From Sulfurimonas sp. (GTDB lineage: Bacteria; Campylobacterota; Campylobacteria; Campylobacterales; Sulfurimonadaceae), in NCBI GenBank assembly GCA_027063505.1, contig JAMORO010000038.1, positions 57,169-121,168 of the forward strand: a DNA stretch of 64,000 nucleotides, in the 5' to 3' direction. The notes below the pieces were generated by a model, which searched no databases, had not been told where the DNA came from, and saw only the letters and a list, made by a program, of their open reading frames with translations. The position numbers and the translations under genes are program-made. Of this stretch, positions 1-64,000 are shown one piece after another (the stretch's first letter is position 1; each line of letters opens with the position of its first letter).

Positions 1-1809
1 TTATTACTATTAGCCCTTACTGAGGTTGCTAATGCCCAAGACACTGTAACAGATATTGGAACTGCATATGACAGACCTGAAAGTAAAGGTGGTTCTGAAG
101 ATGTATATGGTAACAAAATCCTATATCAAACAGTTGATATTACAAAGTCTAACTATAGTGTAGATAACTTCTGGAGTAACTTCAAAGGTGATAATCATTC
201 AAAAAGTACTTTTAATAATATATCTACATCGGGTATGTTTGAGTTAACTGTAGAAGAGACTTTTGCATGTAAAGATGGAGGCTTAAAGGTTGAAGGCTGT
301 TCTGGTCAAAAACCATTTTTAGTAAATGCTTCTGTACTTGACAATGAAGATACTCAAAAAGATAGTGTGGGGGCAGATTTACCTGAAGGCGAATATAGAA
401 TACCTTATGATAGTGCTGATAACTATGATAAAGACAATAATGATGCATTTTATGCACTAGATGTTTATAGAGATATGGATTACTATAGAGATGAAGCAAT
501 AGCAGCCACTGAAGGTAGAAAGAGCTTTTTTGGATATATAAAAGATCTTTTTACAAACTACTTTTCACCTGATACTGAGCAAACAGGTAGTGTACTAAAT
601 CAGGGTGAAAATGATGCGAAAGATCGTTATATGGCCAATATGGTTTTTGGTTTACAAAAAGATTATAGAGTACAGAAAAATGATCCCCTAGATCTTACAC
701 ACACAAATGCAGCAAACAGCAGTAAAAATATCTCACTTTTAGATTATAATGCACAGATGATAACTTCTACAACTAGTTGTAGTGGCTTCTTCTTATCTTT
801 TGACCCAGATAGTGTTACATGTCAAACTATCAGTTTTTTTGGTATGGCAAACTGGATGCCATTTTTTAGTGATAACTCTAGCCAAGAGATAGAGACTCAG
901 TCTGTTATGCAAGATACTGAAACTACTCTTTTAACTATCGCTGGAAAGTTAGATGGTAAGAATTATATTACTAATTATACATCAATAGATGAACATGGTC
1001 GAAGAAGTTTTGTTGGTGAAATCTTTAAACCAATGACAAGTATGATGGGTGGGATGTTTAGATTTTTCTTTGGAAATAGTTCAAGAACTACAACAGAAGT
1101 TGTATCTGCAAACTTTACTTTTGATAACCCAGCACCACTCTCATTTGTAACTACAGATGGATCATCTGTAATAGGTTTTGAAAAGTTTAAACTTTTAGGT
1201 CTAGAGAGTGTTTATGGAACTGTTGCAACCTCTTGTAGAGTTAAACAGAAAACAGGTTTTTTCAATTTATGGTCAGGTTATAGAACTTTTGTAAAAGGTG
1301 ATGGACAGGAAACAAAAATTGACATGGAGGGTGGTGGTTTTTTTAGTTTCTTAAGTTCAACTCCTGATTATGATGAGCTAAACTATGAGGAAGAAAACCA
1401 TAGATCTTTTGGTGACTGGGGACGTCATGATGTGGTAACTGTTACTTCTGATGATTGGATTGATTGGTGTAAAAGAAATCAGGGAAGACAAAGAAAAGGC
1501 TTATTTGGTAGAATGTTTGATAACTTTAATGATACAATAGACTATCTTTTAAATAAAGACAATACTTTAACTGGATATGATGAGCAGTTAGACGGTGTAC
1601 TTTCAGATGAACACTATACAGTTGATAAGTATAAAGAAAAAGTATATCATGGTTTAATCTTACATGTACAAAAAACAAGTAGTGAAGATATTAAAGTTGG
1701 GACTGTTGGAACAACAACATCATACAAGTTAATGAATGTTAATCAAGGTAATACTCGTGCAAACACTCATGGTAATACTCGTGGTAATGGACAAGGCGGA
1801 AAAAAATAA
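1..1809 (+). CDS. Uncharacterised exported protein at the head of the tad locus (5' end cut by window edge)
   Basis: Frame of the listed ORF (235..1809) stays open to base 1, reading LLLLALTEVANAQDTVTDIGTAYDRPESKGG..., i.e. the end of a signal peptide. Stop abuts the tadZ/cpaE start at 1810. Confidence 0.75.
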   Translation, partial: LLLLALTEVANAQDTVTDIGTAYDRPESKGGSEDVYGNKILYQTVDITKSNYSVDNFWSNFKGDNHSKSTFNNISTSGMFELTVEETFACKDGGLKVEGCSGQKPFLVNASVLDNEDTQKDSVGADLPEGEYRIPYDSADNYDKDNNDAFYALDVYRDMDYYRDEAIAATEGRKSFFGYIKDLFTNYFSPDTEQTGSVLNQGENDAKDRYMANMVFGLQKDYRVQKNDPLDLTHTNAANSSKNISLLDYNAQMITSTTSCSGFFLSFDPDSVTCQTISFFGMANWMPFFSDNSSQEIETQSVMQDTETTLLTIAGKLDGKNYITNYTSIDEHGRRSFVGEIFKPMTSMMGGMFRFFFGNSSRTTTEVVSANFTFDNPAPLSFVTTDGSSVIGFEKFKLLGLESVYGTVATSCRVKQKTGFFNLWSGYRTFVKGDGQETKIDMEGGGFFSFLSSTPDYDELNYEEENHRSFGDWGRHDVVTVTSDDWIDWCKRNQGRQRKGLFGRMFDNFNDTIDYLLNKDNTLTGYDEQLDGVLSDEHYTVDKYKEKVYHGLILHVQKTSSEDIKVGTVGTTTSYKLMNVNQGNTRANTHGNTRGNGQGGKK

Positions 1810-3012
1810 ATGGTTATTGCATATGTTTCGAGAGAAAATGAGGGTTGCTATAATGAGTTACATGATGATATCACAGATGTTAATAACTTTAGAGATATAG
1901 AAGAGTTTATCAACTACTATGCAACAAGTAAAAATAAAGATGTGGTTCTACTCTATAAAGTAGACTCGATTGATCAGATAGAGGCATTACGAGATATATA
2001 TTTTACTGATAACATCTATATGATAGTTATTGGTGAAGATAATAGTGACTACTCTTTATTAGCAGGTAAAATTGGTGTAGATGCTTATATACATGAAGAT
2101 AAAGCTAACTCTGTTTATATTAGAAATATTATTAGAGAATCACAAACCGTAATTAAAAAACGCCGTGGTCATAGTAATGTTTCTGTTTTTACAGGAATTA
2201 GTGGTGGTGTTGGTACAACAACTATCGCTATGAACCTTGCGAAATCTCTTTCTGAAAACAATCTAGATAAAAATGTCCTTTTTCTAGATTTTGCTTCTAC
2301 AAAATCAATCTCAAATCTCTTCTTCGATAATATTCAGCCTAAAAAAACTATTGTTGATATTGCTACTGTACAGCGTTTAGAGATGGCAGAACTTTTTGAA
2401 AATGGACTTGACCGTATTACAAATAACTTCTACTTTGTACCTGGTGTTCAAAAACATACAGATAGAGAGTATTTAGATAAGCCTGAAAATATTCAAATGT
2501 TTTTAAGTTTTATTCTTTATATTAAAGAGAAGTTTGATTTTATTATCATTGATGTTGGTGTTTTTGAAGATGTTGATTTAGAGATTGATATTCAAGAGAT
2601 AGCAGATAATATTTTTGTAATTACTGAGTTTAGTATTCCTTCTATGTCAATTTTAAAAACATATATAGATATTATTGATAAAAGTGGTTGGTATAAAAAA
2701 ACGCATATTTTTGCAAATAGATCAGATGCTTTTGGATCAGTAACTCAAGATGAGGCAAAAAAGATTTTGAGTAAAGGTTTAAAGCATGATTTTGATATTG
2801 ACTTCTCTTTGCCAAATGATGCGATGCATTTACGAGAGTGTTGGAATGAAGCACAACTTGTAAATGATGTTTATCCAAACTCACCTTTTATGAATGCTAT
2901 TAGAGAAGTTGGTGATAAGTTTTTTGTTCACGATGGCTCTATGTATATCAAGAACTCTCATATTGAAGAAAAAAAGCTTACATTTATGGAAAAGGTTAAG
3001 TCATGGCTTTAA
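1810..3012 (+). CDS. TadZ/CpaE-like pilus assembly ATPase (MinD/ParA superfamily)
   Basis: Deviant P-loop SVFTGISGGVGTTTIAMNLAKSL, LFLDFAS, FIIIDVG; directly upstream of a CpaF ATPase. Confidence 0.85.
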   Translation: MVIAYVSRENEGCYNELHDDITDVNNFRDIEEFINYYATSKNKDVVLLYKVDSIDQIEALRDIYFTDNIYMIVIGEDNSDYSLLAGKIGVDAYIHEDKANSVYIRNIIRESQTVIKKRRGHSNVSVFTGISGGVGTTTIAMNLAKSLSENNLDKNVLFLDFASTKSISNLFFDNIQPKKTIVDIATVQRLEMAELFENGLDRITNNFYFVPGVQKHTDREYLDKPENIQMFLSFILYIKEKFDFIIIDVGVFEDVDLEIDIQEIADNIFVITEFSIPSMSILKTYIDIIDKSGWYKKTHIFANRSDAFGSVTQDEAKKILSKGLKHDFDIDFSLPNDAMHLRECWNEAQLVNDVYPNSPFMNAIREVGDKFFVHDGSMYIKNSHIEEKKLTFMEKVKSWL

Positions 3013-4574
3013 AAGAAAAAATAAAAAATAGAAGCTATGTTCAAGAGACAGAAGTTAAAGAGGTAGAAGTTTCAGGACACAATGAAGATGAAGAGGGTAG
3101 TGCTGGCTGTGTTGATATGTGTTTTCCTCTTATGTATCAAAATGAGGAGTATTTTAATTTAGCTTGTGAAGTTTATGATAACTTTATTGAGCAGTTAAGT
3201 ATTAAAAGTCAATTAACAGAAGAGATGATTCGTGAAGTTATAACGAAACATATCTCAGAATTTTCACTTCCCAAAGTGGCATTAAAAGCTGAAATCGCTG
3301 ATTTTGTAACTGATAATCTTCTCTATTACGGACCAATCTCTACTATAATGAGAATGGCAGGAACAGACTTGAATGATATCATAGTCAACACAAAAGATTA
3401 TATTGATGTTATCTATAATGGTCAAACTATTGCTACTCCTTTTAGATTTAGAAATGAAGATGAATTAAGAAGAATTATAAATAGAATGCTTGCAGAATCA
3501 AATAGAAAAATTGATGAGTCAAGTCCTATTGCCTCATCAAAGCTTCCTGATGGTTCTCGTATAGAAATTCAAATTCCCCCCGTAGCAGCAAACTTAGATA
3601 AAGATGGGCAAGCAGGCTCTTATGTTACTGTAAGAAAGTTTCGTGAGATTCCTCTCCTCTTTGAATCGTTAGTTGATTCTCAAATGATAGACCTTAAAAT
3701 GGCATATTTTTTATTAAAAGCAATTCAAGGAAAACTAAATATTGTTGTCTCTGGTGGTACATCAAGTGGTAAGACAACTTTCTTAAACGCTATCACTCGT
3801 TTTGTTGATGAGAGTGATCAACTTCTTACTATCGAAGATACAAAAGAGATGAAACCACAACTGCCATGTCATGCTATTCGTTCTTTTGAAACACGTCCAC
3901 CAAATGAAGAGGGTGCCGGAGAAATAAATATTGAGTCTTTACTTCGTACAGCTCTTCGTTCATCTCCTCGTCGTATTATTGTTGGGGAGTGTAGGGGTCC
4001 AGAGATTGTAACCATGTTAAACGCTATGAATACAGGTCACCCTGGTTCTATGACAACTATACATGCTGATGATACAAAAGAGGCTATTGTTAGGATAGAA
4101 AATATGTTTTTAGAAGCACGTCCTACAGCAAATATGAACTTTGTTCGTTCTCAAATAGTATCAGCAGTTGATTTAATCGTACAGATTGTTCGTTTTCCTG
4201 ATGGTCGTAGACGTATTGTAAAGATATCAGAACCAGAAAAACGTGTTGAAGAGAATGGTGTTGTCTCAATGCTAGATCTTTTTGAGTTTCAACGATCAGT
4301 AAATGCTGAGAATCCAATGGATTCTAGTGGTGAGTACAAAGCTGTATCTGCATCTATTCGTTCGGCAACTAAAATGCTTCATAATGGTATTATCCTTGAT
4401 AAAAACATTTTTAATAATGACTTTACAGTTTCAAGAGAGATGCTAATAGAAGAACTTAGAGCCTTTCATCCAAAAAGAATGTGTGGTTGGAAACTGAACT
4501 ATATGAGTGAAATAGTAAAAGCAACCCATTCATCTGGACAAAATTTACTAGAGAGATGGCCAAACCTACAATAA
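3003..4574 (+). CDS. TadA/CpaF secretion ATPase
   Basis: Walker A GGTSSGKTTFLNAI, LTIEDTKEMKP, RIIVGECRGPEIVTMLNAMNTGHPGSMTTIHAD. Confidence 0.95.
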   Translation: MALKEKIKNRSYVQETEVKEVEVSGHNEDEEGSAGCVDMCFPLMYQNEEYFNLACEVYDNFIEQLSIKSQLTEEMIREVITKHISEFSLPKVALKAEIADFVTDNLLYYGPISTIMRMAGTDLNDIIVNTKDYIDVIYNGQTIATPFRFRNEDELRRIINRMLAESNRKIDESSPIASSKLPDGSRIEIQIPPVAANLDKDGQAGSYVTVRKFREIPLLFESLVDSQMIDLKMAYFLLKAIQGKLNIVVSGGTSSGKTTFLNAITRFVDESDQLLTIEDTKEMKPQLPCHAIRSFETRPPNEEGAGEINIESLLRTALRSSPRRIIVGECRGPEIVTMLNAMNTGHPGSMTTIHADDTKEAIVRIENMFLEARPTANMNFVRSQIVSAVDLIVQIVRFPDGRRRIVKISEPEKRVEENGVVSMLDLFEFQRSVNAENPMDSSGEYKAVSASIRSATKMLHNGIILDKNIFNNDFTVSREMLIEELRAFHPKRMCGWKLNYMSEIVKATHSSGQNLLERWPNLQ

Positions 4575-5512
4575 TGAGCGAATTAAATATAACAATATTA
4601 TTACTACTAGTAATTAGTTTTAGTGCTACATTTTTAGCCTATATTATTTATATAGAATATAATAAAATAAAGCATTTAAATTATGTTAAAAGTGTTATCT
4701 CTTTAAAAGATGATGATCAGTTTAATGAAATTTTAGAGAAAAAAGAGAAAAAAGGAAAGAAAAATTTAGTTTCAAAATTAACAGTTATGATGAAACATGC
4801 AGGGCTTAATTTTCACTTTAGTCTCTTTTTGATTATATTTTTCTTTTTTGTGATGTTTTCGGGTACTCTTTTCTCACTTTTTTTAAAGCATTGGGTTGGT
4901 TATCTTATTGGAATTCCTTTTGGAATTATGATTTTTTGGATGATTCTTCAAAATATTATTGTACGTCGTAAAAAAGAGTTTAATCGTGCCCTAGCTACTT
5001 CAATTTCAGTTTTAGTTAAAATGATGAAAAATGGTATTGGGTTTGAACAGGCCTTAACAAAGTCTATTGGAGTTTCAAGTTCTAAACTTTTTAAAGGTAT
5101 CTTTAGTAACTTTTTTCAGGAAAAAAATACTTTAGGAGAAGATGAGGCTTTTAGAAATCTAAATGATTATGTTGATTCTAAAGAGTTACTTATTTTTGCT
5201 TTAGCGATTAAAATTGGTCGTGCAAGTGGTGGTCAGTTTTCAAATACCTTAGAAAAAGTTGAAGAAGCTATTAACTATAGAAAGAAAATGCAAGAAAAAG
5301 TTGATGTTGTTACAAGAGAAGGGAGTGTTGGTTCTTATATAGTTGTTGCAATCTCTATCTTCTTATACTTCTCTCTTAATGGAAATTTTGATGGTAAACT
5401 ACATGAATATTTCATGAACTCTGAATATGGTAGATTCCAACTTTTAGGCATAGGAATGTGGATCTTTATGGGTATGATCGCAAATAAATTCATTACAAGG
5501 ATAGATAAATGA
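4556..5512 (+). CDS. TadB-like type II secretion F-family membrane protein
   Basis: T2SSF-like pattern (FNRALATSISVLVKMMKNGIGFEQAL...LIFALAIKIGRASGGQFSNTLEKVEEAI); TM helices; tad order. Confidence 0.88.
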   Translation: MAKPTIMSELNITILLLLVISFSATFLAYIIYIEYNKIKHLNYVKSVISLKDDDQFNEILEKKEKKGKKNLVSKLTVMMKHAGLNFHFSLFLIIFFFFVMFSGTLFSLFLKHWVGYLIGIPFGIMIFWMILQNIIVRRKKEFNRALATSISVLVKMMKNGIGFEQALTKSIGVSSSKLFKGIFSNFFQEKNTLGEDEAFRNLNDYVDSKELLIFALAIKIGRASGGQFSNTLEKVEEAINYRKKMQEKVDVVTREGSVGSYIVVAISIFLYFSLNGNFDGKLHEYFMNSEYGRFQLLGIGMWIFMGMIANKFITRIDK

Positions 5513-6345
5513 TAGATACAATCTCTTATATCTTTATGGCTCTGTCTATTATGATTTTTATGTCAATCGGTGGTTGGGTGTCTTATGTGAAGTATAAGCA
5601 TAAACAAAAAATAAATAAGATATTTAATCTTTCAGATACAGCACTTTTGTCGAAAGAAGATAATCAAAAAAAAGCAGATTTTAATTTAAAGCTTTTAAAA
5701 GCAGGAATAACACAAAAAGAGTTTAATGAGATAGTGATTGGTAGTGTTTTAGCAGGTCTATCTTTAATCGGACTTGTATTTTTAATGCATTTTACTTTAG
5801 TTATGAATGTTGGTCTAATTGTTGGGGGTATTGCTATTGCTATCTTTATGCCTCTACTCTATTTAGAAGAGCAGATTAAGGCAAGAATTAAACGTATTGA
5901 TAACGATCTTGCAATTTTCTTAGATCTTCTTATTATTATTCTTGAAGGTGGTGGTGGTCTTAACAATGCTATCGATAGAGTAACAACAGATGGTGCAGGT
6001 GTATTAGGGAAAGATCTTCTTGAAGAGTCTAGAAAGTTTAAAAATGAGTATATTACATACAGTAGTGAGATTGCATATCATAACTTAGCAGAACGTACGG
6101 GATCCGAAGCGATTGCTGCTATTGTAGGTTTTATGAAGCTCTCAGAAGAGACAGGTATCGGTGTAAAAACTATATTTGAAAATCAAGCTCAAGAGATTAA
6201 AGGAGCTGAAATATTAAATGTAGAGAAAGGTGCAGCTAGTATGAATATAGGTATTACATTAGTAATGTTTATTTTCATAATACCTGCAGTAATTGCGATG
6301 ATAGCATTTCCAATGTCAGCTGGCGCATTAGTAACGGGATTTTAA
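5509..6345 (+). CDS. TadC-like type II secretion F-family membrane protein
   Basis: NDLAIFLDLLIIILEGGGGLNNAI...EAIAAIVGFMKLSEETGIGVKTIFENQAQEI; follows TadB. Confidence 0.88.
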   Translation: MIDTISYIFMALSIMIFMSIGGWVSYVKYKHKQKINKIFNLSDTALLSKEDNQKKADFNLKLLKAGITQKEFNEIVIGSVLAGLSLIGLVFLMHFTLVMNVGLIVGGIAIAIFMPLLYLEEQIKARIKRIDNDLAIFLDLLIIILEGGGGLNNAIDRVTTDGAGVLGKDLLEESRKFKNEYITYSSEIAYHNLAERTGSEAIAAIVGFMKLSEETGIGVKTIFENQAQEIKGAEILNVEKGAASMNIGITLVMFIFIIPAVIAMIAFPMSAGALVTGF

Positions 6346-6358
6346 ATAAGGGAGTTAT

Positions 6359-7231
6359 ATGAGAAATAGAAAAACAAGAATTATTATAGGGATATTAGTA
6401 GGTTTAATATTCTTTTCATCATCTATTGCATTATTAATGTATACAAAACAGAATGATCTCCGTCAATATGTTGAAGATCATGTGGAAGTATATGTTTCTG
6501 CTAAACATTTTAATAGAGGTGACATTATCACAGCAGGAGATATAGAAAAAGCATATCTTCCTAAAAGTTATCTCTCATTTAGACCTTTAACAAAGAGTGA
6601 AATTATTGGAAGATATGCCGTAGTAAGTATCTTTCCAAAAGAGCCACTCCGTAGTGAAAAGATATCAATGACCCAACCATCAATGGAAAAAGTTGCAATC
6701 AAAAAAGTTGCAATTAAAAAAGTTGAAAAGAAAAAAGAAAAAACAGTTAAAAAAGACACTATAACTGTTTCTCTTTCAGTATTTAACAATATTGATCCAA
6801 CACTAAAACGTGGTGATCATATTGATATATTATCAGTAGTACCTAAACGAGTCTCTAAAAGTAATAACTACAATACAAAATATTTAGCACTTCGTGTAAG
6901 AATTAATACTTTTATAAGTAATACAAAACAAGTAAAAAAATATATTAGTTCAAACCAAAATGGAAAGAGTATTGCTGCTGATTCTATTGTACTAGAGATG
7001 GAACCAAAAGAGATTAAAAACTTTTTATCAATTTACTATAGAACATTAGAGTTAAATGAGAATAGAGTATTTAATGGACAAAAGAAAGGTCATCTTTGGA
7101 TGGTTAAATGTAGTAATGTACAGAATAGTTTAGATATTAAATCTAAAGAAAAAATGCTAGTTGATCGTAAAAGAGCTGTAGTAAAAAGAAGAAAATCTCA
7201 AAGAAAAGTAAGTATATCTTATGAAGACTAG
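6359..7231 (+). CDS. CpaB/RcpC-like pilus assembly protein (SAF domain)
   Basis: N-terminal TM then VYVSAKHFNRGDIITAGDIEKAYLP...GRYAVVSIFPKEPLRSEKI; in tad cluster. Confidence 0.8.
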   Translation: MRNRKTRIIIGILVGLIFFSSSIALLMYTKQNDLRQYVEDHVEVYVSAKHFNRGDIITAGDIEKAYLPKSYLSFRPLTKSEIIGRYAVVSIFPKEPLRSEKISMTQPSMEKVAIKKVAIKKVEKKKEKTVKKDTITVSLSVFNNIDPTLKRGDHIDILSVVPKRVSKSNNYNTKYLALRVRINTFISNTKQVKKYISSNQNGKSIAADSIVLEMEPKEIKNFLSIYYRTLELNENRVFNGQKKGHLWMVKCSNVQNSLDIKSKEKMLVDRKRAVVKRRKSQRKVSISYED

Positions 7232-7649
7232 AATTAAGTGGCGAAGCGCCTTAGGACTAGGACAGATAATGGCAACACTTCTTGTTGTCTTGCCTTCTAT
7301 CGCTTTTAGTGTTACTTTTTTACTTGATTACTGGAGAATAATGCAGATTGATTATAAGTTAAAACTTATAGCAAATATGAGTGCAGAGTATGTTAACTCT
7401 TTAGAAGATACAAAAGTATTTGTTGATCTAGCAAACTTTCAAGAAAGAGTTAAAAGTTTATGCCCTGGAGGACTTACACCAATATTTGAGAATGTTTCAT
7501 ATGATGGTAATGCAGGTGAGATTTTTTTAACAGTTACACATACAACAAGTAGTGATAGTACATATTTAAAGAACAAAGTATTAACAACTGATATACATAC
7601 TTATTCTTATCACGACCAGAATTTAACCGCGACAATAAAATGTCCATAA
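7221..7649 (+). CDS. TadE-like minor pseudopilin
   Basis: Single N-terminal TM (LGQIMATLLVVLPSIAFSVTFLLDYWR), small, between CpaB and secretin. Confidence 0.6.
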   Translation: MKTRIKWRSALGLGQIMATLLVVLPSIAFSVTFLLDYWRIMQIDYKLKLIANMSAEYVNSLEDTKVFVDLANFQERVKSLCPGGLTPIFENVSYDGNAGEIFLTVTHTTSSDSTYLKNKVLTTDIHTYSYHDQNLTATIKCP

Positions 7650-7659
7650 AAGAGGAAAA

Positions 7660-9429
7660 ATGAAAAAAATAATACTTATACTATTAACAATAATTAATCT
7701 GTTTGCAGATGATGTTGTTGTGTTTAATAACGAATATAAAGTTTTAGAACTTGATAAAAAAGTAAGTAAGTTACTTATTGGAAATCAAGAGATGATTAAT
7801 GTATCCGTTTTAAGTACATCAAGAAGTAAAAAAACAACACTTAAAATCTTTGGTAAAAAAAGTGGTAATACATCAATACTTATTAAGTATAGAGATGGAT
7901 CACTTCAAAATTATCATGTGTATATTAATGAAAATCTAGGTTTTATACAAAAAATGATAAATATGATTGAACCAACATTAGAGTTAAGTAAAGTTGGTGA
8001 TGGCTCAACTGTTATTACAGGAAGTTTTAAAGATCCTCATAATAAGAGAAGAATATATACTATTTTAGAAAATGGTGGAATAGATGTTAAAAAGCTTATG
8101 GATTTAACAACTACGACTAAAGTAAATAAAATGGTTCGTACAAAACTATATCTTGTAGAGATTAATAATCAAAAAGCAAAAGATTTAGGTGGTGTTACTG
8201 GAATGGGATTTTTTAGTGAGTATCTAAAAGTTGCTGTAAATCCAGGTGCTGCAAACTCTGCAACATTCAGTGGTTTCTTACTGGATAATACCGGAAGTTT
8301 TACTGCACAAAAAGGAAACTCAGTCTCTGGAACATTAAACTTTCTGCAAGAGAGTGGTATTGGAACAATACTAGATGATACGGTGTTAATGACAACTGAA
8401 GATGAAAATGCAAGTTTTCGTGTTGGTGGTGATGTTTATATCCCCATCGGTGTTACACAAAATATAGGTGGTTTAGCACCTACTATACAACTTGAAGAGA
8501 AAAAGTATGGTCTCTTTTTAAATCTTAAAAGTCAGTTTATGGAAAAAGAGAATTTTATCCATATTAATGTGGATATTAAAGATAGTGAGTTTGATACAAA
8601 TAAAGATCACGATGTACAACTTGGTGAGTATATAATTGTTCCATCTTTTATAAGCAAAGATATAAATACAAATGTTGTTGTAAAATCGGGACAAGTAATA
8701 GTTCTTGGTGGTAGACTACATACTGAAGAGGTTGAGCGAGAAGAAAAAGTTCCTTTCTTAGGTGATATCCCATGGTTAGGAGAACTTTTTACTCACACTG
8801 TTTCAGGTACAAAAGAGAATGACCTTCTTTTCTTTTTAGTTCCAGAAATTATTGATGCTAATGATAATATTGATGATACTCCCTTTTATAAAGAGTTTAA
8901 AGATGAATCAAATAAATTTCATACTCAAGCATATAGTTTAGATGATAGAAAAGAGCAAGAGGAAGTTACAAAAGCGGAAAAAGTTTCTGTTACAGAAGTA
9001 GATAACGAGGTAGTGATTATTGAAGTTGAAGAGAATAAAAGTAATTTAGAGAAGAGTTCAAAAAAAGAGTCTAAACCTCAAGAAGTTTCTGTTTACGATG
9101 AAGTATTAAATCAAGAAAAGATTCCTGAAGCAAAAAAGCAGAAGATAGAAAAAAAAATTGTAAGTACAGATAAGAAAGTTGCGACTATAAAAAAGTCTTC
9201 AGATTCAATTGTTCAATATGAAGTAACAAGAAATAAAACATTTTTAAGAAGTAGACCTGTAGATGGCAGAAGAGATAAAGTATGGATTCAGGGTCATAAA
9301 TTTACTATCAGTGATAAAAAAGTTATCGATGGTGTTACTTGGATGAAGATAAAAGAGAACTGCTTTAAAGAGTGTGTACCCGAGACAAAAGAACTTTGGA
9401 TTTCAGAAACTGTTTCAAAAAAGATATAA
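7660..9429 (+). CDS. CpaC/RcpA-like Tad secretin with charged linker and C-terminal SH3b-like extension
   Basis: Signal peptide; BON/N-domain then secretin core (VVKSGQVIVLGGRLHTEEVEREEKVPFLGDIPWLGELFTHTVSGTKENDLLFFLVPEII); C-term YEVTRNKTFLRSRPVDGRRDKVWIQGHKF...WMKIKENC. Confidence 0.9.
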   Translation: MKKIILILLTIINLFADDVVVFNNEYKVLELDKKVSKLLIGNQEMINVSVLSTSRSKKTTLKIFGKKSGNTSILIKYRDGSLQNYHVYINENLGFIQKMINMIEPTLELSKVGDGSTVITGSFKDPHNKRRIYTILENGGIDVKKLMDLTTTTKVNKMVRTKLYLVEINNQKAKDLGGVTGMGFFSEYLKVAVNPGAANSATFSGFLLDNTGSFTAQKGNSVSGTLNFLQESGIGTILDDTVLMTTEDENASFRVGGDVYIPIGVTQNIGGLAPTIQLEEKKYGLFLNLKSQFMEKENFIHINVDIKDSEFDTNKDHDVQLGEYIIVPSFISKDINTNVVVKSGQVIVLGGRLHTEEVEREEKVPFLGDIPWLGELFTHTVSGTKENDLLFFLVPEIIDANDNIDDTPFYKEFKDESNKFHTQAYSLDDRKEQEEVTKAEKVSVTEVDNEVVIIEVEENKSNLEKSSKKESKPQEVSVYDEVLNQEKIPEAKKQKIEKKIVSTDKKVATIKKSSDSIVQYEVTRNKTFLRSRPVDGRRDKVWIQGHKFTISDKKVIDGVTWMKIKENCFKECVPETKELWISETVSKKI

Positions 9430-9443
9430 TTAAAAGTTATACT

Positions 9444-9469
9444 AAAGCAAATAAAATATTATTTGCTTT
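9444..9469. terminator. 11-bp perfect hairpin between secretin and pilin genes
   Basis: AAAGCAAATAA-AATA-TTATTTGCTTT: perfect stem, 4-nt loop. Confidence 0.5.
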
Positions 9470-9492
9470 CTATAGTATAAATTAGGTATAAT
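9463..9492 (+). promoter_or_regulatory. Predicted promoter for the Flp-like pilin gene
   Basis: TATAAT at 9487-9492, weak -35 TTGCTT at 9463-9468 (18-nt spacer), 5'-UTR with AAAGGAAAG RBS before ATG 9523. Confidence 0.5.
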
Positions 9493-9522
9493 TATCACAA
9501 GTTAATCACAAAAAGGAAAGAG

Positions 9523-9714
9523 ATGTTAAAAAAGATATTTAATCGTGTTAAATCACAAAAAGGTATGAGTGGAGTTTTAGTTGCATTATTATTAGTAATT
9601 GTTGGTGTTGGTTTAGTAGCTGGTGTTCAGACATACATGACTGGTGCATCAAGTAACATTCAAACTTCTGCAGATACTGCTATTACTGCTGCAACTACTG
9701 CTGCAAGTAACTAA
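9523..9714 (+). CDS. Flp/type IV pilin-like major pilin candidate (63 aa)
   Basis: Basic N-terminus, KSQKG|MSGVLVALLLVIVGVGLVAGVQTYM hydrophobic segment, short tail; end of the tad cluster. Confidence 0.7.
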   Translation: MLKKIFNRVKSQKGMSGVLVALLLVIVGVGLVAGVQTYMTGASSNIQTSADTAITAATTAASN

Positions 9715-10649
9715 TTTTTGATTGCAGTAGCAGTTAAAAAGATATAATCTTTACCAGTTAAAGTTACTCGAAACTTTTTCTGTTGTAAGTATTTCTTTGC
9801 AAAGATAACATCTTTGTAGAGAAGTCCCATTTCTGAAAAATTATAGTTTTTCACCTTTGCCCCATAAATTATCTCTCCATCAATCCATCGACAATTTGGA
9901 AATCCAAGTATCATTGCTCCATCACGTTTTAATTGATTCTGTACTAGAGACATAAGTACTCTGTTGTATTCTAAATTTGAGCTTTGTAGTGTTCCTATAC
10001 TGATGATAAGATCGAATTTTTCTAATCTTAAATCATTGAGTTTCGTAATATCAAATTGTAAAAAGTTTATGTTAGCATCCTCGCTAAACTTCTTTTTCGC
10101 ACTATTTATAGCGGACTCACAATAATCAATACCCGTAAGCTCTAAGTTCTTAAAGTTATCAGCCACTTCTTTGATAACCTCAAATTCATCTCCACTATTA
10201 ACCCCTAAGTTTAATATACGGACTCTTTTATTTATACTGGCATTTTTAAGGGCTTGTTTATAGTAGTAAAGAAAAGCTGGCTCTTCATTTTTATGTATTT
10301 GACCAAAGATAGAATCTGTTCCATACTTCTCCTCTTTTTGAATAATCGTTTTATGAAAACTATCATCACTATTGAGAAGTTCATAGGTGATTAGAACAGT
10401 ATATTGGGTTTTCTCTTTTGGTGTAAGCATTCTGCAACTAAGTTGTTGTGCTAAATCTATCCATGCCTTATATCCACGGTAAATATAGTGCTCATTATTA
10501 AATATGAGTCTATTTCCTGAATAGGTGGAGCTTGCTATATCTGGGTTAAGTACTTCAAAGGATACTCTCTCTTTTGCTGATAAAGTGTTTAATGTTTGTG
10601 TGAGTTTCTCTATAATATTTGTTAATGATGTGTTTGAAAAGTTAAGCAT
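9711..10649 (-). CDS. SAM-dependent methyltransferase
   Basis: RILNLGVNSGDEFEVIKEV...ELTGIDYCESAINSAKKKF...FDLIISIGTLQ. Confidence 0.7.
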   Translation of the reverse strand: MLNFSNTSLTNIIEKLTQTLNTLSAKERVSFEVLNPDIASSTYSGNRLIFNNEHYIYRGYKAWIDLAQQLSCRMLTPKEKTQYTVLITYELLNSDDSFHKTIIQKEEKYGTDSIFGQIHKNEEPAFLYYYKQALKNASINKRVRILNLGVNSGDEFEVIKEVADNFKNLELTGIDYCESAINSAKKKFSEDANINFLQFDITKLNDLRLEKFDLIISIGTLQSSNLEYNRVLMSLVQNQLKRDGAMILGFPNCRWIDGEIIYGAKVKNYNFSEMGLLYKDVIFAKKYLQQKKFRVTLTGKDYIFLTATAIKN

Positions 10650-10772
10650 TTTTGAGTCTTTATAGGTATTAATGCAAAAAATGTTCCAACTTTTAAATTT
10701 TCTTCTTTTTCTTACAAAACTTTCAGTATTAATACTCTACAATAAATAAAAATAAATTTGAAAAGTCAAACA

Positions 10773-11018
10773 ATGAGAATAGATAAATTTTTAAATGCAG
10801 TTAACATTACAAAACGCCGTAGCATAGCACAAGATATGCTGACAAATAAGGTCGTAGAGATAAATTCAGTGGTTGTTAAACCAAGTAAAAATGTAGCAGA
10901 GGGTGATACCATTACTATAAACTATCTAGAGAGTGTGAAGCAGTACAAGGTTTTACAGATTCCTACTGTAAAATCAACCCCAAAATCTCTACAACATGAG
11001 TATATAAAGGAGCTATAG
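10773..11018 (+). CDS. S4-domain RNA-binding protein
   Basis: MRIDKFLNAVNITKRRSIAQDMLTNKVVEINSVVVKPSKNVAEGDTITI. Listed ORF starts at TTG 10758; ATG 10773 is the likely start. Confidence 0.85.
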   Translation: MRIDKFLNAVNITKRRSIAQDMLTNKVVEINSVVVKPSKNVAEGDTITINYLESVKQYKVLQIPTVKSTPKSLQHEYIKEL

Positions 11019-12005
11019 ATGAATTATGAGAAAGCAAAGTTAGCTTTTACCTCTCTTTTTGAGCACAAAATGAGTGATGATGCTATGCGAGAATTTTTAG
11101 TTGGACTCACACTAGATAAGAACACTTCTGTAAATGTTATCGCAGCAGCAGCAGAAGTGATGCGAAGTTTTGCACTGCCACTCCCAATAGATGAAGCAAC
11201 GAGAGTAAGAGCTATTGACATCGTGGGTACAGGTGGTGATAAAATTGGTTCATTTAATATCTCCTCCACAGTAGCTCTTCTAGTCGCTTCTTGTGGTGCA
11301 ACAGTTGCAAAGCATGGAAGTCGTTCTATCACCTCTAAGAGTGGAAGTGCTGATATGTTTGAGGCTTTAGGTGTTCGACTTGATCTCAGTATAGAAAAGA
11401 GTGCTAGACTTCTTGAAGAGACAGGATTTACATTTATGTTTGCACAGAACCATCACCCTGCTATGAAGTTTATAATGCCTGTGAGAAAAAGTATCCCTGA
11501 TAAGACTATCTTTAATATTTTAGGTCCTTTAACAAACCCTGCAGGTGTTCAAAAATCGATGCTAGGTGTTTTTGATAAAGCCTTTGTTCCTAAAATGCTT
11601 GAGTCACTTAAGATTAATGGTGCTACATCTGCAATGGTTGTAAGCTCTAAAGAGGGAATGGATGAGATTAGTATTAGTGATATTACTTATGCATCACAGC
11701 TTCGTAATGGCATAGTTCATGAGTTTGAGATAAATCCAGAATCTTGTGGCATTCGTAAAATGCCTCTCTCCTCTATTGTTGGTGGTGATGCAAAAGAGAA
11801 CGCTACAATTTTACGTAATATCTTTGAAGGGAGTGCTACAGATGCACAGCGAGATATAGTTCTTATAAATACTGCAGCAGCGCTTATGGTCGATGGACTA
11901 GCTAGAGATATGCAGGATGGTCTTGAGATGGCAAGAGAAGCAATCGCTAACTCTAGAGCACAGAAGAAACTTCGTCAAATTATAGAAGTGAGTAATAAGT
12001 TATGA
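11019..12005 (+). CDS. trpD: Anthranilate phosphoribosyltransferase
   Basis: DIVGTGGDKIGSFNISSTVALLVASCGATVAKHGSRSITSKSGSADMFEALGV; NILGPLTNP. Confidence 0.9.
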   Translation: MNYEKAKLAFTSLFEHKMSDDAMREFLVGLTLDKNTSVNVIAAAAEVMRSFALPLPIDEATRVRAIDIVGTGGDKIGSFNISSTVALLVASCGATVAKHGSRSITSKSGSADMFEALGVRLDLSIEKSARLLEETGFTFMFAQNHHPAMKFIMPVRKSIPDKTIFNILGPLTNPAGVQKSMLGVFDKAFVPKMLESLKINGATSAMVVSSKEGMDEISISDITYASQLRNGIVHEFEINPESCGIRKMPLSSIVGGDAKENATILRNIFEGSATDAQRDIVLINTAAALMVDGLARDMQDGLEMAREAIANSRAQKKLRQIIEVSNKL

Positions 12006-12421
12006 TGACCTATACATTAGGAGAGGCAAATCTACTCCCAATAGTCTCGAAATTTGGCAGAAAGATAACTACTGGTGTCGTTATCTTAAAAGGGGATTTA
12101 GCAGCAGGCAAGACAACACTAGTTAAAGCTGTTGTAAAAGCATTAGGTATAGATGAAGCAGTTACATCACCTACTTTTTCACTACAACAGGTGTATGGGA
12201 AAAAAATTTATCATTATGATATGTATAACCATGGCTTAGATCATTTCTTATCTTTAGGGATGTTAGAGGAGTTAGAGAAAGAGGGTATCCATTTTGTGGA
12301 GTGGGGTGATGATGCACTTATAGAGATTTTAGACTCAGCAGAGATTCCTACAACAGTTATTGAGATAGTAAAAGTTTCAGATAATGAGAGAGAGTATAGG
12401 GTAGAGTATGCACGTTCTTAA
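12002..12421 (+). CDS. tsaE: tRNA threonylcarbamoyladenosine biosynthesis ATPase TsaE
   Basis: GDLAAGKTTLVKAVVKALG...VTSPTFSLQQVY...YHYDMYN...FVEWGD. Confidence 0.92.
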   Translation: MMTYTLGEANLLPIVSKFGRKITTGVVILKGDLAAGKTTLVKAVVKALGIDEAVTSPTFSLQQVYGKKIYHYDMYNHGLDHFLSLGMLEELEKEGIHFVEWGDDALIEILDSAEIPTTVIEIVKVSDNEREYRVEYARS

Positions 12422-13130
12422 AGCAGTTGATCTTAAAAAGCAGATAAAGAGTTTAGAGATAGTAAAAGGGATGAGCCTTGAAGTCTCAAGTGGAGAGGTT
12501 GTTGGCCTTCTTGGTCCAAATGGTGCAGGGAAAACGACAACTTTCTATATGATATGTGGTCTTGTAGAAGCAACAGGTGGAGAGGTCTTTTTTGATGGTG
12601 AGAATCTATCTAAAATGCCACTACATCAACGAGCTATTAAAGGGATAGGGTATCTTCCACAAGAAGCCTCAATCTTTAAAGATTTAAGTGTAGAAGATAA
12701 CTTAATGGTTGCGGCACAGTTAGGTATAAAAGGAAAAGAGGCTCAGGAGAAACGTATTTTAGAACTCCTAGATATGTTTAATATAGAGCCCATTCGTTAC
12801 CGTAAGGGTGTGAGCCTCTCAGGTGGTGAGCGTAGACGTGTTGAGATCGCTAGGGCTCTTGTAAATGAACCGAAGTTTTTACTTCTTGATGAGCCCTTTG
12901 CTGGGGTTGACCCTATCGCTGTAATGGATATTCAAAATGTTATAAAGCAGTTGGTCTCTTATGATATAGGTGTTTTAATTACTGATCATAATGTTCGTGA
13001 AACGCTTGCTGTTTGTGATAGAGCTTATGTAATTAAGGCTGGTGAGTTACTTGCCAGTGGTACAAGTGATGAGATAGGTCAAAATGAAGATGTTCGTAAG
13101 CACTACCTTGGCGAAAATTTTAAGTTATAG
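12408..13130 (+). CDS. lptB: LPS export ABC transporter ATP-binding protein
   Basis: GLLGPNGAGKTTTFYMICG, SLSGGERRRVEIARALVNEPKFLLLDEPFAGVDP. Confidence 0.93.
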   Translation: MHVLKAVDLKKQIKSLEIVKGMSLEVSSGEVVGLLGPNGAGKTTTFYMICGLVEATGGEVFFDGENLSKMPLHQRAIKGIGYLPQEASIFKDLSVEDNLMVAAQLGIKGKEAQEKRILELLDMFNIEPIRYRKGVSLSGGERRRVEIARALVNEPKFLLLDEPFAGVDPIAVMDIQNVIKQLVSYDIGVLITDHNVRETLAVCDRAYVIKAGELLASGTSDEIGQNEDVRKHYLGENFKL

Positions 13131-13144
13131 AATAGTAAATATAA

Positions 13145-14416
13145 ATGGCAGCTCTTAGACAAACCCAATCAGTAGAAAATAGACATAAACTCTCAAATAC
13201 TCTACGAAATTGGCTGCCTATTTTACACTCAAGTCTTTCTGATTTAGGAGAAGCTATGGCTCCCTTTATTGAAGCAAATCCAGTAGTAGAAGTAGAGTCT
13301 GGTTATGAGGAGGATTTTGAGAAAAAGATTCCTAGAAAGATTATTTCTCGTGCGGTGAGTAACTCAAGAACAGAGCAGATAGAAGCTCTGACTATAGAGC
13401 ATAAAACTCTCTATGATATCTTAGATGAGCAGCTAGGTGCACCACTTTTTCCAACTCCAAGCTCTCAAAGTATAGCACTATTTGTTGTCTCTAATCTGGA
13501 TGAATTAGGATTTTATGAGGGGGACAGTGAACTCTTCTGTAGAGATAACAACATTACACTCGAAACCTTTGAAAAGGTAAGAGGGCGTTTTATGCATCTT
13601 GAACCTGTGGGAATAGGAGCAAAAGATTTAGCTGAGTCTTTTATATTTCAGTTAGAACATTCAGATATAAGTGATGCTAGGTATCCACTTGCAGTAGAGG
13701 TCATTAACAACATGCAAGATATTCATAGTTATGCTAAAGCGGAAGGTTTTAGTGAAGTTATGCATATCCTGGGGAGTTTTAAAAATCCACCTAACATAGA
13801 GTATCAAGAAGAGTCTGCTCAAATTGTACCTGATTTAATGATATATTTTGATGATGAGAAGAACATCGAAGTAAAACTAAATGATGCTTACTATCCAACT
13901 ATAAATATAGATATAAACTATGCGGTAAAACATGAGTTTATATCGCAAAAGATAAAAGAGGCCAAATCTCTTGTAGATGCACTCGATATGCGAAAAGCGA
14001 CACTTTATAAAGTGGGACTTATGATAGTTGAGTATCAGTATGAGTTTTTCACAGGTGGACAAATTATGCCACTTACACTTAAAACATTAGCTGATGAGTT
14101 TGGTCATAATCCCTCAACTATTTCACGAGCTATTGCAAATAAGTATATCGCTTGTGATAGAGGAACATTTGCGATGAAAGAGTTCTTTACTACGGCTATA
14201 GATGAAGATGTCTCAAATGCAGCTATAAAAGATTTTTTAATCTCTCTTGTTAAAGAGGAGAGTCGTATAAAACCTCTTAGTGATATGAAACTTCTAGCTC
14301 TTATTGAGGAGAAGTTTAAAGTTAAAATGGTCCGTCGTACTATCGCAAAATATAGAAAACAGCTCAATATCGCTGGCTCTAGTGAGCGAAAAAAACTCTA
14401 TCAACTGGGAATATAG
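13145..14416 (+). CDS. rpoN: RNA polymerase sigma-54 factor
   Basis: LTLKTLADEFGHNPSTISRAIANKYIACDRGTFAMKEFFT, C-terminal RpoN-box region RRTIAKYRKQLNI; follows lptB. Confidence 0.93.
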   Translation: MAALRQTQSVENRHKLSNTLRNWLPILHSSLSDLGEAMAPFIEANPVVEVESGYEEDFEKKIPRKIISRAVSNSRTEQIEALTIEHKTLYDILDEQLGAPLFPTPSSQSIALFVVSNLDELGFYEGDSELFCRDNNITLETFEKVRGRFMHLEPVGIGAKDLAESFIFQLEHSDISDARYPLAVEVINNMQDIHSYAKAEGFSEVMHILGSFKNPPNIEYQEESAQIVPDLMIYFDDEKNIEVKLNDAYYPTINIDINYAVKHEFISQKIKEAKSLVDALDMRKATLYKVGLMIVEYQYEFFTGGQIMPLTLKTLADEFGHNPSTISRAIANKYIACDRGTFAMKEFFTTAIDEDVSNAAIKDFLISLVKEESRIKPLSDMKLLALIEEKFKVKMVRRTIAKYRKQLNIAGSSERKKLYQLGI

Positions 14417-14417
14417 T

Positions 14418-16055
14418 GTGCCTTTAGAGCAGAAGAGTTTTGCACTATCTTTGGGTGTCTTTAGGGTTCTTTTTACTCTTGTATTTCTCTGGACTTTAGT
14501 TTTTATCTATAGTGCTATAGATTATGAAATAACTGCTATTAATCCTAGTCTCTTAAAAGTATTAGTAGTATTAGAGATGCTTTTAGCAGTTTTCATACTC
14601 TTTGGATATAAGTATAATCTTCTTCGTTATATCTATGTACCTTTAGGACTTAGTGTACAGTTTTTACTTTTTAAAAATCAATTTCCAATTTTCGCTATTT
14701 TTTTTGTGAACTCTTTTATTCTGATGCAACATCTGTTCTTACCACTCAACAGTGCTCTTTCAGTAGATAAACTACTCTCAGTTAAAAGCATGAAAGTAAC
14801 AACAGTTAAAAACTTCAACTTCTTTTTTCCGCTCTTTTTAATGGGGTTAGTCTACTTTGATGGAGGAGTAAATAAACTTTTTGATGCAGAGTGGGGAAGT
14901 CAGATACTCTACTTCTTTCAACTAGAGTATACCTCTTCTGTTGCCCAGCACTTAATAAACTTAGATGACAATTTTATTACCAATTTTTTTATAGCACATC
15001 CACTCTTAAACGGCTCTCTTCTTTATGTAACTGTTGTCTATCAGCTCTTTTTTATAGGTGTTATATTTTTAGATTTTGAGATTAAAAAGTGGTTTTTTCT
15101 TATTGGTGTTTTTTTACATATAGGGATTATTGTACTCTTTGGTTTCTGGATAGTCTCTTTTGCCGTTTTAAGTCTCTATACCCTTGGTGTACCATCTAGA
15201 AATTTTTATAGACTCTTTATCAGAATGAGAAAAGCATTGCAACAAAAGAGGAGAAAAATAACTGTTTTTTATGATCTCTCCTGTCCTGTCTGTAGTCGTT
15301 ACATTTTTCTTTTAAAAATATTTGATTTTTTAAATCATATAAAGCTCATAGGACGGGACCTCTCAGAAGAGAAAGATATAATTGTTTATATTGATGCGGA
15401 GTGTTATAGAGGAGTAGAAGGTTTTAGAATACTTTTTAAGCATATAGTCTATTTTAAACCGCTATATCTTTTGCTATCTCTCTCTGTTATCAAAAAAATA
15501 GCCGATACTTTATATAGTAAATTTGCATCTATGCGAACAACTGTATCATGTCCTCTACCTAAAGAACTTTATGCTGAGAACTATAATGATTATAAAATTT
15601 TTGTACTTATTAACATTCTCTTTGCAATTCTTTTACGTTTTCTTCCATCAACTCTTCTTGTTCCTGTGCGAAACTTTACACAGCTCTCAGGTATAGCTCC
15701 CTCTTTGACTATATTTTTAGCAGGAAAAAACCCTTCCTATGTGCCAGCCTTCTTTTTAAGAGTGAAAGGAGAAGAGATACTCCCTTATGATAGAAAACCA
15801 ACACCTTCCGGACATATAATATACTTAAAAACTGTAGAACTTGCCTATAAAGGAGCACTCCCACTCTATAGTGAAGATGATCGTAAAAAGTTTCGCTATA
15901 TTCATAATCTTGAAGATATAAATGACAGAGATATAGAAGTTTGTGCAAAAGCCTATCGCTTTAACTATAAGAGTGGAAATGTAGTAGAGTTGCGAAGAGA
16001 GAAAGACAAAAGGGTATTAGAGTCCGTTGTTATAAAGTGTAAACCCTTACTGTAA
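14418..16055 (+). CDS. HTTM-like membrane protein fused to a DCC (DUF393-like) domain
   Basis: Multi-TM N-terminus, then KITVFYDLSCPVCSRYIFLLKIFDF. GTG at 14418 just after rpoN stop is likelier than the ORF start 14304, which lies inside rpoN. Confidence 0.6.
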   Translation: MPLEQKSFALSLGVFRVLFTLVFLWTLVFIYSAIDYEITAINPSLLKVLVVLEMLLAVFILFGYKYNLLRYIYVPLGLSVQFLLFKNQFPIFAIFFVNSFILMQHLFLPLNSALSVDKLLSVKSMKVTTVKNFNFFFPLFLMGLVYFDGGVNKLFDAEWGSQILYFFQLEYTSSVAQHLINLDDNFITNFFIAHPLLNGSLLYVTVVYQLFFIGVIFLDFEIKKWFFLIGVFLHIGIIVLFGFWIVSFAVLSLYTLGVPSRNFYRLFIRMRKALQQKRRKITVFYDLSCPVCSRYIFLLKIFDFLNHIKLIGRDLSEEKDIIVYIDAECYRGVEGFRILFKHIVYFKPLYLLLSLSVIKKIADTLYSKFASMRTTVSCPLPKELYAENYNDYKIFVLINILFAILLRFLPSTLLVPVRNFTQLSGIAPSLTIFLAGKNPSYVPAFFLRVKGEEILPYDRKPTPSGHIIYLKTVELAYKGALPLYSEDDRKKFRYIHNLEDINDRDIEVCAKAYRFNYKSGNVVELRREKDKRVLESVVIKCKPLL

Positions 16056-16068
16056 GTCTACTTTTTGA

Positions 16069-16416
16069 CTATACAAAGACAAAGAATCTATTGAGAGTAA
16101 ATGAGTTGAGTGCAACTAAAAATGTCGCTACGCCACCTGAGAGATAACTATTATAACCGAGTTTATTAAGAGTATAAATAATAGTCACAGTGAGAATGTA
16201 GTTGACTACTGTCACAAGTATAAACCTATATATTAGGCGATTATCATTGTTCTTAAATACAAATATGCCAAATGTTTTAAAACTTAAAAACATAGTTATA
16301 AGTGTCGCTATTATGACTGCAACTGTGTAGTGAAGATTTAAAAAAATCAGGAGTACATAGAGTAGGTAATAAATAAAGGTATTGAGTACTCCTATAACTA
16401 AAAACCTTATAATCAT
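16069..16416 (-). CDS. GtrA-family membrane protein
   Basis: FLVIGVLNTFIYYLLYVLLIFL...SFKTFGIFVFKNN...LNSFTLNRFFVF; next to a GT2 gene. Confidence 0.8.
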   Translation of the reverse strand: MIIRFLVIGVLNTFIYYLLYVLLIFLNLHYTVAVIIATLITMFLSFKTFGIFVFKNNDNRLIYRFILVTVVNYILTVTIIYTLNKLGYNSYLSGGVATFLVALNSFTLNRFFVFV

Positions 16417-17336
16417 TACTTGTCTTTTAATCGAAATAGTTCAAAGTTTTCTCTATGTTGTCTAACAACTGTGTCAAGTAAGAAGCCTATAAACAGAGAC
16501 ATAGTAGAGATCAACATAAGTCCAACGGCTAAGATGGCTGATGGTATTTTTGTTACATAGTTAGTCTCTACAAACTCAATGATAACAGGGACTCCTATAA
16601 AGATGGAGAGTATAAAAAAGAGAGATGAAAAGGCAGTAAAAAAGAGTAAAGGTTTATAATCTTTAAAGAGCCAAAAAATAGTTTTCAAAATTTTGATACC
16701 ATCACTATATGTATTGAGTTTTGAGATACTTCCATCTCTTCTATCTTTATAGTCTATAGGAACTTCTTGAATACTCCATCTTTTATCAAGAGCATGCATA
16801 CTCATCTCAGTCTCTATCTCAAAACCTCTGCTATGTACAGGAAAATGTTTTACAAACTCTTTACTAAATGCTCTAAAACCACTCATAATATCTTGTAGGT
16901 TCTCTTTGTATAGAGTATTAATAAGATTCTTTACCAGCCTATTTCCAAAATCATGAAAGTCTCTGCTATTTTGTTTAAGATAACTCCCATTTGAGTGTCT
17001 ATCCCCTAAGCTCATATCTGCTGTTTCATTCACTATAGGTTCTATAAGTTTATGAACATCTTTAACAGGGTATGTGTCATCACCATCTATCATAATATAA
17101 ATATCAGCATCAATATCCATAAACATAGCTCTAACAACATTCCCCTTTCCTTTTCTCGGGACATTTTTAACACTAGCCCCTGCTGCTTTTGCAACTGCTG
17201 CTGTGTTGTCTGTTGAGTTGTTGTTATAAACATAAATATGACTATGAGGTAACTCTTTTTGAAAATCTTGAATCACCTTTTTGATGGTGATCTCTTCATT
17301 GTAACAGGGAATTAAAATAGCAATTTTCTTATCCAT
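16416..17336 (-). CDS. Family 2 glycosyltransferase with C-terminal TM helices
   Basis: IAILIPCYNEEITIKKVI, YVYNNNSTDNT, IYIMIDGDDTYP, MSGFRAFSKEF. Confidence 0.88.
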   Translation of the reverse strand: MDKKIAILIPCYNEEITIKKVIQDFQKELPHSHIYVYNNNSTDNTAAVAKAAGASVKNVPRKGKGNVVRAMFMDIDADIYIMIDGDDTYPVKDVHKLIEPIVNETADMSLGDRHSNGSYLKQNSRDFHDFGNRLVKNLINTLYKENLQDIMSGFRAFSKEFVKHFPVHSRGFEIETEMSMHALDKRWSIQEVPIDYKDRRDGSISKLNTYSDGIKILKTIFWLFKDYKPLLFFTAFSSLFFILSIFIGVPVIIEFVETNYVTKIPSAILAVGLMLISTMSLFIGFLLDTVVRQHRENFELFRLKDK

Positions 17337-18820
17337 TATCTCTCTTTTTCAAATATAATTTTATTATCAATAATTAGTAGTGGTTTAATATGATATTTCT
17401 CTAATTTTACAATAGAAAATATCTCTTTAGCATTAGATGGACTATGTAAGTAGTAGGAAGCTCCTGTATACTCCATAAGCTCATTAAGCTCCTCTTCACT
17501 AAGAGTGTTATGTGTACTTAACATTTTTATATAGAGTCCTTTCATCTCTCTGTTATCCTCAAACCAACCAATGCTACAACTAGGGATAAACTTAATAGTA
17601 GGGTTAAGATAGAGTGCATAGTAAAGATCATTTGAGAGAGTATTAAGCAGAAGAGTCTTGTTTGAAAACATCTGATCTTTATAGTAGGACTTTTGGAGTA
17701 GTATCTCTTGATGGTCATACTTTTTCATAAGGTAACCAAACATTAGTACAATATATATAAGAGCTGGAAAGAAAAATAGTTTTCTGTATGCTACATCTTT
17801 TAGTATTTTTATAAACTTGTAGATAAAGTAAAGAATTTTTCTTGAGAAAAATGTGTGGAGTAGTGTGTTACTCTCTAAAAAAGCAAACAAAACAAAAAGT
17901 GGTAGTAAAAGTTCTAGGTAACGAACTTGTGCAAGCCATAGTGGAGACATAATAAGTAGTAAAAGAGCAAGAGGCTGTTTTTTAAAATAGTTATATTTTT
18001 TGTAGATAATTAATGCTGCTAATGACCATATAGTAACGACAAGAGCATAATAGTTAAAAATAGTTAAAAATCCAAAGAGTGGAAGTCCCTCTTTTACACC
18101 TAGTCCTTCACGTAAAGATTGGTCACTTAAAAGATAGCTTACTGTCCTAACAAAGTCACTCCCACCATAATATAGATGGAAGATAAAACCAAAGAGAGTA
18201 CCTAGCAGAAGTGCATTAAATGTTCTGTACTCTTTTAAAATGAGATAGCTAAGTGCTAATGAACCACTATAGAGAAAGAAAAGATAGTAACTTCCCGAGT
18301 AGAGTAGAGTCACAAAGAAGATAGTCATAGCGTTTTTGTTGAGTAGGAGAATAAGTAGTAAGTAAAGACCCGAAAGTAAATCAGGTCTGAGACTTATATA
18401 TCTAGCGGAGACTAATAGTACAATAGTAAGGACTATAAAAATTGTTAAAGGTGTTCTCTTTATGTTTGCATACTTAATGATGAGGGCATCGAGTAGGAGC
18501 ATTAAACTAAAAAGTACAGTTGTATTTATCACTATATGAACACTCTCAAAGGGAAATATTTGGAGGTATAGTGCTAAGATTTTATGCCATATAAACCAAG
18601 GATCATAAGTAGTAAGAAAAAGTGAGTGAGGAAATACATCTCCCCATGAGAGCATAATATCTTGATTCTTTGCAAAAGCTAAATGACGAAGTCCATCATC
18701 AAGTAAGCTTAACCCTGCGAAGTAAGCATAGATGAATGCTGCAAAACTATAGAGAAGTATTTTAAAGTATATAGATGTCATATTTGAAATTATACATAAA
18801 TAATCAATCAAAAACTTCAT
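17336..18820 (-). CDS. Polytopic membrane protein (possible glycosyltransferase partner)
   Basis: Many TM segments; operon with GT2 and GtrA. Confidence 0.5.
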   Translation of the reverse strand: MKFLIDYLCIISNMTSIYFKILLYSFAAFIYAYFAGLSLLDDGLRHLAFAKNQDIMLSWGDVFPHSLFLTTYDPWFIWHKILALYLQIFPFESVHIVINTTVLFSLMLLLDALIIKYANIKRTPLTIFIVLTIVLLVSARYISLRPDLLSGLYLLLILLLNKNAMTIFFVTLLYSGSYYLFFLYSGSLALSYLILKEYRTFNALLLGTLFGFIFHLYYGGSDFVRTVSYLLSDQSLREGLGVKEGLPLFGFLTIFNYYALVVTIWSLAALIIYKKYNYFKKQPLALLLLIMSPLWLAQVRYLELLLPLFVLFAFLESNTLLHTFFSRKILYFIYKFIKILKDVAYRKLFFFPALIYIVLMFGYLMKKYDHQEILLQKSYYKDQMFSNKTLLLNTLSNDLYYALYLNPTIKFIPSCSIGWFEDNREMKGLYIKMLSTHNTLSEEELNELMEYTGASYYLHSPSNAKEIFSIVKLEKYHIKPLLIIDNKIIFEKER

Positions 18821-18866
18821 AACAAAAAAATAGCTATAATACTTTCTAATTATAAAGAGGTAGCAG

Positions 18867-20306
18867 ATGATTGATTATAGTAAAAAGTTTACACTTGATA
18901 GAGAGTTTTACCCCTCAAAGCAGATAGATATTTCTATAGAGAGTGATAGAGGGCGTATTTTATCCTCTCCTGCCTTTAGACGTTTACAAAAGAGAACACA
19001 AGTATTTGCACTGGAGTTAAACGCTTCTATTCGGACACGACTTACCCATTCATTAGAGGTAGGTCAGAGTGCTCGTTTTATATCTAAGAGTATTCTCTCT
19101 AGACTAAAAAAAGAGGGGTTAGTTAGATACTCTCTAGATGGTTTAGAGAATGCTTTTATCTCAACAGCAGAGATGACAAGTCTACTCCATGACATAGGCA
19201 ACCCTCCCTTTGGACACTTTGCAGAGCAGACTATAAATAAGTGGATGAGAGAGAATGCTCTACCTCTCTTAGAGATGTTTAAAATATCTACAAAGGTAGA
19301 TAAAGAGCTTAAAGAGATGTTAGCAAAAGATATATGCAACTATGATGGTAATGCTCAAGCTATAAGAGTTATAACAAAACTACAAAGGCTAAATCTCTCT
19401 TATACTCAGATACTCTCTGTACTCAAATACACGAGAGGTGCTTATGAAGAGAGAGAAAAGGGAACAGCTAAAGAGTACCTTCAAAAAAAGCCAGGCTTTT
19501 ACTATAGTGAGAAAGAGTTTATAGAGAAGGTTCAGAAAAGTTTGGGTGTTGCAAGTGGGCATAGGTTTCCTATAACTTATATTATGGAGGCAGCGGATGA
19601 TATCTCTTACCTTACTGCTGATTTAGAAGATAGTGTAGAGAAGGGGATTCTCACTCTCGATGATGTCTATAACTTGATAAAAAAAGAGTGTGAGAAAGAG
19701 GGTGAAGACTATCTCTTAGAGCTTATAGATGAGAAGTATGAAAAAGCGAAAAACAATGAAGAACCCTATCAATTTAGTATGTTTTTTACACTCTTTCGAG
19801 CCCAACTAGTAACTGGACTTGTATATCATGTAGTAGATGTTTACTTAGCAAATCATCAGGAGGTTTTTGATGGCTCTTTTAATGCGGCACTTTTAGAGTA
19901 TGATAAAGAGAGTAAGTATTATAAAGCTATAGAGATACTGCAAAATATATCTTATAAAAATATCTATCAACATAAAGATGTTCAAGAGTTAGAGTTGCAA
20001 GGCTATGCCATTATAAATGGACTACTCAATATCTATAAACCTCTTATCGAGTTAAGTGCAGAAGATTTTACAAAGTTACTAAAAGATGAAGGGATAGAGT
20101 GTTTTATATCCATGCGCCTTATAAAAAGAGTCTCATCTAAGCAGATAGTAGCCTATAAAAATGATGTTAAAAAAATTGATAATGAGAATAGAGAACAGTA
20201 TTTAATACTGGAGTGGTACTATAGAGTAAGACTATTAACTGACTACATAAGTGGAATGACAGATGATTTTGCTTTAAAAGAGTACCATATTTTATCAGCC
20301 ATCTAA
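18867..20306 (+). CDS. dgt: Deoxyguanosinetriphosphate triphosphohydrolase-like HD protein
   Basis: RILSSPAFRRLQKRTQVFALELNASIRTRLTHSLEVGQSAR, LLHDIGNPPFGHFAE. Confidence 0.9.
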   Translation: MIDYSKKFTLDREFYPSKQIDISIESDRGRILSSPAFRRLQKRTQVFALELNASIRTRLTHSLEVGQSARFISKSILSRLKKEGLVRYSLDGLENAFISTAEMTSLLHDIGNPPFGHFAEQTINKWMRENALPLLEMFKISTKVDKELKEMLAKDICNYDGNAQAIRVITKLQRLNLSYTQILSVLKYTRGAYEEREKGTAKEYLQKKPGFYYSEKEFIEKVQKSLGVASGHRFPITYIMEAADDISYLTADLEDSVEKGILTLDDVYNLIKKECEKEGEDYLLELIDEKYEKAKNNEEPYQFSMFFTLFRAQLVTGLVYHVVDVYLANHQEVFDGSFNAALLEYDKESKYYKAIEILQNISYKNIYQHKDVQELELQGYAIINGLLNIYKPLIELSAEDFTKLLKDEGIECFISMRLIKRVSSKQIVAYKNDVKKIDNENREQYLILEWYYRVRLLTDYISGMTDDFALKEYHILSAI

Positions 20307-20392
20307 AAAGGGCTTTATGTACTACTTTATGATTTTTGGCTATAATCATTACTAAATGTTACAAACAAAATAAAATGTGATAAAGGTGTGAT

Positions 20393-20818
20393 ATGGAGTG
20401 CGAATTTCCAACGATAAACTCAAATAAAGAACAAGTTAAAGAGATATTTGACACAGTAAAAACTATAGCTGTTTTAGGACTCTCTCCTGATGAGACTAAG
20501 GCTTCTCATAGAGTTGCGAAGTATTTACAAGAAGTTGGGTATAAAATAATCCCAGTTTACCCTAAAGAAGATTTTATTTTAAATGAAAAGGTCTACCGAT
20601 CACTTGCAGAGATTCCTTTTGCTGTAGATATGATAGATATCTTTAGAAAACCAGATGCTTTGATAGCGATTGCTCAGGCAGCTATAAAGCGTGGAGATGT
20701 AAAAGTTTTTTGGTCTCAGCAGGGAATAGTAAATAATGAAGCAGCTGCAATGGCAGAAAAAGCTGGTATGCAAGTAGTACAGAATCAGTGTGCTATGATA
20801 GATCATAGAAACCTATAA
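20393..20818 (+). CDS. CoA-binding domain protein
   Basis: TIAVLGLSPDETKASHRVAKYLQEVGYKIIPVYP...VDMIDIFRKPD. Confidence 0.85.
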   Translation: MECEFPTINSNKEQVKEIFDTVKTIAVLGLSPDETKASHRVAKYLQEVGYKIIPVYPKEDFILNEKVYRSLAEIPFAVDMIDIFRKPDALIAIAQAAIKRGDVKVFWSQQGIVNNEAAAMAEKAGMQVVQNQCAMIDHRNL

Positions 20819-20832
20819 AATGGATAAATAAG

Positions 20833-22035
20833 TTGTTAAATTTAGAAAAGATATATGAAGCACAGAATCGAATAAAAGATATAGTTGTTCAAACACCATT
20901 AGCATATGCTCCCTATTTAAGTGAACACTCTGGGTGTGAAATATATTTAAAAAAAGAGAACCTTCAGATTACAGGTGCTTTTAAAATTCGTGGTGCATAT
21001 AATAAAATTGCCTCTTTAAGTGATGCAGAGAGAGCCTGTGGTGTTATCGCTGCAAGTGCTGGAAACCATGCTCAAGGTGTCGCTTTTTCAGCTTCAAAGT
21101 TTGACACTAGAGCAGTTATTGTTATGCCTGAGTCTACGCCTCTTACTAAGGTAAATGGTGTGAAACATTATAATGCTGAGGTGATATTGCATGGTGCTAA
21201 CTATGATGAAGCTTATCTTTATGCAACTGCTTATGCACAAAAACACTCTATGACTTTTGTACACCCTTTTGAGGATGAAGCTGTTATCGCAGGACAGGGA
21301 ACTGTCGCTTTAGAGATATTAGAGCAGTGTGAAGACTTAGATGCAATAATTATTCCTGTTGGTGGTGGTGGACTTATCGCTGGAATGGCAGCAGCTATTA
21401 AAGAGAAAAATCCAAAGATAGAAGTTATTGGTGTGAGTGCGAGTGGTGCACCAGCATTTAAAAACTCTTATAAGCTCAAAGAAGCAGTAGATACTACAAG
21501 TGTACGAACGATTGCAGATGGAATTGCTGTTCGTGATACATCAGTTGTGACATTAAAGTATGCACTTGAACATGTCGATAAAATAATATCAGTTGATGAT
21601 GAAGAGATAGCTAGTGCAATACTGTTTCTTTTAGAGAAGCAGAAACTTGTGGTAGAGGGTGCGGGTGCTGTAGGTGTAGCATCAATACTACATAATAAAC
21701 TTCCTGAGTTAAAGGATAAAAAAGTTGCTATAGTTTTGAGTGGTGGAAATATGGATGTTACACTTCTCTCTGTAATTATAGAGAAAGGTCTTTTAAAGTC
21801 ACACCGTAAAATGAAATTAACAGTGACTTTAGTAGATAAGCCTGGATCTCTAATGCGTTTTACAGAGATACTTGAGACTCTTAATGCAAATATCGTACAT
21901 ATCGCTTATGATAGAACATCCATCTCATTAGATTATGGTGATGCAAATGTAACAGTACATATGGAAACAAAAGGGAAAGAGCATCAAGAAGAGATCTATA
22001 ATGCTTTAAAAAATGATGGATATTTAAGAGGGTAG
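20833..22035 (+). CDS. ilvA: Threonine ammonia-lyase (TTG start)
   Basis: YLKKENLQITGAFKIRGAYNKI, ASAGNHAQGVA, PVGGGGLIAGMA; C-terminal ACT domain. Confidence 0.9.
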   Translation: MLNLEKIYEAQNRIKDIVVQTPLAYAPYLSEHSGCEIYLKKENLQITGAFKIRGAYNKIASLSDAERACGVIAASAGNHAQGVAFSASKFDTRAVIVMPESTPLTKVNGVKHYNAEVILHGANYDEAYLYATAYAQKHSMTFVHPFEDEAVIAGQGTVALEILEQCEDLDAIIIPVGGGGLIAGMAAAIKEKNPKIEVIGVSASGAPAFKNSYKLKEAVDTTSVRTIADGIAVRDTSVVTLKYALEHVDKIISVDDEEIASAILFLLEKQKLVVEGAGAVGVASILHNKLPELKDKKVAIVLSGGNMDVTLLSVIIEKGLLKSHRKMKLTVTLVDKPGSLMRFTEILETLNANIVHIAYDRTSISLDYGDANVTVHMETKGKEHQEEIYNALKNDGYLRG

Positions 22036-22039
22036 ACGA

Positions 22040-24166
22040 ATGGAGCCAGTTAAAAGTAAAGATTTTAAACATGCAATCATACTTCTAAAAATATTAGAAG
22101 ATAAACGTATAATAGTTATAGATAAAGAGACCACAATAAGGTTTTTAGATCAAGAGAATTTTAAACTACTTGATGGGTTTAAAGTTAATATTAAACACAA
22201 ATATTATAAAGGAAGTGTTACTGCATTTAGTAGTAATGGAGAAAATTTTGCTTCTTTGAGTGCTGATTGTAAAGAGTCTAGACTTTTTAGTGCAAAAACG
22301 AAAAAACTTATTGCGAAAGTTGATAGACATCAGGGGGAATCCTCTTGTGTTAGTATAGATCCTCTCAATAGATATATGTTCTCTGGTGGCGAAGATGGTA
22401 AAACATTTGCTATTGATATTAAAAGTGGTAAACTAATCTTTACACTTCCAACACATGTAGATACAATTAATGATATCTCTTTTAGTTCAAATGGTAATTG
22501 GGTAGCAACCTCTAGCTACGATAGAAAAATCTCTCTTTTTTCACTTGTTACAATGACACCTAAAATAAAGTTAAAAGCACATGCTGCTCCTGTAATTAAA
22601 AGTAGATTTTTAACAAAACATAGACTTCTGAGTGTCGATAAAAACTCTTCTGCAATTATATGGAATATAAGTACTTCTAAAGTGATTGAGAGACTTAATG
22701 GTATCCATGATGACATCATAGATATAACAACAAGTAAGGATGATAAGTTTCTCTTTATAGGTACTGCTTTAGGTTATGTACTTGTATATGACTTAGATAC
22801 TTATGAGCTTTTATCCTCTAAGTATATTAAACTTGCTTCACCTATTACTAAGATGGCTTTTAATGAAGAGGAGCATCAACTTATACTCGGAACAGAAGAT
22901 GGCTTCTTAGTTTATTACGATATTTATGAAGGTGAAGACAAACTAAAAACTATGCTTCAGCATAAAGAGTTTGGTAATATACAAAAAGCAATAGACTTTA
23001 ATCCTATTTTAGCATATACTCAAATATATGATCTTCTCTCAAATTTTTGGGAAAATACACTTAAAAAAGCAAAAATTGCTTTAGAGCATCATAATAAAGA
23101 GAAAGCAATGCTTATTTTTAATGCTTTTAAAGATGTTCCATCAAAAAATAAGATTATTCAAAAGACTATAGCAGAGTATGCTGAGTTTGAAAAGTTTACA
23201 ACTTTAGCAAAAAATGGAAAATTAGCACTTGCTTACAGTTTAGCAAATAAACATCCAGTATATAAAGAGTCTAAGATGTATGCAGCTTTAGAAAAAAGGT
23301 GGAAAAGTACATTTATACAGGCACAAAAGTTTACATTAGATCCAAAATTAGCATCTCAGGCTAAAGATATTCTTGCTCCTTATCGTGGGATTAGTGAAAA
23401 AACAGTGTTAATTCAAGAACTCTTAACAAAAAGTGAAGTCTATAGACGATTTAGAACAGCAATAGGGCAGAAAGATTTTAAAATCTGTTTTGAACTAATA
23501 AAGCAACATAAGTTTTTAAAAGAACTCCCAGAGTATGATGTCCTAACAAAGTATGCAGATAATTTATATCTTAAGGTAAATGCTCTACTTGAGAAGGATG
23601 ATACACATTCGGCTATAAAACTTTTAAGAGTACTCTCTGTTTTTGAAGACTTTAAAGATGAAGTGAAAGAACTTACCCGTACAATAGAAATTAAGCAGAA
23701 GTTTTATATGGCTATTGAAAATGATGATATAGCTACAGCTTATAATCTCATGGTTCAAGAAGAGGAACTTGGTGAGACTAAAGATGGAAAAAAACTACAA
23801 GAGATTTGGTATAAAGATCAGATGACAGCTAATGGATTTGCAGTAAATGGTGATGCATTAGGGGTTAAAAAAGTTTTAGATAAATATACTACAGTCTCAT
23901 CAAAACTCGTAGCGATCGCAACTATTTTCGCATGGTGCTATATGGTTCAACTCGAAGAGAAAGCTCGTGAAGGTGCTCCACAATCAGTAATTGAGACGGG
24001 TATTAAACAGTATGTATCAAGCTTTGGACTTGTAGAGCAGATTGAAAACTTTTACGAACTTTTTAAAAGAAAGTATAAAGATACAAAATTAAACCTAGAG
24101 TTACTTCCTAAAGGTTCTCTTGAAATGTGGCGACCAGCTATGATCGTTCGGTCAATCTTAGACTAA
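22040..24166 (+). CDS. WD40-repeat protein with helical C-terminal region
   Basis: Repeats such as GEDGKTFAIDIKSGKLIFTLPTHVDTINDISFSSNGNWVATSSYDRKISLFSL. Confidence 0.75.
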   Translation: MEPVKSKDFKHAIILLKILEDKRIIVIDKETTIRFLDQENFKLLDGFKVNIKHKYYKGSVTAFSSNGENFASLSADCKESRLFSAKTKKLIAKVDRHQGESSCVSIDPLNRYMFSGGEDGKTFAIDIKSGKLIFTLPTHVDTINDISFSSNGNWVATSSYDRKISLFSLVTMTPKIKLKAHAAPVIKSRFLTKHRLLSVDKNSSAIIWNISTSKVIERLNGIHDDIIDITTSKDDKFLFIGTALGYVLVYDLDTYELLSSKYIKLASPITKMAFNEEEHQLILGTEDGFLVYYDIYEGEDKLKTMLQHKEFGNIQKAIDFNPILAYTQIYDLLSNFWENTLKKAKIALEHHNKEKAMLIFNAFKDVPSKNKIIQKTIAEYAEFEKFTTLAKNGKLALAYSLANKHPVYKESKMYAALEKRWKSTFIQAQKFTLDPKLASQAKDILAPYRGISEKTVLIQELLTKSEVYRRFRTAIGQKDFKICFELIKQHKFLKELPEYDVLTKYADNLYLKVNALLEKDDTHSAIKLLRVLSVFEDFKDEVKELTRTIEIKQKFYMAIENDDIATAYNLMVQEEELGETKDGKKLQEIWYKDQMTANGFAVNGDALGVKKVLDKYTTVSSKLVAIATIFAWCYMVQLEEKAREGAPQSVIETGIKQYVSSFGLVEQIENFYELFKRKYKDTKLNLELLPKGSLEMWRPAMIVRSILD

Positions 24167-24267
24167 CTTTAGTCTTAAGATTAACTCCTCTTTTAACCTA
24201 CAATATATCTACATTTAAGTATAATCACGAGATTTTTAAAATTATAATTTTTTATAGGAGACTTTTC

Positions 24268-25965
24268 ATGCAAATTAGTGGTGCACAGATGGTCATTGAA
24301 GCATTAATTGCTGAGGGTGTAGATACAGTTTTTGGTTACCCTGGTGGAGCAATTATGAATGTATATGATGAGATATATAAACAAGATGGATTTCAACATA
24401 TCCTTAATCGTCATGAGCAAGCTTCTGTCCATGCTGCTGAGGGCTACTCAAAAGCAAGTGGAAAAGTTGGGGTGGCTATGATTACTTCTGGACCTGGTTT
24501 TACAAATGCTGTAACAGGTCTTGCAGATGCTTATATGGATTCGATTCCTTTAGTTGTTATCTCTGGTCAGGTTCCTATGAGCCTTATCGGTACAGATGCA
24601 TTTCAAGAGATAGATGCTGTTGGTATTAGTCGTTCTTGTACAAAACATAACTACCTTGTAACAGATGCAAAAGATCTACCTCGTGTTTTAAAAGAGGCAT
24701 TTTATATTGCAAGAACTGGTCGCCCAGGTCCTGTTCATATAGATATTCCTAAAGATGTAACAGCGCAGATAGAAGAGTTTGACTACGATATTGAGCTTAA
24801 TTTAGAGACGTATAAACCACATACTAAAGGGAATCCTCGTCAGATTAAAAAAGCTATGGATGCTATAGCAAAAGCGAAGCGTCCTCTTTTTTATCTAGGT
24901 GGTGGTATTATCAATGCAAATGCAGCATATGAAGTACGTGATCTAGTACATACTACGGGTATTCCTGCTGTTGAGACATTTATGGCTCGTGGTGTTTTAA
25001 GCCACGATGATAAATTACTTGTAGGTATGCTTGGTATGCATGGAAGTTATGCTTCAAACATGGCTATGAGTGAGACTGACTTAGTTATCGCTCTTGGTGC
25101 TAGATTTGATGACCGTGTAACTGGTAAGCTCTCTGAGTTTGCTAAAAATGCAGATGTTATTCATGTCGATATCGATCCTGCATCTATCTCAAAACTTGTA
25201 AATGCTGACTATCCAATCGTTGGTGATGTTAAAAATGTTGTGAACGATATGCTTGCTCAAGTTGATAAAGTAGATAGTGATAACTATGAGTCATGGAGAG
25301 AAACAATCAATAATTTTGATGAGTTACATCCTCTAACTTTCCATGAAGATACTGAGCGTATTAAACCGCAGTGGGTTGTAAAACGTGTTGGTGAACTTCT
25401 TGGTGATAGTGCAAATATCTCTACAGATGTTGGACAGCATCAGATGTGGTCAGGGCAGTTTTATCCATTTACAAGACCTCGTCAGTTTATAAGTTCTTCA
25501 GGACTTGGAACGATGGGCTTTGGTTTTCCAGCGGCTATCGGTGTAAAAGCAGCAACTCCTGAAAAAACTTCTATCAACTTTACAGGTGATGGTTCTATTC
25601 TTATGAATGTTCAAGAGCTTATGACTGCAGTTGAGAAGAAGATACCAGTTATTAACATTATTTTAAACAATAATTTCCTTGGAATGGTTCGTCAGTGGCA
25701 GACACTTTTTTATGATAAACGCCACTCTGAGACAGATCTCTCTGTGCAACCTGACTTTGTAAAACTTGCAGAAGCTTTTGGTGGAATAGGGTACAGAGTA
25801 CATACTAAAGAGGAATTCGATGCTGCACTAAAAGATGCAGTTGAGAAAAATGTAGTAGCATTTATAGAAGTAATCGTTCATAGAATGGAAAATGTTATGC
25901 CTATGGTTCCATCAGGTGGAAGTCTATTTAACATGATGTTACTAGAGAAAAAGGAGAGTAAATAA
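24268..25965 (+). CDS. ilvB: Acetolactate synthase large subunit
   Basis: MQISGAQMVIEALIAEGVDTVFGYPGGAIMNVYD; TPP motif GDGSILMNVQELMTA. ATG 24268 with AGGAG upstream preferred to ORF start 24127. Confidence 0.94.
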   Translation: MQISGAQMVIEALIAEGVDTVFGYPGGAIMNVYDEIYKQDGFQHILNRHEQASVHAAEGYSKASGKVGVAMITSGPGFTNAVTGLADAYMDSIPLVVISGQVPMSLIGTDAFQEIDAVGISRSCTKHNYLVTDAKDLPRVLKEAFYIARTGRPGPVHIDIPKDVTAQIEEFDYDIELNLETYKPHTKGNPRQIKKAMDAIAKAKRPLFYLGGGIINANAAYEVRDLVHTTGIPAVETFMARGVLSHDDKLLVGMLGMHGSYASNMAMSETDLVIALGARFDDRVTGKLSEFAKNADVIHVDIDPASISKLVNADYPIVGDVKNVVNDMLAQVDKVDSDNYESWRETINNFDELHPLTFHEDTERIKPQWVVKRVGELLGDSANISTDVGQHQMWSGQFYPFTRPRQFISSSGLGTMGFGFPAAIGVKAATPEKTSINFTGDGSILMNVQELMTAVEKKIPVINIILNNNFLGMVRQWQTLFYDKRHSETDLSVQPDFVKLAEAFGGIGYRVHTKEEFDAALKDAVEKNVVAFIEVIVHRMENVMPMVPSGGSLFNMMLLEKKESK

Positions 25966-26441
25966 TGACTGAAAATAACGAAAGAAGAGTAGTATCTGTA
26001 ATTGTTAAAAATGAAGCAAGTTCACTCTCTCGAATCACTGATCTTTTTTCAGGACGTGGTTATAACATCACATCTTTAACTGTTGCACCTATCCCAGATA
26101 GTGAGTACTCCCGTTTAACTATAGTTACTTCAGGATCTGTTCGTGTTATCGAGCAGATTACAAAGCAACTTCATAAGCTTATTCCCGTTCTTCGTGTGTA
26201 TGAGCATGCTGATATGGTCGAGAAAGAGATGGCTATGATAAAAATTCCTATGAATGAAAATCTTAGTGATATCAATGCTCTTTGTGAAGCTTATAATGGA
26301 AAGATAGTAAATGCAGGCGAAAACACTGTTATCGCAATGGTAGCAGATGAACCTAAACGTGTAGATAATTTCTTAAGTGCTATCAAACGCTATAATCCAA
26401 AAGAGATAGTAAGATCGGGTGCTGTAGCACTCGAGCGATAA
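25965..26441 (+). CDS. ilvH: Acetolactate synthase small subunit
   Basis: [45 protein letters not shown]; adjacent to ilvB. Confidence 0.92.
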
Positions 26442-26451
26442 GGGAATAACT

Positions 26452-27402
26452 ATGAAACTTAGTGACATTGCAACACTCATAGGTGCAGAGTTTTCGTGTA
26501 AAGATATTGAAATAACTTCAATGCATACTCTTAAAGATGCCTCTAAAAGTGAACTCTCATTTGTCGCCAATGCTAAGTACATAAAAGATATAGCAACTTC
26601 TAATGCAGCTGCAATTATCTGTGATGAAAAGACAAAAGAGTATATTCCTGAGGATTGTGTTGCACTTGTTGTAGATGCACCTTACTGGGAGATGGCTGTT
26701 GTCTCAGCAGAGTTTGCACCAGCACTTGAAGATTTAGACTCTGTAAAAGCTATTGTTGGTGAGGGCACTCAAGTAGCACCCACTGCTACACTTGCTAATG
26801 GCGCAAGAGTTGGTAAAAACTCTACGATTATGGCAGGGGCTTATGTTGGCTCTAACTCAGTAATCGGTGACAATACTATTCTCTATCCAAATGTAGTTGT
26901 GTATAGAGACTGTAAGGTTGGGAATGAGTGTATTATTCATGCTGGAACTGTTATTGGTAGTGATGGTTTTGGTTTTGCTTCTAATAGACTTGGGGAACAT
27001 AAAAAGATACATCATATAGGGAATGCTATAATAGAAGATGATGTAGAGATAGGCTCAAATACCTCTATAGATAGAGCCGTATTTGGTTCTACTCTCATCA
27101 AAAAAGGTGCTCGTATAGATAATCTTATCCAGATTGGGCATAACTGTGAGATAGGTGAAGGAAGTGTATTCGCTGCACAAAGTGGACTTGCTGGTTCTTC
27201 TATCATCGGACGAAATAATGTATTTGGTGCACAGTCAGGAGTAGCAGGACATTTAGAGATAGCACCCTTTAATACTTTTGCAGCAAGAACAGGTGTTACT
27301 AAAACAGTAAAACAGAGTGGGAAAACTTTTGCAGGTTTCCCTTTCATGGATCATAAATCATGGCTTAAGATTCAGGTCAAGTTAGCTAGACTTATAAAAT
27401 AA
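26452..27402 (+). CDS. lpxD: UDP-3-O-acylglucosamine N-acyltransferase
   Basis: Hexapeptide repeats; [45 protein letters not shown]. Confidence 0.92.
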
Positions 27403-27424
27403 TATTATAACAAGGAAATATTCA

Positions 27425-27625
27425 ATGACAACAATTCCATTACACTCAACAAAAAAAGGTACTATTTCAGTAACTAAAATTGAGAAACCTTATGGTGAAG
27501 ATAGTGCTCCTGTAGCTAGTGTAGGTATCTCATTAACAGGTGATAGTAAAAATCCAGATTGGAAAGTACATATCCCAATGGATAATCTTGAAGAGGTTAT
27601 TAAAGCACTTCAAACTTTACAGTAA
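27425..27625 (+). CDS. Small conserved hypothetical protein
   Basis: 66-aa ORF with AAGGA-type RBS between lpxD and a globin gene. Confidence 0.6.
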   Translation: MTTIPLHSTKKGTISVTKIEKPYGEDSAPVASVGISLTGDSKNPDWKVHIPMDNLEEVIKALQTLQ

Positions 27626-27689
27626 TAGATATAGACAATAAGTAAAATTTTCTGATATAATATTATAAATTATTATATCAGGAGACTTT

Positions 27690-28130
27690 TTGCAAACTTC
27701 CCTCTCTAAAAATTCAATCGAAATTATTAAATCTACAGCTGAGTATATTACATCTCGTGATACAGATATTACTCAAGCAATGTATAAAATACTCTTTAGT
27801 AAATACCCAAATGTTCAGATACTTTTTGCGAATGCACCCAAAAACCAGTATATGCGCTTGGCCGAAATACTCTCCGCTTATGCTGTAAATATTGAAAAGA
27901 TTGATAGATTGAGACCTGCTCTTTTTGTTATTGCAAAAAGACATGTGGAGGTTGGAATTAAACCTGTTCACTACCCTATGATAGGAATGGTATTGATGCA
28001 GGCAATAGAAGAGACACTTCAAAATCAAGCAACTATAGAGTTTATGGATGCATGGAGAGAGGCATTTCAAGTGATAGCAAATATTTTGATAGAGATGGAG
28101 CGAGAACTATATGAGAAGGAAGAGAACTAA
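27690..28130 (+). CDS. Single-domain globin-like protein (TTG start)
   Basis: IKSTAEYITSRDTDITQAMYKILFSKYPNVQILF...KRHVEVGIKPVHYPMIGMVLMQAIEE...AWREAFQVIANILIEMERELY. Confidence 0.75.
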   Translation: MQTSLSKNSIEIIKSTAEYITSRDTDITQAMYKILFSKYPNVQILFANAPKNQYMRLAEILSAYAVNIEKIDRLRPALFVIAKRHVEVGIKPVHYPMIGMVLMQAIEETLQNQATIEFMDAWREAFQVIANILIEMERELYEKEEN

Positions 28131-28152
28131 TGCTCTTCCTTTTGTGGAAAGA

Positions 28153-29322
28153 TTAAAGTTCTTTTACAAACTCTTCTATTCGTTTAATCCCTGTTCTAAT
28201 ACTTTCAATATCAGTTGCAAATGAGAATCTAAAATACCCTTCACTTCCAAAACCAACACCCGGAACAACAGCTACTTCTTTTTGTGCAAGAAGATCTTTA
28301 GCAAATTTTAGTGAATCATTACTAATCTCTTTTATATTTACAAAAAGATAAAAAGCACCATCTGGTTTTAAAACAGAGAGTCCATCAATAGCATTAAAAA
28401 GTGTAACAGCTTCATCACGGCGAGCCATAAACTCTTTTCTCATCATCTCTATATCAGCATCTGCACTACCATCAAGACCAGCAATAGCTGCCATCTGAGT
28501 AATAGAGTTAATGTTTGAAGTACTTTGAGACTGTAGTTTTTTAGTCGCTTTTATCAGTGCAGTGTTGTGTGCTGCCATATAACCAAAACGCCATCCCGTC
28601 ATCGCTACTGATTTTGAGAGACCGTTGATAGTTACTGTTCTTTCATACATATCTTGACTTACTGCAGCTGCAGAAGTAAAAGTACCATCGTAGATAAGCT
28701 TCTCATACATCTCATCACTAGCAACTATTACATCTGTTCCTTCAAGAACTTTACCAAGTGCTTTAAGCTCATTTTCTGAGTAAACACTACCTGTAGGGTT
28801 TGATGGTGTTGTAAGAACTAACATCTTTGTTTTAGGTGTTAATGCTGCTTGTAACTGCTCTGGTGTGATTTTAAAAGCAGAAACATCATCTGTCTCTATC
28901 TCTACTACTGTTCCACCACAGTACTTTACAAGTTCCGGATATGTTACCCAGTATGGAGCAGGAATAATGACTTCATCACCAGTATCTATAGTTGCTGAGA
29001 AAAGATTAAAAAGAGAGTGTTTTGCTCCATTATTTACGATGATCTGTTCAGGTGCATATGTTAAGCCATTATCGCGTTTTAACTTTGTAGCGACTGCCTC
29101 TTTAAGTGCTGGAACACCATCAACTGCTGTATATTTTGTAAAGTTATTATTGATAGCATCAATCGCTGCATCTTTAATAACTTGCGGTGTGCCAAAGTCT
29201 GGCTCTCCCGCAGAAAAACTTAGTATGTCTTTACCCTCTGCTTTTAACTCTTGTGCAAGTGTTGTTATAGCGATAGTAATTGACTCAGATAGTGTGTTAA
29301 TGCGATTTGTTAGCATATGCAT
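28153..29322 (-). CDS. aspC: Class I aspartate/aromatic aminotransferase
   Basis: SFSAGEPDFGTP, TPSNPTGSVYSENEL, INGLSKSVAMTGWRFGYMA. Confidence 0.9.
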   Translation of the reverse strand: MHMLTNRINTLSESITIAITTLAQELKAEGKDILSFSAGEPDFGTPQVIKDAAIDAINNNFTKYTAVDGVPALKEAVATKLKRDNGLTYAPEQIIVNNGAKHSLFNLFSATIDTGDEVIIPAPYWVTYPELVKYCGGTVVEIETDDVSAFKITPEQLQAALTPKTKMLVLTTPSNPTGSVYSENELKALGKVLEGTDVIVASDEMYEKLIYDGTFTSAAAVSQDMYERTVTINGLSKSVAMTGWRFGYMAAHNTALIKATKKLQSQSTSNINSITQMAAIAGLDGSADADIEMMRKEFMARRDEAVTLFNAIDGLSVLKPDGAFYLFVNIKEISNDSLKFAKDLLAQKEVAVVPGVGFGSEGYFRFSFATDIESIRTGIKRIEEFVKEL

Positions 29323-29449
29323 TTTCCTTGTAGTTATTCTGTATAGTAAATATTTTTGTAATTATACTAAAAAAAGGAGAAAAAACTCTTTATATTGTGA
29401 TAATAATTTAAAAAAGAGTTGAAGAGAACTATGTATGTGCTTAATGCAC

Positions 29450-30151
29450 TTAGCTCTTCATAGATTTAATAAACGATTCATAAATATGTTCAAGCTCAAG
29501 GTCTTGTTCAAGAAGCTCTTTGTTATCTTCAACTAGGATATGCTCTAAAATAGCAACACGTTTAAGCATATACTCAAACATCTCTTTATTGATATCTGGA
29601 AGCATATTATGCATAAATGGATCTTTACAGCGGCCCTTTTCTATAACATGAGCAGGAATCCCTATGGCAGTTGAACAGTCTGGAACCTCTTTAACAACAA
29701 CAGAGTTTGCCCCAATTTTAGAAAATTCACCTATAGTGATATTTCCGAGAACTTTTGCTCCTGCACCTAAAACAACACCTCTTTTAATAGTAGGATGGCG
29801 TTTTCCATGAGTAAGTGAAACACCACCAAGAGTAACTCCTTGGTAGATGAGTACATCATCTTCAATAATAGCAGTCTCACCAATAACAACACCTGTCCCA
29901 TGGTCAATAAAAACACGTTTACCAATAGTCGCAGCAGGATGAATATCTATATGTGTGAAGATTTGGTTTAAACCCATAATCATTCTAGCAAAACGTTTAA
30001 AGTTTGATTTATAGAGTTTATTTGCTATTCTATACCATGCAACAGCCCAAACACCAGGGTAGTTAAAAAGAAAGTCGAGTTTGGAGTTTAATGCTGGATC
30101 ATTTTTATAAGCATTTGAAAAATCTTCTTTAATCTCTTGATAAAGTCCCAT
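29450..30151 (-). CDS. cysE: Serine O-acetyltransferase
   Basis: HIDIHPAATIGKRVFIDHGTGVVIGETAIIEDDVLIYQGVTLGGVSLTHGKRHPTI. Confidence 0.92.
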   Translation of the reverse strand: MGLYQEIKEDFSNAYKNDPALNSKLDFLFNYPGVWAVAWYRIANKLYKSNFKRFARMIMGLNQIFTHIDIHPAATIGKRVFIDHGTGVVIGETAIIEDDVLIYQGVTLGGVSLTHGKRHPTIKRGVVLGAGAKVLGNITIGEFSKIGANSVVVKEVPDCSTAIGIPAHVIEKGRCKDPFMHNMLPDINKEMFEYMLKRVAILEHILVEDNKELLEQDLELEHIYESFIKSMKS

Positions 30152-30159
30152 AAATTCCC

Positions 30160-31989
30160 TTAACTTGTTGTTCTTAGATAGCCATTTTGATTGATAAAAG
30201 TATCTAGTTTTGAAAGTGTATCACTTTTTTCTTTTGGTGTGCTAAAGTAACTCTTATTGAGGTCTGATTTAAGCTTATTTAAAAGTTCATTACTATTATA
30301 ACCTATGGACTCTAGTATGTTGAAGGTACTTTTAGACTCCTCTTCATTTGTGATTTCATAAGCATCATCACTAATAACTATTGTGTACTCATTTGGGTGT
30401 GTAAAAAGGTTATGACCCATACCTAGTGCTTCTTGATAAGCACCAACATTAAAAAATCCTAAGAAGTACTCCTCTTCTTCTAAATTAATATCATGAAGAT
30501 AGAGTGGTTTGTTAGGATTAAATCCTATCTCTCCGTCACTATCACAGGTTATATCCCAGATACTCGCTCCTCGAATAGCCTTTTTACTTAAATGATGTAG
30601 AGGCATTACTGGAAAATGCTGCTTCAGTCCCCAGTAGTCAGGAAGACTTTGAAATATAGAAGCATTTATGAGGTAGCGTTCTTGAAGATTTACTTGCAAC
30701 TGTTTGAGCTCAGATGTGTTGATGTTTGATGTTAAACTGAGTGATTTTTTGATAATGTTATGCACGAGTATTTCAGCATTTGATCTATCCTGAAGATCAA
30801 TATATCCTAAATCAAAGAGTGTTAAAAGAGACTCAATATGATCGAGTGCATCATGAAGATATTCTATACAATTTTTTGAGTTTAGTTGATTGTAAAGCTC
30901 TTTTAACTCCGTAATAAGAGGAGGATTGCTCTCTTTTAAATTTAAGAGTTGCTCATGATAATCTTGTGTGAAAAGTTCTAAAACAGGAGTGACTAAAACT
31001 GCATGTGAAGCGACTATAAAACGTCCAGATTCTGTGAAAATATCTGGATGGGTAACACCTTTTGCATCCATAATTTCACCTAGTAAAAAGACAACACTAC
31101 TAGAAAATTCTTCAAGAGAGTAGTTATGAAGTTTTGCATCACTATGTTGCTCATATGAGACAGCTAATCCACCACCAATGTTGATGTTACTGAGTGCATC
31201 TGCTCCAAGCATTTTCAGCTCAGCATAGATATTTCCAGCCTCTCTTATGGCTCTTTTAATTGGAGCTATATCATCCATCTGTGAGCCTATATGAAAATGA
31301 ATCATACTCAATTTTTCAAGTAGGTTAGCACTCTTTAACAGACGAAGTGCTTCGAGTATCTCTGTAGCTGTAAGTCCAAACTTTGCATCCATACCCGCAC
31401 TTTTTGCCCATGTACCACTACCTGTAGAGTGAAGTCTTACTCTGATACCTATGTTTGGTACTTTGAGATTAGAGGCAGTAGCTACAGCTATAATAGTTTT
31501 TAACTCCCCTAAACCCTCTATAGTAATGGTGATATTGTGACCGCTTTGTGCGGCTATGAATGCGAGAGTAATCATCTCTTTATCTTTAAAACCATTTACT
31601 GTGATGTTCGCACCATCAACTATTTTACTCATAGCGAGTATAAGTTCTGCTTTACTTCCTGCTTCAAGTCCATAGTTAAATGGAGTGCCTTTATCTGTGA
31701 CAGCAGCAACAACATGAGGAAATTGATTTACTTTGAGAGGAAAAACAGCTTTAAAAGAGCCTTTGTAACTGTTCTCTGCTATGGCATGATTAAAGCACTC
31801 ATAGAGCGTCGTTATCTGTTTTTTTATAAGATGTGGAAAACGAAGGATGATAGGCCCACGAACATCTTTTTGACGAATCTCTTGTGTGATTTTTAAGAGA
31901 GAAGGTTTTGAGCCGAAATTTACTAGAACTTCATCACCCTCTATCACAAAGTTTTTATTTGACCAAATGTCTAAACCAAAATTATTCAA
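30160..31989 (-). CDS. speA: Biosynthetic arginine decarboxylase
   Basis: PLKVNQFPHVVAAVTDKGTPFNYGLEAGSKAELILAMS, IHFHIGSQMDDI, INIGGGLAVSYEQ, FTESGRFIVASHAVLV. Confidence 0.92.
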   Translation of the reverse strand: MNNFGLDIWSNKNFVIEGDEVLVNFGSKPSLLKITQEIRQKDVRGPIILRFPHLIKKQITTLYECFNHAIAENSYKGSFKAVFPLKVNQFPHVVAAVTDKGTPFNYGLEAGSKAELILAMSKIVDGANITVNGFKDKEMITLAFIAAQSGHNITITIEGLGELKTIIAVATASNLKVPNIGIRVRLHSTGSGTWAKSAGMDAKFGLTATEILEALRLLKSANLLEKLSMIHFHIGSQMDDIAPIKRAIREAGNIYAELKMLGADALSNINIGGGLAVSYEQHSDAKLHNYSLEEFSSSVVFLLGEIMDAKGVTHPDIFTESGRFIVASHAVLVTPVLELFTQDYHEQLLNLKESNPPLITELKELYNQLNSKNCIEYLHDALDHIESLLTLFDLGYIDLQDRSNAEILVHNIIKKSLSLTSNINTSELKQLQVNLQERYLINASIFQSLPDYWGLKQHFPVMPLHHLSKKAIRGASIWDITCDSDGEIGFNPNKPLYLHDINLEEEEYFLGFFNVGAYQEALGMGHNLFTHPNEYTIVISDDAYEITNEEESKSTFNILESIGYNSNELLNKLKSDLNKSYFSTPKEKSDTLSKLDTFINQNGYLRTTS

Positions 31990-31998
31990 TATTCAAAC

Positions 31999-33726
31999 CT
32001 ATATATGAAGTTTTTGTCTAAAGTAGAGATCTACATCAAAGTAGATTTCACCATTACGGTTTTTAAAAGTAAGGTTACTTTTATTAAGCTCACTAATGTG
32101 CTTTTTACCCATAACTGCAAGCACAACTTTCATACTTTTTATAAGGTTCTTGTGATAACTACCGATCTCATTTCCTTTCTTGATAACAAGATATGAAGCA
32201 CGTTTCTTCTCATCTTGTGTAGCAAGACCAACAGGACAGACATGTGAACCAAAACCAGAACACATACGAGCACGAATACAACCACCACTCATCATAAAAC
32301 CACGAGCGATTCCAATGGCATCAGCACCCATACTCATCGTAATGATTACATCATCAGGAGTCAGTACTTTTCCACTCGCTATCAGTTTTACATCTTCTCT
32401 AATCTTATACTGTCTAAAAATGGTATCAACCACATATATAGCATTGTTTGTAGAGAGTCCTACTGACTCCATAAGTTCTAGTGGTGCTGTAGCACTACCA
32501 CCTTCACCACTGTCAATAGTTATAAAGTCAGGAATCCCTTTTCCATCCTCTTTTCTCTGTGCAATAAGCTCTGCTAACTCTTCAACAGCTCCAGCATCTG
32601 AGACTACTATCTTAAAACCAACAGGTTTTTGTGAAAGGTTCTGTAGTTTTCCAACAAAGTCTAGGAGCTCTTCATCTGTATTGGCATAAGGAAAACGGTT
32701 TGGAGAGAAAACATCTTTACCCTCAGGTACACCACGGTAGTATGCTATATCTGCATTTACTTTTGCACCGGCTAGTTTTCCACCAGTCTGTTTTGCACCT
32801 TGTGCTATTTTAATCTCTGTCATTTTACAGAACTTCATACTCTTTTGATAACGAATAGGATCAAAGTTCCCCTCACTGTCTCTGACTCCATAAAGTCCCG
32901 AGCTTATTTGAAAGATCATATCTGGTAAGCTCTCAGGGACCTCTTTTGGAAACGATTCAAGAGGAGCATCCCAATTTACACGGAAAAGGACATGAGTTTT
33001 TGTGTCGTAGATATAAGTGTTTTGTGTTTTTTTATTGAGGAGTATCGTTCTGTACCACTTAAGAGCAACTTTACGGTTAAATAGTAGGTCACCAATTTTA
33101 AAGAAGAGTTCCGCAAGGAGTGTACTTTTAACTATCTCTAAATAGTCACAGTCATTAAGGTCCGGTTTAAGAGTAAAAAGATGATTAGATGTAAGTGAAC
33201 CCTCTCCTGTATTTACTGTAAGTTCTGAGTTCTTTCCTGCAAGACTAAAAGCACGGACAGCTTCAGGACTTAATGCTCCATCACTCATCGCAGAACGAAT
33301 AATCGGTGTTTTAGATATAAATGGAATCTCTCTATTCTCTCCAAAAATAACTTCAGTATCATCACTTACCTCTTCTTGGTTAAGGACATTTGAAGAGTGC
33401 TTAATGATAAAACGAGATCCTGAAAAAGGTTGGTTTACAGAAAAAGATTGGTAGTTTGGTACATCTTTAGCAGCTCTATATACCCAGTCCACTTTATCTT
33501 TAGATTCATAGAATGTCTCTTCAGCAAAGTACTGACGAAGTGGTTCCCTTAATGCTTCAAAAAGATAGCGCATACGTCCAATAACAGGATAGTTTATAAG
33601 AAGTGAATGTTTTCTTTGAACATATTTGTCATAGATAAAGAGTGCAAAGAGAAGAATAACCCCTGCGAGTACGAAAAACTCAATAAAGTTTATAAAAATT
33701 TCCCAACTGTTATGAAGAGTATCCAT
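31999..33726 (-). CDS. FMN-binding glutamate synthase-family protein
   Basis: FITIDSGEGGSATAPLELMESVGLSTNNAIY...LIASGKVLTPDDVIITMSMGADAIGIARGFMMSGGCIRARMC...CPVGLATQD. Confidence 0.85.
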   Translation of the reverse strand: MDTLHNSWEIFINFIEFFVLAGVILLFALFIYDKYVQRKHSLLINYPVIGRMRYLFEALREPLRQYFAEETFYESKDKVDWVYRAAKDVPNYQSFSVNQPFSGSRFIIKHSSNVLNQEEVSDDTEVIFGENREIPFISKTPIIRSAMSDGALSPEAVRAFSLAGKNSELTVNTGEGSLTSNHLFTLKPDLNDCDYLEIVKSTLLAELFFKIGDLLFNRKVALKWYRTILLNKKTQNTYIYDTKTHVLFRVNWDAPLESFPKEVPESLPDMIFQISSGLYGVRDSEGNFDPIRYQKSMKFCKMTEIKIAQGAKQTGGKLAGAKVNADIAYYRGVPEGKDVFSPNRFPYANTDEELLDFVGKLQNLSQKPVGFKIVVSDAGAVEELAELIAQRKEDGKGIPDFITIDSGEGGSATAPLELMESVGLSTNNAIYVVDTIFRQYKIREDVKLIASGKVLTPDDVIITMSMGADAIGIARGFMMSGGCIRARMCSGFGSHVCPVGLATQDEKKRASYLVIKKGNEIGSYHKNLIKSMKVVLAVMGKKHISELNKSNLTFKNRNGEIYFDVDLYFRQKLHI

Positions 33727-33727
33727 A

Positions 33728-34939
33728 TTAAAAATCTTCCAGTGCGATAGTCTGCTCTGTTTTGTTCTGTAAATCTTTTATCCAAATAGTGCTATTTTCA
33801 AGCTCATCACTTCCAATAACACAGCAAAATCTTGCATTTACTTTATCTGCACCTTTGAGGTGGTTTTTAAGATTTTTTGCTTTAAAATCACAAGATACTT
33901 TTTTGCTTTGGCGTTTACTCTGTGTCAGTTTTACAACTAAGTCTACAGCCTCTGCATCCATCGCACCTATGTAGTAACCTTCACGTTTTTTCTCAGGCAT
34001 AACGATGAGTTCCATAAGACGCTCTATCCCCATAGCAAATCCAACCGCAGGAGTTGCACGACCATCTAAAAACTCTACAAGTCTATCATAACGACCACCA
34101 CCAGCGATAGCACTCTGACTTCCAATGTTGTCACTTACAAACTCAAATGCTGTCTTAGAGTAGTAGTCAAGACCACGAACAAGGTTCGTGTCTATCTCAT
34201 ACTCTATCTCATTATCATCGAGGATTGATTTGAGTTTTGTGAAGTCACTCTCACACCCCTCACAAAGAGAGTTTATAAGTTTAGGAGCTTGTGTGTAAAG
34301 GCTTTGACACTTTTCATTTTTACAATCAAGTACACGAATAGGGTTTGTCGCTTTACGACGCTTACAATCTTCACAGATTTCATCCTCTACTGACTCTATA
34401 AATGCTACGAGTGAGTCACGGTACTGAGGCATACAGTTTTGGTCTCCCAAAGAGTTGAGTTGGAGTCTATAGCCAATGCCACAAGCTTTTAAAATGTCGG
34501 CTACCATCATAATCATAGTCGCATCTTCATAGACACTAGCAACTCCAAAACTCTCTACACCAAACTGGTGAAACTGACGAAGACGACCTTTTTGTGGACG
34601 TTCATAACGAAACATACTTCCGTGGTAGAAAAAGCGGTGAGTTCCACCAGCACGGTCAAGTTTCTGCTGTACAAAGGCACGAACAACACCAGCTGTTCCC
34701 TCTGGGCGAAGACAGACATCGTTGTCACCTTTATCTGTGAACTGATACATCTCTTTTCCAACGATGTCACTAGACTCTCCAACACTGCGTTTAAAAAGAG
34801 CCGTCTCCTCTAAAAGAGGTGTCTCGATAAAATGAAAACCATACTTCTGTGCTACGTCTGTTGCTAGATTTATAAAGTAAGTAAATCTCTCATAATCCTC
34901 ACTTAAAATATCGTTCATTCCTCTTAAAGACTTGATCAT
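33728..34939 (-). CDS. hisS: Histidyl-tRNA synthetase
   Basis: LRGMNDILSEDY, LRPEGTAGVVRAF, FRYERPQKGRLRQFHQFGVE, VRGLDYYSKTAFEFV, AGGGRYDRLVE. Confidence 0.95.
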   Translation of the reverse strand: MIKSLRGMNDILSEDYERFTYFINLATDVAQKYGFHFIETPLLEETALFKRSVGESSDIVGKEMYQFTDKGDNDVCLRPEGTAGVVRAFVQQKLDRAGGTHRFFYHGSMFRYERPQKGRLRQFHQFGVESFGVASVYEDATMIMMVADILKACGIGYRLQLNSLGDQNCMPQYRDSLVAFIESVEDEICEDCKRRKATNPIRVLDCKNEKCQSLYTQAPKLINSLCEGCESDFTKLKSILDDNEIEYEIDTNLVRGLDYYSKTAFEFVSDNIGSQSAIAGGGRYDRLVEFLDGRATPAVGFAMGIERLMELIVMPEKKREGYYIGAMDAEAVDLVVKLTQSKRQSKKVSCDFKAKNLKNHLKGADKVNARFCCVIGSDELENSTIWIKDLQNKTEQTIALEDF

Positions 34940-35074
34940 TGTTATCCTTCATCGTTTTTATAGTTTATAAATTATAGTGATGTAAGGATAGCGTTTTATT
35001 GCTTTTGTTTTTATGATGAACCTTCTTCAAAGTCTAAAAAGAGTAAAATCTATTATTAATTTTTAGGATAAAAA

Positions 35075-36325
35075 ATGTCATTTGAACAACTAAAACTCTC
35101 TTCTTCACTTCAAAAAGCACTTCAAAAAAATGGTTATACTGAGCCAACACAGATACAAAAAAAAGTAATTCCTTTGGTAATAGAACAAAAAGATATTATT
35201 GCTCAGAGTCAGACAGGAACGGGAAAGACTGCTAGTTTTGTTCTGCCTATACTTGAGAGACTTCAAGCTACAAAAGGGGAGGGAAAAGCAAAACTTAAAG
35301 TTGTAGTGTTAACTCCTACTAGAGAGCTTACTCTTCAGGTGAGTAGTAGTTTTGAGGTACTTGGTGAGTTCTTAGAGAAACCTTTAAAAGTAGTGAGTGT
35401 TATCGGTGGAGAGAGTTTAGGGGATCAGATATTTAAAATCCAAAAAGGGTGTGATGTTTTAGTCGCTACAAGTGGTCGTTTTATAGATCTACTCTCAAAA
35501 AAACAGACAAACCTTTCTCATCTTGAGTTCTTCGTTTTAGATGAGGCAGATAAGATGCTTGATTTAGGTTTTGCTGAGGAGTTAGAGACTCTTCTTGAAC
35601 TACTTCCTAAAAAACGCCAAAACCTTCTTTTCTCTGCAACATACCCTGAAAAGATGAAGCAGATTGCAGCACGGATTACTCAAAACGCTATAGAGATAAA
35701 CTTAGAAGTAAAAGAGCAAGTTGTTACAAAAATAAAACAGAGAGTTATCACAACAAGTAGAGAGAAGAGAGGACCACTTCTTCGACACCTACTTAAAGAA
35801 AGTAGCTGGAAATCTGTTTTAGTCTTTATGGCAAATAAAAGAGCAACTGATAATATCGCTGAAAAGTTTAGAAAGTATGGCTTTGAGGCTGCTTCATTTA
35901 ACGCCGACCTAGATCAAGAGATACGAAATGAGACTCTAATGGCGTTTAAAGAGAGAAAGATAAGAATCCTTTTTGCAACCGATATCGCTTCACGAGGACT
36001 TGATATAAAAGATGTTGATTTAGTTGTAAACTACGACCTACCTCGTTCTCCTGCAGATTATATTCATCGTATCGGGCGAACTGCTCGTGAGGGGAAGAGA
36101 GGAGAGGCTATAAGCTTTATAGACTATGAAAATATGGATCACTTTAAGTTGATTGAAAAACGTAGTGATATAAAGCTTGAGAGAGAAATAGTCAGTGGCT
36201 TTGAGTTAGAGGGTAAGACACCAAAAAAAGAGAAAGGTCCTGCACCGGTCAAGGGAAAGAAAAAGAGTAAGAAAGATAAACTAAGAGAAAAACTAGCACG
36301 AGAGGGGAAGAGTGAATCGCATTAA
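35075..36325 (+). CDS. DEAD-box RNA helicase
   Basis: AQSQTGTGKTASFVLPIL, PTRELTLQV, VLDEADKMLDLGF, HRIGRTAREGKRG; basic tail. Confidence 0.95.
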   Translation: MSFEQLKLSSSLQKALQKNGYTEPTQIQKKVIPLVIEQKDIIAQSQTGTGKTASFVLPILERLQATKGEGKAKLKVVVLTPTRELTLQVSSSFEVLGEFLEKPLKVVSVIGGESLGDQIFKIQKGCDVLVATSGRFIDLLSKKQTNLSHLEFFVLDEADKMLDLGFAEELETLLELLPKKRQNLLFSATYPEKMKQIAARITQNAIEINLEVKEQVVTKIKQRVITTSREKRGPLLRHLLKESSWKSVLVFMANKRATDNIAEKFRKYGFEAASFNADLDQEIRNETLMAFKERKIRILFATDIASRGLDIKDVDLVVNYDLPRSPADYIHRIGRTAREGKRGEAISFIDYENMDHFKLIEKRSDIKLEREIVSGFELEGKTPKKEKGPAPVKGKKKSKKDKLREKLAREGKSESH

Positions 36326-37034
36326 GTATCTGCATATTCATCTTTTTACTTTTCTCGTTATCTGGTTAGGGCTTTTTTTAGATAGTAGTAGAGTTGATAA
36401 CCAACTTGCCGCTTCATTTGTAAGTTTTTTAGCATTTTTATGGGTTTATAGAGCTGTTTCAAAATCTTCACAACATATGATGCTAGCAGGTTTAGTGATA
36501 GCGTTTTGTGGTGAATTATTTTTCTCTTTACTCTTAGGTATGTATACTTATAGGCTTGAAAACCTACCAGCCTATGTTCCTTTTGGTCATGCCATAGTCT
36601 ATGTAAGTGTTTACTACATTGTCAAAGAGCCTTTAGTAAAACAGTATAAAGAGAAGATTATCAAAGTACTTTTTATTTTAATGATTATATATTCATCCCT
36701 TTGGCTTCTTATTGGAGATGATAGTTTTGGGTTTCTCTGTATGCTAGTTATACTTTTTCTCTTTAAACGCTATCCCACAACAAAGCTCTTTTTTCTAATA
36801 ATGTTTTTTACTATAGCTTATCTAGAGATTATTGGAACACACTATGGGTGTTGGGTTTGGCCTGATGTATGGTTTGATAAGGTGAGTTTTGTAAGTAGTG
36901 CAAATCCACCGAGTGCTATCTCTGTCTTTTATTTCGGCTTTGATGCGGGGTGTCTATGGTTATATAAACGCTATGATAGAAAAAGATGGGCTCGACTGAG
37001 AGTTATTCAGAGTAGGATGAGTAGTGCTGCTTAA
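36312..37034 (+). CDS. Polytopic membrane protein, unknown function
   Basis: About 7-8 hydrophobic segments; overlaps end of helicase gene. Confidence 0.55.
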   Translation: MNRIKYLHIHLFTFLVIWLGLFLDSSRVDNQLAASFVSFLAFLWVYRAVSKSSQHMMLAGLVIAFCGELFFSLLLGMYTYRLENLPAYVPFGHAIVYVSVYYIVKEPLVKQYKEKIIKVLFILMIIYSSLWLLIGDDSFGFLCMLVILFLFKRYPTTKLFFLIMFFTIAYLEIIGTHYGCWVWPDVWFDKVSFVSSANPPSAISVFYFGFDAGCLWLYKRYDRKRWARLRVIQSRMSSAA

Positions 37035-37945
37035 GAGACCTTTTTAGGTATAAAGTAGATAACACTCTCAAAAATCCCTTCCATATAGTGGCGAAGGTAA
37101 ATGCTGTAGTCATCTCTTATAGCTAAAACTTTTTGTGGTATTTTGTACCAATCCTCAGCCTTATGGTAGATACAGATAGCAAGAGTAGGGTGGTAGTCTC
37201 TAATGGTTGCAACTGCCCCATCTATAGCATCTTGTTCTGCACCCTCAATGTCAAGTTTTATATAATCAACTTTTGACTTAACGATATTGTCTATCGTGTC
37301 TATCTCTACACTCTGAGTTCCCTTACCATAGATGCTAGAAAAGGATTTCTCTTCGTTAAAAAATAGTCTCTCTTTTCTTGAACCGATACCACACTCTATA
37401 AACGCTATCTTACTCTCATCTGCTAAGTCACGCTTTGCTATACGGAGATTCTCAGCGATGGGCTCTATACACCATATCTTCTCATACTCAGGGTAGTGCT
37501 TTATCACCTCTGCCGCTGTGTCACCAACATAACCTCCCCCATCAAAGAAGCAGATATTTTTCATCTCTGGGAGTATCTCTCTGTCAAAGTACTGTCCCTT
37601 GTGGTCATTAGTAAAGCCTTGCATAAAATCATAATCAAAAGAGATTTTAAAGTTGATTACCTTAGTAAATATTTCTTTTGATTTTTTATCTGCGAGGCAC
37701 TTATAAGTAGTAGAGTAGTCTGAATAGTTCTCTCTAAAATCTTTTTCAAAATCCATAATGAAAGGAGGTTCTACAAGAGAAAGGTCACTATACTTTATAA
37801 GATCAAGATAACTAATGTTTAAAAACCCTAAAGTATCTAGATGGCGTTTTACTTCAAGAGGACTTCCTGTAGCTGTCCATAAAATAAGTGCACCCTTTGG
37901 TACCTCTTCTATCTTTAGTACCTCTTTTTTTCGTGAACGCTGCAC
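37031..37945 (-). CDS. FkbM-family methyltransferase (true N-terminus probably upstream)
   Basis: FFDGGGYVGDTAAEVIKHYPEYEKIWCIEPIAENLRIAKRDL...VDYIKLDIEGAEQDAIDGA; GTG at ORF start. Confidence 0.8.
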   Translation of the reverse strand: MQRSRKKEVLKIEEVPKGALILWTATGSPLEVKRHLDTLGFLNISYLDLIKYSDLSLVEPPFIMDFEKDFRENYSDYSTTYKCLADKKSKEIFTKVINFKISFDYDFMQGFTNDHKGQYFDREILPEMKNICFFDGGGYVGDTAAEVIKHYPEYEKIWCIEPIAENLRIAKRDLADESKIAFIECGIGSRKERLFFNEEKSFSSIYGKGTQSVEIDTIDNIVKSKVDYIKLDIEGAEQDAIDGAVATIRDYHPTLAICIYHKAEDWYKIPQKVLAIRDDYSIYLRHYMEGIFESVIYFIPKKVS

Positions 37946-38112
37946 ACGAGTAAAGTCATCTATGATGCCATCAACTTCAAGAGATTTAAGAACACTTCGT
38001 GTGAGTCTGTTGATACCTAAAATGTACTTTTTTGTCTCATTTTTACTAATGAACTGGGCGACTAGCTTTTGCTTACTCTCATTTATGTAGTCACTATCTA
38101 TAATCTTGATGG

Positions 38113-38697
38113 TTACTTCTCGTCTGAAAGGTGCGAGAGTATCGCGGTTGTAATTGCTTCTCGAGAGAGAGTTGCATCTATCTCTATAAGTGTGAGACCT
38201 AAAAGCTCTGTTGCTTTGATGATAGCGTTTTGAATATTAAGGAGATACTCACTGCCACGAAGTTCTATGCCATCGAGCTCTTTTTGTGAGAGTCTATACT
38301 CCAGTTCTTCTTTTGTTAAACGCAGGAGAAAGACTTTTTGCGGGTAAACGCCATCTGTTGCAAAGTTATTTAAAGAGACTAACTCCTCTTCGCTTATACC
38401 ACCTTGTGTAAGGGCGTAAGCAACACCACTGACAGCACTTCTATCGGAGATAATCATTTTTGTATCTATATTTGGCTCTATAACTCTACTCATATGCTCA
38501 GCACGGTCAGCAAGAAAGAGAAGAAACTCTGCTTTTTTACTCTGTGTTCTAGCGGAGAGAACCATCTCCCGTATCTCTTTTCCTATCTCAGTAGCTCCAG
38601 GCTCTTTTGTGATGATAGCATTTGGAAAGCTTTGCGCTATAGCTTCTATCTGTGTACTTTTTCCAGCAGTATCTATCCCTTCTATCGCAATGTACAT
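38113..38697 (-). CDS. tmk: Thymidylate kinase
   Basis: MYIAIEGIDTAGKSTQIEAIAQSFP...DRSAVSGVAYA. Confidence 0.92.
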   Translation of the reverse strand: MYIAIEGIDTAGKSTQIEAIAQSFPNAIITKEPGATEIGKEIREMVLSARTQSKKAEFLLFLADRAEHMSRVIEPNIDTKMIISDRSAVSGVAYALTQGGISEEELVSLNNFATDGVYPQKVFLLRLTKEELEYRLSQKELDGIELRGSEYLLNIQNAIIKATELLGLTLIEIDATLSREAITTAILSHLSDEK

Positions 38698-39185
38698 GAA
38701 GTCATATCTCCTATGATTTTTTGTACAGAGTTTGGAAGAAGATGTTCTGTTTTTCCGTTAAACTTTAAAAGATTACGAACGATAGATGAGCTTATAAAAG
38801 CATTTTGAAGTTTTGGCATGAGATAAACTGTCTCTATAGTCTCATCAAGTGAGTTATTTAGGTAGCCAAGTTGGAGTTCATACTCAAAGTCACTCACCGC
38901 ACGAAGTCCACGGATGAGGATTCCTGCACTATGTTCATGTGCGAGTTCTATAGTAAGGTTATCAAATCCAACAACACGAACACCTTCAAGTCCTTTTACC
39001 GCTTCTTCAGCCATAGCGATACGCTCTGAGAGTGTAAACATTGGTTTTTTATCTACAGAAGCTGCAACGGCAACGATAACTTCATCAAAGAGGTTGTGAG
39101 CTCTCTCTATAATGTCAAAATGTCCATTCGTTATAGGGTCAAATGTTCCCGGGTAAAGTGCAATATTTTTCAATGTTATTCCCAT
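38682..39185 (-). CDS. coaD: Pantetheine-phosphate adenylyltransferase
   Basis: IALYPGTFDPITNGHFDIIERAHNLFDEVIVAVA...LIRGLRAVSDFEYELQLGYLN...ISSSIVRNLLKF. Confidence 0.95.
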   Translation of the reverse strand: MGITLKNIALYPGTFDPITNGHFDIIERAHNLFDEVIVAVAASVDKKPMFTLSERIAMAEEAVKGLEGVRVVGFDNLTIELAHEHSAGILIRGLRAVSDFEYELQLGYLNNSLDETIETVYLMPKLQNAFISSSIVRNLLKFNGKTEHLLPNSVQKIIGDMTSCTLR

Positions 39186-39697
39186 CTTTTATATAAGTTA
39201 TTTTCTATGCCAAGCAGATCAAACCACTTGCCAATAATAAAGTTCTCCATCTCATCAAGAGATTGCTGCTCTGAGTAGTATGCCATAACGGGTGGTGCTA
39301 TTATGATGCCTAAGCTTGCAAGTTTATGCATGTTCTCTAAAGCTATAGCAGAAAAAGGCATCTCCCTTGGTGCAAGGATGAGTTTTTTCTGCTCTTTAAT
39401 CATAACTGCGGCTGTTCGTGTTACGAGGTTGTCAGCTATACCACAGGCGATTTTTGCGAGGGTATTCATGGAGCAGGGTGCTATGATCATAGCATCAACT
39501 CCAAAAGAGCCCGAAGCGATACTTGCACCGATGTTTTCATTTTCATGAAGTGTGGTGTTTTTAAGCTCTTTTGTTAAAACTGTTTGCGAGTTTTGTGTCA
39601 TTATAAAGTGTTTTTCTATGGAGTCTGGGAGAAGCTCAAGAGTTTTTACTCCGAGGTTTACACCACTTGCTCCACTGGTTGCTACAACTATTTTCAC
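39176..39697 (-). CDS. ubiX: Flavin prenyltransferase UbiX
   Basis: VVATSGASGVNLGVKTLELLP...ASGSFGVDAMIIAPCSMNTLAKIACGIADNLVTRTAAVMIKEQKKLILAPREMPFS. Confidence 0.92.
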   Translation of the reverse strand: MKIVVATSGASGVNLGVKTLELLPDSIEKHFIMTQNSQTVLTKELKNTTLHENENIGASIASGSFGVDAMIIAPCSMNTLAKIACGIADNLVTRTAAVMIKEQKKLILAPREMPFSAIALENMHKLASLGIIIAPPVMAYYSEQQSLDEMENFIIGKWFDLLGIENNLYKRWE

Positions 39698-40459
39698 TTA
39701 TCGTATCTCCGCTGTTTTTCTGCCTGTTACAATGGCGTTTATCTTTTTTCCACTACCATTTATCACGGTAATGGTTTGACCATATCTACCGCTTTTGTTT
39801 GCTTTACCTACAAAAGATATAGCGATGTTCTGGTCTAGTATGGTTACACTGATTCTATCACCACGTTTAACAAGCATAAGGCCCATTACATCTCGTGATG
39901 TAATGGTAGTCCCTTTTTTTATCTTTCGCTTTGCTTCATAACTTGCCTTTTTTAAGTCCAAAAGAGGCATAGCTCGAAACTTATCTAAACGAATAGTACT
40001 TTTTTTTACATTAAGGTTTGATAACTCATCCCCTCTTTTTAACTCTATCTTAGATTGAAGGACTATAAGTTTGGCATCTACAGTGTAGTTAAAAAAGATT
40101 TTTTTATTATCTTTAGTTTTTATAGAGAGTGTACCACTTTTTCTAAGATAGAACTTTCTATTAAGATGTATGGTGTAGTCACTCGTTAAAGTAGGAAGGT
40201 ATGAACGAGGCGATACCTGTATGTTTTGAATGATAATATTAGGGTATGTTTCACTATACTTGAGTCTTAAATGATACTTTATATCTGAAAGGTTGATAGG
40301 ACTTTTTTGAGTAAACTGTGTATAGGTGTGTTTGGATTGAAAGTTTTTATATCCTAGTTCAAAAAGTGTTCGTAGAAGTAGTTTTGTTTTTACTCTCTTT
40401 GTATGTTTTGACTCTCTTATCTGAAAGAGTACTCTATCTGTTTGTGGATTTTTAATCAC
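39698..40459 (-). CDS. flgA: Flagellar P-ring assembly protein FlgA (N-terminus extends upstream to about 40582)
   Basis: SAF-like KRGDELSNLNVKKSTIRLDKFRAMPLLDLKKASYEAKRKIKKGTTITSRDVMGLMLVKRGDRISVTI...VINGSGKKINAIVTGRKTAEIR; in-frame upstream signal peptide. Confidence 0.85.
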   Translation of the reverse strand: MIKNPQTDRVLFQIRESKHTKRVKTKLLLRTLFELGYKNFQSKHTYTQFTQKSPINLSDIKYHLRLKYSETYPNIIIQNIQVSPRSYLPTLTSDYTIHLNRKFYLRKSGTLSIKTKDNKKIFFNYTVDAKLIVLQSKIELKRGDELSNLNVKKSTIRLDKFRAMPLLDLKKASYEAKRKIKKGTTITSRDVMGLMLVKRGDRISVTILDQNIAISFVGKANKSGRYGQTITVINGSGKKINAIVTGRKTAEIR

Positions 40460-40635
40460 ATCTGAGAGGAGAATTTTTTTATCTTTTACAAAGTAGTTAC
40501 TCTCTAGATATTGTGTCGCAAAGAGATTAGTAGTAAAAAAAAGGAGTAGTAAAAAAAATAGTTTGATAAGAGTACTCTTTATAGATAAATTTAGAGTATT
40601 TTAACATAAGTAAATGAATAGGAAGCTGTTTGCTG

Positions 40636-40710
40636 TGGATGGGGTAGAGGGATTCGAACCCCCGAATACCAGTACCAAAAACTAGTGCCTTACCGCTTGG
40701 CGATACCCCA
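40636..40710 (-). tRNA. tRNA-Gln (TTG), copy 1
   Basis: Reverse complement TGGGGTATCGCCAAGCGGTAAGGCACTAGTTTTTGGTACTGGTATTCGGGGGTTCGAATCCCTCTACCCCATCCA; cloverleaf and encoded CCA. Confidence 0.96.
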
Positions 40711-40753
40711 ATGTGTTGTTATAATGTTTAATATTTTGATTTTTTTTGTAAAT

Positions 40754-40830
<77 letters not shown>

Positions 40831-40868
40831 ACGCTTAATACTTGATGAAAATCAAATATTGTAAATTG

Positions 40869-40943
40869 TGGATGGGGTAGAGGGATTCGAACCCCCGAAT
40901 ACCAGTACCAAAAACTAGTGCCTTACCGCTTGGCGATACCCCA
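40869..40943 (-). tRNA. tRNA-Gln (TTG), copy 2
   Basis: Identical to 40636..40710. Confidence 0.96.
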
Positions 40944-40965
40944 ACATTAAAAAGTGAAAGAAAAT

Positions 40966-41042
<77 letters not shown>

Positions 41043-41214
41043 ACACTTAAACAAATCATATTACTATGTTTGTTGGAGCGAGATTATAGGAAAATTCCTT
41101 TTTAAAGTCAAGGGTTTCTCTCCTAAATTTACAATTCTTTTTAAATTTGTGTAATTTTTAAGAAAAAAGCTCTTATTTTTAGGAAAAAACTAAAAAATCA
41201 CAACTTAAGAGGAG

Positions 41215-41511
41215 TTACACTTCCTCTACTATTGGAGTAAGTGCTTCACCACTATCCTCTTCTATTTTCGCTCTAGCTTCTGCCATCTGTACTCTAATCT
41301 CATCCATAATATGAGGGAGGACATCTTCTGCTTTAGTCCATCGTACTTCATCAACATGACCACCATAGTCAGCACCAAGCTCTTCTACTTTTTTTTCTAA
41401 CTCTTCTACATTTTGGCAGTGAACAATACGTCCATCAACTGTATCTTTGAGTTCTATATACCACTTTTCATCAGGATCAACTAAAATAGTTGCTTCAAAT
41501 ACAACAGCCAT
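41215..41511 (-). CDS. Hypothetical protein at the end of the nap operon
   Basis: 99-codon ORF immediately downstream of napD, same strand. Confidence 0.65.
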   Translation of the reverse strand: MAVVFEATILVDPDEKWYIELKDTVDGRIVHCQNVEELEKKVEELGADYGGHVDEVRWTKAEDVLPHIMDEIRVQMAEARAKIEEDSGEALTPIVEEV

Positions 41512-41514
41512 CTC

Positions 41515-41913
41515 TTACTCTTCTCGTTTTTTTGAAGCATCAAACTGTGCGGCAAATGCTACCATATCTTCGCGTTTTTTCATATCGCCATTATAAACAA
41601 CTTTGTCAACATCAACATCTGAATCACGAAGTACTTTAGGCACTACGTCACGATTATTTATCACTTCCATATGTTCATCAAGTTCATCTTCAGAGTATGC
41701 CATCTGCATATCCGCAGCAATTACATGAGCTATGGCTTCAACCACTCTAAGTTTAGTAAGTTCTTCACCAACACCTTCACCCTCTATAGTAATGATAACA
41801 CGACCTTTTTCATCATGCATATGATAATCACACACTTCACAATCTTTCAAATCTTGAACAACCTGTTCTAAATATTTTGGTAGACACTGTACTACAATAC
41901 TTGATACATTCAT
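41515..41913 (-). CDS. napD: NapD-like chaperone
   Basis: MNVSSIVVQCLPKYLEQVVQDLKDCEVCDYHMHDEKGRVIITIEGEG...HVIAADMQMAYSEDELDEH. Confidence 0.85.
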   Translation of the reverse strand: MNVSSIVVQCLPKYLEQVVQDLKDCEVCDYHMHDEKGRVIITIEGEGVGEELTKLRVVEAIAHVIAADMQMAYSEDELDEHMEVINNRDVVPKVLRDSDVDVDKVVYNGDMKKREDMVAFAAQFDASKKREE

Positions 41914-41933
41914 AATTATATTCCTCTTTTATG

Positions 41934-42377
41934 TTAGTTATAAACTATAGTTCTTACACGTTCATTCGATTCTTTACGCATTTTATCATATAATTTTTGA
42001 TGTTTGAGTTTATCTTCATAACTTATAGGTGATCTTTGAGATTTATACCCAATTAACTCACCATTTTTATAAACACTAGAAACTATTGCTTCTACCCAGT
42101 AAAAACCTTTATCTTTTCGAAGATTTTTTACAACACCTATCCACTGCTTTTTTGCTTTAAGTGTTTGCCATAGATCTTTAAACATCGCTGATGGCATATC
42201 AGGGTGTCTTACTATAGAGTGTTTCTTACCTATCAACTCTGCTTCATCATACCCACTTATCTCACAGAAGGTAGAATTTGCATGTGTTATATTTCCATCT
42301 AAATCTGTTCGAGATATTATTAACTCATGTTCTGGGACTAAGGTTTCAACTAAAAATTCACTCTCATTATATTCCAT
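41934..42377 (-). CDS. Single PAS-domain protein (Aer-like)
   Basis: ISRTDLDGNITHANSTFCEISGYDEAELIGKKHSIVRHPDMPSAMFKDLWQTLKAKKQWIGVVKNLRKDKGFYWVEAIVSSVY. Confidence 0.88.
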   Translation of the reverse strand: MEYNESEFLVETLVPEHELIISRTDLDGNITHANSTFCEISGYDEAELIGKKHSIVRHPDMPSAMFKDLWQTLKAKKQWIGVVKNLRKDKGFYWVEAIVSSVYKNGELIGYKSQRSPISYEDKLKHQKLYDKMRKESNERVRTIVYN

Positions 42378-42388
42378 CTTACTGCTCC

Positions 42389-43336
42389 TTATTTTACTTT
42401 ATAGTAGTTGACTGTACTATCATCACTCGAAACAAAAAACTCTTTTTCATTTAAAAACAGAATCTTAGTAAGTGTCATTTTATTGCCACCATATATACCA
42501 AGCTTACTTTTTGTAGAGAGTTTTGTCAAAGTGACATTATTGTTTTCATCACTTGAGTATGCTGCAAGTTTTCCTTTTGGTGAGAGCCCAACTCCATAAA
42601 CTAAAAAAGGTGTTTGTATATGATAAGCACTTTTAAATATCATCTCATAAATACCAACTCTTCTATCTTGTCCTCCTGCAACAATTACCCCATTTTTGTA
42701 ATCAACACTAAAAACATTATCTAAGTTTTGACCCTTAAAGATTTCAATGACATGCCCATCTTTTGTACTTATTAGGTGTAACTCTCCACTCTCATCAGCT
42801 ACAATAACCTCCGATCTATCTTCACTCATTGCAAGGTTAGAGAACTTTGAAAGAGATGCCTGCACACTCCAGTTCTCTTTCCCTGTATTAATATCATAAG
42901 AGATGATATCATTACTTAAAAGTCCCAAGAGTAATGTATTTTTATCTATAAACTTTGCTTTTGCTATATAGAGTTTTTTGCTACTTCCTATAATTACACT
43001 AGCCTTATCGCCACTAAAAAGGCGAACTTCTCGAAATCCACCAGTTGCTTGAGAGAGGACAAGCACTCTCTCTTTTAAAACATCTACAGAGTAAACTTTC
43101 CCCTCAATCTCTTCATTTAGAAAATTCTTAATTTTTGGAAGATGCAATGTTTGTACTTTTTTCTTTGTTTGAATATCAAAGATATCTACACTACTTGCAC
43201 TCGTTCCACAATAAAGTTTCATATTTGAAAGAACCATATCATTTACTGCACCACCAGCCTTATACTCAGCATCAGGCTGATGTATATTTGCTCCAAACAT
43301 AACAAGACTTATAAATAGTAAAAAAACTATTTTCAT
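42389..43336 (-). CDS. napL: NapL-like periplasmic beta-propeller protein
   Basis: Signal peptide, WD/PQQ-like repeats; position after napF. Confidence 0.75.
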   Translation of the reverse strand: MKIVFLLFISLVMFGANIHQPDAEYKAGGAVNDMVLSNMKLYCGTSASSVDIFDIQTKKKVQTLHLPKIKNFLNEEIEGKVYSVDVLKERVLVLSQATGGFREVRLFSGDKASVIIGSSKKLYIAKAKFIDKNTLLLGLLSNDIISYDINTGKENWSVQASLSKFSNLAMSEDRSEVIVADESGELHLISTKDGHVIEIFKGQNLDNVFSVDYKNGVIVAGGQDRRVGIYEMIFKSAYHIQTPFLVYGVGLSPKGKLAAYSSDENNNVTLTKLSTKSKLGIYGGNKMTLTKILFLNEKEFFVSSDDSTVNYYKVK

Positions 43337-43836
43337 AGAACACTCTCCTTTAAATCAATAGCATACGAGGGACATCGACTAATACAAAAACCACAAGAAG
43401 TACACTTCTCTTGATCAATTACAGGCATAAACATCGCCTTAAAGTCGATAGCATCTTCAAGACAAGGGTCTTTACATGAAAAACACATAACACCTTCCCA
43501 ACTCATGCAAGTAGTTTTGTTAATAACAACATCAATATCTAGACTATTTTTATTTTCTAAGTTTAAAACATTTGGCTCACATGCCGTTGCACAGTCATCA
43601 CAGTAGGTACAACCACTTTTTGAAAAATCTAAGTAGGGTGTTTTATCTTCGCCTATAATTATTATATGCTCTTGACATGAAGTAGCACAAAGGCCATCAC
43701 AGTTTTGACACTCAATGTCAAAAGCACTCTCATCATCAAAATAGGGTGGTCGTATAACTATTTTTTTTTCTTTTTTTTCACTAAAGCTACTCTTCGCAGT
43801 TGCAGAGAGAAAGCTAAAAAGCTCTCTTCTTTGCAT
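43333..43836 (-). CDS. napF: NapF-like ferredoxin
   Basis: Cys clusters CQNCDGLCATSCQ, CTYCDDCATACEP, CTSCGFCISRCP. Start MQRRELFSF at 43836 avoids overlap with napB (ORF track start 43935). Confidence 0.85.
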   Translation of the reverse strand: MQRRELFSFLSATAKSSFSEKKEKKIVIRPPYFDDESAFDIECQNCDGLCATSCQEHIIIIGEDKTPYLDFSKSGCTYCDDCATACEPNVLNLENKNSLDIDVVINKTTCMSWEGVMCFSCKDPCLEDAIDFKAMFMPVIDQEKCTSCGFCISRCPSYAIDLKESVL

Positions 43837-43837
43837 A

Positions 43838-44503
43838 CTATTTACTACTCTCGTAAGTGTTAATACCTTCCATGAGTTTTGTTCCTTCCCATGTAGACTT
43901 ACTAGCACCATCTGCATGAGTATAATCAGCTTCAAAATTATTTGGAACTGCTAATACACCTGTATCTTGAGGTGCATGACATTGTGTACAGTTGTAGCGT
44001 CCACCGTAAAGTTTACCACCTTCTGTAGCTTTTATAGAAACATTCATAAGTTTTTCACTTGATGTGTTTTTTATCTTATGACCATCTTTTTCCACTGAAC
44101 CATCTTTTCCAATAGTAGTTGCAGGTCTAAAGTCTGTAAAGTGTGAAGCTGGAATCGGTGTTGCACCCATTGCACTTGCTACTTCTGGCATATGACATCC
44201 TAAACATTGATTATCTCCAATTTTGATTGGGATAAGCCCTGTTACATCATGAGGAATCATAGGTGGTGCATCTTGAAACGCACGTTTAATCTTATGACCA
44301 CTTCCTGCATAAGTATCAGAATATTTTGTACCATGTGGTTTCAAATCTTCATTATTAAGTGTAGATTTTCTTAAACTTAATGATTCTGCAGTAATTGTTG
44401 GCTTTACTACCTCTTGCTTAGCAGGTGTAGTATCACTACCACATCCAACTAACAGTAGTGTTGCAGCAACTAAACCAAGTGTTATTTTATTTATTACTTT
44501 CAT
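43838..44503 (-). CDS. napB: Periplasmic nitrate reductase small subunit (diheme cytochrome c)
   Basis: Lipoprotein-like signal; two CxxCH motifs (CLGCH, CTQCH); AFQDAPPMIPHDV. Confidence 0.9.
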   Translation of the reverse strand: MKVINKITLGLVAATLLLVGCGSDTTPAKQEVVKPTITAESLSLRKSTLNNEDLKPHGTKYSDTYAGSGHKIKRAFQDAPPMIPHDVTGLIPIKIGDNQCLGCHMPEVASAMGATPIPASHFTDFRPATTIGKDGSVEKDGHKIKNTSSEKLMNVSIKATEGGKLYGGRYNCTQCHAPQDTGVLAVPNNFEADYTHADGASKSTWEGTKLMEGINTYESSK

Positions 44504-44504
44504 A

Positions 44505-45335
44505 TTACTCTCCCGTTTTCTTGTTTTGTGCCATGCTTCTTAGAGAAAAGCTAAGAGCATCATCATCGCACACTTCTATACATCTTGCACAGTTTGTACA
44601 TTCCCCAGATAGAACAGGTAAAGACTTTTTACCTATCATATGTAAAACTTGATTTTCCGGACAAACGACTTTACATTTCATACATAATGTACAGTTCTCT
44701 TCGTTATGTTTCACACGAATAAGACTGAATTTTCCTAGAATAGAGTAGAAACCACCCAGAGGGCAGATATGTCCACACCATCCATTTTTTAAAACAAATA
44801 GATCAAAAAGAAATATAATGAGCACTCCTGCCCAACCAAAACCTATACCAAAGACTATACCTCTATGAAGCATAGAGATTGGACTTATAAACTCAAAGGC
44901 AGCAAGTCCCATAATCGCTGAAACAATAAGACTTAATCCTAAAACCCAATAACGAAGCTTTCTACTAGCTGGTTGTTTAACACCTGTTAGCTTATTCATT
45001 CCAATAAGTTCACGTACAAAAGATGCAAAGTCAGTCACCATGTTAATAGGACAAACCCATGAACAAAATGCACGACCACCTACCACAAAGTAAAGAAGTG
45101 TTACCACTAAAACACCTAAAAGTAAGTCAGTTGCAAGAGTTGCACCTGCTGCTAGCATTTGCAGAGCAGCATAAGGATCACTCATAGGAATTACACCAAG
45201 TATAGTTGAACTACTTAGATTCCCTTGAAGCATTTTCCATCCCCAAGCATTTGCACCAAAATAAAGGATAAGAAGACTTATCTGTGTAAATCTTCTAAAA
45301 AAGAGATATCTATAACTATTCCATAACTTTTTCAT
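44505..45335 (-). CDS. napH: NapH quinol dehydrogenase membrane component
   Basis: TM segments; CSWVCPINMVTD; ferredoxin clusters CTLCMKCKVVCP, CTNCARCIEVC. Confidence 0.92.
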   Translation of the reverse strand: MKKLWNSYRYLFFRRFTQISLLILYFGANAWGWKMLQGNLSSSTILGVIPMSDPYAALQMLAAGATLATDLLLGVLVVTLLYFVVGGRAFCSWVCPINMVTDFASFVRELIGMNKLTGVKQPASRKLRYWVLGLSLIVSAIMGLAAFEFISPISMLHRGIVFGIGFGWAGVLIIFLFDLFVLKNGWCGHICPLGGFYSILGKFSLIRVKHNEENCTLCMKCKVVCPENQVLHMIGKKSLPVLSGECTNCARCIEVCDDDALSFSLRSMAQNKKTGE

Positions 45336-46126
45336 TAGTAGAGGTCCTCCAGAAGATTACTATTTAAAGAGTCAACTGCCGTTTTTTTACTAATTTCAGT
45401 CACTGTTTTTATCTCTTTTGCATTTTCTAAACGCTTCTCATCCTCTTTATCCCAGCCTTTTATATAATGAGATCCGGCTTTTCCTTGTACTAAATCACGA
45501 GGCAGAATTTTAATAGCCGCATCTTCAGTAATACAAGCATGTTCACACATTCCACATCCAGTACAAGCATCAGCATGTACCACTGGTTTTAAGAAAGCAT
45601 GTTTTCCTGTTCGCTCATTTTTTGAATACTCAATAGTTATTGCCACATCTAAAAGAGGACAAGCTCTATAACAAGCATCACACTGAATACCCCAAAACGC
45701 GACACAACTCTTCTCATCAACGATGGCAAGACCCATATCTGCAACATTTATATCAAGCTTTTCATTTGTTGTTACACTTGACTCATCTAATGCACCAGTA
45801 GGACATACTGGAACACAAGGAATATCTGTACACATATAACAAGGAATATCTCGTGGTATAAAAAATGGTGTTCCTATAGCTTTATTATCGCCAGGAGCAG
45901 CAAGTGAAAGTGTATCGTATGGACAAGCTTCAACACAGAGTCCACACTTTATACAAGTCTTTAAAAAATCCTCTTCTTTAAGAGCACCAGGGGGACGAAG
46001 TGTTAACTTCGCAGCCGTTGCTTCATCAATGAATGCACTCCAAATGAAGCCACTCATAGTTGCAAGGCCTACACCTCTTGCCATATTTAAGATAAACTTT
46101 CTTCTATCACTTAATGCTTTGCTCAT
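45335..46126 (-). CDS. napG: NapG ferredoxin-type protein
   Basis: Tat-like N-terminus (DRRKFILNMARG), four [4Fe-4S] motifs (CIKCGLCVEACP, CYMCTDIPCVPVCP, CDACYRACP, CTGCGMCEHAC). Confidence 0.92.
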   Translation of the reverse strand: MSKALSDRRKFILNMARGVGLATMSGFIWSAFIDEATAAKLTLRPPGALKEEDFLKTCIKCGLCVEACPYDTLSLAAPGDNKAIGTPFFIPRDIPCYMCTDIPCVPVCPTGALDESSVTTNEKLDINVADMGLAIVDEKSCVAFWGIQCDACYRACPLLDVAITIEYSKNERTGKHAFLKPVVHADACTGCGMCEHACITEDAAIKILPRDLVQGKAGSHYIKGWDKEDEKRLENAKEIKTVTEISKKTAVDSLNSNLLEDLY

Positions 46127-46142
46127 TTTTTCTCTTTTTCAC

Positions 46143-48977
46143 TTATGCTTTATAAATTTTTACAGCACATTTTTTATAGTCTGTCTGTTTTGACTGTGGA
46201 CATGTTGCATCGAGACATACTTTGTTGATAAATACTTTTTCATCAAACCAAGGTACAAACACAAGTCCACGAGGTGGTCTATTTCTACCACGAGTTTCAA
46301 CATGGGCTTTTACGCGACCACGGCGAGATTCAACCCAACAAAGATCACCTTGTTTAAGTCCTTTTTCTTCAGCAGTTTTAGGATTCATATAACATAAAGC
46401 CTCTGGTACTGCACGGAAAAGCTCAGGTACACGCATAGTCATAGTTCCTGAGTGCCAGTGCTCAAGTACACGACCTGTACATAACCATGTATCATAGTTA
46501 GTATCTGGAACTTCTGGTGGATCCATATAAGGACGAGCAAATATTTTTGCTTTATTTGTCAATGGTTTCTTCTCACTGTTTGTAACACCCATAAGGTTTC
46601 CATAAGGAAGAGCTTTTGCTAATGTTCCGTAGAATGCAAAGTCAGAACCATTTCCTGATTTTTTAACCGCTGCTGCTGCATATGGATCATACTTAACATT
46701 AAAACGCCAAGGAGTCTCTTTACCATCAACAACTGGCCATTTAAGTCCACGAACTTTATGGTACACAGTAAATGGAGCCAAGTCATGTCCATGACCGCGA
46801 CCAAATGATGCATACTCTTCCCATAGGTACTCATGAACCATAAATCCACAACCCTTAACAACTTTACCGTCACCACCGATAACATTTCTGCTATCACCAG
46901 AACAATCAGAGTTATCATACCCTTTTTGAGGGAAAGAATTCATATCTATTTTATAAGATTTTGCTTCTTCATTCGCATAAAGAATTTCATACATTGTAGT
47001 ATCATCTGTATAACCAAGATCATGTGCTGCTTTACGAACATCTGCAAGTTGTTTACCATTTCTAAGAGTATATGGGCCCCATACATCTTTTACAGTAAAG
47101 CGTTTAGAGAGTTCCATCCACTGCCATGTATCACTCATTGCATGACCTACAGGAAGTACTTGTTGTCTCCAGTGTTGTGAACGACGCTCAGCATTACCAT
47201 AAGCTCCCCATTTTTCATAAATCATCGCAGATGGAAGAACAAGGTCAGAAACCATAGCTGAAATACCAGGATAACCATCAGATGTTACGATGAAGTTATC
47301 CATCTCACGAGCTGCTTTAATCCAGTGTTTTGCATTTGCAGAATCTTGATAAGCATTACATACATTTACCCATGCAAATTTAACAAGACCATCTTCAATA
47401 TCACGGTGAATTTTCATAATGTGTTGGTTACCAACAGGGTTCAGTGTTCCTGCAGGAATTTTCCAACGTTTTTCAACTTTCTCTCTATGGTGAGGGTTTT
47501 TAACCATCATATCAGCCGGTAGACGGTGACAGAATGTACCAACTTCACGAGCAGTACCACAAGCTGAAGGTTGTCCAGTTAAAGAGAACGCTCCAGAACC
47601 TGGAAGTGCTTGTTTGTTAAGCATAAAGTGAACATTATATGAAAGTGTATTTACCCATGTACCACGTGTATGTTGATTCATACCCATAGTCCAGAAAGAT
47701 ACTACTTTACGACCTTTTTCAATGTATAAGTCAGCTAAAGTTTGAAGCTTTTTCTTGAATGCATTGATATCTTCATCAGGATCACCTTTTGAGATTTTTG
47801 CTACATAATCAAGTGTATATGGTTCAAGGAATTTTTTGTACTCTTCAAAAGAGATTTCCCAGTGTTTAAGCCCTGCTGGCTTATTAACCATATCATCACC
47901 CTCTTTATAACCATAAGCTTTAAGAGCAGGTGCTTCATTTGCAGAAACTTTATGAACCATTTCATGATTATATGTTTCCATCTCTTTAGCAGTATATTTA
48001 CCAGCAGAACCATCTTCTCTTACAGGCATAACAGATTTTTCACCTGCACGACGCATACCATAACCCATATTTACTGGAGATGCTGCAAAGATAATATTTT
48101 TCTTTAAAAAGTCCCAATCAATAGCATCTGGGTTATTATAAACAATCTCACGAGCAATGTAGTTCCACATAGCAAGGTCAGTATTTGGAGTAAAGATAAT
48201 CTCAATATCTGCAAGGTCTGAAGTTCTATGTCTATAAGTAGACATATTGATAACTTTTACACGATCTGGATCAGAGAGTTTTCTATCTGTAACACGTGAC
48301 CAGAGAATAGGGTGCATCTCTGCCATATTTGATCCCCAAGATACAACAGTATCTGTAAGTTCAATATCATCATAACAACCTGATGGTTCATCAATACCAA
48401 ATGTTTGGTAGAAACCAACAACAGCAGATGCCATACAGTGACGAGCATTTGGATCAATCGCGTTTGATCTAAATCCACCTTTCATCATTTTTTGAGCTGC
48501 ATACCCTTCCATGATAGTGTATTGCCCTGAAGCAAATACAGCTACACCTTCTGGTCCGCTCGCTTTAAGTGCTTTACGAATGTTAAGTTCCATCTCATCA
48601 AAAGCTCTTTCCCATGTTACAGGAGCAAATTTACCTTGTTTATCAAAGTTCCCTTTATCATCCATACGTAAAAGAGGTTGTGTTAATCTATCCGCACCAT
48701 ACATAATCTTCGCATTAAAGTAACCCTTAATACAGTTTAGACCACGATTTACCGGAGCTGCTGGATCCCCTTTGACCGCAACAATCTTCCCATTTTTTGT
48801 AGCCATCATGATACCACAACCTGTACCACAAAAGCGACAAGCCGCCTTATCCCAACGCCAACCACTCTCAGCTGTTGCTGCACTTGCTTCTAGCTCTGTT
48901 GGTACATTCATACCAATAGCTGCTGCTGCCGATGCTGCTGCTGAACTTTTCAGAAATTCTCTTCTTGAAAGTGACAT
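46143..48977 (-). CDS. napA: Periplasmic nitrate reductase catalytic subunit
   Basis: Tat signal [61 protein letters not shown]-terminal molybdopterin domain. Confidence 0.96.
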
Positions 48978-49053
48978 ATTATCTCCTTGATAAAAACTTT
49001 GTTAAATTGTCCATTAACAAGTTAAATTTTAGCAGTTTTTAAAAGTAGAAAAC

Positions 49054-49067
49054 TTGACATATATCAA
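49054..49067. promoter_or_regulatory. FNR/CRP-family-like palindrome upstream of napA
   Basis: TTGAC-ATAT-ATCAA inside CTTGACATATATCAAG, close to TTGATnnnnATCAA; about 84 bp upstream of napA ATG. Confidence 0.6.
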
Positions 49068-49301
49068 GTAATTAGGACAAATATTTTTATTGCATGAAAG
49101 TTATTATAATGAGAATTTGAAGGCTTTTTAAGTTGTAGGGATTTTTTGAGTACATTTTACCCTTGTATAGTGAAATAAAGTGATTTTATAGTTTATTTAA
49201 GATTTTTATTTGTGTATTTATGCTTATAATATTTAAATTTCTTACATTGTGAAGATAATTAAGTTTATATAAACTAGAAATAGTATAAATATTTAAAAAA
49301 A

Positions 49302-51902
49302 TTAATCTTGAAAACTATCACGTATGGAGAGAAAACTATCTAAGTTTTCAAAAAATATATTAACAAGTTGAGGATCAAAATGTTTTCCTTTTTGCTCTTT
49401 AATAAGTTGTAAAATCTTCTCATCAGGCCATGCTTTTTTATAGCATCTATCGCTCCCAAGTGCATCAAACACATCTGCTATAGCGGTAATTCTACCAAAT
49501 AAATGAATACTTTTACCTTTAATTTTTTTAGGATACCCACTTCCATCCCATTTTTCATGATGTGTATAGGCTACAATAGCAGCAGTTTTTAGTATTTTAC
49601 GTTTTGAACGTCGAAGCATAGAGTATCCTAGAGAAGCATGTCTTTTCATGATTGTCCACTCATCTTCAGTTAATTTTCCGGGTTTATTTAAAATAGAATC
49701 AGGGATACCAACTTTTCCTATATCATGCATAGGACTTGCCATTTTTAAGAGTTCTGCCTGTTTTTTACTAAGGCCATATTTAAGTGCAAAAAGTTTAGAA
49801 TACTCAGCAACACGCTTTACATGGTTTCCTGTTTCTCGACTTCGTGTCTCTCCAATAGCACCCATAGTATAAATAACATCTCTTTGTACCGATTCTATCT
49901 CTTTATGAGCATTTATTAGGTCTGTAATGTCATTCATTACTATCATTATTTCAATAAGTTTACCATCTTTGTTATAGATAGTATTTGCTGATGCTTTCAT
50001 ATAAAGAATTTTTTTATCTTCTCGTTTAAATGGAATTGTACCTGACCAATTTCCATGTTCTTGTAAGTGTTGTAGAGTTTTATGAGCATTTTCTTTAAAG
50101 AAATTTTCTTCAATGATTCCTGAAAGTGCTTTTGTTTGAAGTACACTAGGATTACAGCAATAGAGTTTACAAAAGACATCATTAGCATGAATAATTTGCA
50201 ACTCTGCATTAACTCTAAAAAAAGAGTTATTTAAGTTTATAATACTTTCGTATTGCTTTAGTAGGTACTCTTTAGAGTGACTAATTTCCTCTAAGTTATG
50301 AATTGATCCTGTAAGAAGCTCTTGTTGTTGAATCTCTTGTGTAATATCATCACGAATGGAGATATATTTTAATATATCTCCATTACTATTTAGAATAGGA
50401 AAGATATTGGAGCGTACATAATAATCTTTTCCATCTTTTGATCTGTTTTTGATAATACCCTTCCAACTTTTTTTTGCTTCTATTGTATGCCATAAATCTT
50501 TGTAAACAGAGTCCAAAATATCTTTATGACGAACAATATTATGATTTTTTCCTATGAGTTCTTCTCTAGAGTATCCAGAAATATCAATGAACTTTTGGTT
50601 GACATCTATAATAATTCCCTTTGTATCTGTAGCGGAGTAGATAGTAGCCTCTTGGATAAGGTGCTCAAACTGTGAAAGGTGAAGATTCTTGTCTTCTATA
50701 CTTTTTGAAGTTTGTCTTACAAGGTGGGTAAGTGCATGAAGTGTTTTTGTCGCTAAGCTTGTCTCTTTTGGTGCTATATTAATATTATGTCGTACTTGAG
50801 TATTCTCACTTAATCCTATAAATGTAGAGGAAACATTCAGCATTTTATTGCATTGTTTATGGGAAAAGAACTCTCCATAGGTGATAAATCCACTTGTTGG
50901 AGCAATTTTTTGTAACATTTCAAATTCAACATTTAGATGATATTTTAAGAGGTATTTACGAGCTGAACATGAGTATATAAAAATAGATTCTATCGGTTTT
51001 GTTGCAAAATTTTCAATTGTTTTTACAACATTAATGTCATTTTCAGTAACATCACAAAAGCCAAATCTTACTGTCGCACCATTTTTAATATGCCCAGCCA
51101 TAATAAGTTCACCATTCTCACCGATAGCTACTGGAGCACGAGCGATTTCAAGTCCATTTTCTTTAAAAATAAGTGGAAATTCAACAGCTGAAAGTGGAAG
51201 ATTACTTGCAACTTCTTCGCCTAAAAAATGTTTATAAATATCTTGTGTTTTTTGATGATTAATCTCATAAATGATATTTTTATCTGATTTTGTAATTTGC
51301 ATACTTTCACCAATGGTATGCCAGTTAAACAGTAAGTCATTAAAGACTTGTAACTTATCAGAGTGAAAAGTCGCAACTGCAATTGCTGTTGTTGATACAT
51401 TTTTATTGACAGCTACTATTGTTTGGAAGGAGAAAGCACCATTGTCTCCTGCATTACCACCAGCTATAGGGATAGATGGAAGAGTGTCTTGCAGAATTTC
51501 CAAAAAATCTTCAGCATCATTGCTGTAAACATTGTTAAAAGCTAAAATGAGTTTTGTATTTGGCTGAATCATATCTGATAAGACTTCTTGTGCCATTTCT
51601 GTTGCAGACTCTTTTTCTATAAGTTTAACTGTTACTTCTGTCTCCTCAAAAGTTGTAACAGAAATAACAGTAGAGTTTTCATTCATTCCACCCTCAATAA
51701 TTTCTCCTGCGGTAGAGACTCCTAGCGATGAAGCATAGGGAAGCGAATTATTTATCGTGTCTAGTACATTCTGTAGTTTTTTAGGATTATTATCGCCTAT
51801 AAAAATTTGGATAAAATGTTTTTTATCTTTCTTTATATTATGTTCATCTAAAAATTTACTAAATCTTTGAGGTGAAGAGAAAAGATGATTAAAAGTTTGC
51901 AT
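49302..51902 (-). CDS. FIST-PAS-PAS-HD-GYP sensor, predicted c-di-GMP phosphodiesterase
   Basis: FIST-like N-terminus (GDNNPKKLQNVLDTINNSLPYASSLGVSTAGEI), PAS (DISGYSREELIGKNHNIVRHKD), MASPMHDIGKVGIPD...HHEKWDGSGYP. Likely start MQTFNH at 51902 (ORF track start 52058). Confidence 0.88.
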   Translation of the reverse strand: MQTFNHLFSSPQRFSKFLDEHNIKKDKKHFIQIFIGDNNPKKLQNVLDTINNSLPYASSLGVSTAGEIIEGGMNENSTVISVTTFEETEVTVKLIEKESATEMAQEVLSDMIQPNTKLILAFNNVYSNDAEDFLEILQDTLPSIPIAGGNAGDNGAFSFQTIVAVNKNVSTTAIAVATFHSDKLQVFNDLLFNWHTIGESMQITKSDKNIIYEINHQKTQDIYKHFLGEEVASNLPLSAVEFPLIFKENGLEIARAPVAIGENGELIMAGHIKNGATVRFGFCDVTENDINVVKTIENFATKPIESIFIYSCSARKYLLKYHLNVEFEMLQKIAPTSGFITYGEFFSHKQCNKMLNVSSTFIGLSENTQVRHNINIAPKETSLATKTLHALTHLVRQTSKSIEDKNLHLSQFEHLIQEATIYSATDTKGIIIDVNQKFIDISGYSREELIGKNHNIVRHKDILDSVYKDLWHTIEAKKSWKGIIKNRSKDGKDYYVRSNIFPILNSNGDILKYISIRDDITQEIQQQELLTGSIHNLEEISHSKEYLLKQYESIINLNNSFFRVNAELQIIHANDVFCKLYCCNPSVLQTKALSGIIEENFFKENAHKTLQHLQEHGNWSGTIPFKREDKKILYMKASANTIYNKDGKLIEIMIVMNDITDLINAHKEIESVQRDVIYTMGAIGETRSRETGNHVKRVAEYSKLFALKYGLSKKQAELLKMASPMHDIGKVGIPDSILNKPGKLTEDEWTIMKRHASLGYSMLRRSKRKILKTAAIVAYTHHEKWDGSGYPKKIKGKSIHLFGRITAIADVFDALGSDRCYKKAWPDEKILQLIKEQKGKHFDPQLVNIFFENLDSFLSIRDSFQD

Positions 51903-52072
51903 ATATAATCCAAAATTAGTCGATATTTTAATAAATTTTAGCATAATTTTATTTAAAAATATATTTCTAGAAGGAGTTATTTTAAAGACCTTTGGAAGTA
52001 AACTCTCTATTAGCTCTAATTTGATAAAATACAACTCATATAAAAGTTTCAAAATCAAAAGGTTTAATCATA

Positions 52073-54316
52073 ATGAATGAGAGCAAGAATTTTTTACGTA
52101 CAATAGTTGAAGAGGATTTAAAGTCAGGTAAATATAAAGAGATAGTCACACGGTTTCCTCCTGAGCCAAATGGATTTCCTCATATTGGTCATGCGAAGTC
52201 TATCTTTATCAACTTTGGTATTGCAAAAGATTATAATGGCCACTGTAACCTTAGAATGGATGATACAAATCCAACAAAAGAAGATACAAAGTATGTTGAA
52301 GCTCTTAAAGATGCGGTAGAGTGGTTAGGCTATGAGTGGGATAAAAGTGTTCGTTTTACATCTGACTACTTCCCTCAGATACACGACTATGCAATACAAC
52401 TCATTAAAATGGGTAAGGCTTATGTTGATAGTCTTAGTGAAGAAGAGATTCGTGAGTACCGTGGAACTGTAACTGAGGCAGGAAAACGCAGTAAGTATGC
52501 TCAGCGTAGTGTAGAAGAAAACCTAGATCTATTTGAGAGAATGAAAAAGGGTGAGTTTAAAGAGGGTGAACATATACTGCGAGCAAAGATAGATATGTCT
52601 GCAGCAAATATGAAGATGCGTGATCCTCTTATGTACCGTATACGTCATGTAGAGCACTTTAGAACAGGAGATGAGTGGGCAGTCTATCCTATGTATGACT
52701 TTGCGCACTGTCTTTCTGACTATATAGAGGGTGTGACTCACTCTATCTGTACACTAGAGTTTGAAAACAATCGTGATATATATAACTGGGTGCTTGACAC
52801 TTTAGAACTGACTCCTCCCCGTCCTTACCAGCATGAGTTCGCACGTTTAGGAATAAACTATACTGTTATGAGTAAAAGAAAACTTTTAGAGCTTGTAGAG
52901 GGTGGTCAAGTGAGTGGTTGGGATGATCCTCGTCTTCCAACTATAGCTGGATACAGAAGAAAAGGTTATACTCCTGAGTCTATCATCACTTTTTGTGACT
53001 CAGTAGGTATAGCCAAAGCAAACTCGATGGTAGATGTTGCACAGTTAGAGTTTTGTATACGCGATGATCTTAACACTAAGGTACCTCGTGTTATGTGTGT
53101 GCTTGACCCCATAAAAGTGACAATCGAAAACTATGAAGGTAGTGAGAGTATAGATGCTTCATACTATCCTGAAGATGTTCCTAAAGAGGGTATACGTGCA
53201 CTCCCTTTCTCTCGTGAAATTTATATAGAGAGAGATGATTTTAATGAAAATCCTCCAAAGGGTTATTTCCGTTTAACTCCTGAACAGCCCGTACGTCTTA
53301 AACATGCTTACATTATCTCTTGTAAGGAAGTTATCAAAGACACTAATGGAAAAACAGTAGAGATAATCGCTGAGTATTCTCCTGCATCAAAAAGTGGTTC
53401 TGATACTAGTGGTATTAAAGTTAAGAGTGCTATCCAGTGGGTAAGTGCTGCAGAGGCGAAAGAGGTTGAAGTAAGACTTTACGATAGACTTTTCTCTGTT
53501 GAAGCTCCCCAAGGAGTAGAAGATATAAATCCTGACTCTCTTAAAATCATTAAAAATGCTCTCATCGAGCCTGCTGTTATAAGTGAGAGACCTGATGAGA
53601 GATTTCAGTTTGAGAGACAAGGGTACTTTTATGCTGACCCTGTAGACTATACAACTCAAAAACCAGTATTTAATAAAATAGTTGGACTCAAAGACTCTTA
53701 TAGTAAAAAGAAAAAAGCTACACCAGTAAAGACCCAAGAGAAAAAAGTACAGATAGATGGTGAAGTTGTTGCTATGAGTGAAAAACAGCAAGTACTTTTT
53801 GATAAATACACTTCGGAATTAAAACTAAATAGTGAAGTAGCAAATACTTTAGCTCGTGATGAAAATCTATCATCATTTTACGAGCAGACTCTAGTAGAAC
53901 TTAATAGCCCTGTAAACTTAGCGAATATCGTTACAAATGAAGTAGCTAGAGAGATAAAAGAGACTTCAGTAGATACACTGAAGTTTACAGCAAAACAGAT
54001 AGCAGAACTTGTAAAGATGATAGATGATAAAACTATCTCAAATAAAATTGCAAAACAAGTTTTTGAAGAGATGGCAAAGTCTGGAGAGAATCCAGAAAAA
54101 ATAGTTGAAGCTAAAGGACTTGTTCAGATAAGTGATCCTGCAAAAATTTCTCCAATTATAGATGAAATCATCGCTAAAAACCCTGACAATGTTGCAAAAT
54201 TTAAAGCAGGTAATAAGAAACTTTTAGGCTTCTTTGTAGGGCAAGTTCTCAAAGCAACAGGTGGAAAAGCAAATCCTCAAGTTGTTAATAAATTAGTAGC
54301 AGAGAAGTTAAAATAA
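52073..54316 (+). CDS. glnS: Glutaminyl-tRNA synthetase with C-terminal GatB/YqeY-like domain
   Basis: FPPEPNGFPHIGHAKSIFINFGIAKDYNGHCNLRMDDTNPTKED, VMSKRKLLELV; C-terminal about 180 aa KQQVLFDKYTSELKLNSEVANTLARDENLSSFYE...GFFVGQVLKATGGKANPQVVNKLVAEKL. Confidence 0.93.
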   Translation: MNESKNFLRTIVEEDLKSGKYKEIVTRFPPEPNGFPHIGHAKSIFINFGIAKDYNGHCNLRMDDTNPTKEDTKYVEALKDAVEWLGYEWDKSVRFTSDYFPQIHDYAIQLIKMGKAYVDSLSEEEIREYRGTVTEAGKRSKYAQRSVEENLDLFERMKKGEFKEGEHILRAKIDMSAANMKMRDPLMYRIRHVEHFRTGDEWAVYPMYDFAHCLSDYIEGVTHSICTLEFENNRDIYNWVLDTLELTPPRPYQHEFARLGINYTVMSKRKLLELVEGGQVSGWDDPRLPTIAGYRRKGYTPESIITFCDSVGIAKANSMVDVAQLEFCIRDDLNTKVPRVMCVLDPIKVTIENYEGSESIDASYYPEDVPKEGIRALPFSREIYIERDDFNENPPKGYFRLTPEQPVRLKHAYIISCKEVIKDTNGKTVEIIAEYSPASKSGSDTSGIKVKSAIQWVSAAEAKEVEVRLYDRLFSVEAPQGVEDINPDSLKIIKNALIEPAVISERPDERFQFERQGYFYADPVDYTTQKPVFNKIVGLKDSYSKKKKATPVKTQEKKVQIDGEVVAMSEKQQVLFDKYTSELKLNSEVANTLARDENLSSFYEQTLVELNSPVNLANIVTNEVAREIKETSVDTLKFTAKQIAELVKMIDDKTISNKIAKQVFEEMAKSGENPEKIVEAKGLVQISDPAKISPIIDEIIAKNPDNVAKFKAGNKKLLGFFVGQVLKATGGKANPQVVNKLVAEKLK

Positions 54317-54365
54317 TAGCTTTTTGAAGTATCACTGATTTTACATCAAATGGTAAACCTTTTAT

Positions 54366-55157
54366 CTAAACCTTATACTCATGTGTTAAATCTGCATGAC
54401 CATAATAAATTGATGTAGAACTATTGACTAACTGCTCTTTAAATATATTTTGAGCTTTAATTCTTGTTGGAGTATCAAAATATATTAACATATTACGTGA
54501 AAAAATATAATCAAACTTACCTAATCTTTTGAAATCATCATCAAATATATTTACACAGATAAAAGTAACTTTATTTTTTATCTCTTGATTTAATTTATAC
54601 TCATTTCCATCTCGAGAAAAATACTTTTGGCGGATAGAGTCATTGAGATTTCGTATCGCTTTTTCATTATAAATTGCTTTTTGTGCAGTAGCTATTGCAT
54701 CAGAACTAATATCAATTCCAGTTATTTGAAATCTACTTGCACTCACTCCAGCTTCTAATAAAGCGATAGTAATACTATAAGGCTCTTCTCCCTTAGCTGA
54801 TGGAGCACATAAAACTTTTACGCTTTTTGATGTTTCTTTAATTGTTTTAACAAGGGAATTTATTTGATGTACTTCTCTGTAAAAGAAGCTTTCATTGGTA
54901 GTTAAATAATTTATTAGTTCTTGTTTTAATTCAGGTAATGTATCTAATGTACTAAGACAAGATTTAAAGCTTTCTATTTTATGTGTTCTACAAAAACTTG
55001 TGACCTTACTTTTAAAAACCACGGCTTGGTCTTCAAAGTCAATTCCTGTAACTTCTTTTATATATTTTGAGATATCTGGAATATTTTCATAGTCCTTTGC
55101 TATTTGAACTTTTTCAATTTCTTTCGCGACTTTTTGAACTTTAAAAAAATCAAACAT
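54366..55157 (-). CDS. cheR: CheR-type chemotaxis methyltransferase
   Basis: LINYLTTNESFFYREVHQINSL, LCAPSAKGEEPYSIAI-like motif, FDYIFSRNMLIYFD. Confidence 0.88.
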   Translation of the reverse strand: MFDFFKVQKVAKEIEKVQIAKDYENIPDISKYIKEVTGIDFEDQAVVFKSKVTSFCRTHKIESFKSCLSTLDTLPELKQELINYLTTNESFFYREVHQINSLVKTIKETSKSVKVLCAPSAKGEEPYSITIALLEAGVSASRFQITGIDISSDAIATAQKAIYNEKAIRNLNDSIRQKYFSRDGNEYKLNQEIKNKVTFICVNIFDDDFKRLGKFDYIFSRNMLIYFDTPTRIKAQNIFKEQLVNSSTSIYYGHADLTHEYKV

Positions 55158-55747
55158 TATTGGGCTCCAAATTGATTAATTTTATTACTTATTTCACTAA
55201 GAGAAAGTGATTGTACTTTACTTGATACTTCTTGTGCTCTCAAAGGCATTCCATAGACCGCTGAGCTTGCTTTATTTGCACTAATGCACTTTGTATTATG
55301 ATTAACTAACTCTAGCATACCTTTGGCACCATCGTCTCCTATACCTGTAAGAATACAAGCAAGAGTATCTATATTATTTGAGAATTTAGAACAAGACTTA
55401 AAGAGTTCATTGATATTTGGATTATAGCTATTATGTGTTTTATCGGATATATGAAATACAAGTTCATTACTCTGTTGTTTAATACGACAACAGTTAGTAG
55501 CTACATATATTGTTTTACTTTGAAGAGATTCATTGTTATGAGCTACTTTGACATCTAAATAAGTAGTGACATTCATGTGCGAAGTAAAAGAAGATATAAA
55601 CTCATCTCCCATGTGTTGTGCAATAACTATCGAAGCATTGAAATCTTCTGGAATAGCTTTAATGATTGTCTTAATATCTCTGGGCCCTCCAGTAGAAGCA
55701 CCTATGAGAATTAATTTATTTAGTTGTAAAGATTTCAAGTTTAGCAT
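55157..55747 (-). CDS. cheB: CheB methylesterase domain protein without receiver domain
   Basis: [55 protein letters not shown]; no REC domain. Confidence 0.88.
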
Positions 55748-57719
55748 GTAGTACTTGAGTCATTGCATTTAAATGGTCGGCTGCTGATGCTATTTCTTCA
55801 ACATTTCTTGCATTAGTTGATGAAATATCATTAATATTTTTAACATGAGTTACAATAGTTTTTACACTTTCTCCCGTAATTGTAAAATCTTGTACAGTTT
55901 TATCAGAGGCTTCAACTGCACTATTTACAATATGTGCAGTTGCCGTGATTTTACGCTCTACCTCTTGAGCTACTTGAGATAAGTTTTCAACATCTTGAGC
56001 ACCATTGCTCATCTGCCCACTTAAATCATTAATAGACTGAACAATAACACTAATAGTAGCATTAATCTCCGCTAATGATTTTTGAGTTCTCTCAGCGAGT
56101 TTTCTAACTTCATCAGCAACAACAGCAAATCCACGTCCATGCTCTCCTGCTCGTGCCGCTTCAATAGCTGCATTAAGTGCAAGTAAATTAGTTTGGTCTG
56201 CTATATCTGATATAACAGTTAATACATCTTTAACTTGTTGAGTATCGCCTGAAACTTGTTCCATTCTATGTGCAAGTTCTATTTCAATTTGGGAAGTTTG
56301 TTGTACTTTTTCAGTAAGACTAACAATCTCGTTTTTTGCTTCTTCTAGCGTTTCGTTTGCTTTAATAATTCCATCTTTACTATATCTTGCATCATCAATA
56401 GCACTCAGGATAGTTGCAAGGATATTTGTCGTTTCAACCGTTGCCTCTGAAATAAGGACAACTGATTCTTCAACATTATTGCCAACAGTTATTGCTGTTG
56501 TAGATAGTTCATGTGCAATAGCAACATTTTCATCACTTGATGCTTTAGCTTCACTTATAGTCTCTTCTACTTTTCCTATAAAATTATTCATAGCACTTGC
56601 AGTTTGTCCCATTTCATCCGAAGAACTAACACCAATAGAACCAGTTAAATCTCCATTTGATAAATCTACTGAAACTCTATTCATTTCCATGAGGGTAGCA
56701 AGAATATATTTTGAGATAGTAAATCCAACTATTGCAGTAAATACTACTAAAATAGAATTAATAATAATTAGCCACATTAGTGCTGAAGATTCTTTATCAT
56801 GCAGTTTTGAGATATTCTCAATTAAATTATCTGAAAAATGATTTTCAACTTGTTTGAGTAAGTTGATTTTTTTACTTATTGTTTGAAACCAGTATGTTCC
56901 ATCTATATTGAAACTTGAAATATCTTTTCCACTTAGTATCATCTCTCTCATATTATTTACTTCGTTTACTGTAGAACCTGATACTGTTGTATTGAAAAAT
57001 TTAATACTTTCCTCATTTGCTAAGACTTTAAATGAATTCAGGTAACTATCTTGTTCAACAATAAGAGAGTTAAATTTAATACGGTCTGCTGATGTTACAG
57101 TAGCTGCACCAAATATAGAACTACCAATAGCTCTTTCAATTCCTGCTTTTTCCTTAGAATATAAAAAATTTGTATAAGAATTTAAATCTTTTACTACTGC
57201 TTCAATCGTTGATTCATTTGCTAATCGAGCAATAGCATTTAGCATTGCAGTATTAATGGATGTATAGTATTTAATAGCATCTTTTTTAGCTATTTGAAGT
57301 GATTTTACATCCCCTCTAATAGTATTTACTCTCGCGTAAGTAGAAAGGGCTGATTGAAGTTCGTTAATGAATTTATGAGGTAGTTCATCTAAATCAACTT
57401 TATTCATAGAATTAACTAACTCTGTATGTTTAGCATCTGTGGATGATTTTTGTTGTTCAAGTATATTAGAAAATTTCTTTCCACCTGAACCAATAAACCC
57501 AGCAGTAGCACCTCTTTCTTTTTGAATCTCATGAACAAGAGAACTCATCTTAATCGAGATGTCTAATGCTTCTTTTAATACATTTACTTCATTGACTACA
57601 TTGTTTTTATCTATAACCGATATAGCTATCTGTACAACTAATGCAATTGTTGGGATTATGAAAATAAGAGCTAATTTTGCTCTTATACTTATTTTACTTA
57701 ACATTTTATATTTCTCCAT
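55716..57719 (-). CDS. Methyl-accepting chemotaxis protein with NIT-like sensor domain
   Basis: Periplasmic [25 protein letters not shown] (NIT-like), signalling hairpin [44 protein letters not shown] 57719 likely start (ORF track 57755). Confidence 0.88.
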
Positions 57720-57960
57720 AATGTGATTTTCATCTTTTATAAGTAGATTATACAATAAAAATAAAATATAGAGGATGTATTGGTGTATTTAGGTAAAGTT
57801 TACTACGAGCCACTACTTAGCCAAGTTTATTGATATTGTTACTGTACAATACGAAAAAATATAATTAATTAATCACTTTAAGTTTCAGATTTTTTGGTAC
57901 CGTTTTTAGTGATGTTTTATTTTAGAGGGCTCTTAAATGCCCTATACAAAGGGGATTTGC

Positions 57961-58008
57961 ATGCAAATAAGAGTCTATTACGATTATAAGGTAGACTTAT
58001 ATTTTTAG
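57961..58008 (+). pseudogene. Truncated YbgC-like thioesterase 5' end (MQIRVYYDYK...)
   Basis: ATG CAA ATA AGA GTC TAT TAC GAT: matches the conserved xIRVYYE/D start of YbgC, then diverges to a stop. Confidence 0.3.
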
Positions 58009-58073
58009 TAAGAACCCGCTAAAATAGGCATGTCTGCACATGACATTTTCTACTTTCGACGAAAAAAGCTCAA

Positions 58074-58096
58074 AAAAAGGGCACAGTTTGGGCACA
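58074..58096 (+). repeat. 23-bp direct repeat, copy 1
   Basis: AAAAAGGGCACAGTTTGGGCACA, identical to 62648..62670. Confidence 0.85.
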
Positions 58097-58470
58097 CCTC
58101 TAACTTCATTCTATAATTCCTGCTTCATTCAATGCTGAAACAAAATTAGCACTCACTTCTTTAGATAACTTCTCTATCTGCTGCTTATGCTCTCTATACA
58201 TCTGTTTATGTTCAGCTGTATCCTTTTGCAAGGTCTCTGCGAAATATTTACTATATGCTCTAAACTCATCTATTATGACATCTATTTTTGTATGATAATT
58301 CTCACCACCAATTGTCTTAATCTCAACATGATTGGGTTCAATCCTCTCTACATTCCAAACTATTCCCTTCTTTGTTTTTATTTTGCGACTGGAGAGTAAG
58401 TTTGCTTTGTCGCACTGAAGCATGAACTTGTAGAAGTTAAAATTAATGCCATTATTTTTAACGGTTGAAA

Positions 58471-58475
58471 TATGT
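58471..58475. repeat. Target site duplication TATGT (left)
   Basis: Immediately left of the IS end; identical pentamer on the right. Confidence 0.85.
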
Positions 58476-58576
58476 TGTAGAGAAGCGCACACTTGGCCAC
58501 CCAGAAGCGTCAACACTTGGCCAGTAAATTTCTAAAAAATATTCTTATGACATTCTACCATAGGTGGCCAAGTGTT

Positions 58577-59317
58577 TTATCCATTTGCAAGTAATTCTCT
58601 CATAGACGGACCACTGAGTTCAATTTTATGAGCAGTGTGTATAAGTCTATCCATCATAGCATCAGCTATAGTTTCATTTCCTAAATATGCATACCACTCT
58701 TTTATAGGGAGTTGAGCAGTTATGATGATAGAGCCATTAAGTGTTCTCTCTTCAATTATCTCAAACAAGTCATTTATTTCATCACCTTTGAGAGGTGTTA
58801 CACCAAAGTCATCAAGTAGCAAAAGTTTGAACTTTGAAATCTTTGCAAGTGTCTTCGTATAACTCCCATCCAGTCTAGCCATCTTTATCTCTTCAAGAAG
58901 TGTAGTTACTCTGTAATATTTTGCAGAGTATCCAAGAGAAATAGCTCTTCGTGCTATAGCTTGAGCTAAAAAACTCTTACCAGTCCCAGTAGCCCCTGTA
59001 AGAAGTATGTTCTGAAACTTGTTTATAAACTCACAGTTTGCTAGAGAGAATATCTGAGACTTATCTAATTTTCTTTTTGCATGGTACTGAATCTGATCTA
59101 GTGATGCTGAAGAATCCTTGAGTTTAGCAACTGTGAGTATTCTCTTTATTCGTTTGTCCTGTCTCTGGTTTATCTCTGCTTCAAAGAGATGGTAGAGTCT
59201 CTCTTCAAACGATAGTGACTGGTACTTCGTATCTTCACTCTGAAATAATAGAGACTCTTTAAATCCTGAAAGACTGAGTTGTGCTGTTTGTTCTATGAGT
59301 GTTGCAAGTGTTATCAT
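58577..59317 (-). CDS. istB: IS21-family helper ATPase IstB
   Basis: NILLTGATGTGKSFLAQAIARRAISLGYSAKYYRV, LLLLDDFGVTPL, HTAHKIELSGPSMRE. Confidence 0.95.
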   Translation of the reverse strand: MITLATLIEQTAQLSLSGFKESLLFQSEDTKYQSLSFEERLYHLFEAEINQRQDKRIKRILTVAKLKDSSASLDQIQYHAKRKLDKSQIFSLANCEFINKFQNILLTGATGTGKSFLAQAIARRAISLGYSAKYYRVTTLLEEIKMARLDGSYTKTLAKISKFKLLLLDDFGVTPLKGDEINDLFEIIEERTLNGSIIITAQLPIKEWYAYLGNETIADAMMDRLIHTAHKIELSGPSMRELLANG

Positions 59318-60923
59318 TATTTTAGTTCCTGAGTTGGTGTAGTTATAGTTTGTGAATAGTATTCACTACCTCTTATATTTTCATGTCCATTGACATAGGA
59401 GTTATTAGAAACTTGATGCTGACTGTGAAGTAGATAGCTCTTTGTTTTTAGCATTGACTCTATTGAAGCTACTTTATAACTGTTAACCTCAAGTGCAACT
59501 GTAGATACAGCTTCTAGTGCAGAGGTACCATAAGTCTTTGAAAAACTAAGTATCGCCATACAAGATTTATATCCTCGTGTAGGATGTGCACGATTCTCCA
59601 TAATCTTTTCCATTAGTGCTGTTGTATTAGCTCCTATAGAGTTAGCCCAGTTAAGTATTCTTCTAGGATTCCATTTCTCATATTGATACTGATGGTCAGT
59701 TGGCATATGTTCTAAGAGGGTTGAGTCGTGATATTTCTGTGAGAGTCGTGGATGGTGTGCAATAGTCTCTCCATTAAGTGAGATAAGTACAGATGATTCA
59801 GAGTAAGTGACATCTACTTTTTTACCTAAGTGAATATAAGGAACTGAGTAACCACTTCCTTCTAACTCTATATGATAATCTATCCCTACAGTAGCTCGTT
59901 TAAACTCTTTGAAGATATATTGGTTTGCTCTGAGTGGGTGTAGCATAGGTTTATCAAGAGCTTCAAATAGCTCTGTTCTACTTTTACCTATTCTTCTAAG
60001 TATTTTATTATTGTAACCATCAATGAGTAGGTTTATCTGCTGGTTGAGTTCATCAACACTGAAAAATGTATGGTGTCGTAGTTTCATCAGTATCCATCTT
60101 TGAATAGCTTTTACTCCTAACTCTACTTTAGATTTATCCTGTGGTCTGTAGGGTCTTGCTGGCTCTACTGCAACACCATAATGCTCTGCCATATCTTTAT
60201 AGCTGTCGTTTAATCGCACTAGTCCTTTCTTGTGAGAAATCACTGCTGCTTTTAGATTATCAGGTACTAAGATGTTTGGAACTCCTCCATAGAAGTTAAA
60301 GGCTTGAATATGGGACTCTATGAAGTGTTTGGTTGATTGAGTTCCTGTTGCATGAACAAACGTATATCCACTTGCACCTAGAACCGTTACGAATATTTGA
60401 GCCTTAGATATCTCTCCAGTTATTTGGTCTGTAATTGGCATGGTTAAGCCACTATAATCGATGAAGAGTTTATCTCCACTGTAGTGAACTTGTCTCATGG
60501 ATGGATTTACAGTTTTAACGAACTTCTTGTAGTAGCGATTAAACTGGCTATAGCTATATATAGAGGGTTGTTTCTACCCTCAAGGGGCACCTCGTCTTTT
60601 AGCTCTTCCCATAGTAGATGCCTTGTCATACCTTTACGACTTAACTCTTCGTGAATCTCATTCCAATCTGGATGGATGAGAGTTGAGTTCTTTTTAGGCT
60701 TTAAAGGTCTGTTGGAGATGAATAGTTGTGATAGTTCTGTGTCGCTTAGGTTGAGTACTTCTTCGAGTGAAGAGTCTAGTTCTATATAACTCTTTATATA
60801 GTTGGCAACACTATTACGAGATACACCTGTCATTGTTTGGATCTGTCTGTTTGATAATTGATTACGATATTTTAATCGTAAAACCTCTTTTATTTTACTC
60901 ATTGATACTCTCCTCAATTTCAC
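59317..60923 (-). pseudogene. istA: IS21-family transposase IstA, frameshifted into two ORFs (59317..60498 and 60507..60923)
   Basis: N-terminal HTH (LSNRQIQTMTGVSRNSVANYIKSY) and catalytic part (MRQVHYSGDKLFIDYSGLTMPI...) lie in different frames; the second frame extends upstream as SIYSYSQFNRYYKKFVKTVNPSMRQVHYSG. Confidence 0.8.
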
Positions 60924-61072
60924 ACCTCTTTTTAGGTGTATTATAGTTGAAGAATATCTTTTAGTTTAAATCTACCTTATAGGAGCATCAAGAGAAGTAG
61001 TGGCTACTTATGAGACGCTCACAGTGGCCAAGTGTTAACGCTCGCGGTGGCCAAATGGAGTGCTTCCCTACA

Positions 61073-61077
61073 TATGT
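61073..61077. repeat. Target site duplication TATGT (right)
   Basis: Matches 58471-58475. Confidence 0.85.
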
Positions 61078-61477
61078 ATATGAAAACCTGTCTCTTCATT
61101 TGTGTAGCCATATTTATTGATGATTGGACATATCGTTTGGATGTAGTGTTTTATCCCTGAAGCTGTAGTGATTGGTACAGAAATCTCTATACCATTATCT
61201 TCTAGTGAGATGTCAGGTTTAATCTGTAGGCAGTTGTTTTTATCTTTGTCTGTTGGCAGATTAATTGTATCAACTAAAATTTCTACATCTGTGAGTTCAT
61301 ACATCTCTTTAACTATCTCATCAATGATTTCATTAAATCTGTGCTCTGTTGTATCAATATAAAATTCAAATTCACAACCATACTGATACTTGTTAGCTTG
61401 ATTAAGGGCATAGGAAGGATACGAGCAATTGCTATTTGCTTCATACCTTTTAGTGGTTTCATTTGTAGTATATTTCA

Positions 61478-62086
61478 TTATCCCTCAATCATTGCATCTA
61501 AAGTGCTATGTAGTTTTTCTATTTTATAGTCAGTGTTGTTAGTCCACTCTTGAAGAGGTTTTTGATCAGTTGGCAGTGCTGCATCTGGTTTCATATACAC
61601 AAAAGCACGCTTCACACCATGATGTGACTTCACCTCTATTTTCTTTCTTACATAGTAGTCTGGAGCACCTTCAAACTTATCAATCTTGCTCATAAGTTCA
61701 GCTCTTGTTATCTGATAGAGTTCGCCTTTGATTTTCGAGATTGGTGCATCAACAATATACGGGTAGTTCCCAAAAGAGTCTTCAAACATTGCAAGTTTTT
61801 TTACAGTATGAGCCTTGCCAAGCCGTTTGGCATATTTGCTAAGAAGATTATGATTGTCAAAGCCTTTTTTGAGTGATCCATACACAAAGAGTAGCTCACT
61901 AAAGGAATCTTCTTTTTTGAAGTAGCCTTTTTTTACAATTGTAATCACACCGTTATCATGAAGTCTATGAAGTATTTTTCTAGTTGTATCTGTAGAAATA
62001 CCTTCAACTTTAGCAGCAGAAAATGGTACGATGACATCTGTTTCTAATGATTGTACTTTACGATGTATTTTTTCTGTATAAGACAT
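61478..62086 (-). CDS. Winged-HTH / gamma-glutamylcyclotransferase-like (AIG2/GGCT) fusion protein
   Basis: N-term VPFSAAKVEGISTDTTRKILHRLHDNGVITIVKKGYFKK (wHTH); then LLFVYGSLKKGFDNHNLLSKYAKRLGKAHTV...YPYIVDAPISKIKGELYQITRAELMSKIDKFEGAPDYYVRKKIEV (GGCT fold). Confidence 0.82.
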   Translation of the reverse strand: MSYTEKIHRKVQSLETDVIVPFSAAKVEGISTDTTRKILHRLHDNGVITIVKKGYFKKEDSFSELLFVYGSLKKGFDNHNLLSKYAKRLGKAHTVKKLAMFEDSFGNYPYIVDAPISKIKGELYQITRAELMSKIDKFEGAPDYYVRKKIEVKSHHGVKRAFVYMKPDAALPTDQKPLQEWTNNTDYKIEKLHSTLDAMIEG

Positions 62087-62104
62087 ACTCTACTCCTCTG
62101 TTTA

Positions 62105-62149
62105 TATCGTGACAATATTATAGCTAAAATATATAATTTTGTCACGATA
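62105..62149 (-). promoter_or_regulatory. Promoter with operator-like perfect 11-bp inverted repeat upstream of the wHTH-GGCT gene
   Basis: TATCGTGACAA (62105-62115) ... TTGTCACGATA (62139-62149). Minus strand reads GTGACA-17 nt-TATAAT, then AGGAG RBS and ATG at 62086. Confidence 0.75.
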
Positions 62150-62352
62150 GTAATTAAAATATATCCCTATACTAGGTCTTATTTTCTTATATTTTATTTC
62201 AGTTAGTAGTATTTAGTTATTTCCATTTAATGCTATTATTTTATTCATTAGATATTTGTCAATAAAGTTGAGTAAATACTGCTTACCACTAAGATTTTGG
62301 AACTCTTCCAAATCTAGTAAGTCATGCATGGGAATTGTAAAATGTGACTTAA

Positions 62353-62721
62353 TTAACAGGTGGTGACTTCAAAGGAGATGTGTTTTTAAACAGCTCTAGG
62401 AAACCATTTTACAGTCATGACATTATTGCTGTACAGTTTAAGAAGTTACTTGAAGAGGGAGACAAACGTTATCTCTATCAGCTAAGACATTCATTCGCAA
62501 CAATGATGATTACACAAGGTGAAGACATCTTGTGGGTCAGTCGCATGCTAGGACACAAAAGTTCTGACATCACATTGAAGACATATGCAAGAGCATATGA
62601 ACTATCTAAAGATAAAAGCAAGCGTCAAAAGCGTGCTGCATTTTTAGAAAAAGGGCACAGTTTGGGCACAGTCAACAATCTTGACTACCGCAAAGCCCCT
62701 AAAATAGGAGAGAACAGGTGA
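62353..62721 (+). pseudogene. Tyrosine recombinase/integrase, C-terminal remnant
   Basis: LTGGDFKGDVFLNSSRKPFYSHDIIAVQFKKLLEEGDKRYLYQLRHSFATMMITQGEDILWVSRMLGHKSSDITLKTYARAYE: catalytic R, H-x-x-R region, GHKS and Tyr present, N-terminal half missing. Confidence 0.85.
62648..62670 (+). repeat. 23-bp direct repeat, copy 2 (inside integrase 3' end)
   Basis: Identical to 58074..58096. Confidence 0.85.
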
Positions 62722-62783
62722 AAATACGAGTCTATTATGAACACTCTTATTTTCCTACAATTGCCGGAAACTGTAGGCAATAA
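62718..62783 (+). pseudogene. Truncated YbgC-like thioesterase 5' end (VKIRVYYEHSYF...)
   Basis: GTG AAA ATA CGA GTC TAT TAT GAA: KIRVYYE as at a YbgC start, then diverges to a stop. Confidence 0.3.
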
Positions 62784-62864
62784 AGGGTTGTTTTTAAATT
62801 GTTTTCTTGTATATTAGGAAATTAAGCGAAGTTTAGTGACCGTTTTAGGGGATGAAAATTAGAT

Positions 62865-63578
62865 TTATTTTACTCGACTTTTGAGGTGCTTAATAATAAA
62901 TGCTGGAGCTTCATTTCCAAGAGTTACATATTCACTTATTGGTTCAACAATCTCTATGTCAATTTGATACTTTTGCATATTTATATTTTCAAGTGCCTGT
63001 AAAAATATTTTCAAATCTTCTTGGGTAATTCTTTCATTACTTAATAAGCTATCTATGACAGTATCATCTTTACTGATTGCTACGGCTATATCAAAAATAT
63101 CTCTAGCCTTATTGTCTTTTTTTCTGAAAACAATTTTCTTTGCTAAAATATCTTCAATAGATTCAACTCTAATATTAAAACTAAATATTTTTTTTGAAGA
63201 GTCTATGAGTAGGCTAGAAGAACTTGAATCAACTAAAATATCTACTTTAATGTTATTAGCAGAGACAACACCTATATGATTATGAGCATCTATGTAATGC
63301 CTATCATCAAAATTACCAGTATCTTCTATCCAATGCTTTGGACTAAAGTATGATAGATACTGCTGGTCTATTAAGAAAAGATCAATATCGAAACTAAGTC
63401 TATGTTGAAAGTAGTAAATAGAAAGAGCTGTACCACCACCAAATTTAATGACATTTTTGTCTAGGGTTGAAGCAAATGCATCTTTAAAAAAAAGTTCAAA
63501 AGCTTCTATCTGCTCTGTGTAATTCTCATGTATAAAATTGAGATTGTTTTGATTAATATAAATCTGTTGATAAGACAT
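62865..63578 (-). CDS. Nucleotidyltransferase AbiEii-like toxin
   Basis: NVIKFGGGTALSIYYFQHRLSFDIDLFL NTase motif; VESIEDILAKKIVFRKKDNKARDIFDIAVAI. Confidence 0.88.
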   Translation of the reverse strand: MSYQQIYINQNNLNFIHENYTEQIEAFELFFKDAFASTLDKNVIKFGGGTALSIYYFQHRLSFDIDLFLIDQQYLSYFSPKHWIEDTGNFDDRHYIDAHNHIGVVSANNIKVDILVDSSSSSLLIDSSKKIFSFNIRVESIEDILAKKIVFRKKDNKARDIFDIAVAISKDDTVIDSLLSNERITQEDLKIFLQALENINMQKYQIDIEIVEPISEYVTLGNEAPAFIIKHLKSRVK

Positions 63579-63801
63579 GTTTTAGTTTGGAAAGTGGGAT
63601 ATGATAGTCTTGAGAAAACCATGATATTTCGTCTTGTGTTGCTTCTGTCTTAATAGTATTAAGTGCATACTTTTCAATATTAGAGAAGTCACTACTTTTA
63701 CTGAACAGTTGGCATAAAGATTTTATGGTTAAATGGTTCTTTTTATTACCTATTGAGTTGTTTACAGTTAATAGTAACATAGGTTGAAACTTATTTTGCA
63801 T
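63553..63801 (-). CDS. Small partner protein of the AbiEii-like toxin (putative antitoxin)
   Basis: 82-aa ORF overlapping the toxin start by 26 bp; own -10 (TATAAT on minus strand near 63830-63835). Confidence 0.6.
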   Translation of the reverse strand: MQNKFQPMLLLTVNNSIGNKKNHLTIKSLCQLFSKSSDFSNIEKYALNTIKTEATQDEISWFSQDYHIPLSKLKHVLSTDLY

Positions 63802-64000
63802 AACATACTCCGTTTGACTGATTTTTATGATTATAGCATTTCTATTGTTTTATTCAAATAAAGGCAAATATTATGAATATGTTGATTTATAATGTATTTC
63901 CTATGATAATTTTATAAATTCTATATGAGGAATAAAATTTATGGACAATAAACTCGCCAAATTTTGGAGTGGTAACCTAAATTCATACTAAGAATTTAAC

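Follow-up and report, generated by a model that had tools for sequence, protein, structure and literature searches.

The pairing of amidoligases with GGCT-type enzymes was recognised through comparative genomics in about 2008-2009. Gene neighbourhoods of amidoligase/COOH-NH2 ligase and AIG2-GGCT genes were reportedly described in 2009 by Iyer, Aravind and co-workers. In Firmicutes, GCS2-like/amidoligase genes are paired with Aig2 (PMC2588565), and amidoligase-GGCT clusters occur in phages, e.g., UFV-P2 (PMC3890496; for phages, see also PMC10945688). The two enzymes of the published neighbourhoods are separate proteins, often encoded together with glutamine amidotransferase or ATP-grasp genes.

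Two toxin-antitoxin systems are also close to the locus considered here. In DarTG, the antitoxin enzymatically reverses the modification made by the toxin. In the type IV system AbiEi/AbiEii, two AbiEi monomers occupy a pair of 23-bp inverted repeats, 3 bp apart, in the promoter, and the protein autoregulates its own expression (PMC7319586).

The analysed window is a stretch of 64,000 nucleotides from a Sulfurimonas sp. contig (JAMORO010000038.1). It contains a two-gene cassette that shares with the amidoligase-AIG2 neighbourhoods a GS-fold amidoligase gene near a GGCT-family gene. The first gene of the operon is intact and encodes a winged helix-turn-helix (wHTH) domain fused to a GGCT domain:
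61478..62086, minus strand, wHTH-GGCT gene, 202 aa, intact, operon gene 1
61907..62086, minus strand, N-terminal winged-HTH domain, residues 1-60; AlphaFold secondary structure H-(E)-H-H-E-E; PADLOC AbiEi PDLC02226
61544..61891, minus strand, GGACT-type GGCT domain, residues 66-181; invariant YGSL and E139

Such a fusion had been proposed in the first-pass annotation, and it is borne out by the Pfam, AlphaFold and Foldseek results. The 202-aa product matches PF06094 (GGACT) over residues 66-181 with E=1.7e-22 and 80.7 bits, well above the curated cut-off of 22.8, and the same profile is matched by all 22 members of the wHTH-GGCT family. In the AlphaFold model (pLDDT 87), a wHTH-type order of helices and strands at residues 3-58 is followed by the GGCT barrel. 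The top Foldseek matches of the model are mouse and human GGACT (E~1e-9), and the sequence profile also finds GGACT among the solved structures (1.7e-14), so that GGACT (1vkb mouse, 3jub human) is the closest solved protein in both fold and sequence. Y69, G70, S71, L72 and E139, i.e., the YG(S/T)L motif and the catalytic Glu, are invariant in the alignment of 22 relatives, and E139 aligns with the catalytic E82 of human GGACT (3jub). Unlike the cassette protein, which is 56-61% identical to the six first homologues, human GGACT has no wHTH and lies outside any operon.

The N-terminal domain weakly resembles that of AbiEi. The PADLOC model PDLC02226 matches residues 1-58, and AbiEi matches are found in 15 of the 22 family members; they are modest (best 1.3e-6), and few other wHTH families are represented in this library. 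Among the Pfam families, HTH_29 and others match the domain about as weakly as AbiEi does, and AbiEi_4 itself is matched by one divergent member only (0.015). The likeness to AbiEi/AbiEii extends to the presumed antidote encoded first, the N-terminal wHTH with a C-terminal effector domain, the long inverted promoter repeats, the predicted autoregulation and the two-gene mobile cassette. The differences concern the enzymes: the C-terminal domain of the cassette protein is a GGCT enzyme, and its partner is a GS-fold amidoligase rather than the AbiEii nucleotidyltransferase.

The second gene begins inside the GGCT stop codon (TAATG at 61475-61481), an overlap already pointed out in the first-pass annotation, and is divided into two parts:
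61078..61478, minus strand, ligase gene 5' part with GCEFEF, DISLEDNGIEIS and GFHIH, recognised by homologue identity and alignment
58106..58475, minus strand, ligase gene 3' part, 23 codons missing near 58387, recognised by alignment; HMM pieces 135-163 and 186-279
58476..61072, minus strand, IS21-like element splitting the ligase gene, 2.6 kb; istB at 58577-59317
59317-60498 and 60507-60923, minus strand, istA of the IS21-like element in two frames

The inserted element belongs to the IS21 family, as it carries an istA/istB pair, 48-bp terminal inverted repeats and Pfam matches to IstB_IS21 (istB PF01695 E=1.6e-63), rve and Mu-transpos_C_2, and is flanked by a 5-bp target duplication (TATGT at 58471-58475 and 61073-61077). 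The 23 codons absent from the 3' part include, in intact relatives, several invariant residues of the alignment. The ligase copy is therefore dead by two lesions, the IS21 split and the 23-codon loss, and beside it the GGCT frame and promoter are intact. The sequences on either side of the insertion differ in their history, since identity to the related locus L016 is 95.8% from the GGCT gene up to the element but drops to 82.8% over most of the 3' part plus the downstream flank. Relaxed selection on the ligase 5' part relative to the GGCT gene was also considered against L016 (dN/dS 0.19 vs 0.06) and was set aside, as the changes are few. The missing 23 codons, like the toxin-antitoxin-like role discussed below, were absent from the first-pass annotation.

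The ligase pieces of this locus were searched separately, and intact relatives were used for the comparison of family and fold. The 5' part is 55-61% identical to its intact homologues, and the amidoligase-like motifs reported for it at first reading are real and conserved in them. In the alignment of 22 ligases, E36 and E38 (ExE, candidate metal/ATP residues), E98, H133, H135, R165 and E206 are invariant, and the invariant motifs include SL...G.E and TG.H.H. In the PDB, the closest matches to the AlphaFold model (pLDDT 86.7, pTM 0.86) include glutamine synthetases and YbdK (Foldseek E 3e-5 to 1e-4); in BFVD, it matches phage amidoligases (E 4e-11). PF12224 (Amidoligase_2), the only family that many members match, is touched weakly by 11 of the 22 ligases (best E 5.7e-4), with scores of 12.2 to 17 bits against a curated cut-off of 22. 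Thus, the GS/amidoligase fold expected at first reading was recovered by structural comparison, with a sub-threshold PF12224 match. A direct PF12224 search of the host's own genome gave no match, as the scores of the family are too low for the Pfam cut-off, and the ligase profile found no match in a sequence search of the PDB. From the Amidoligase_2 touches together with the model's matches to GS, YbdK and phage amidoligases, we conclude that the ligase represents a divergent branch of the GS-fold amidoligase superfamily, outside the phylum's canonical Amidoligase_2. Membership in the latter is not claimed, as the profile-profile comparison was not significant. In Campylobacterota, canonical PF12224 proteins are paired with Peptidase_C26 (L038-L049), likewise an amide-maker beside a predicted breaker of gamma-glutamyl amides; that pair has another ligase subfamily and another breaker fold, and the wHTH fusion was not seen in it.

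Upstream of the first gene lies an inverted repeat, which spans the promoter of the operon:
62105..62149, unstranded, operator of two inverted 18-bp half-sites TATCGTGACAnnnTTATA, conserved across cassettes; putative binding site
62117..62145, minus strand, promoter GTGACA-17-TATAAT inside the operator, 11/12 consensus positions, position conserved

The 18-bp arms occupy 62105-62122 and 62132-62149, with the -35 element inside one half-site and the -10 element inside the other. In all 26 alignable cassettes, two inverted copies of the motif WATCGTGACAnnnTTATA (~18-20 bp) surround the promoter at the same position, ~20 bp upstream of the start codon, with 25-27 bases between the cores. The operator-like repeat noted at first reading is thus a conserved element; zero matches to the full motif are expected in shuffled windows. 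The site of a common host regulator was rejected as an explanation, as the 2.1-Mb assembly contains one exact core site. The operator is absent from L032 and L036, the two cassettes in which the GGCT has no wHTH. Cassettes with a divergent wHTH carry other repeats instead, as read by eye: L135/L136 have ATCGTAACA as direct repeats, and L137/L138 have TTTGAAA/TTTCAAA as inverted ones. Since cassettes without the wHTH lack the operator and those with a divergent wHTH carry another one, autoregulation of the operon by the wHTH-GGCT protein is a well-supported prediction, and this tracking of the DNA-binding domain by its site is the strongest available evidence for it. The conservation of the operator across cassettes strengthens the autoregulation suggested by the first-pass annotation. 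The wider suggestion of a self-contained circuit does not hold as a working circuit at this locus, where the ligase is doubly broken.

The cassette is a mobile, self-contained gene pair. With the ligase 5' piece as query, 399 genomes from the order yielded five intact relatives besides the locus itself. A scan of ~85,000 species gave 28 loci; apart from a single short contig that bears the label Flavobacteriaceae, all are in records of Campylobacterota, and further cassettes are carried by one IMG/VR contig and two Aliarcobacter plasmids (one inspected). A GGCT gene lies directly upstream of the ligase in all 31 ligase-derived contigs, the own locus included; in two of them, L032 and L036, it has no wHTH. 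The adjacency proposed at first reading thus extends to other genomes. The two genes either overlap or are separated by only a few bases; for L025, the apparent distance of 214 bases reflects a late start choice, as the ligase frame extends back to the GGCT gene. Even in L137 and L138, where the ligase match is only ~1e-50, the genes are still adjacent, and the divergence of one protein correlates with that of the other (r=0.83; Mantel, 0 of 5000).

The surroundings of the pair are variable. In a GGCT profile search of two families, the gene was present in 20 of 228 and 11 of 175 genomes, in a patchy pattern. No conserved third gene was found, and apart from the pair no neighbour family occurs in more than 5 of 39 loci; integrases, a relaxase, AbiE, BrnT and Vsr are encoded nearby in some cases, and ordinary housekeeping genes in others. 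The same Gly-Leu-Cys-Ser tRNA cluster adjoins five copies or remnants, and tmRNA adjoins one. The ligase search found no match in phages, the phage matches to the GGCT query cover the GGCT domain only, and the viral-contig search gave only the IMG/VR cassette, the flanks of which do not look virus-like. At the Sulfurimonas locus, the cassette lies between two copies of a direct repeat:
58074..58096, plus strand, copy 1 of the 23-bp direct repeat, immediately downstream of the cassette
62648..62670, plus strand, 23-bp direct repeat copy 2, inside the tyrosine-recombinase fragment 62380-62721 (Phage_integrase E=8.8e-8)

The decay of the pair is one-sided. An open GGCT gene beside a broken or lost ligase is found in six to seven cases: the own locus, L022, L023, L036, L130, L134 and possibly L119. 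The ligase is broken by an IS3-like element in L023, truncated in L022 (where an assembly problem is possible), shortened by a 137-residue deletion in L036, and gone in L130 and L134 and perhaps also in L119, whose GGCT N-terminus differs. L116 was left out of the intact orphans, as its start codon looks lost. Two different IS elements inserted within the same third of the ligase gene. In L121 and L139, both genes were lost or broken together, and no intact ligase without a GGCT gene was seen among the loci examined. If decay were proportional to gene length, the chance of such one-sidedness would be ~0.02-0.04 (0.58 to the power of 6 or 7), a figure based on small counts.

A mechanism that joins these observations would include the following steps. 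First, the ligase, a GS-fold amidoligase encoded by the second gene, is predicted from its family to join a carboxylate, probably the gamma-carboxyl of glutamate, to an amine. Second, the GGACT-type cyclotransferase encoded by the first gene would erase gamma-glutamyl amides by releasing them as 5-oxoproline, a chemistry suggested likewise by family membership. Third, the N-terminal wHTH would bind both inverted half-sites, between which they cover the promoter of its gene, leading to repression of the operon. An unchecked ligase would be harmful, and the wHTH-GGCT protein would be antidote and autorepressor in one; in this genome, the ligase has been knocked out, with the presumed antidote and the operator left. 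We tentatively favour, at slightly less than an even chance, a self-contained mobile make/break module, most likely working like a toxin-antitoxin pair, for which we infer the toxicity, the repression and the chemistry. The toxin-antitoxin-like reading is favoured by the one-sided decay and the AbiEi-like wHTH, and the gene order with the antidote first, the overlap, the own operator, the mobility and the occurrence on plasmids fit it. Against it, the few intact GGCT orphans could have been repurposed as regulators, and L032 and L036 have a GGCT without any wHTH. A bolder version, possible though rather doubtful, is a toxin-antitoxin system of a new type. Its GS-fold amidoligase toxin would conjugate (glutamylate or similarly modify) a small molecule, a protein or an RNA essential to the cell, and its wHTH-cyclotransferase antitoxin would erase the conjugate and repress the operon. 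Such a system would have the writer-toxin/eraser-antitoxin logic in common with DarTG-like pairs; the chemistry and folds differ.

The closest competitor, which we consider unlikely, is the circuit proposed in the first-pass annotation, understood as a metabolic trigger-enzyme circuit comparable to BirA, where an enzyme and a repressor are coupled in one protein. In such a circuit, the ligase would make a useful gamma-glutamyl-like conjugate, the GGCT would recycle it and the wHTH-GGCT protein would sense it, without any toxicity. The same anatomy of a fused wHTH-enzyme, an operator and an invariant catalytic Glu fits this scenario, and known amidoligase-AIG2 neighbourhoods have been interpreted as metabolic or modification systems (PMC2588565). 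However, pathway genes are not conserved around the pair, and its occurrence is patchy and mobile. For an ordinary biosynthetic ligase, loss of either gene should be seen, and the expected ligase-only copies were not seen.

Alternatively, the GGCT fold might mainly sense a foreign amine or conjugate and derepress the ligase, which would glutamylate and inactivate the amine. Repressor-first operons are typical of inducible resistance, and the Foldseek matches of the ligase include 1-naphthylamine GS and gamma-glutamyl-methylamide synthetase. The YGSL/Glu catalytic residues are, however, invariant across the family, arguing against a pure sensor, and the surroundings contain no conserved transporter gene or other resistance gene. 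Such ligand-responsive detoxification is quite improbable. Least probable of all is anti-phage defence, with a ligase that would modify a host or phage component upon infection and a GGCT that otherwise silences it: there are AbiE, BrnT or Vsr genes in the vicinity of some copies and the tRNA cluster is a common site in five genomes, but the ligase of L010 has no PADLOC match and many copies lie amid housekeeping genes.

Compared with the known amidoligase-AIG2 neighbourhoods, the cassette consists of two genes only, with a wHTH on the GGCT and a conserved operator. A literature search, with many subscription papers outside its scope, gave no description of such a fused and self-regulated form: no wHTH-GGCT fusion, operator or toxin-antitoxin role was found for these pairs. 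The gene pair, carried by vent and sediment bacteria, appears to be an enzymatic relative of toxin-antitoxin systems that is as yet undescribed. The small, self-contained cassette combines a predicted switch of its own, with a defined DNA site, and decay in one direction, which makes the long-standing amidoligase-GGCT prediction directly testable. If the ligase is toxic, the writing and erasing of amide bonds would join the chemistries of bacterial conflict.

The cluster of tRNA genes for Gly, Leu, Cys and Ser is an integration site common to five cassette copies or remnants, which adjoin this same cluster in different genomes (loci L009, L010, L028, L116 and L121) and are neighboured there by ilvD-like genes. 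In the window, the cassette is flanked by a direct repeat, which occurs at only two places in the genome and whose second copy lies within the 3′ end of a truncated recombinase gene:

58074-58096 and 62648-62670, 23-bp direct repeat
62380-62721, truncated tyrosine recombinase ORF

These repeats are possibly the remnants of attachment sites.

The comparison of window positions 57932-62037 with the related locus L016 gives an identity of 95.8% upstream of the IS21 insertion and 82.8% downstream of it, and such mosaic divergence suggests recombination at or near the insertion. The istA gene of this element is split over two frames (59317-60923), and therefore the element may be defective or may employ frameshifting.

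Another example of interruption is locus L023 (1071-3779), where an IS3-like element splits the ligase gene and leaves GGCT intact; the same genome holds a second, intact cassette copy (L011). In L119 (4511-5167), a different N-terminal domain is fused to the GGCT domain, the ligase is absent, and a relaxase gene is adjacent. Two wHTH-GGCT/ligase pairs are very divergent:

L137, 4427-6145
L138, 191-1924

Their GGCT is extended at the C-terminal end, and their promoter inverted repeat, TTTGAAA/TTTCAAA, is unlike the operator of other cassettes.

A second pair of genes in the window may likewise be toxin-antitoxin-like:

62865-63801, gene for an AbiEii-type nucleotidyltransferase, preceded by a short ORF of 82 aa that overlaps it

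The 82-aa ORF gave no match to AbiEi models.

In Campylobacterota, a Peptidase_C26-like gene adjoins the canonical Amidoligase_2 (L038-L049; four tested by Pfam), and this combination is a second make/break pairing within the same phylum as the cassette.
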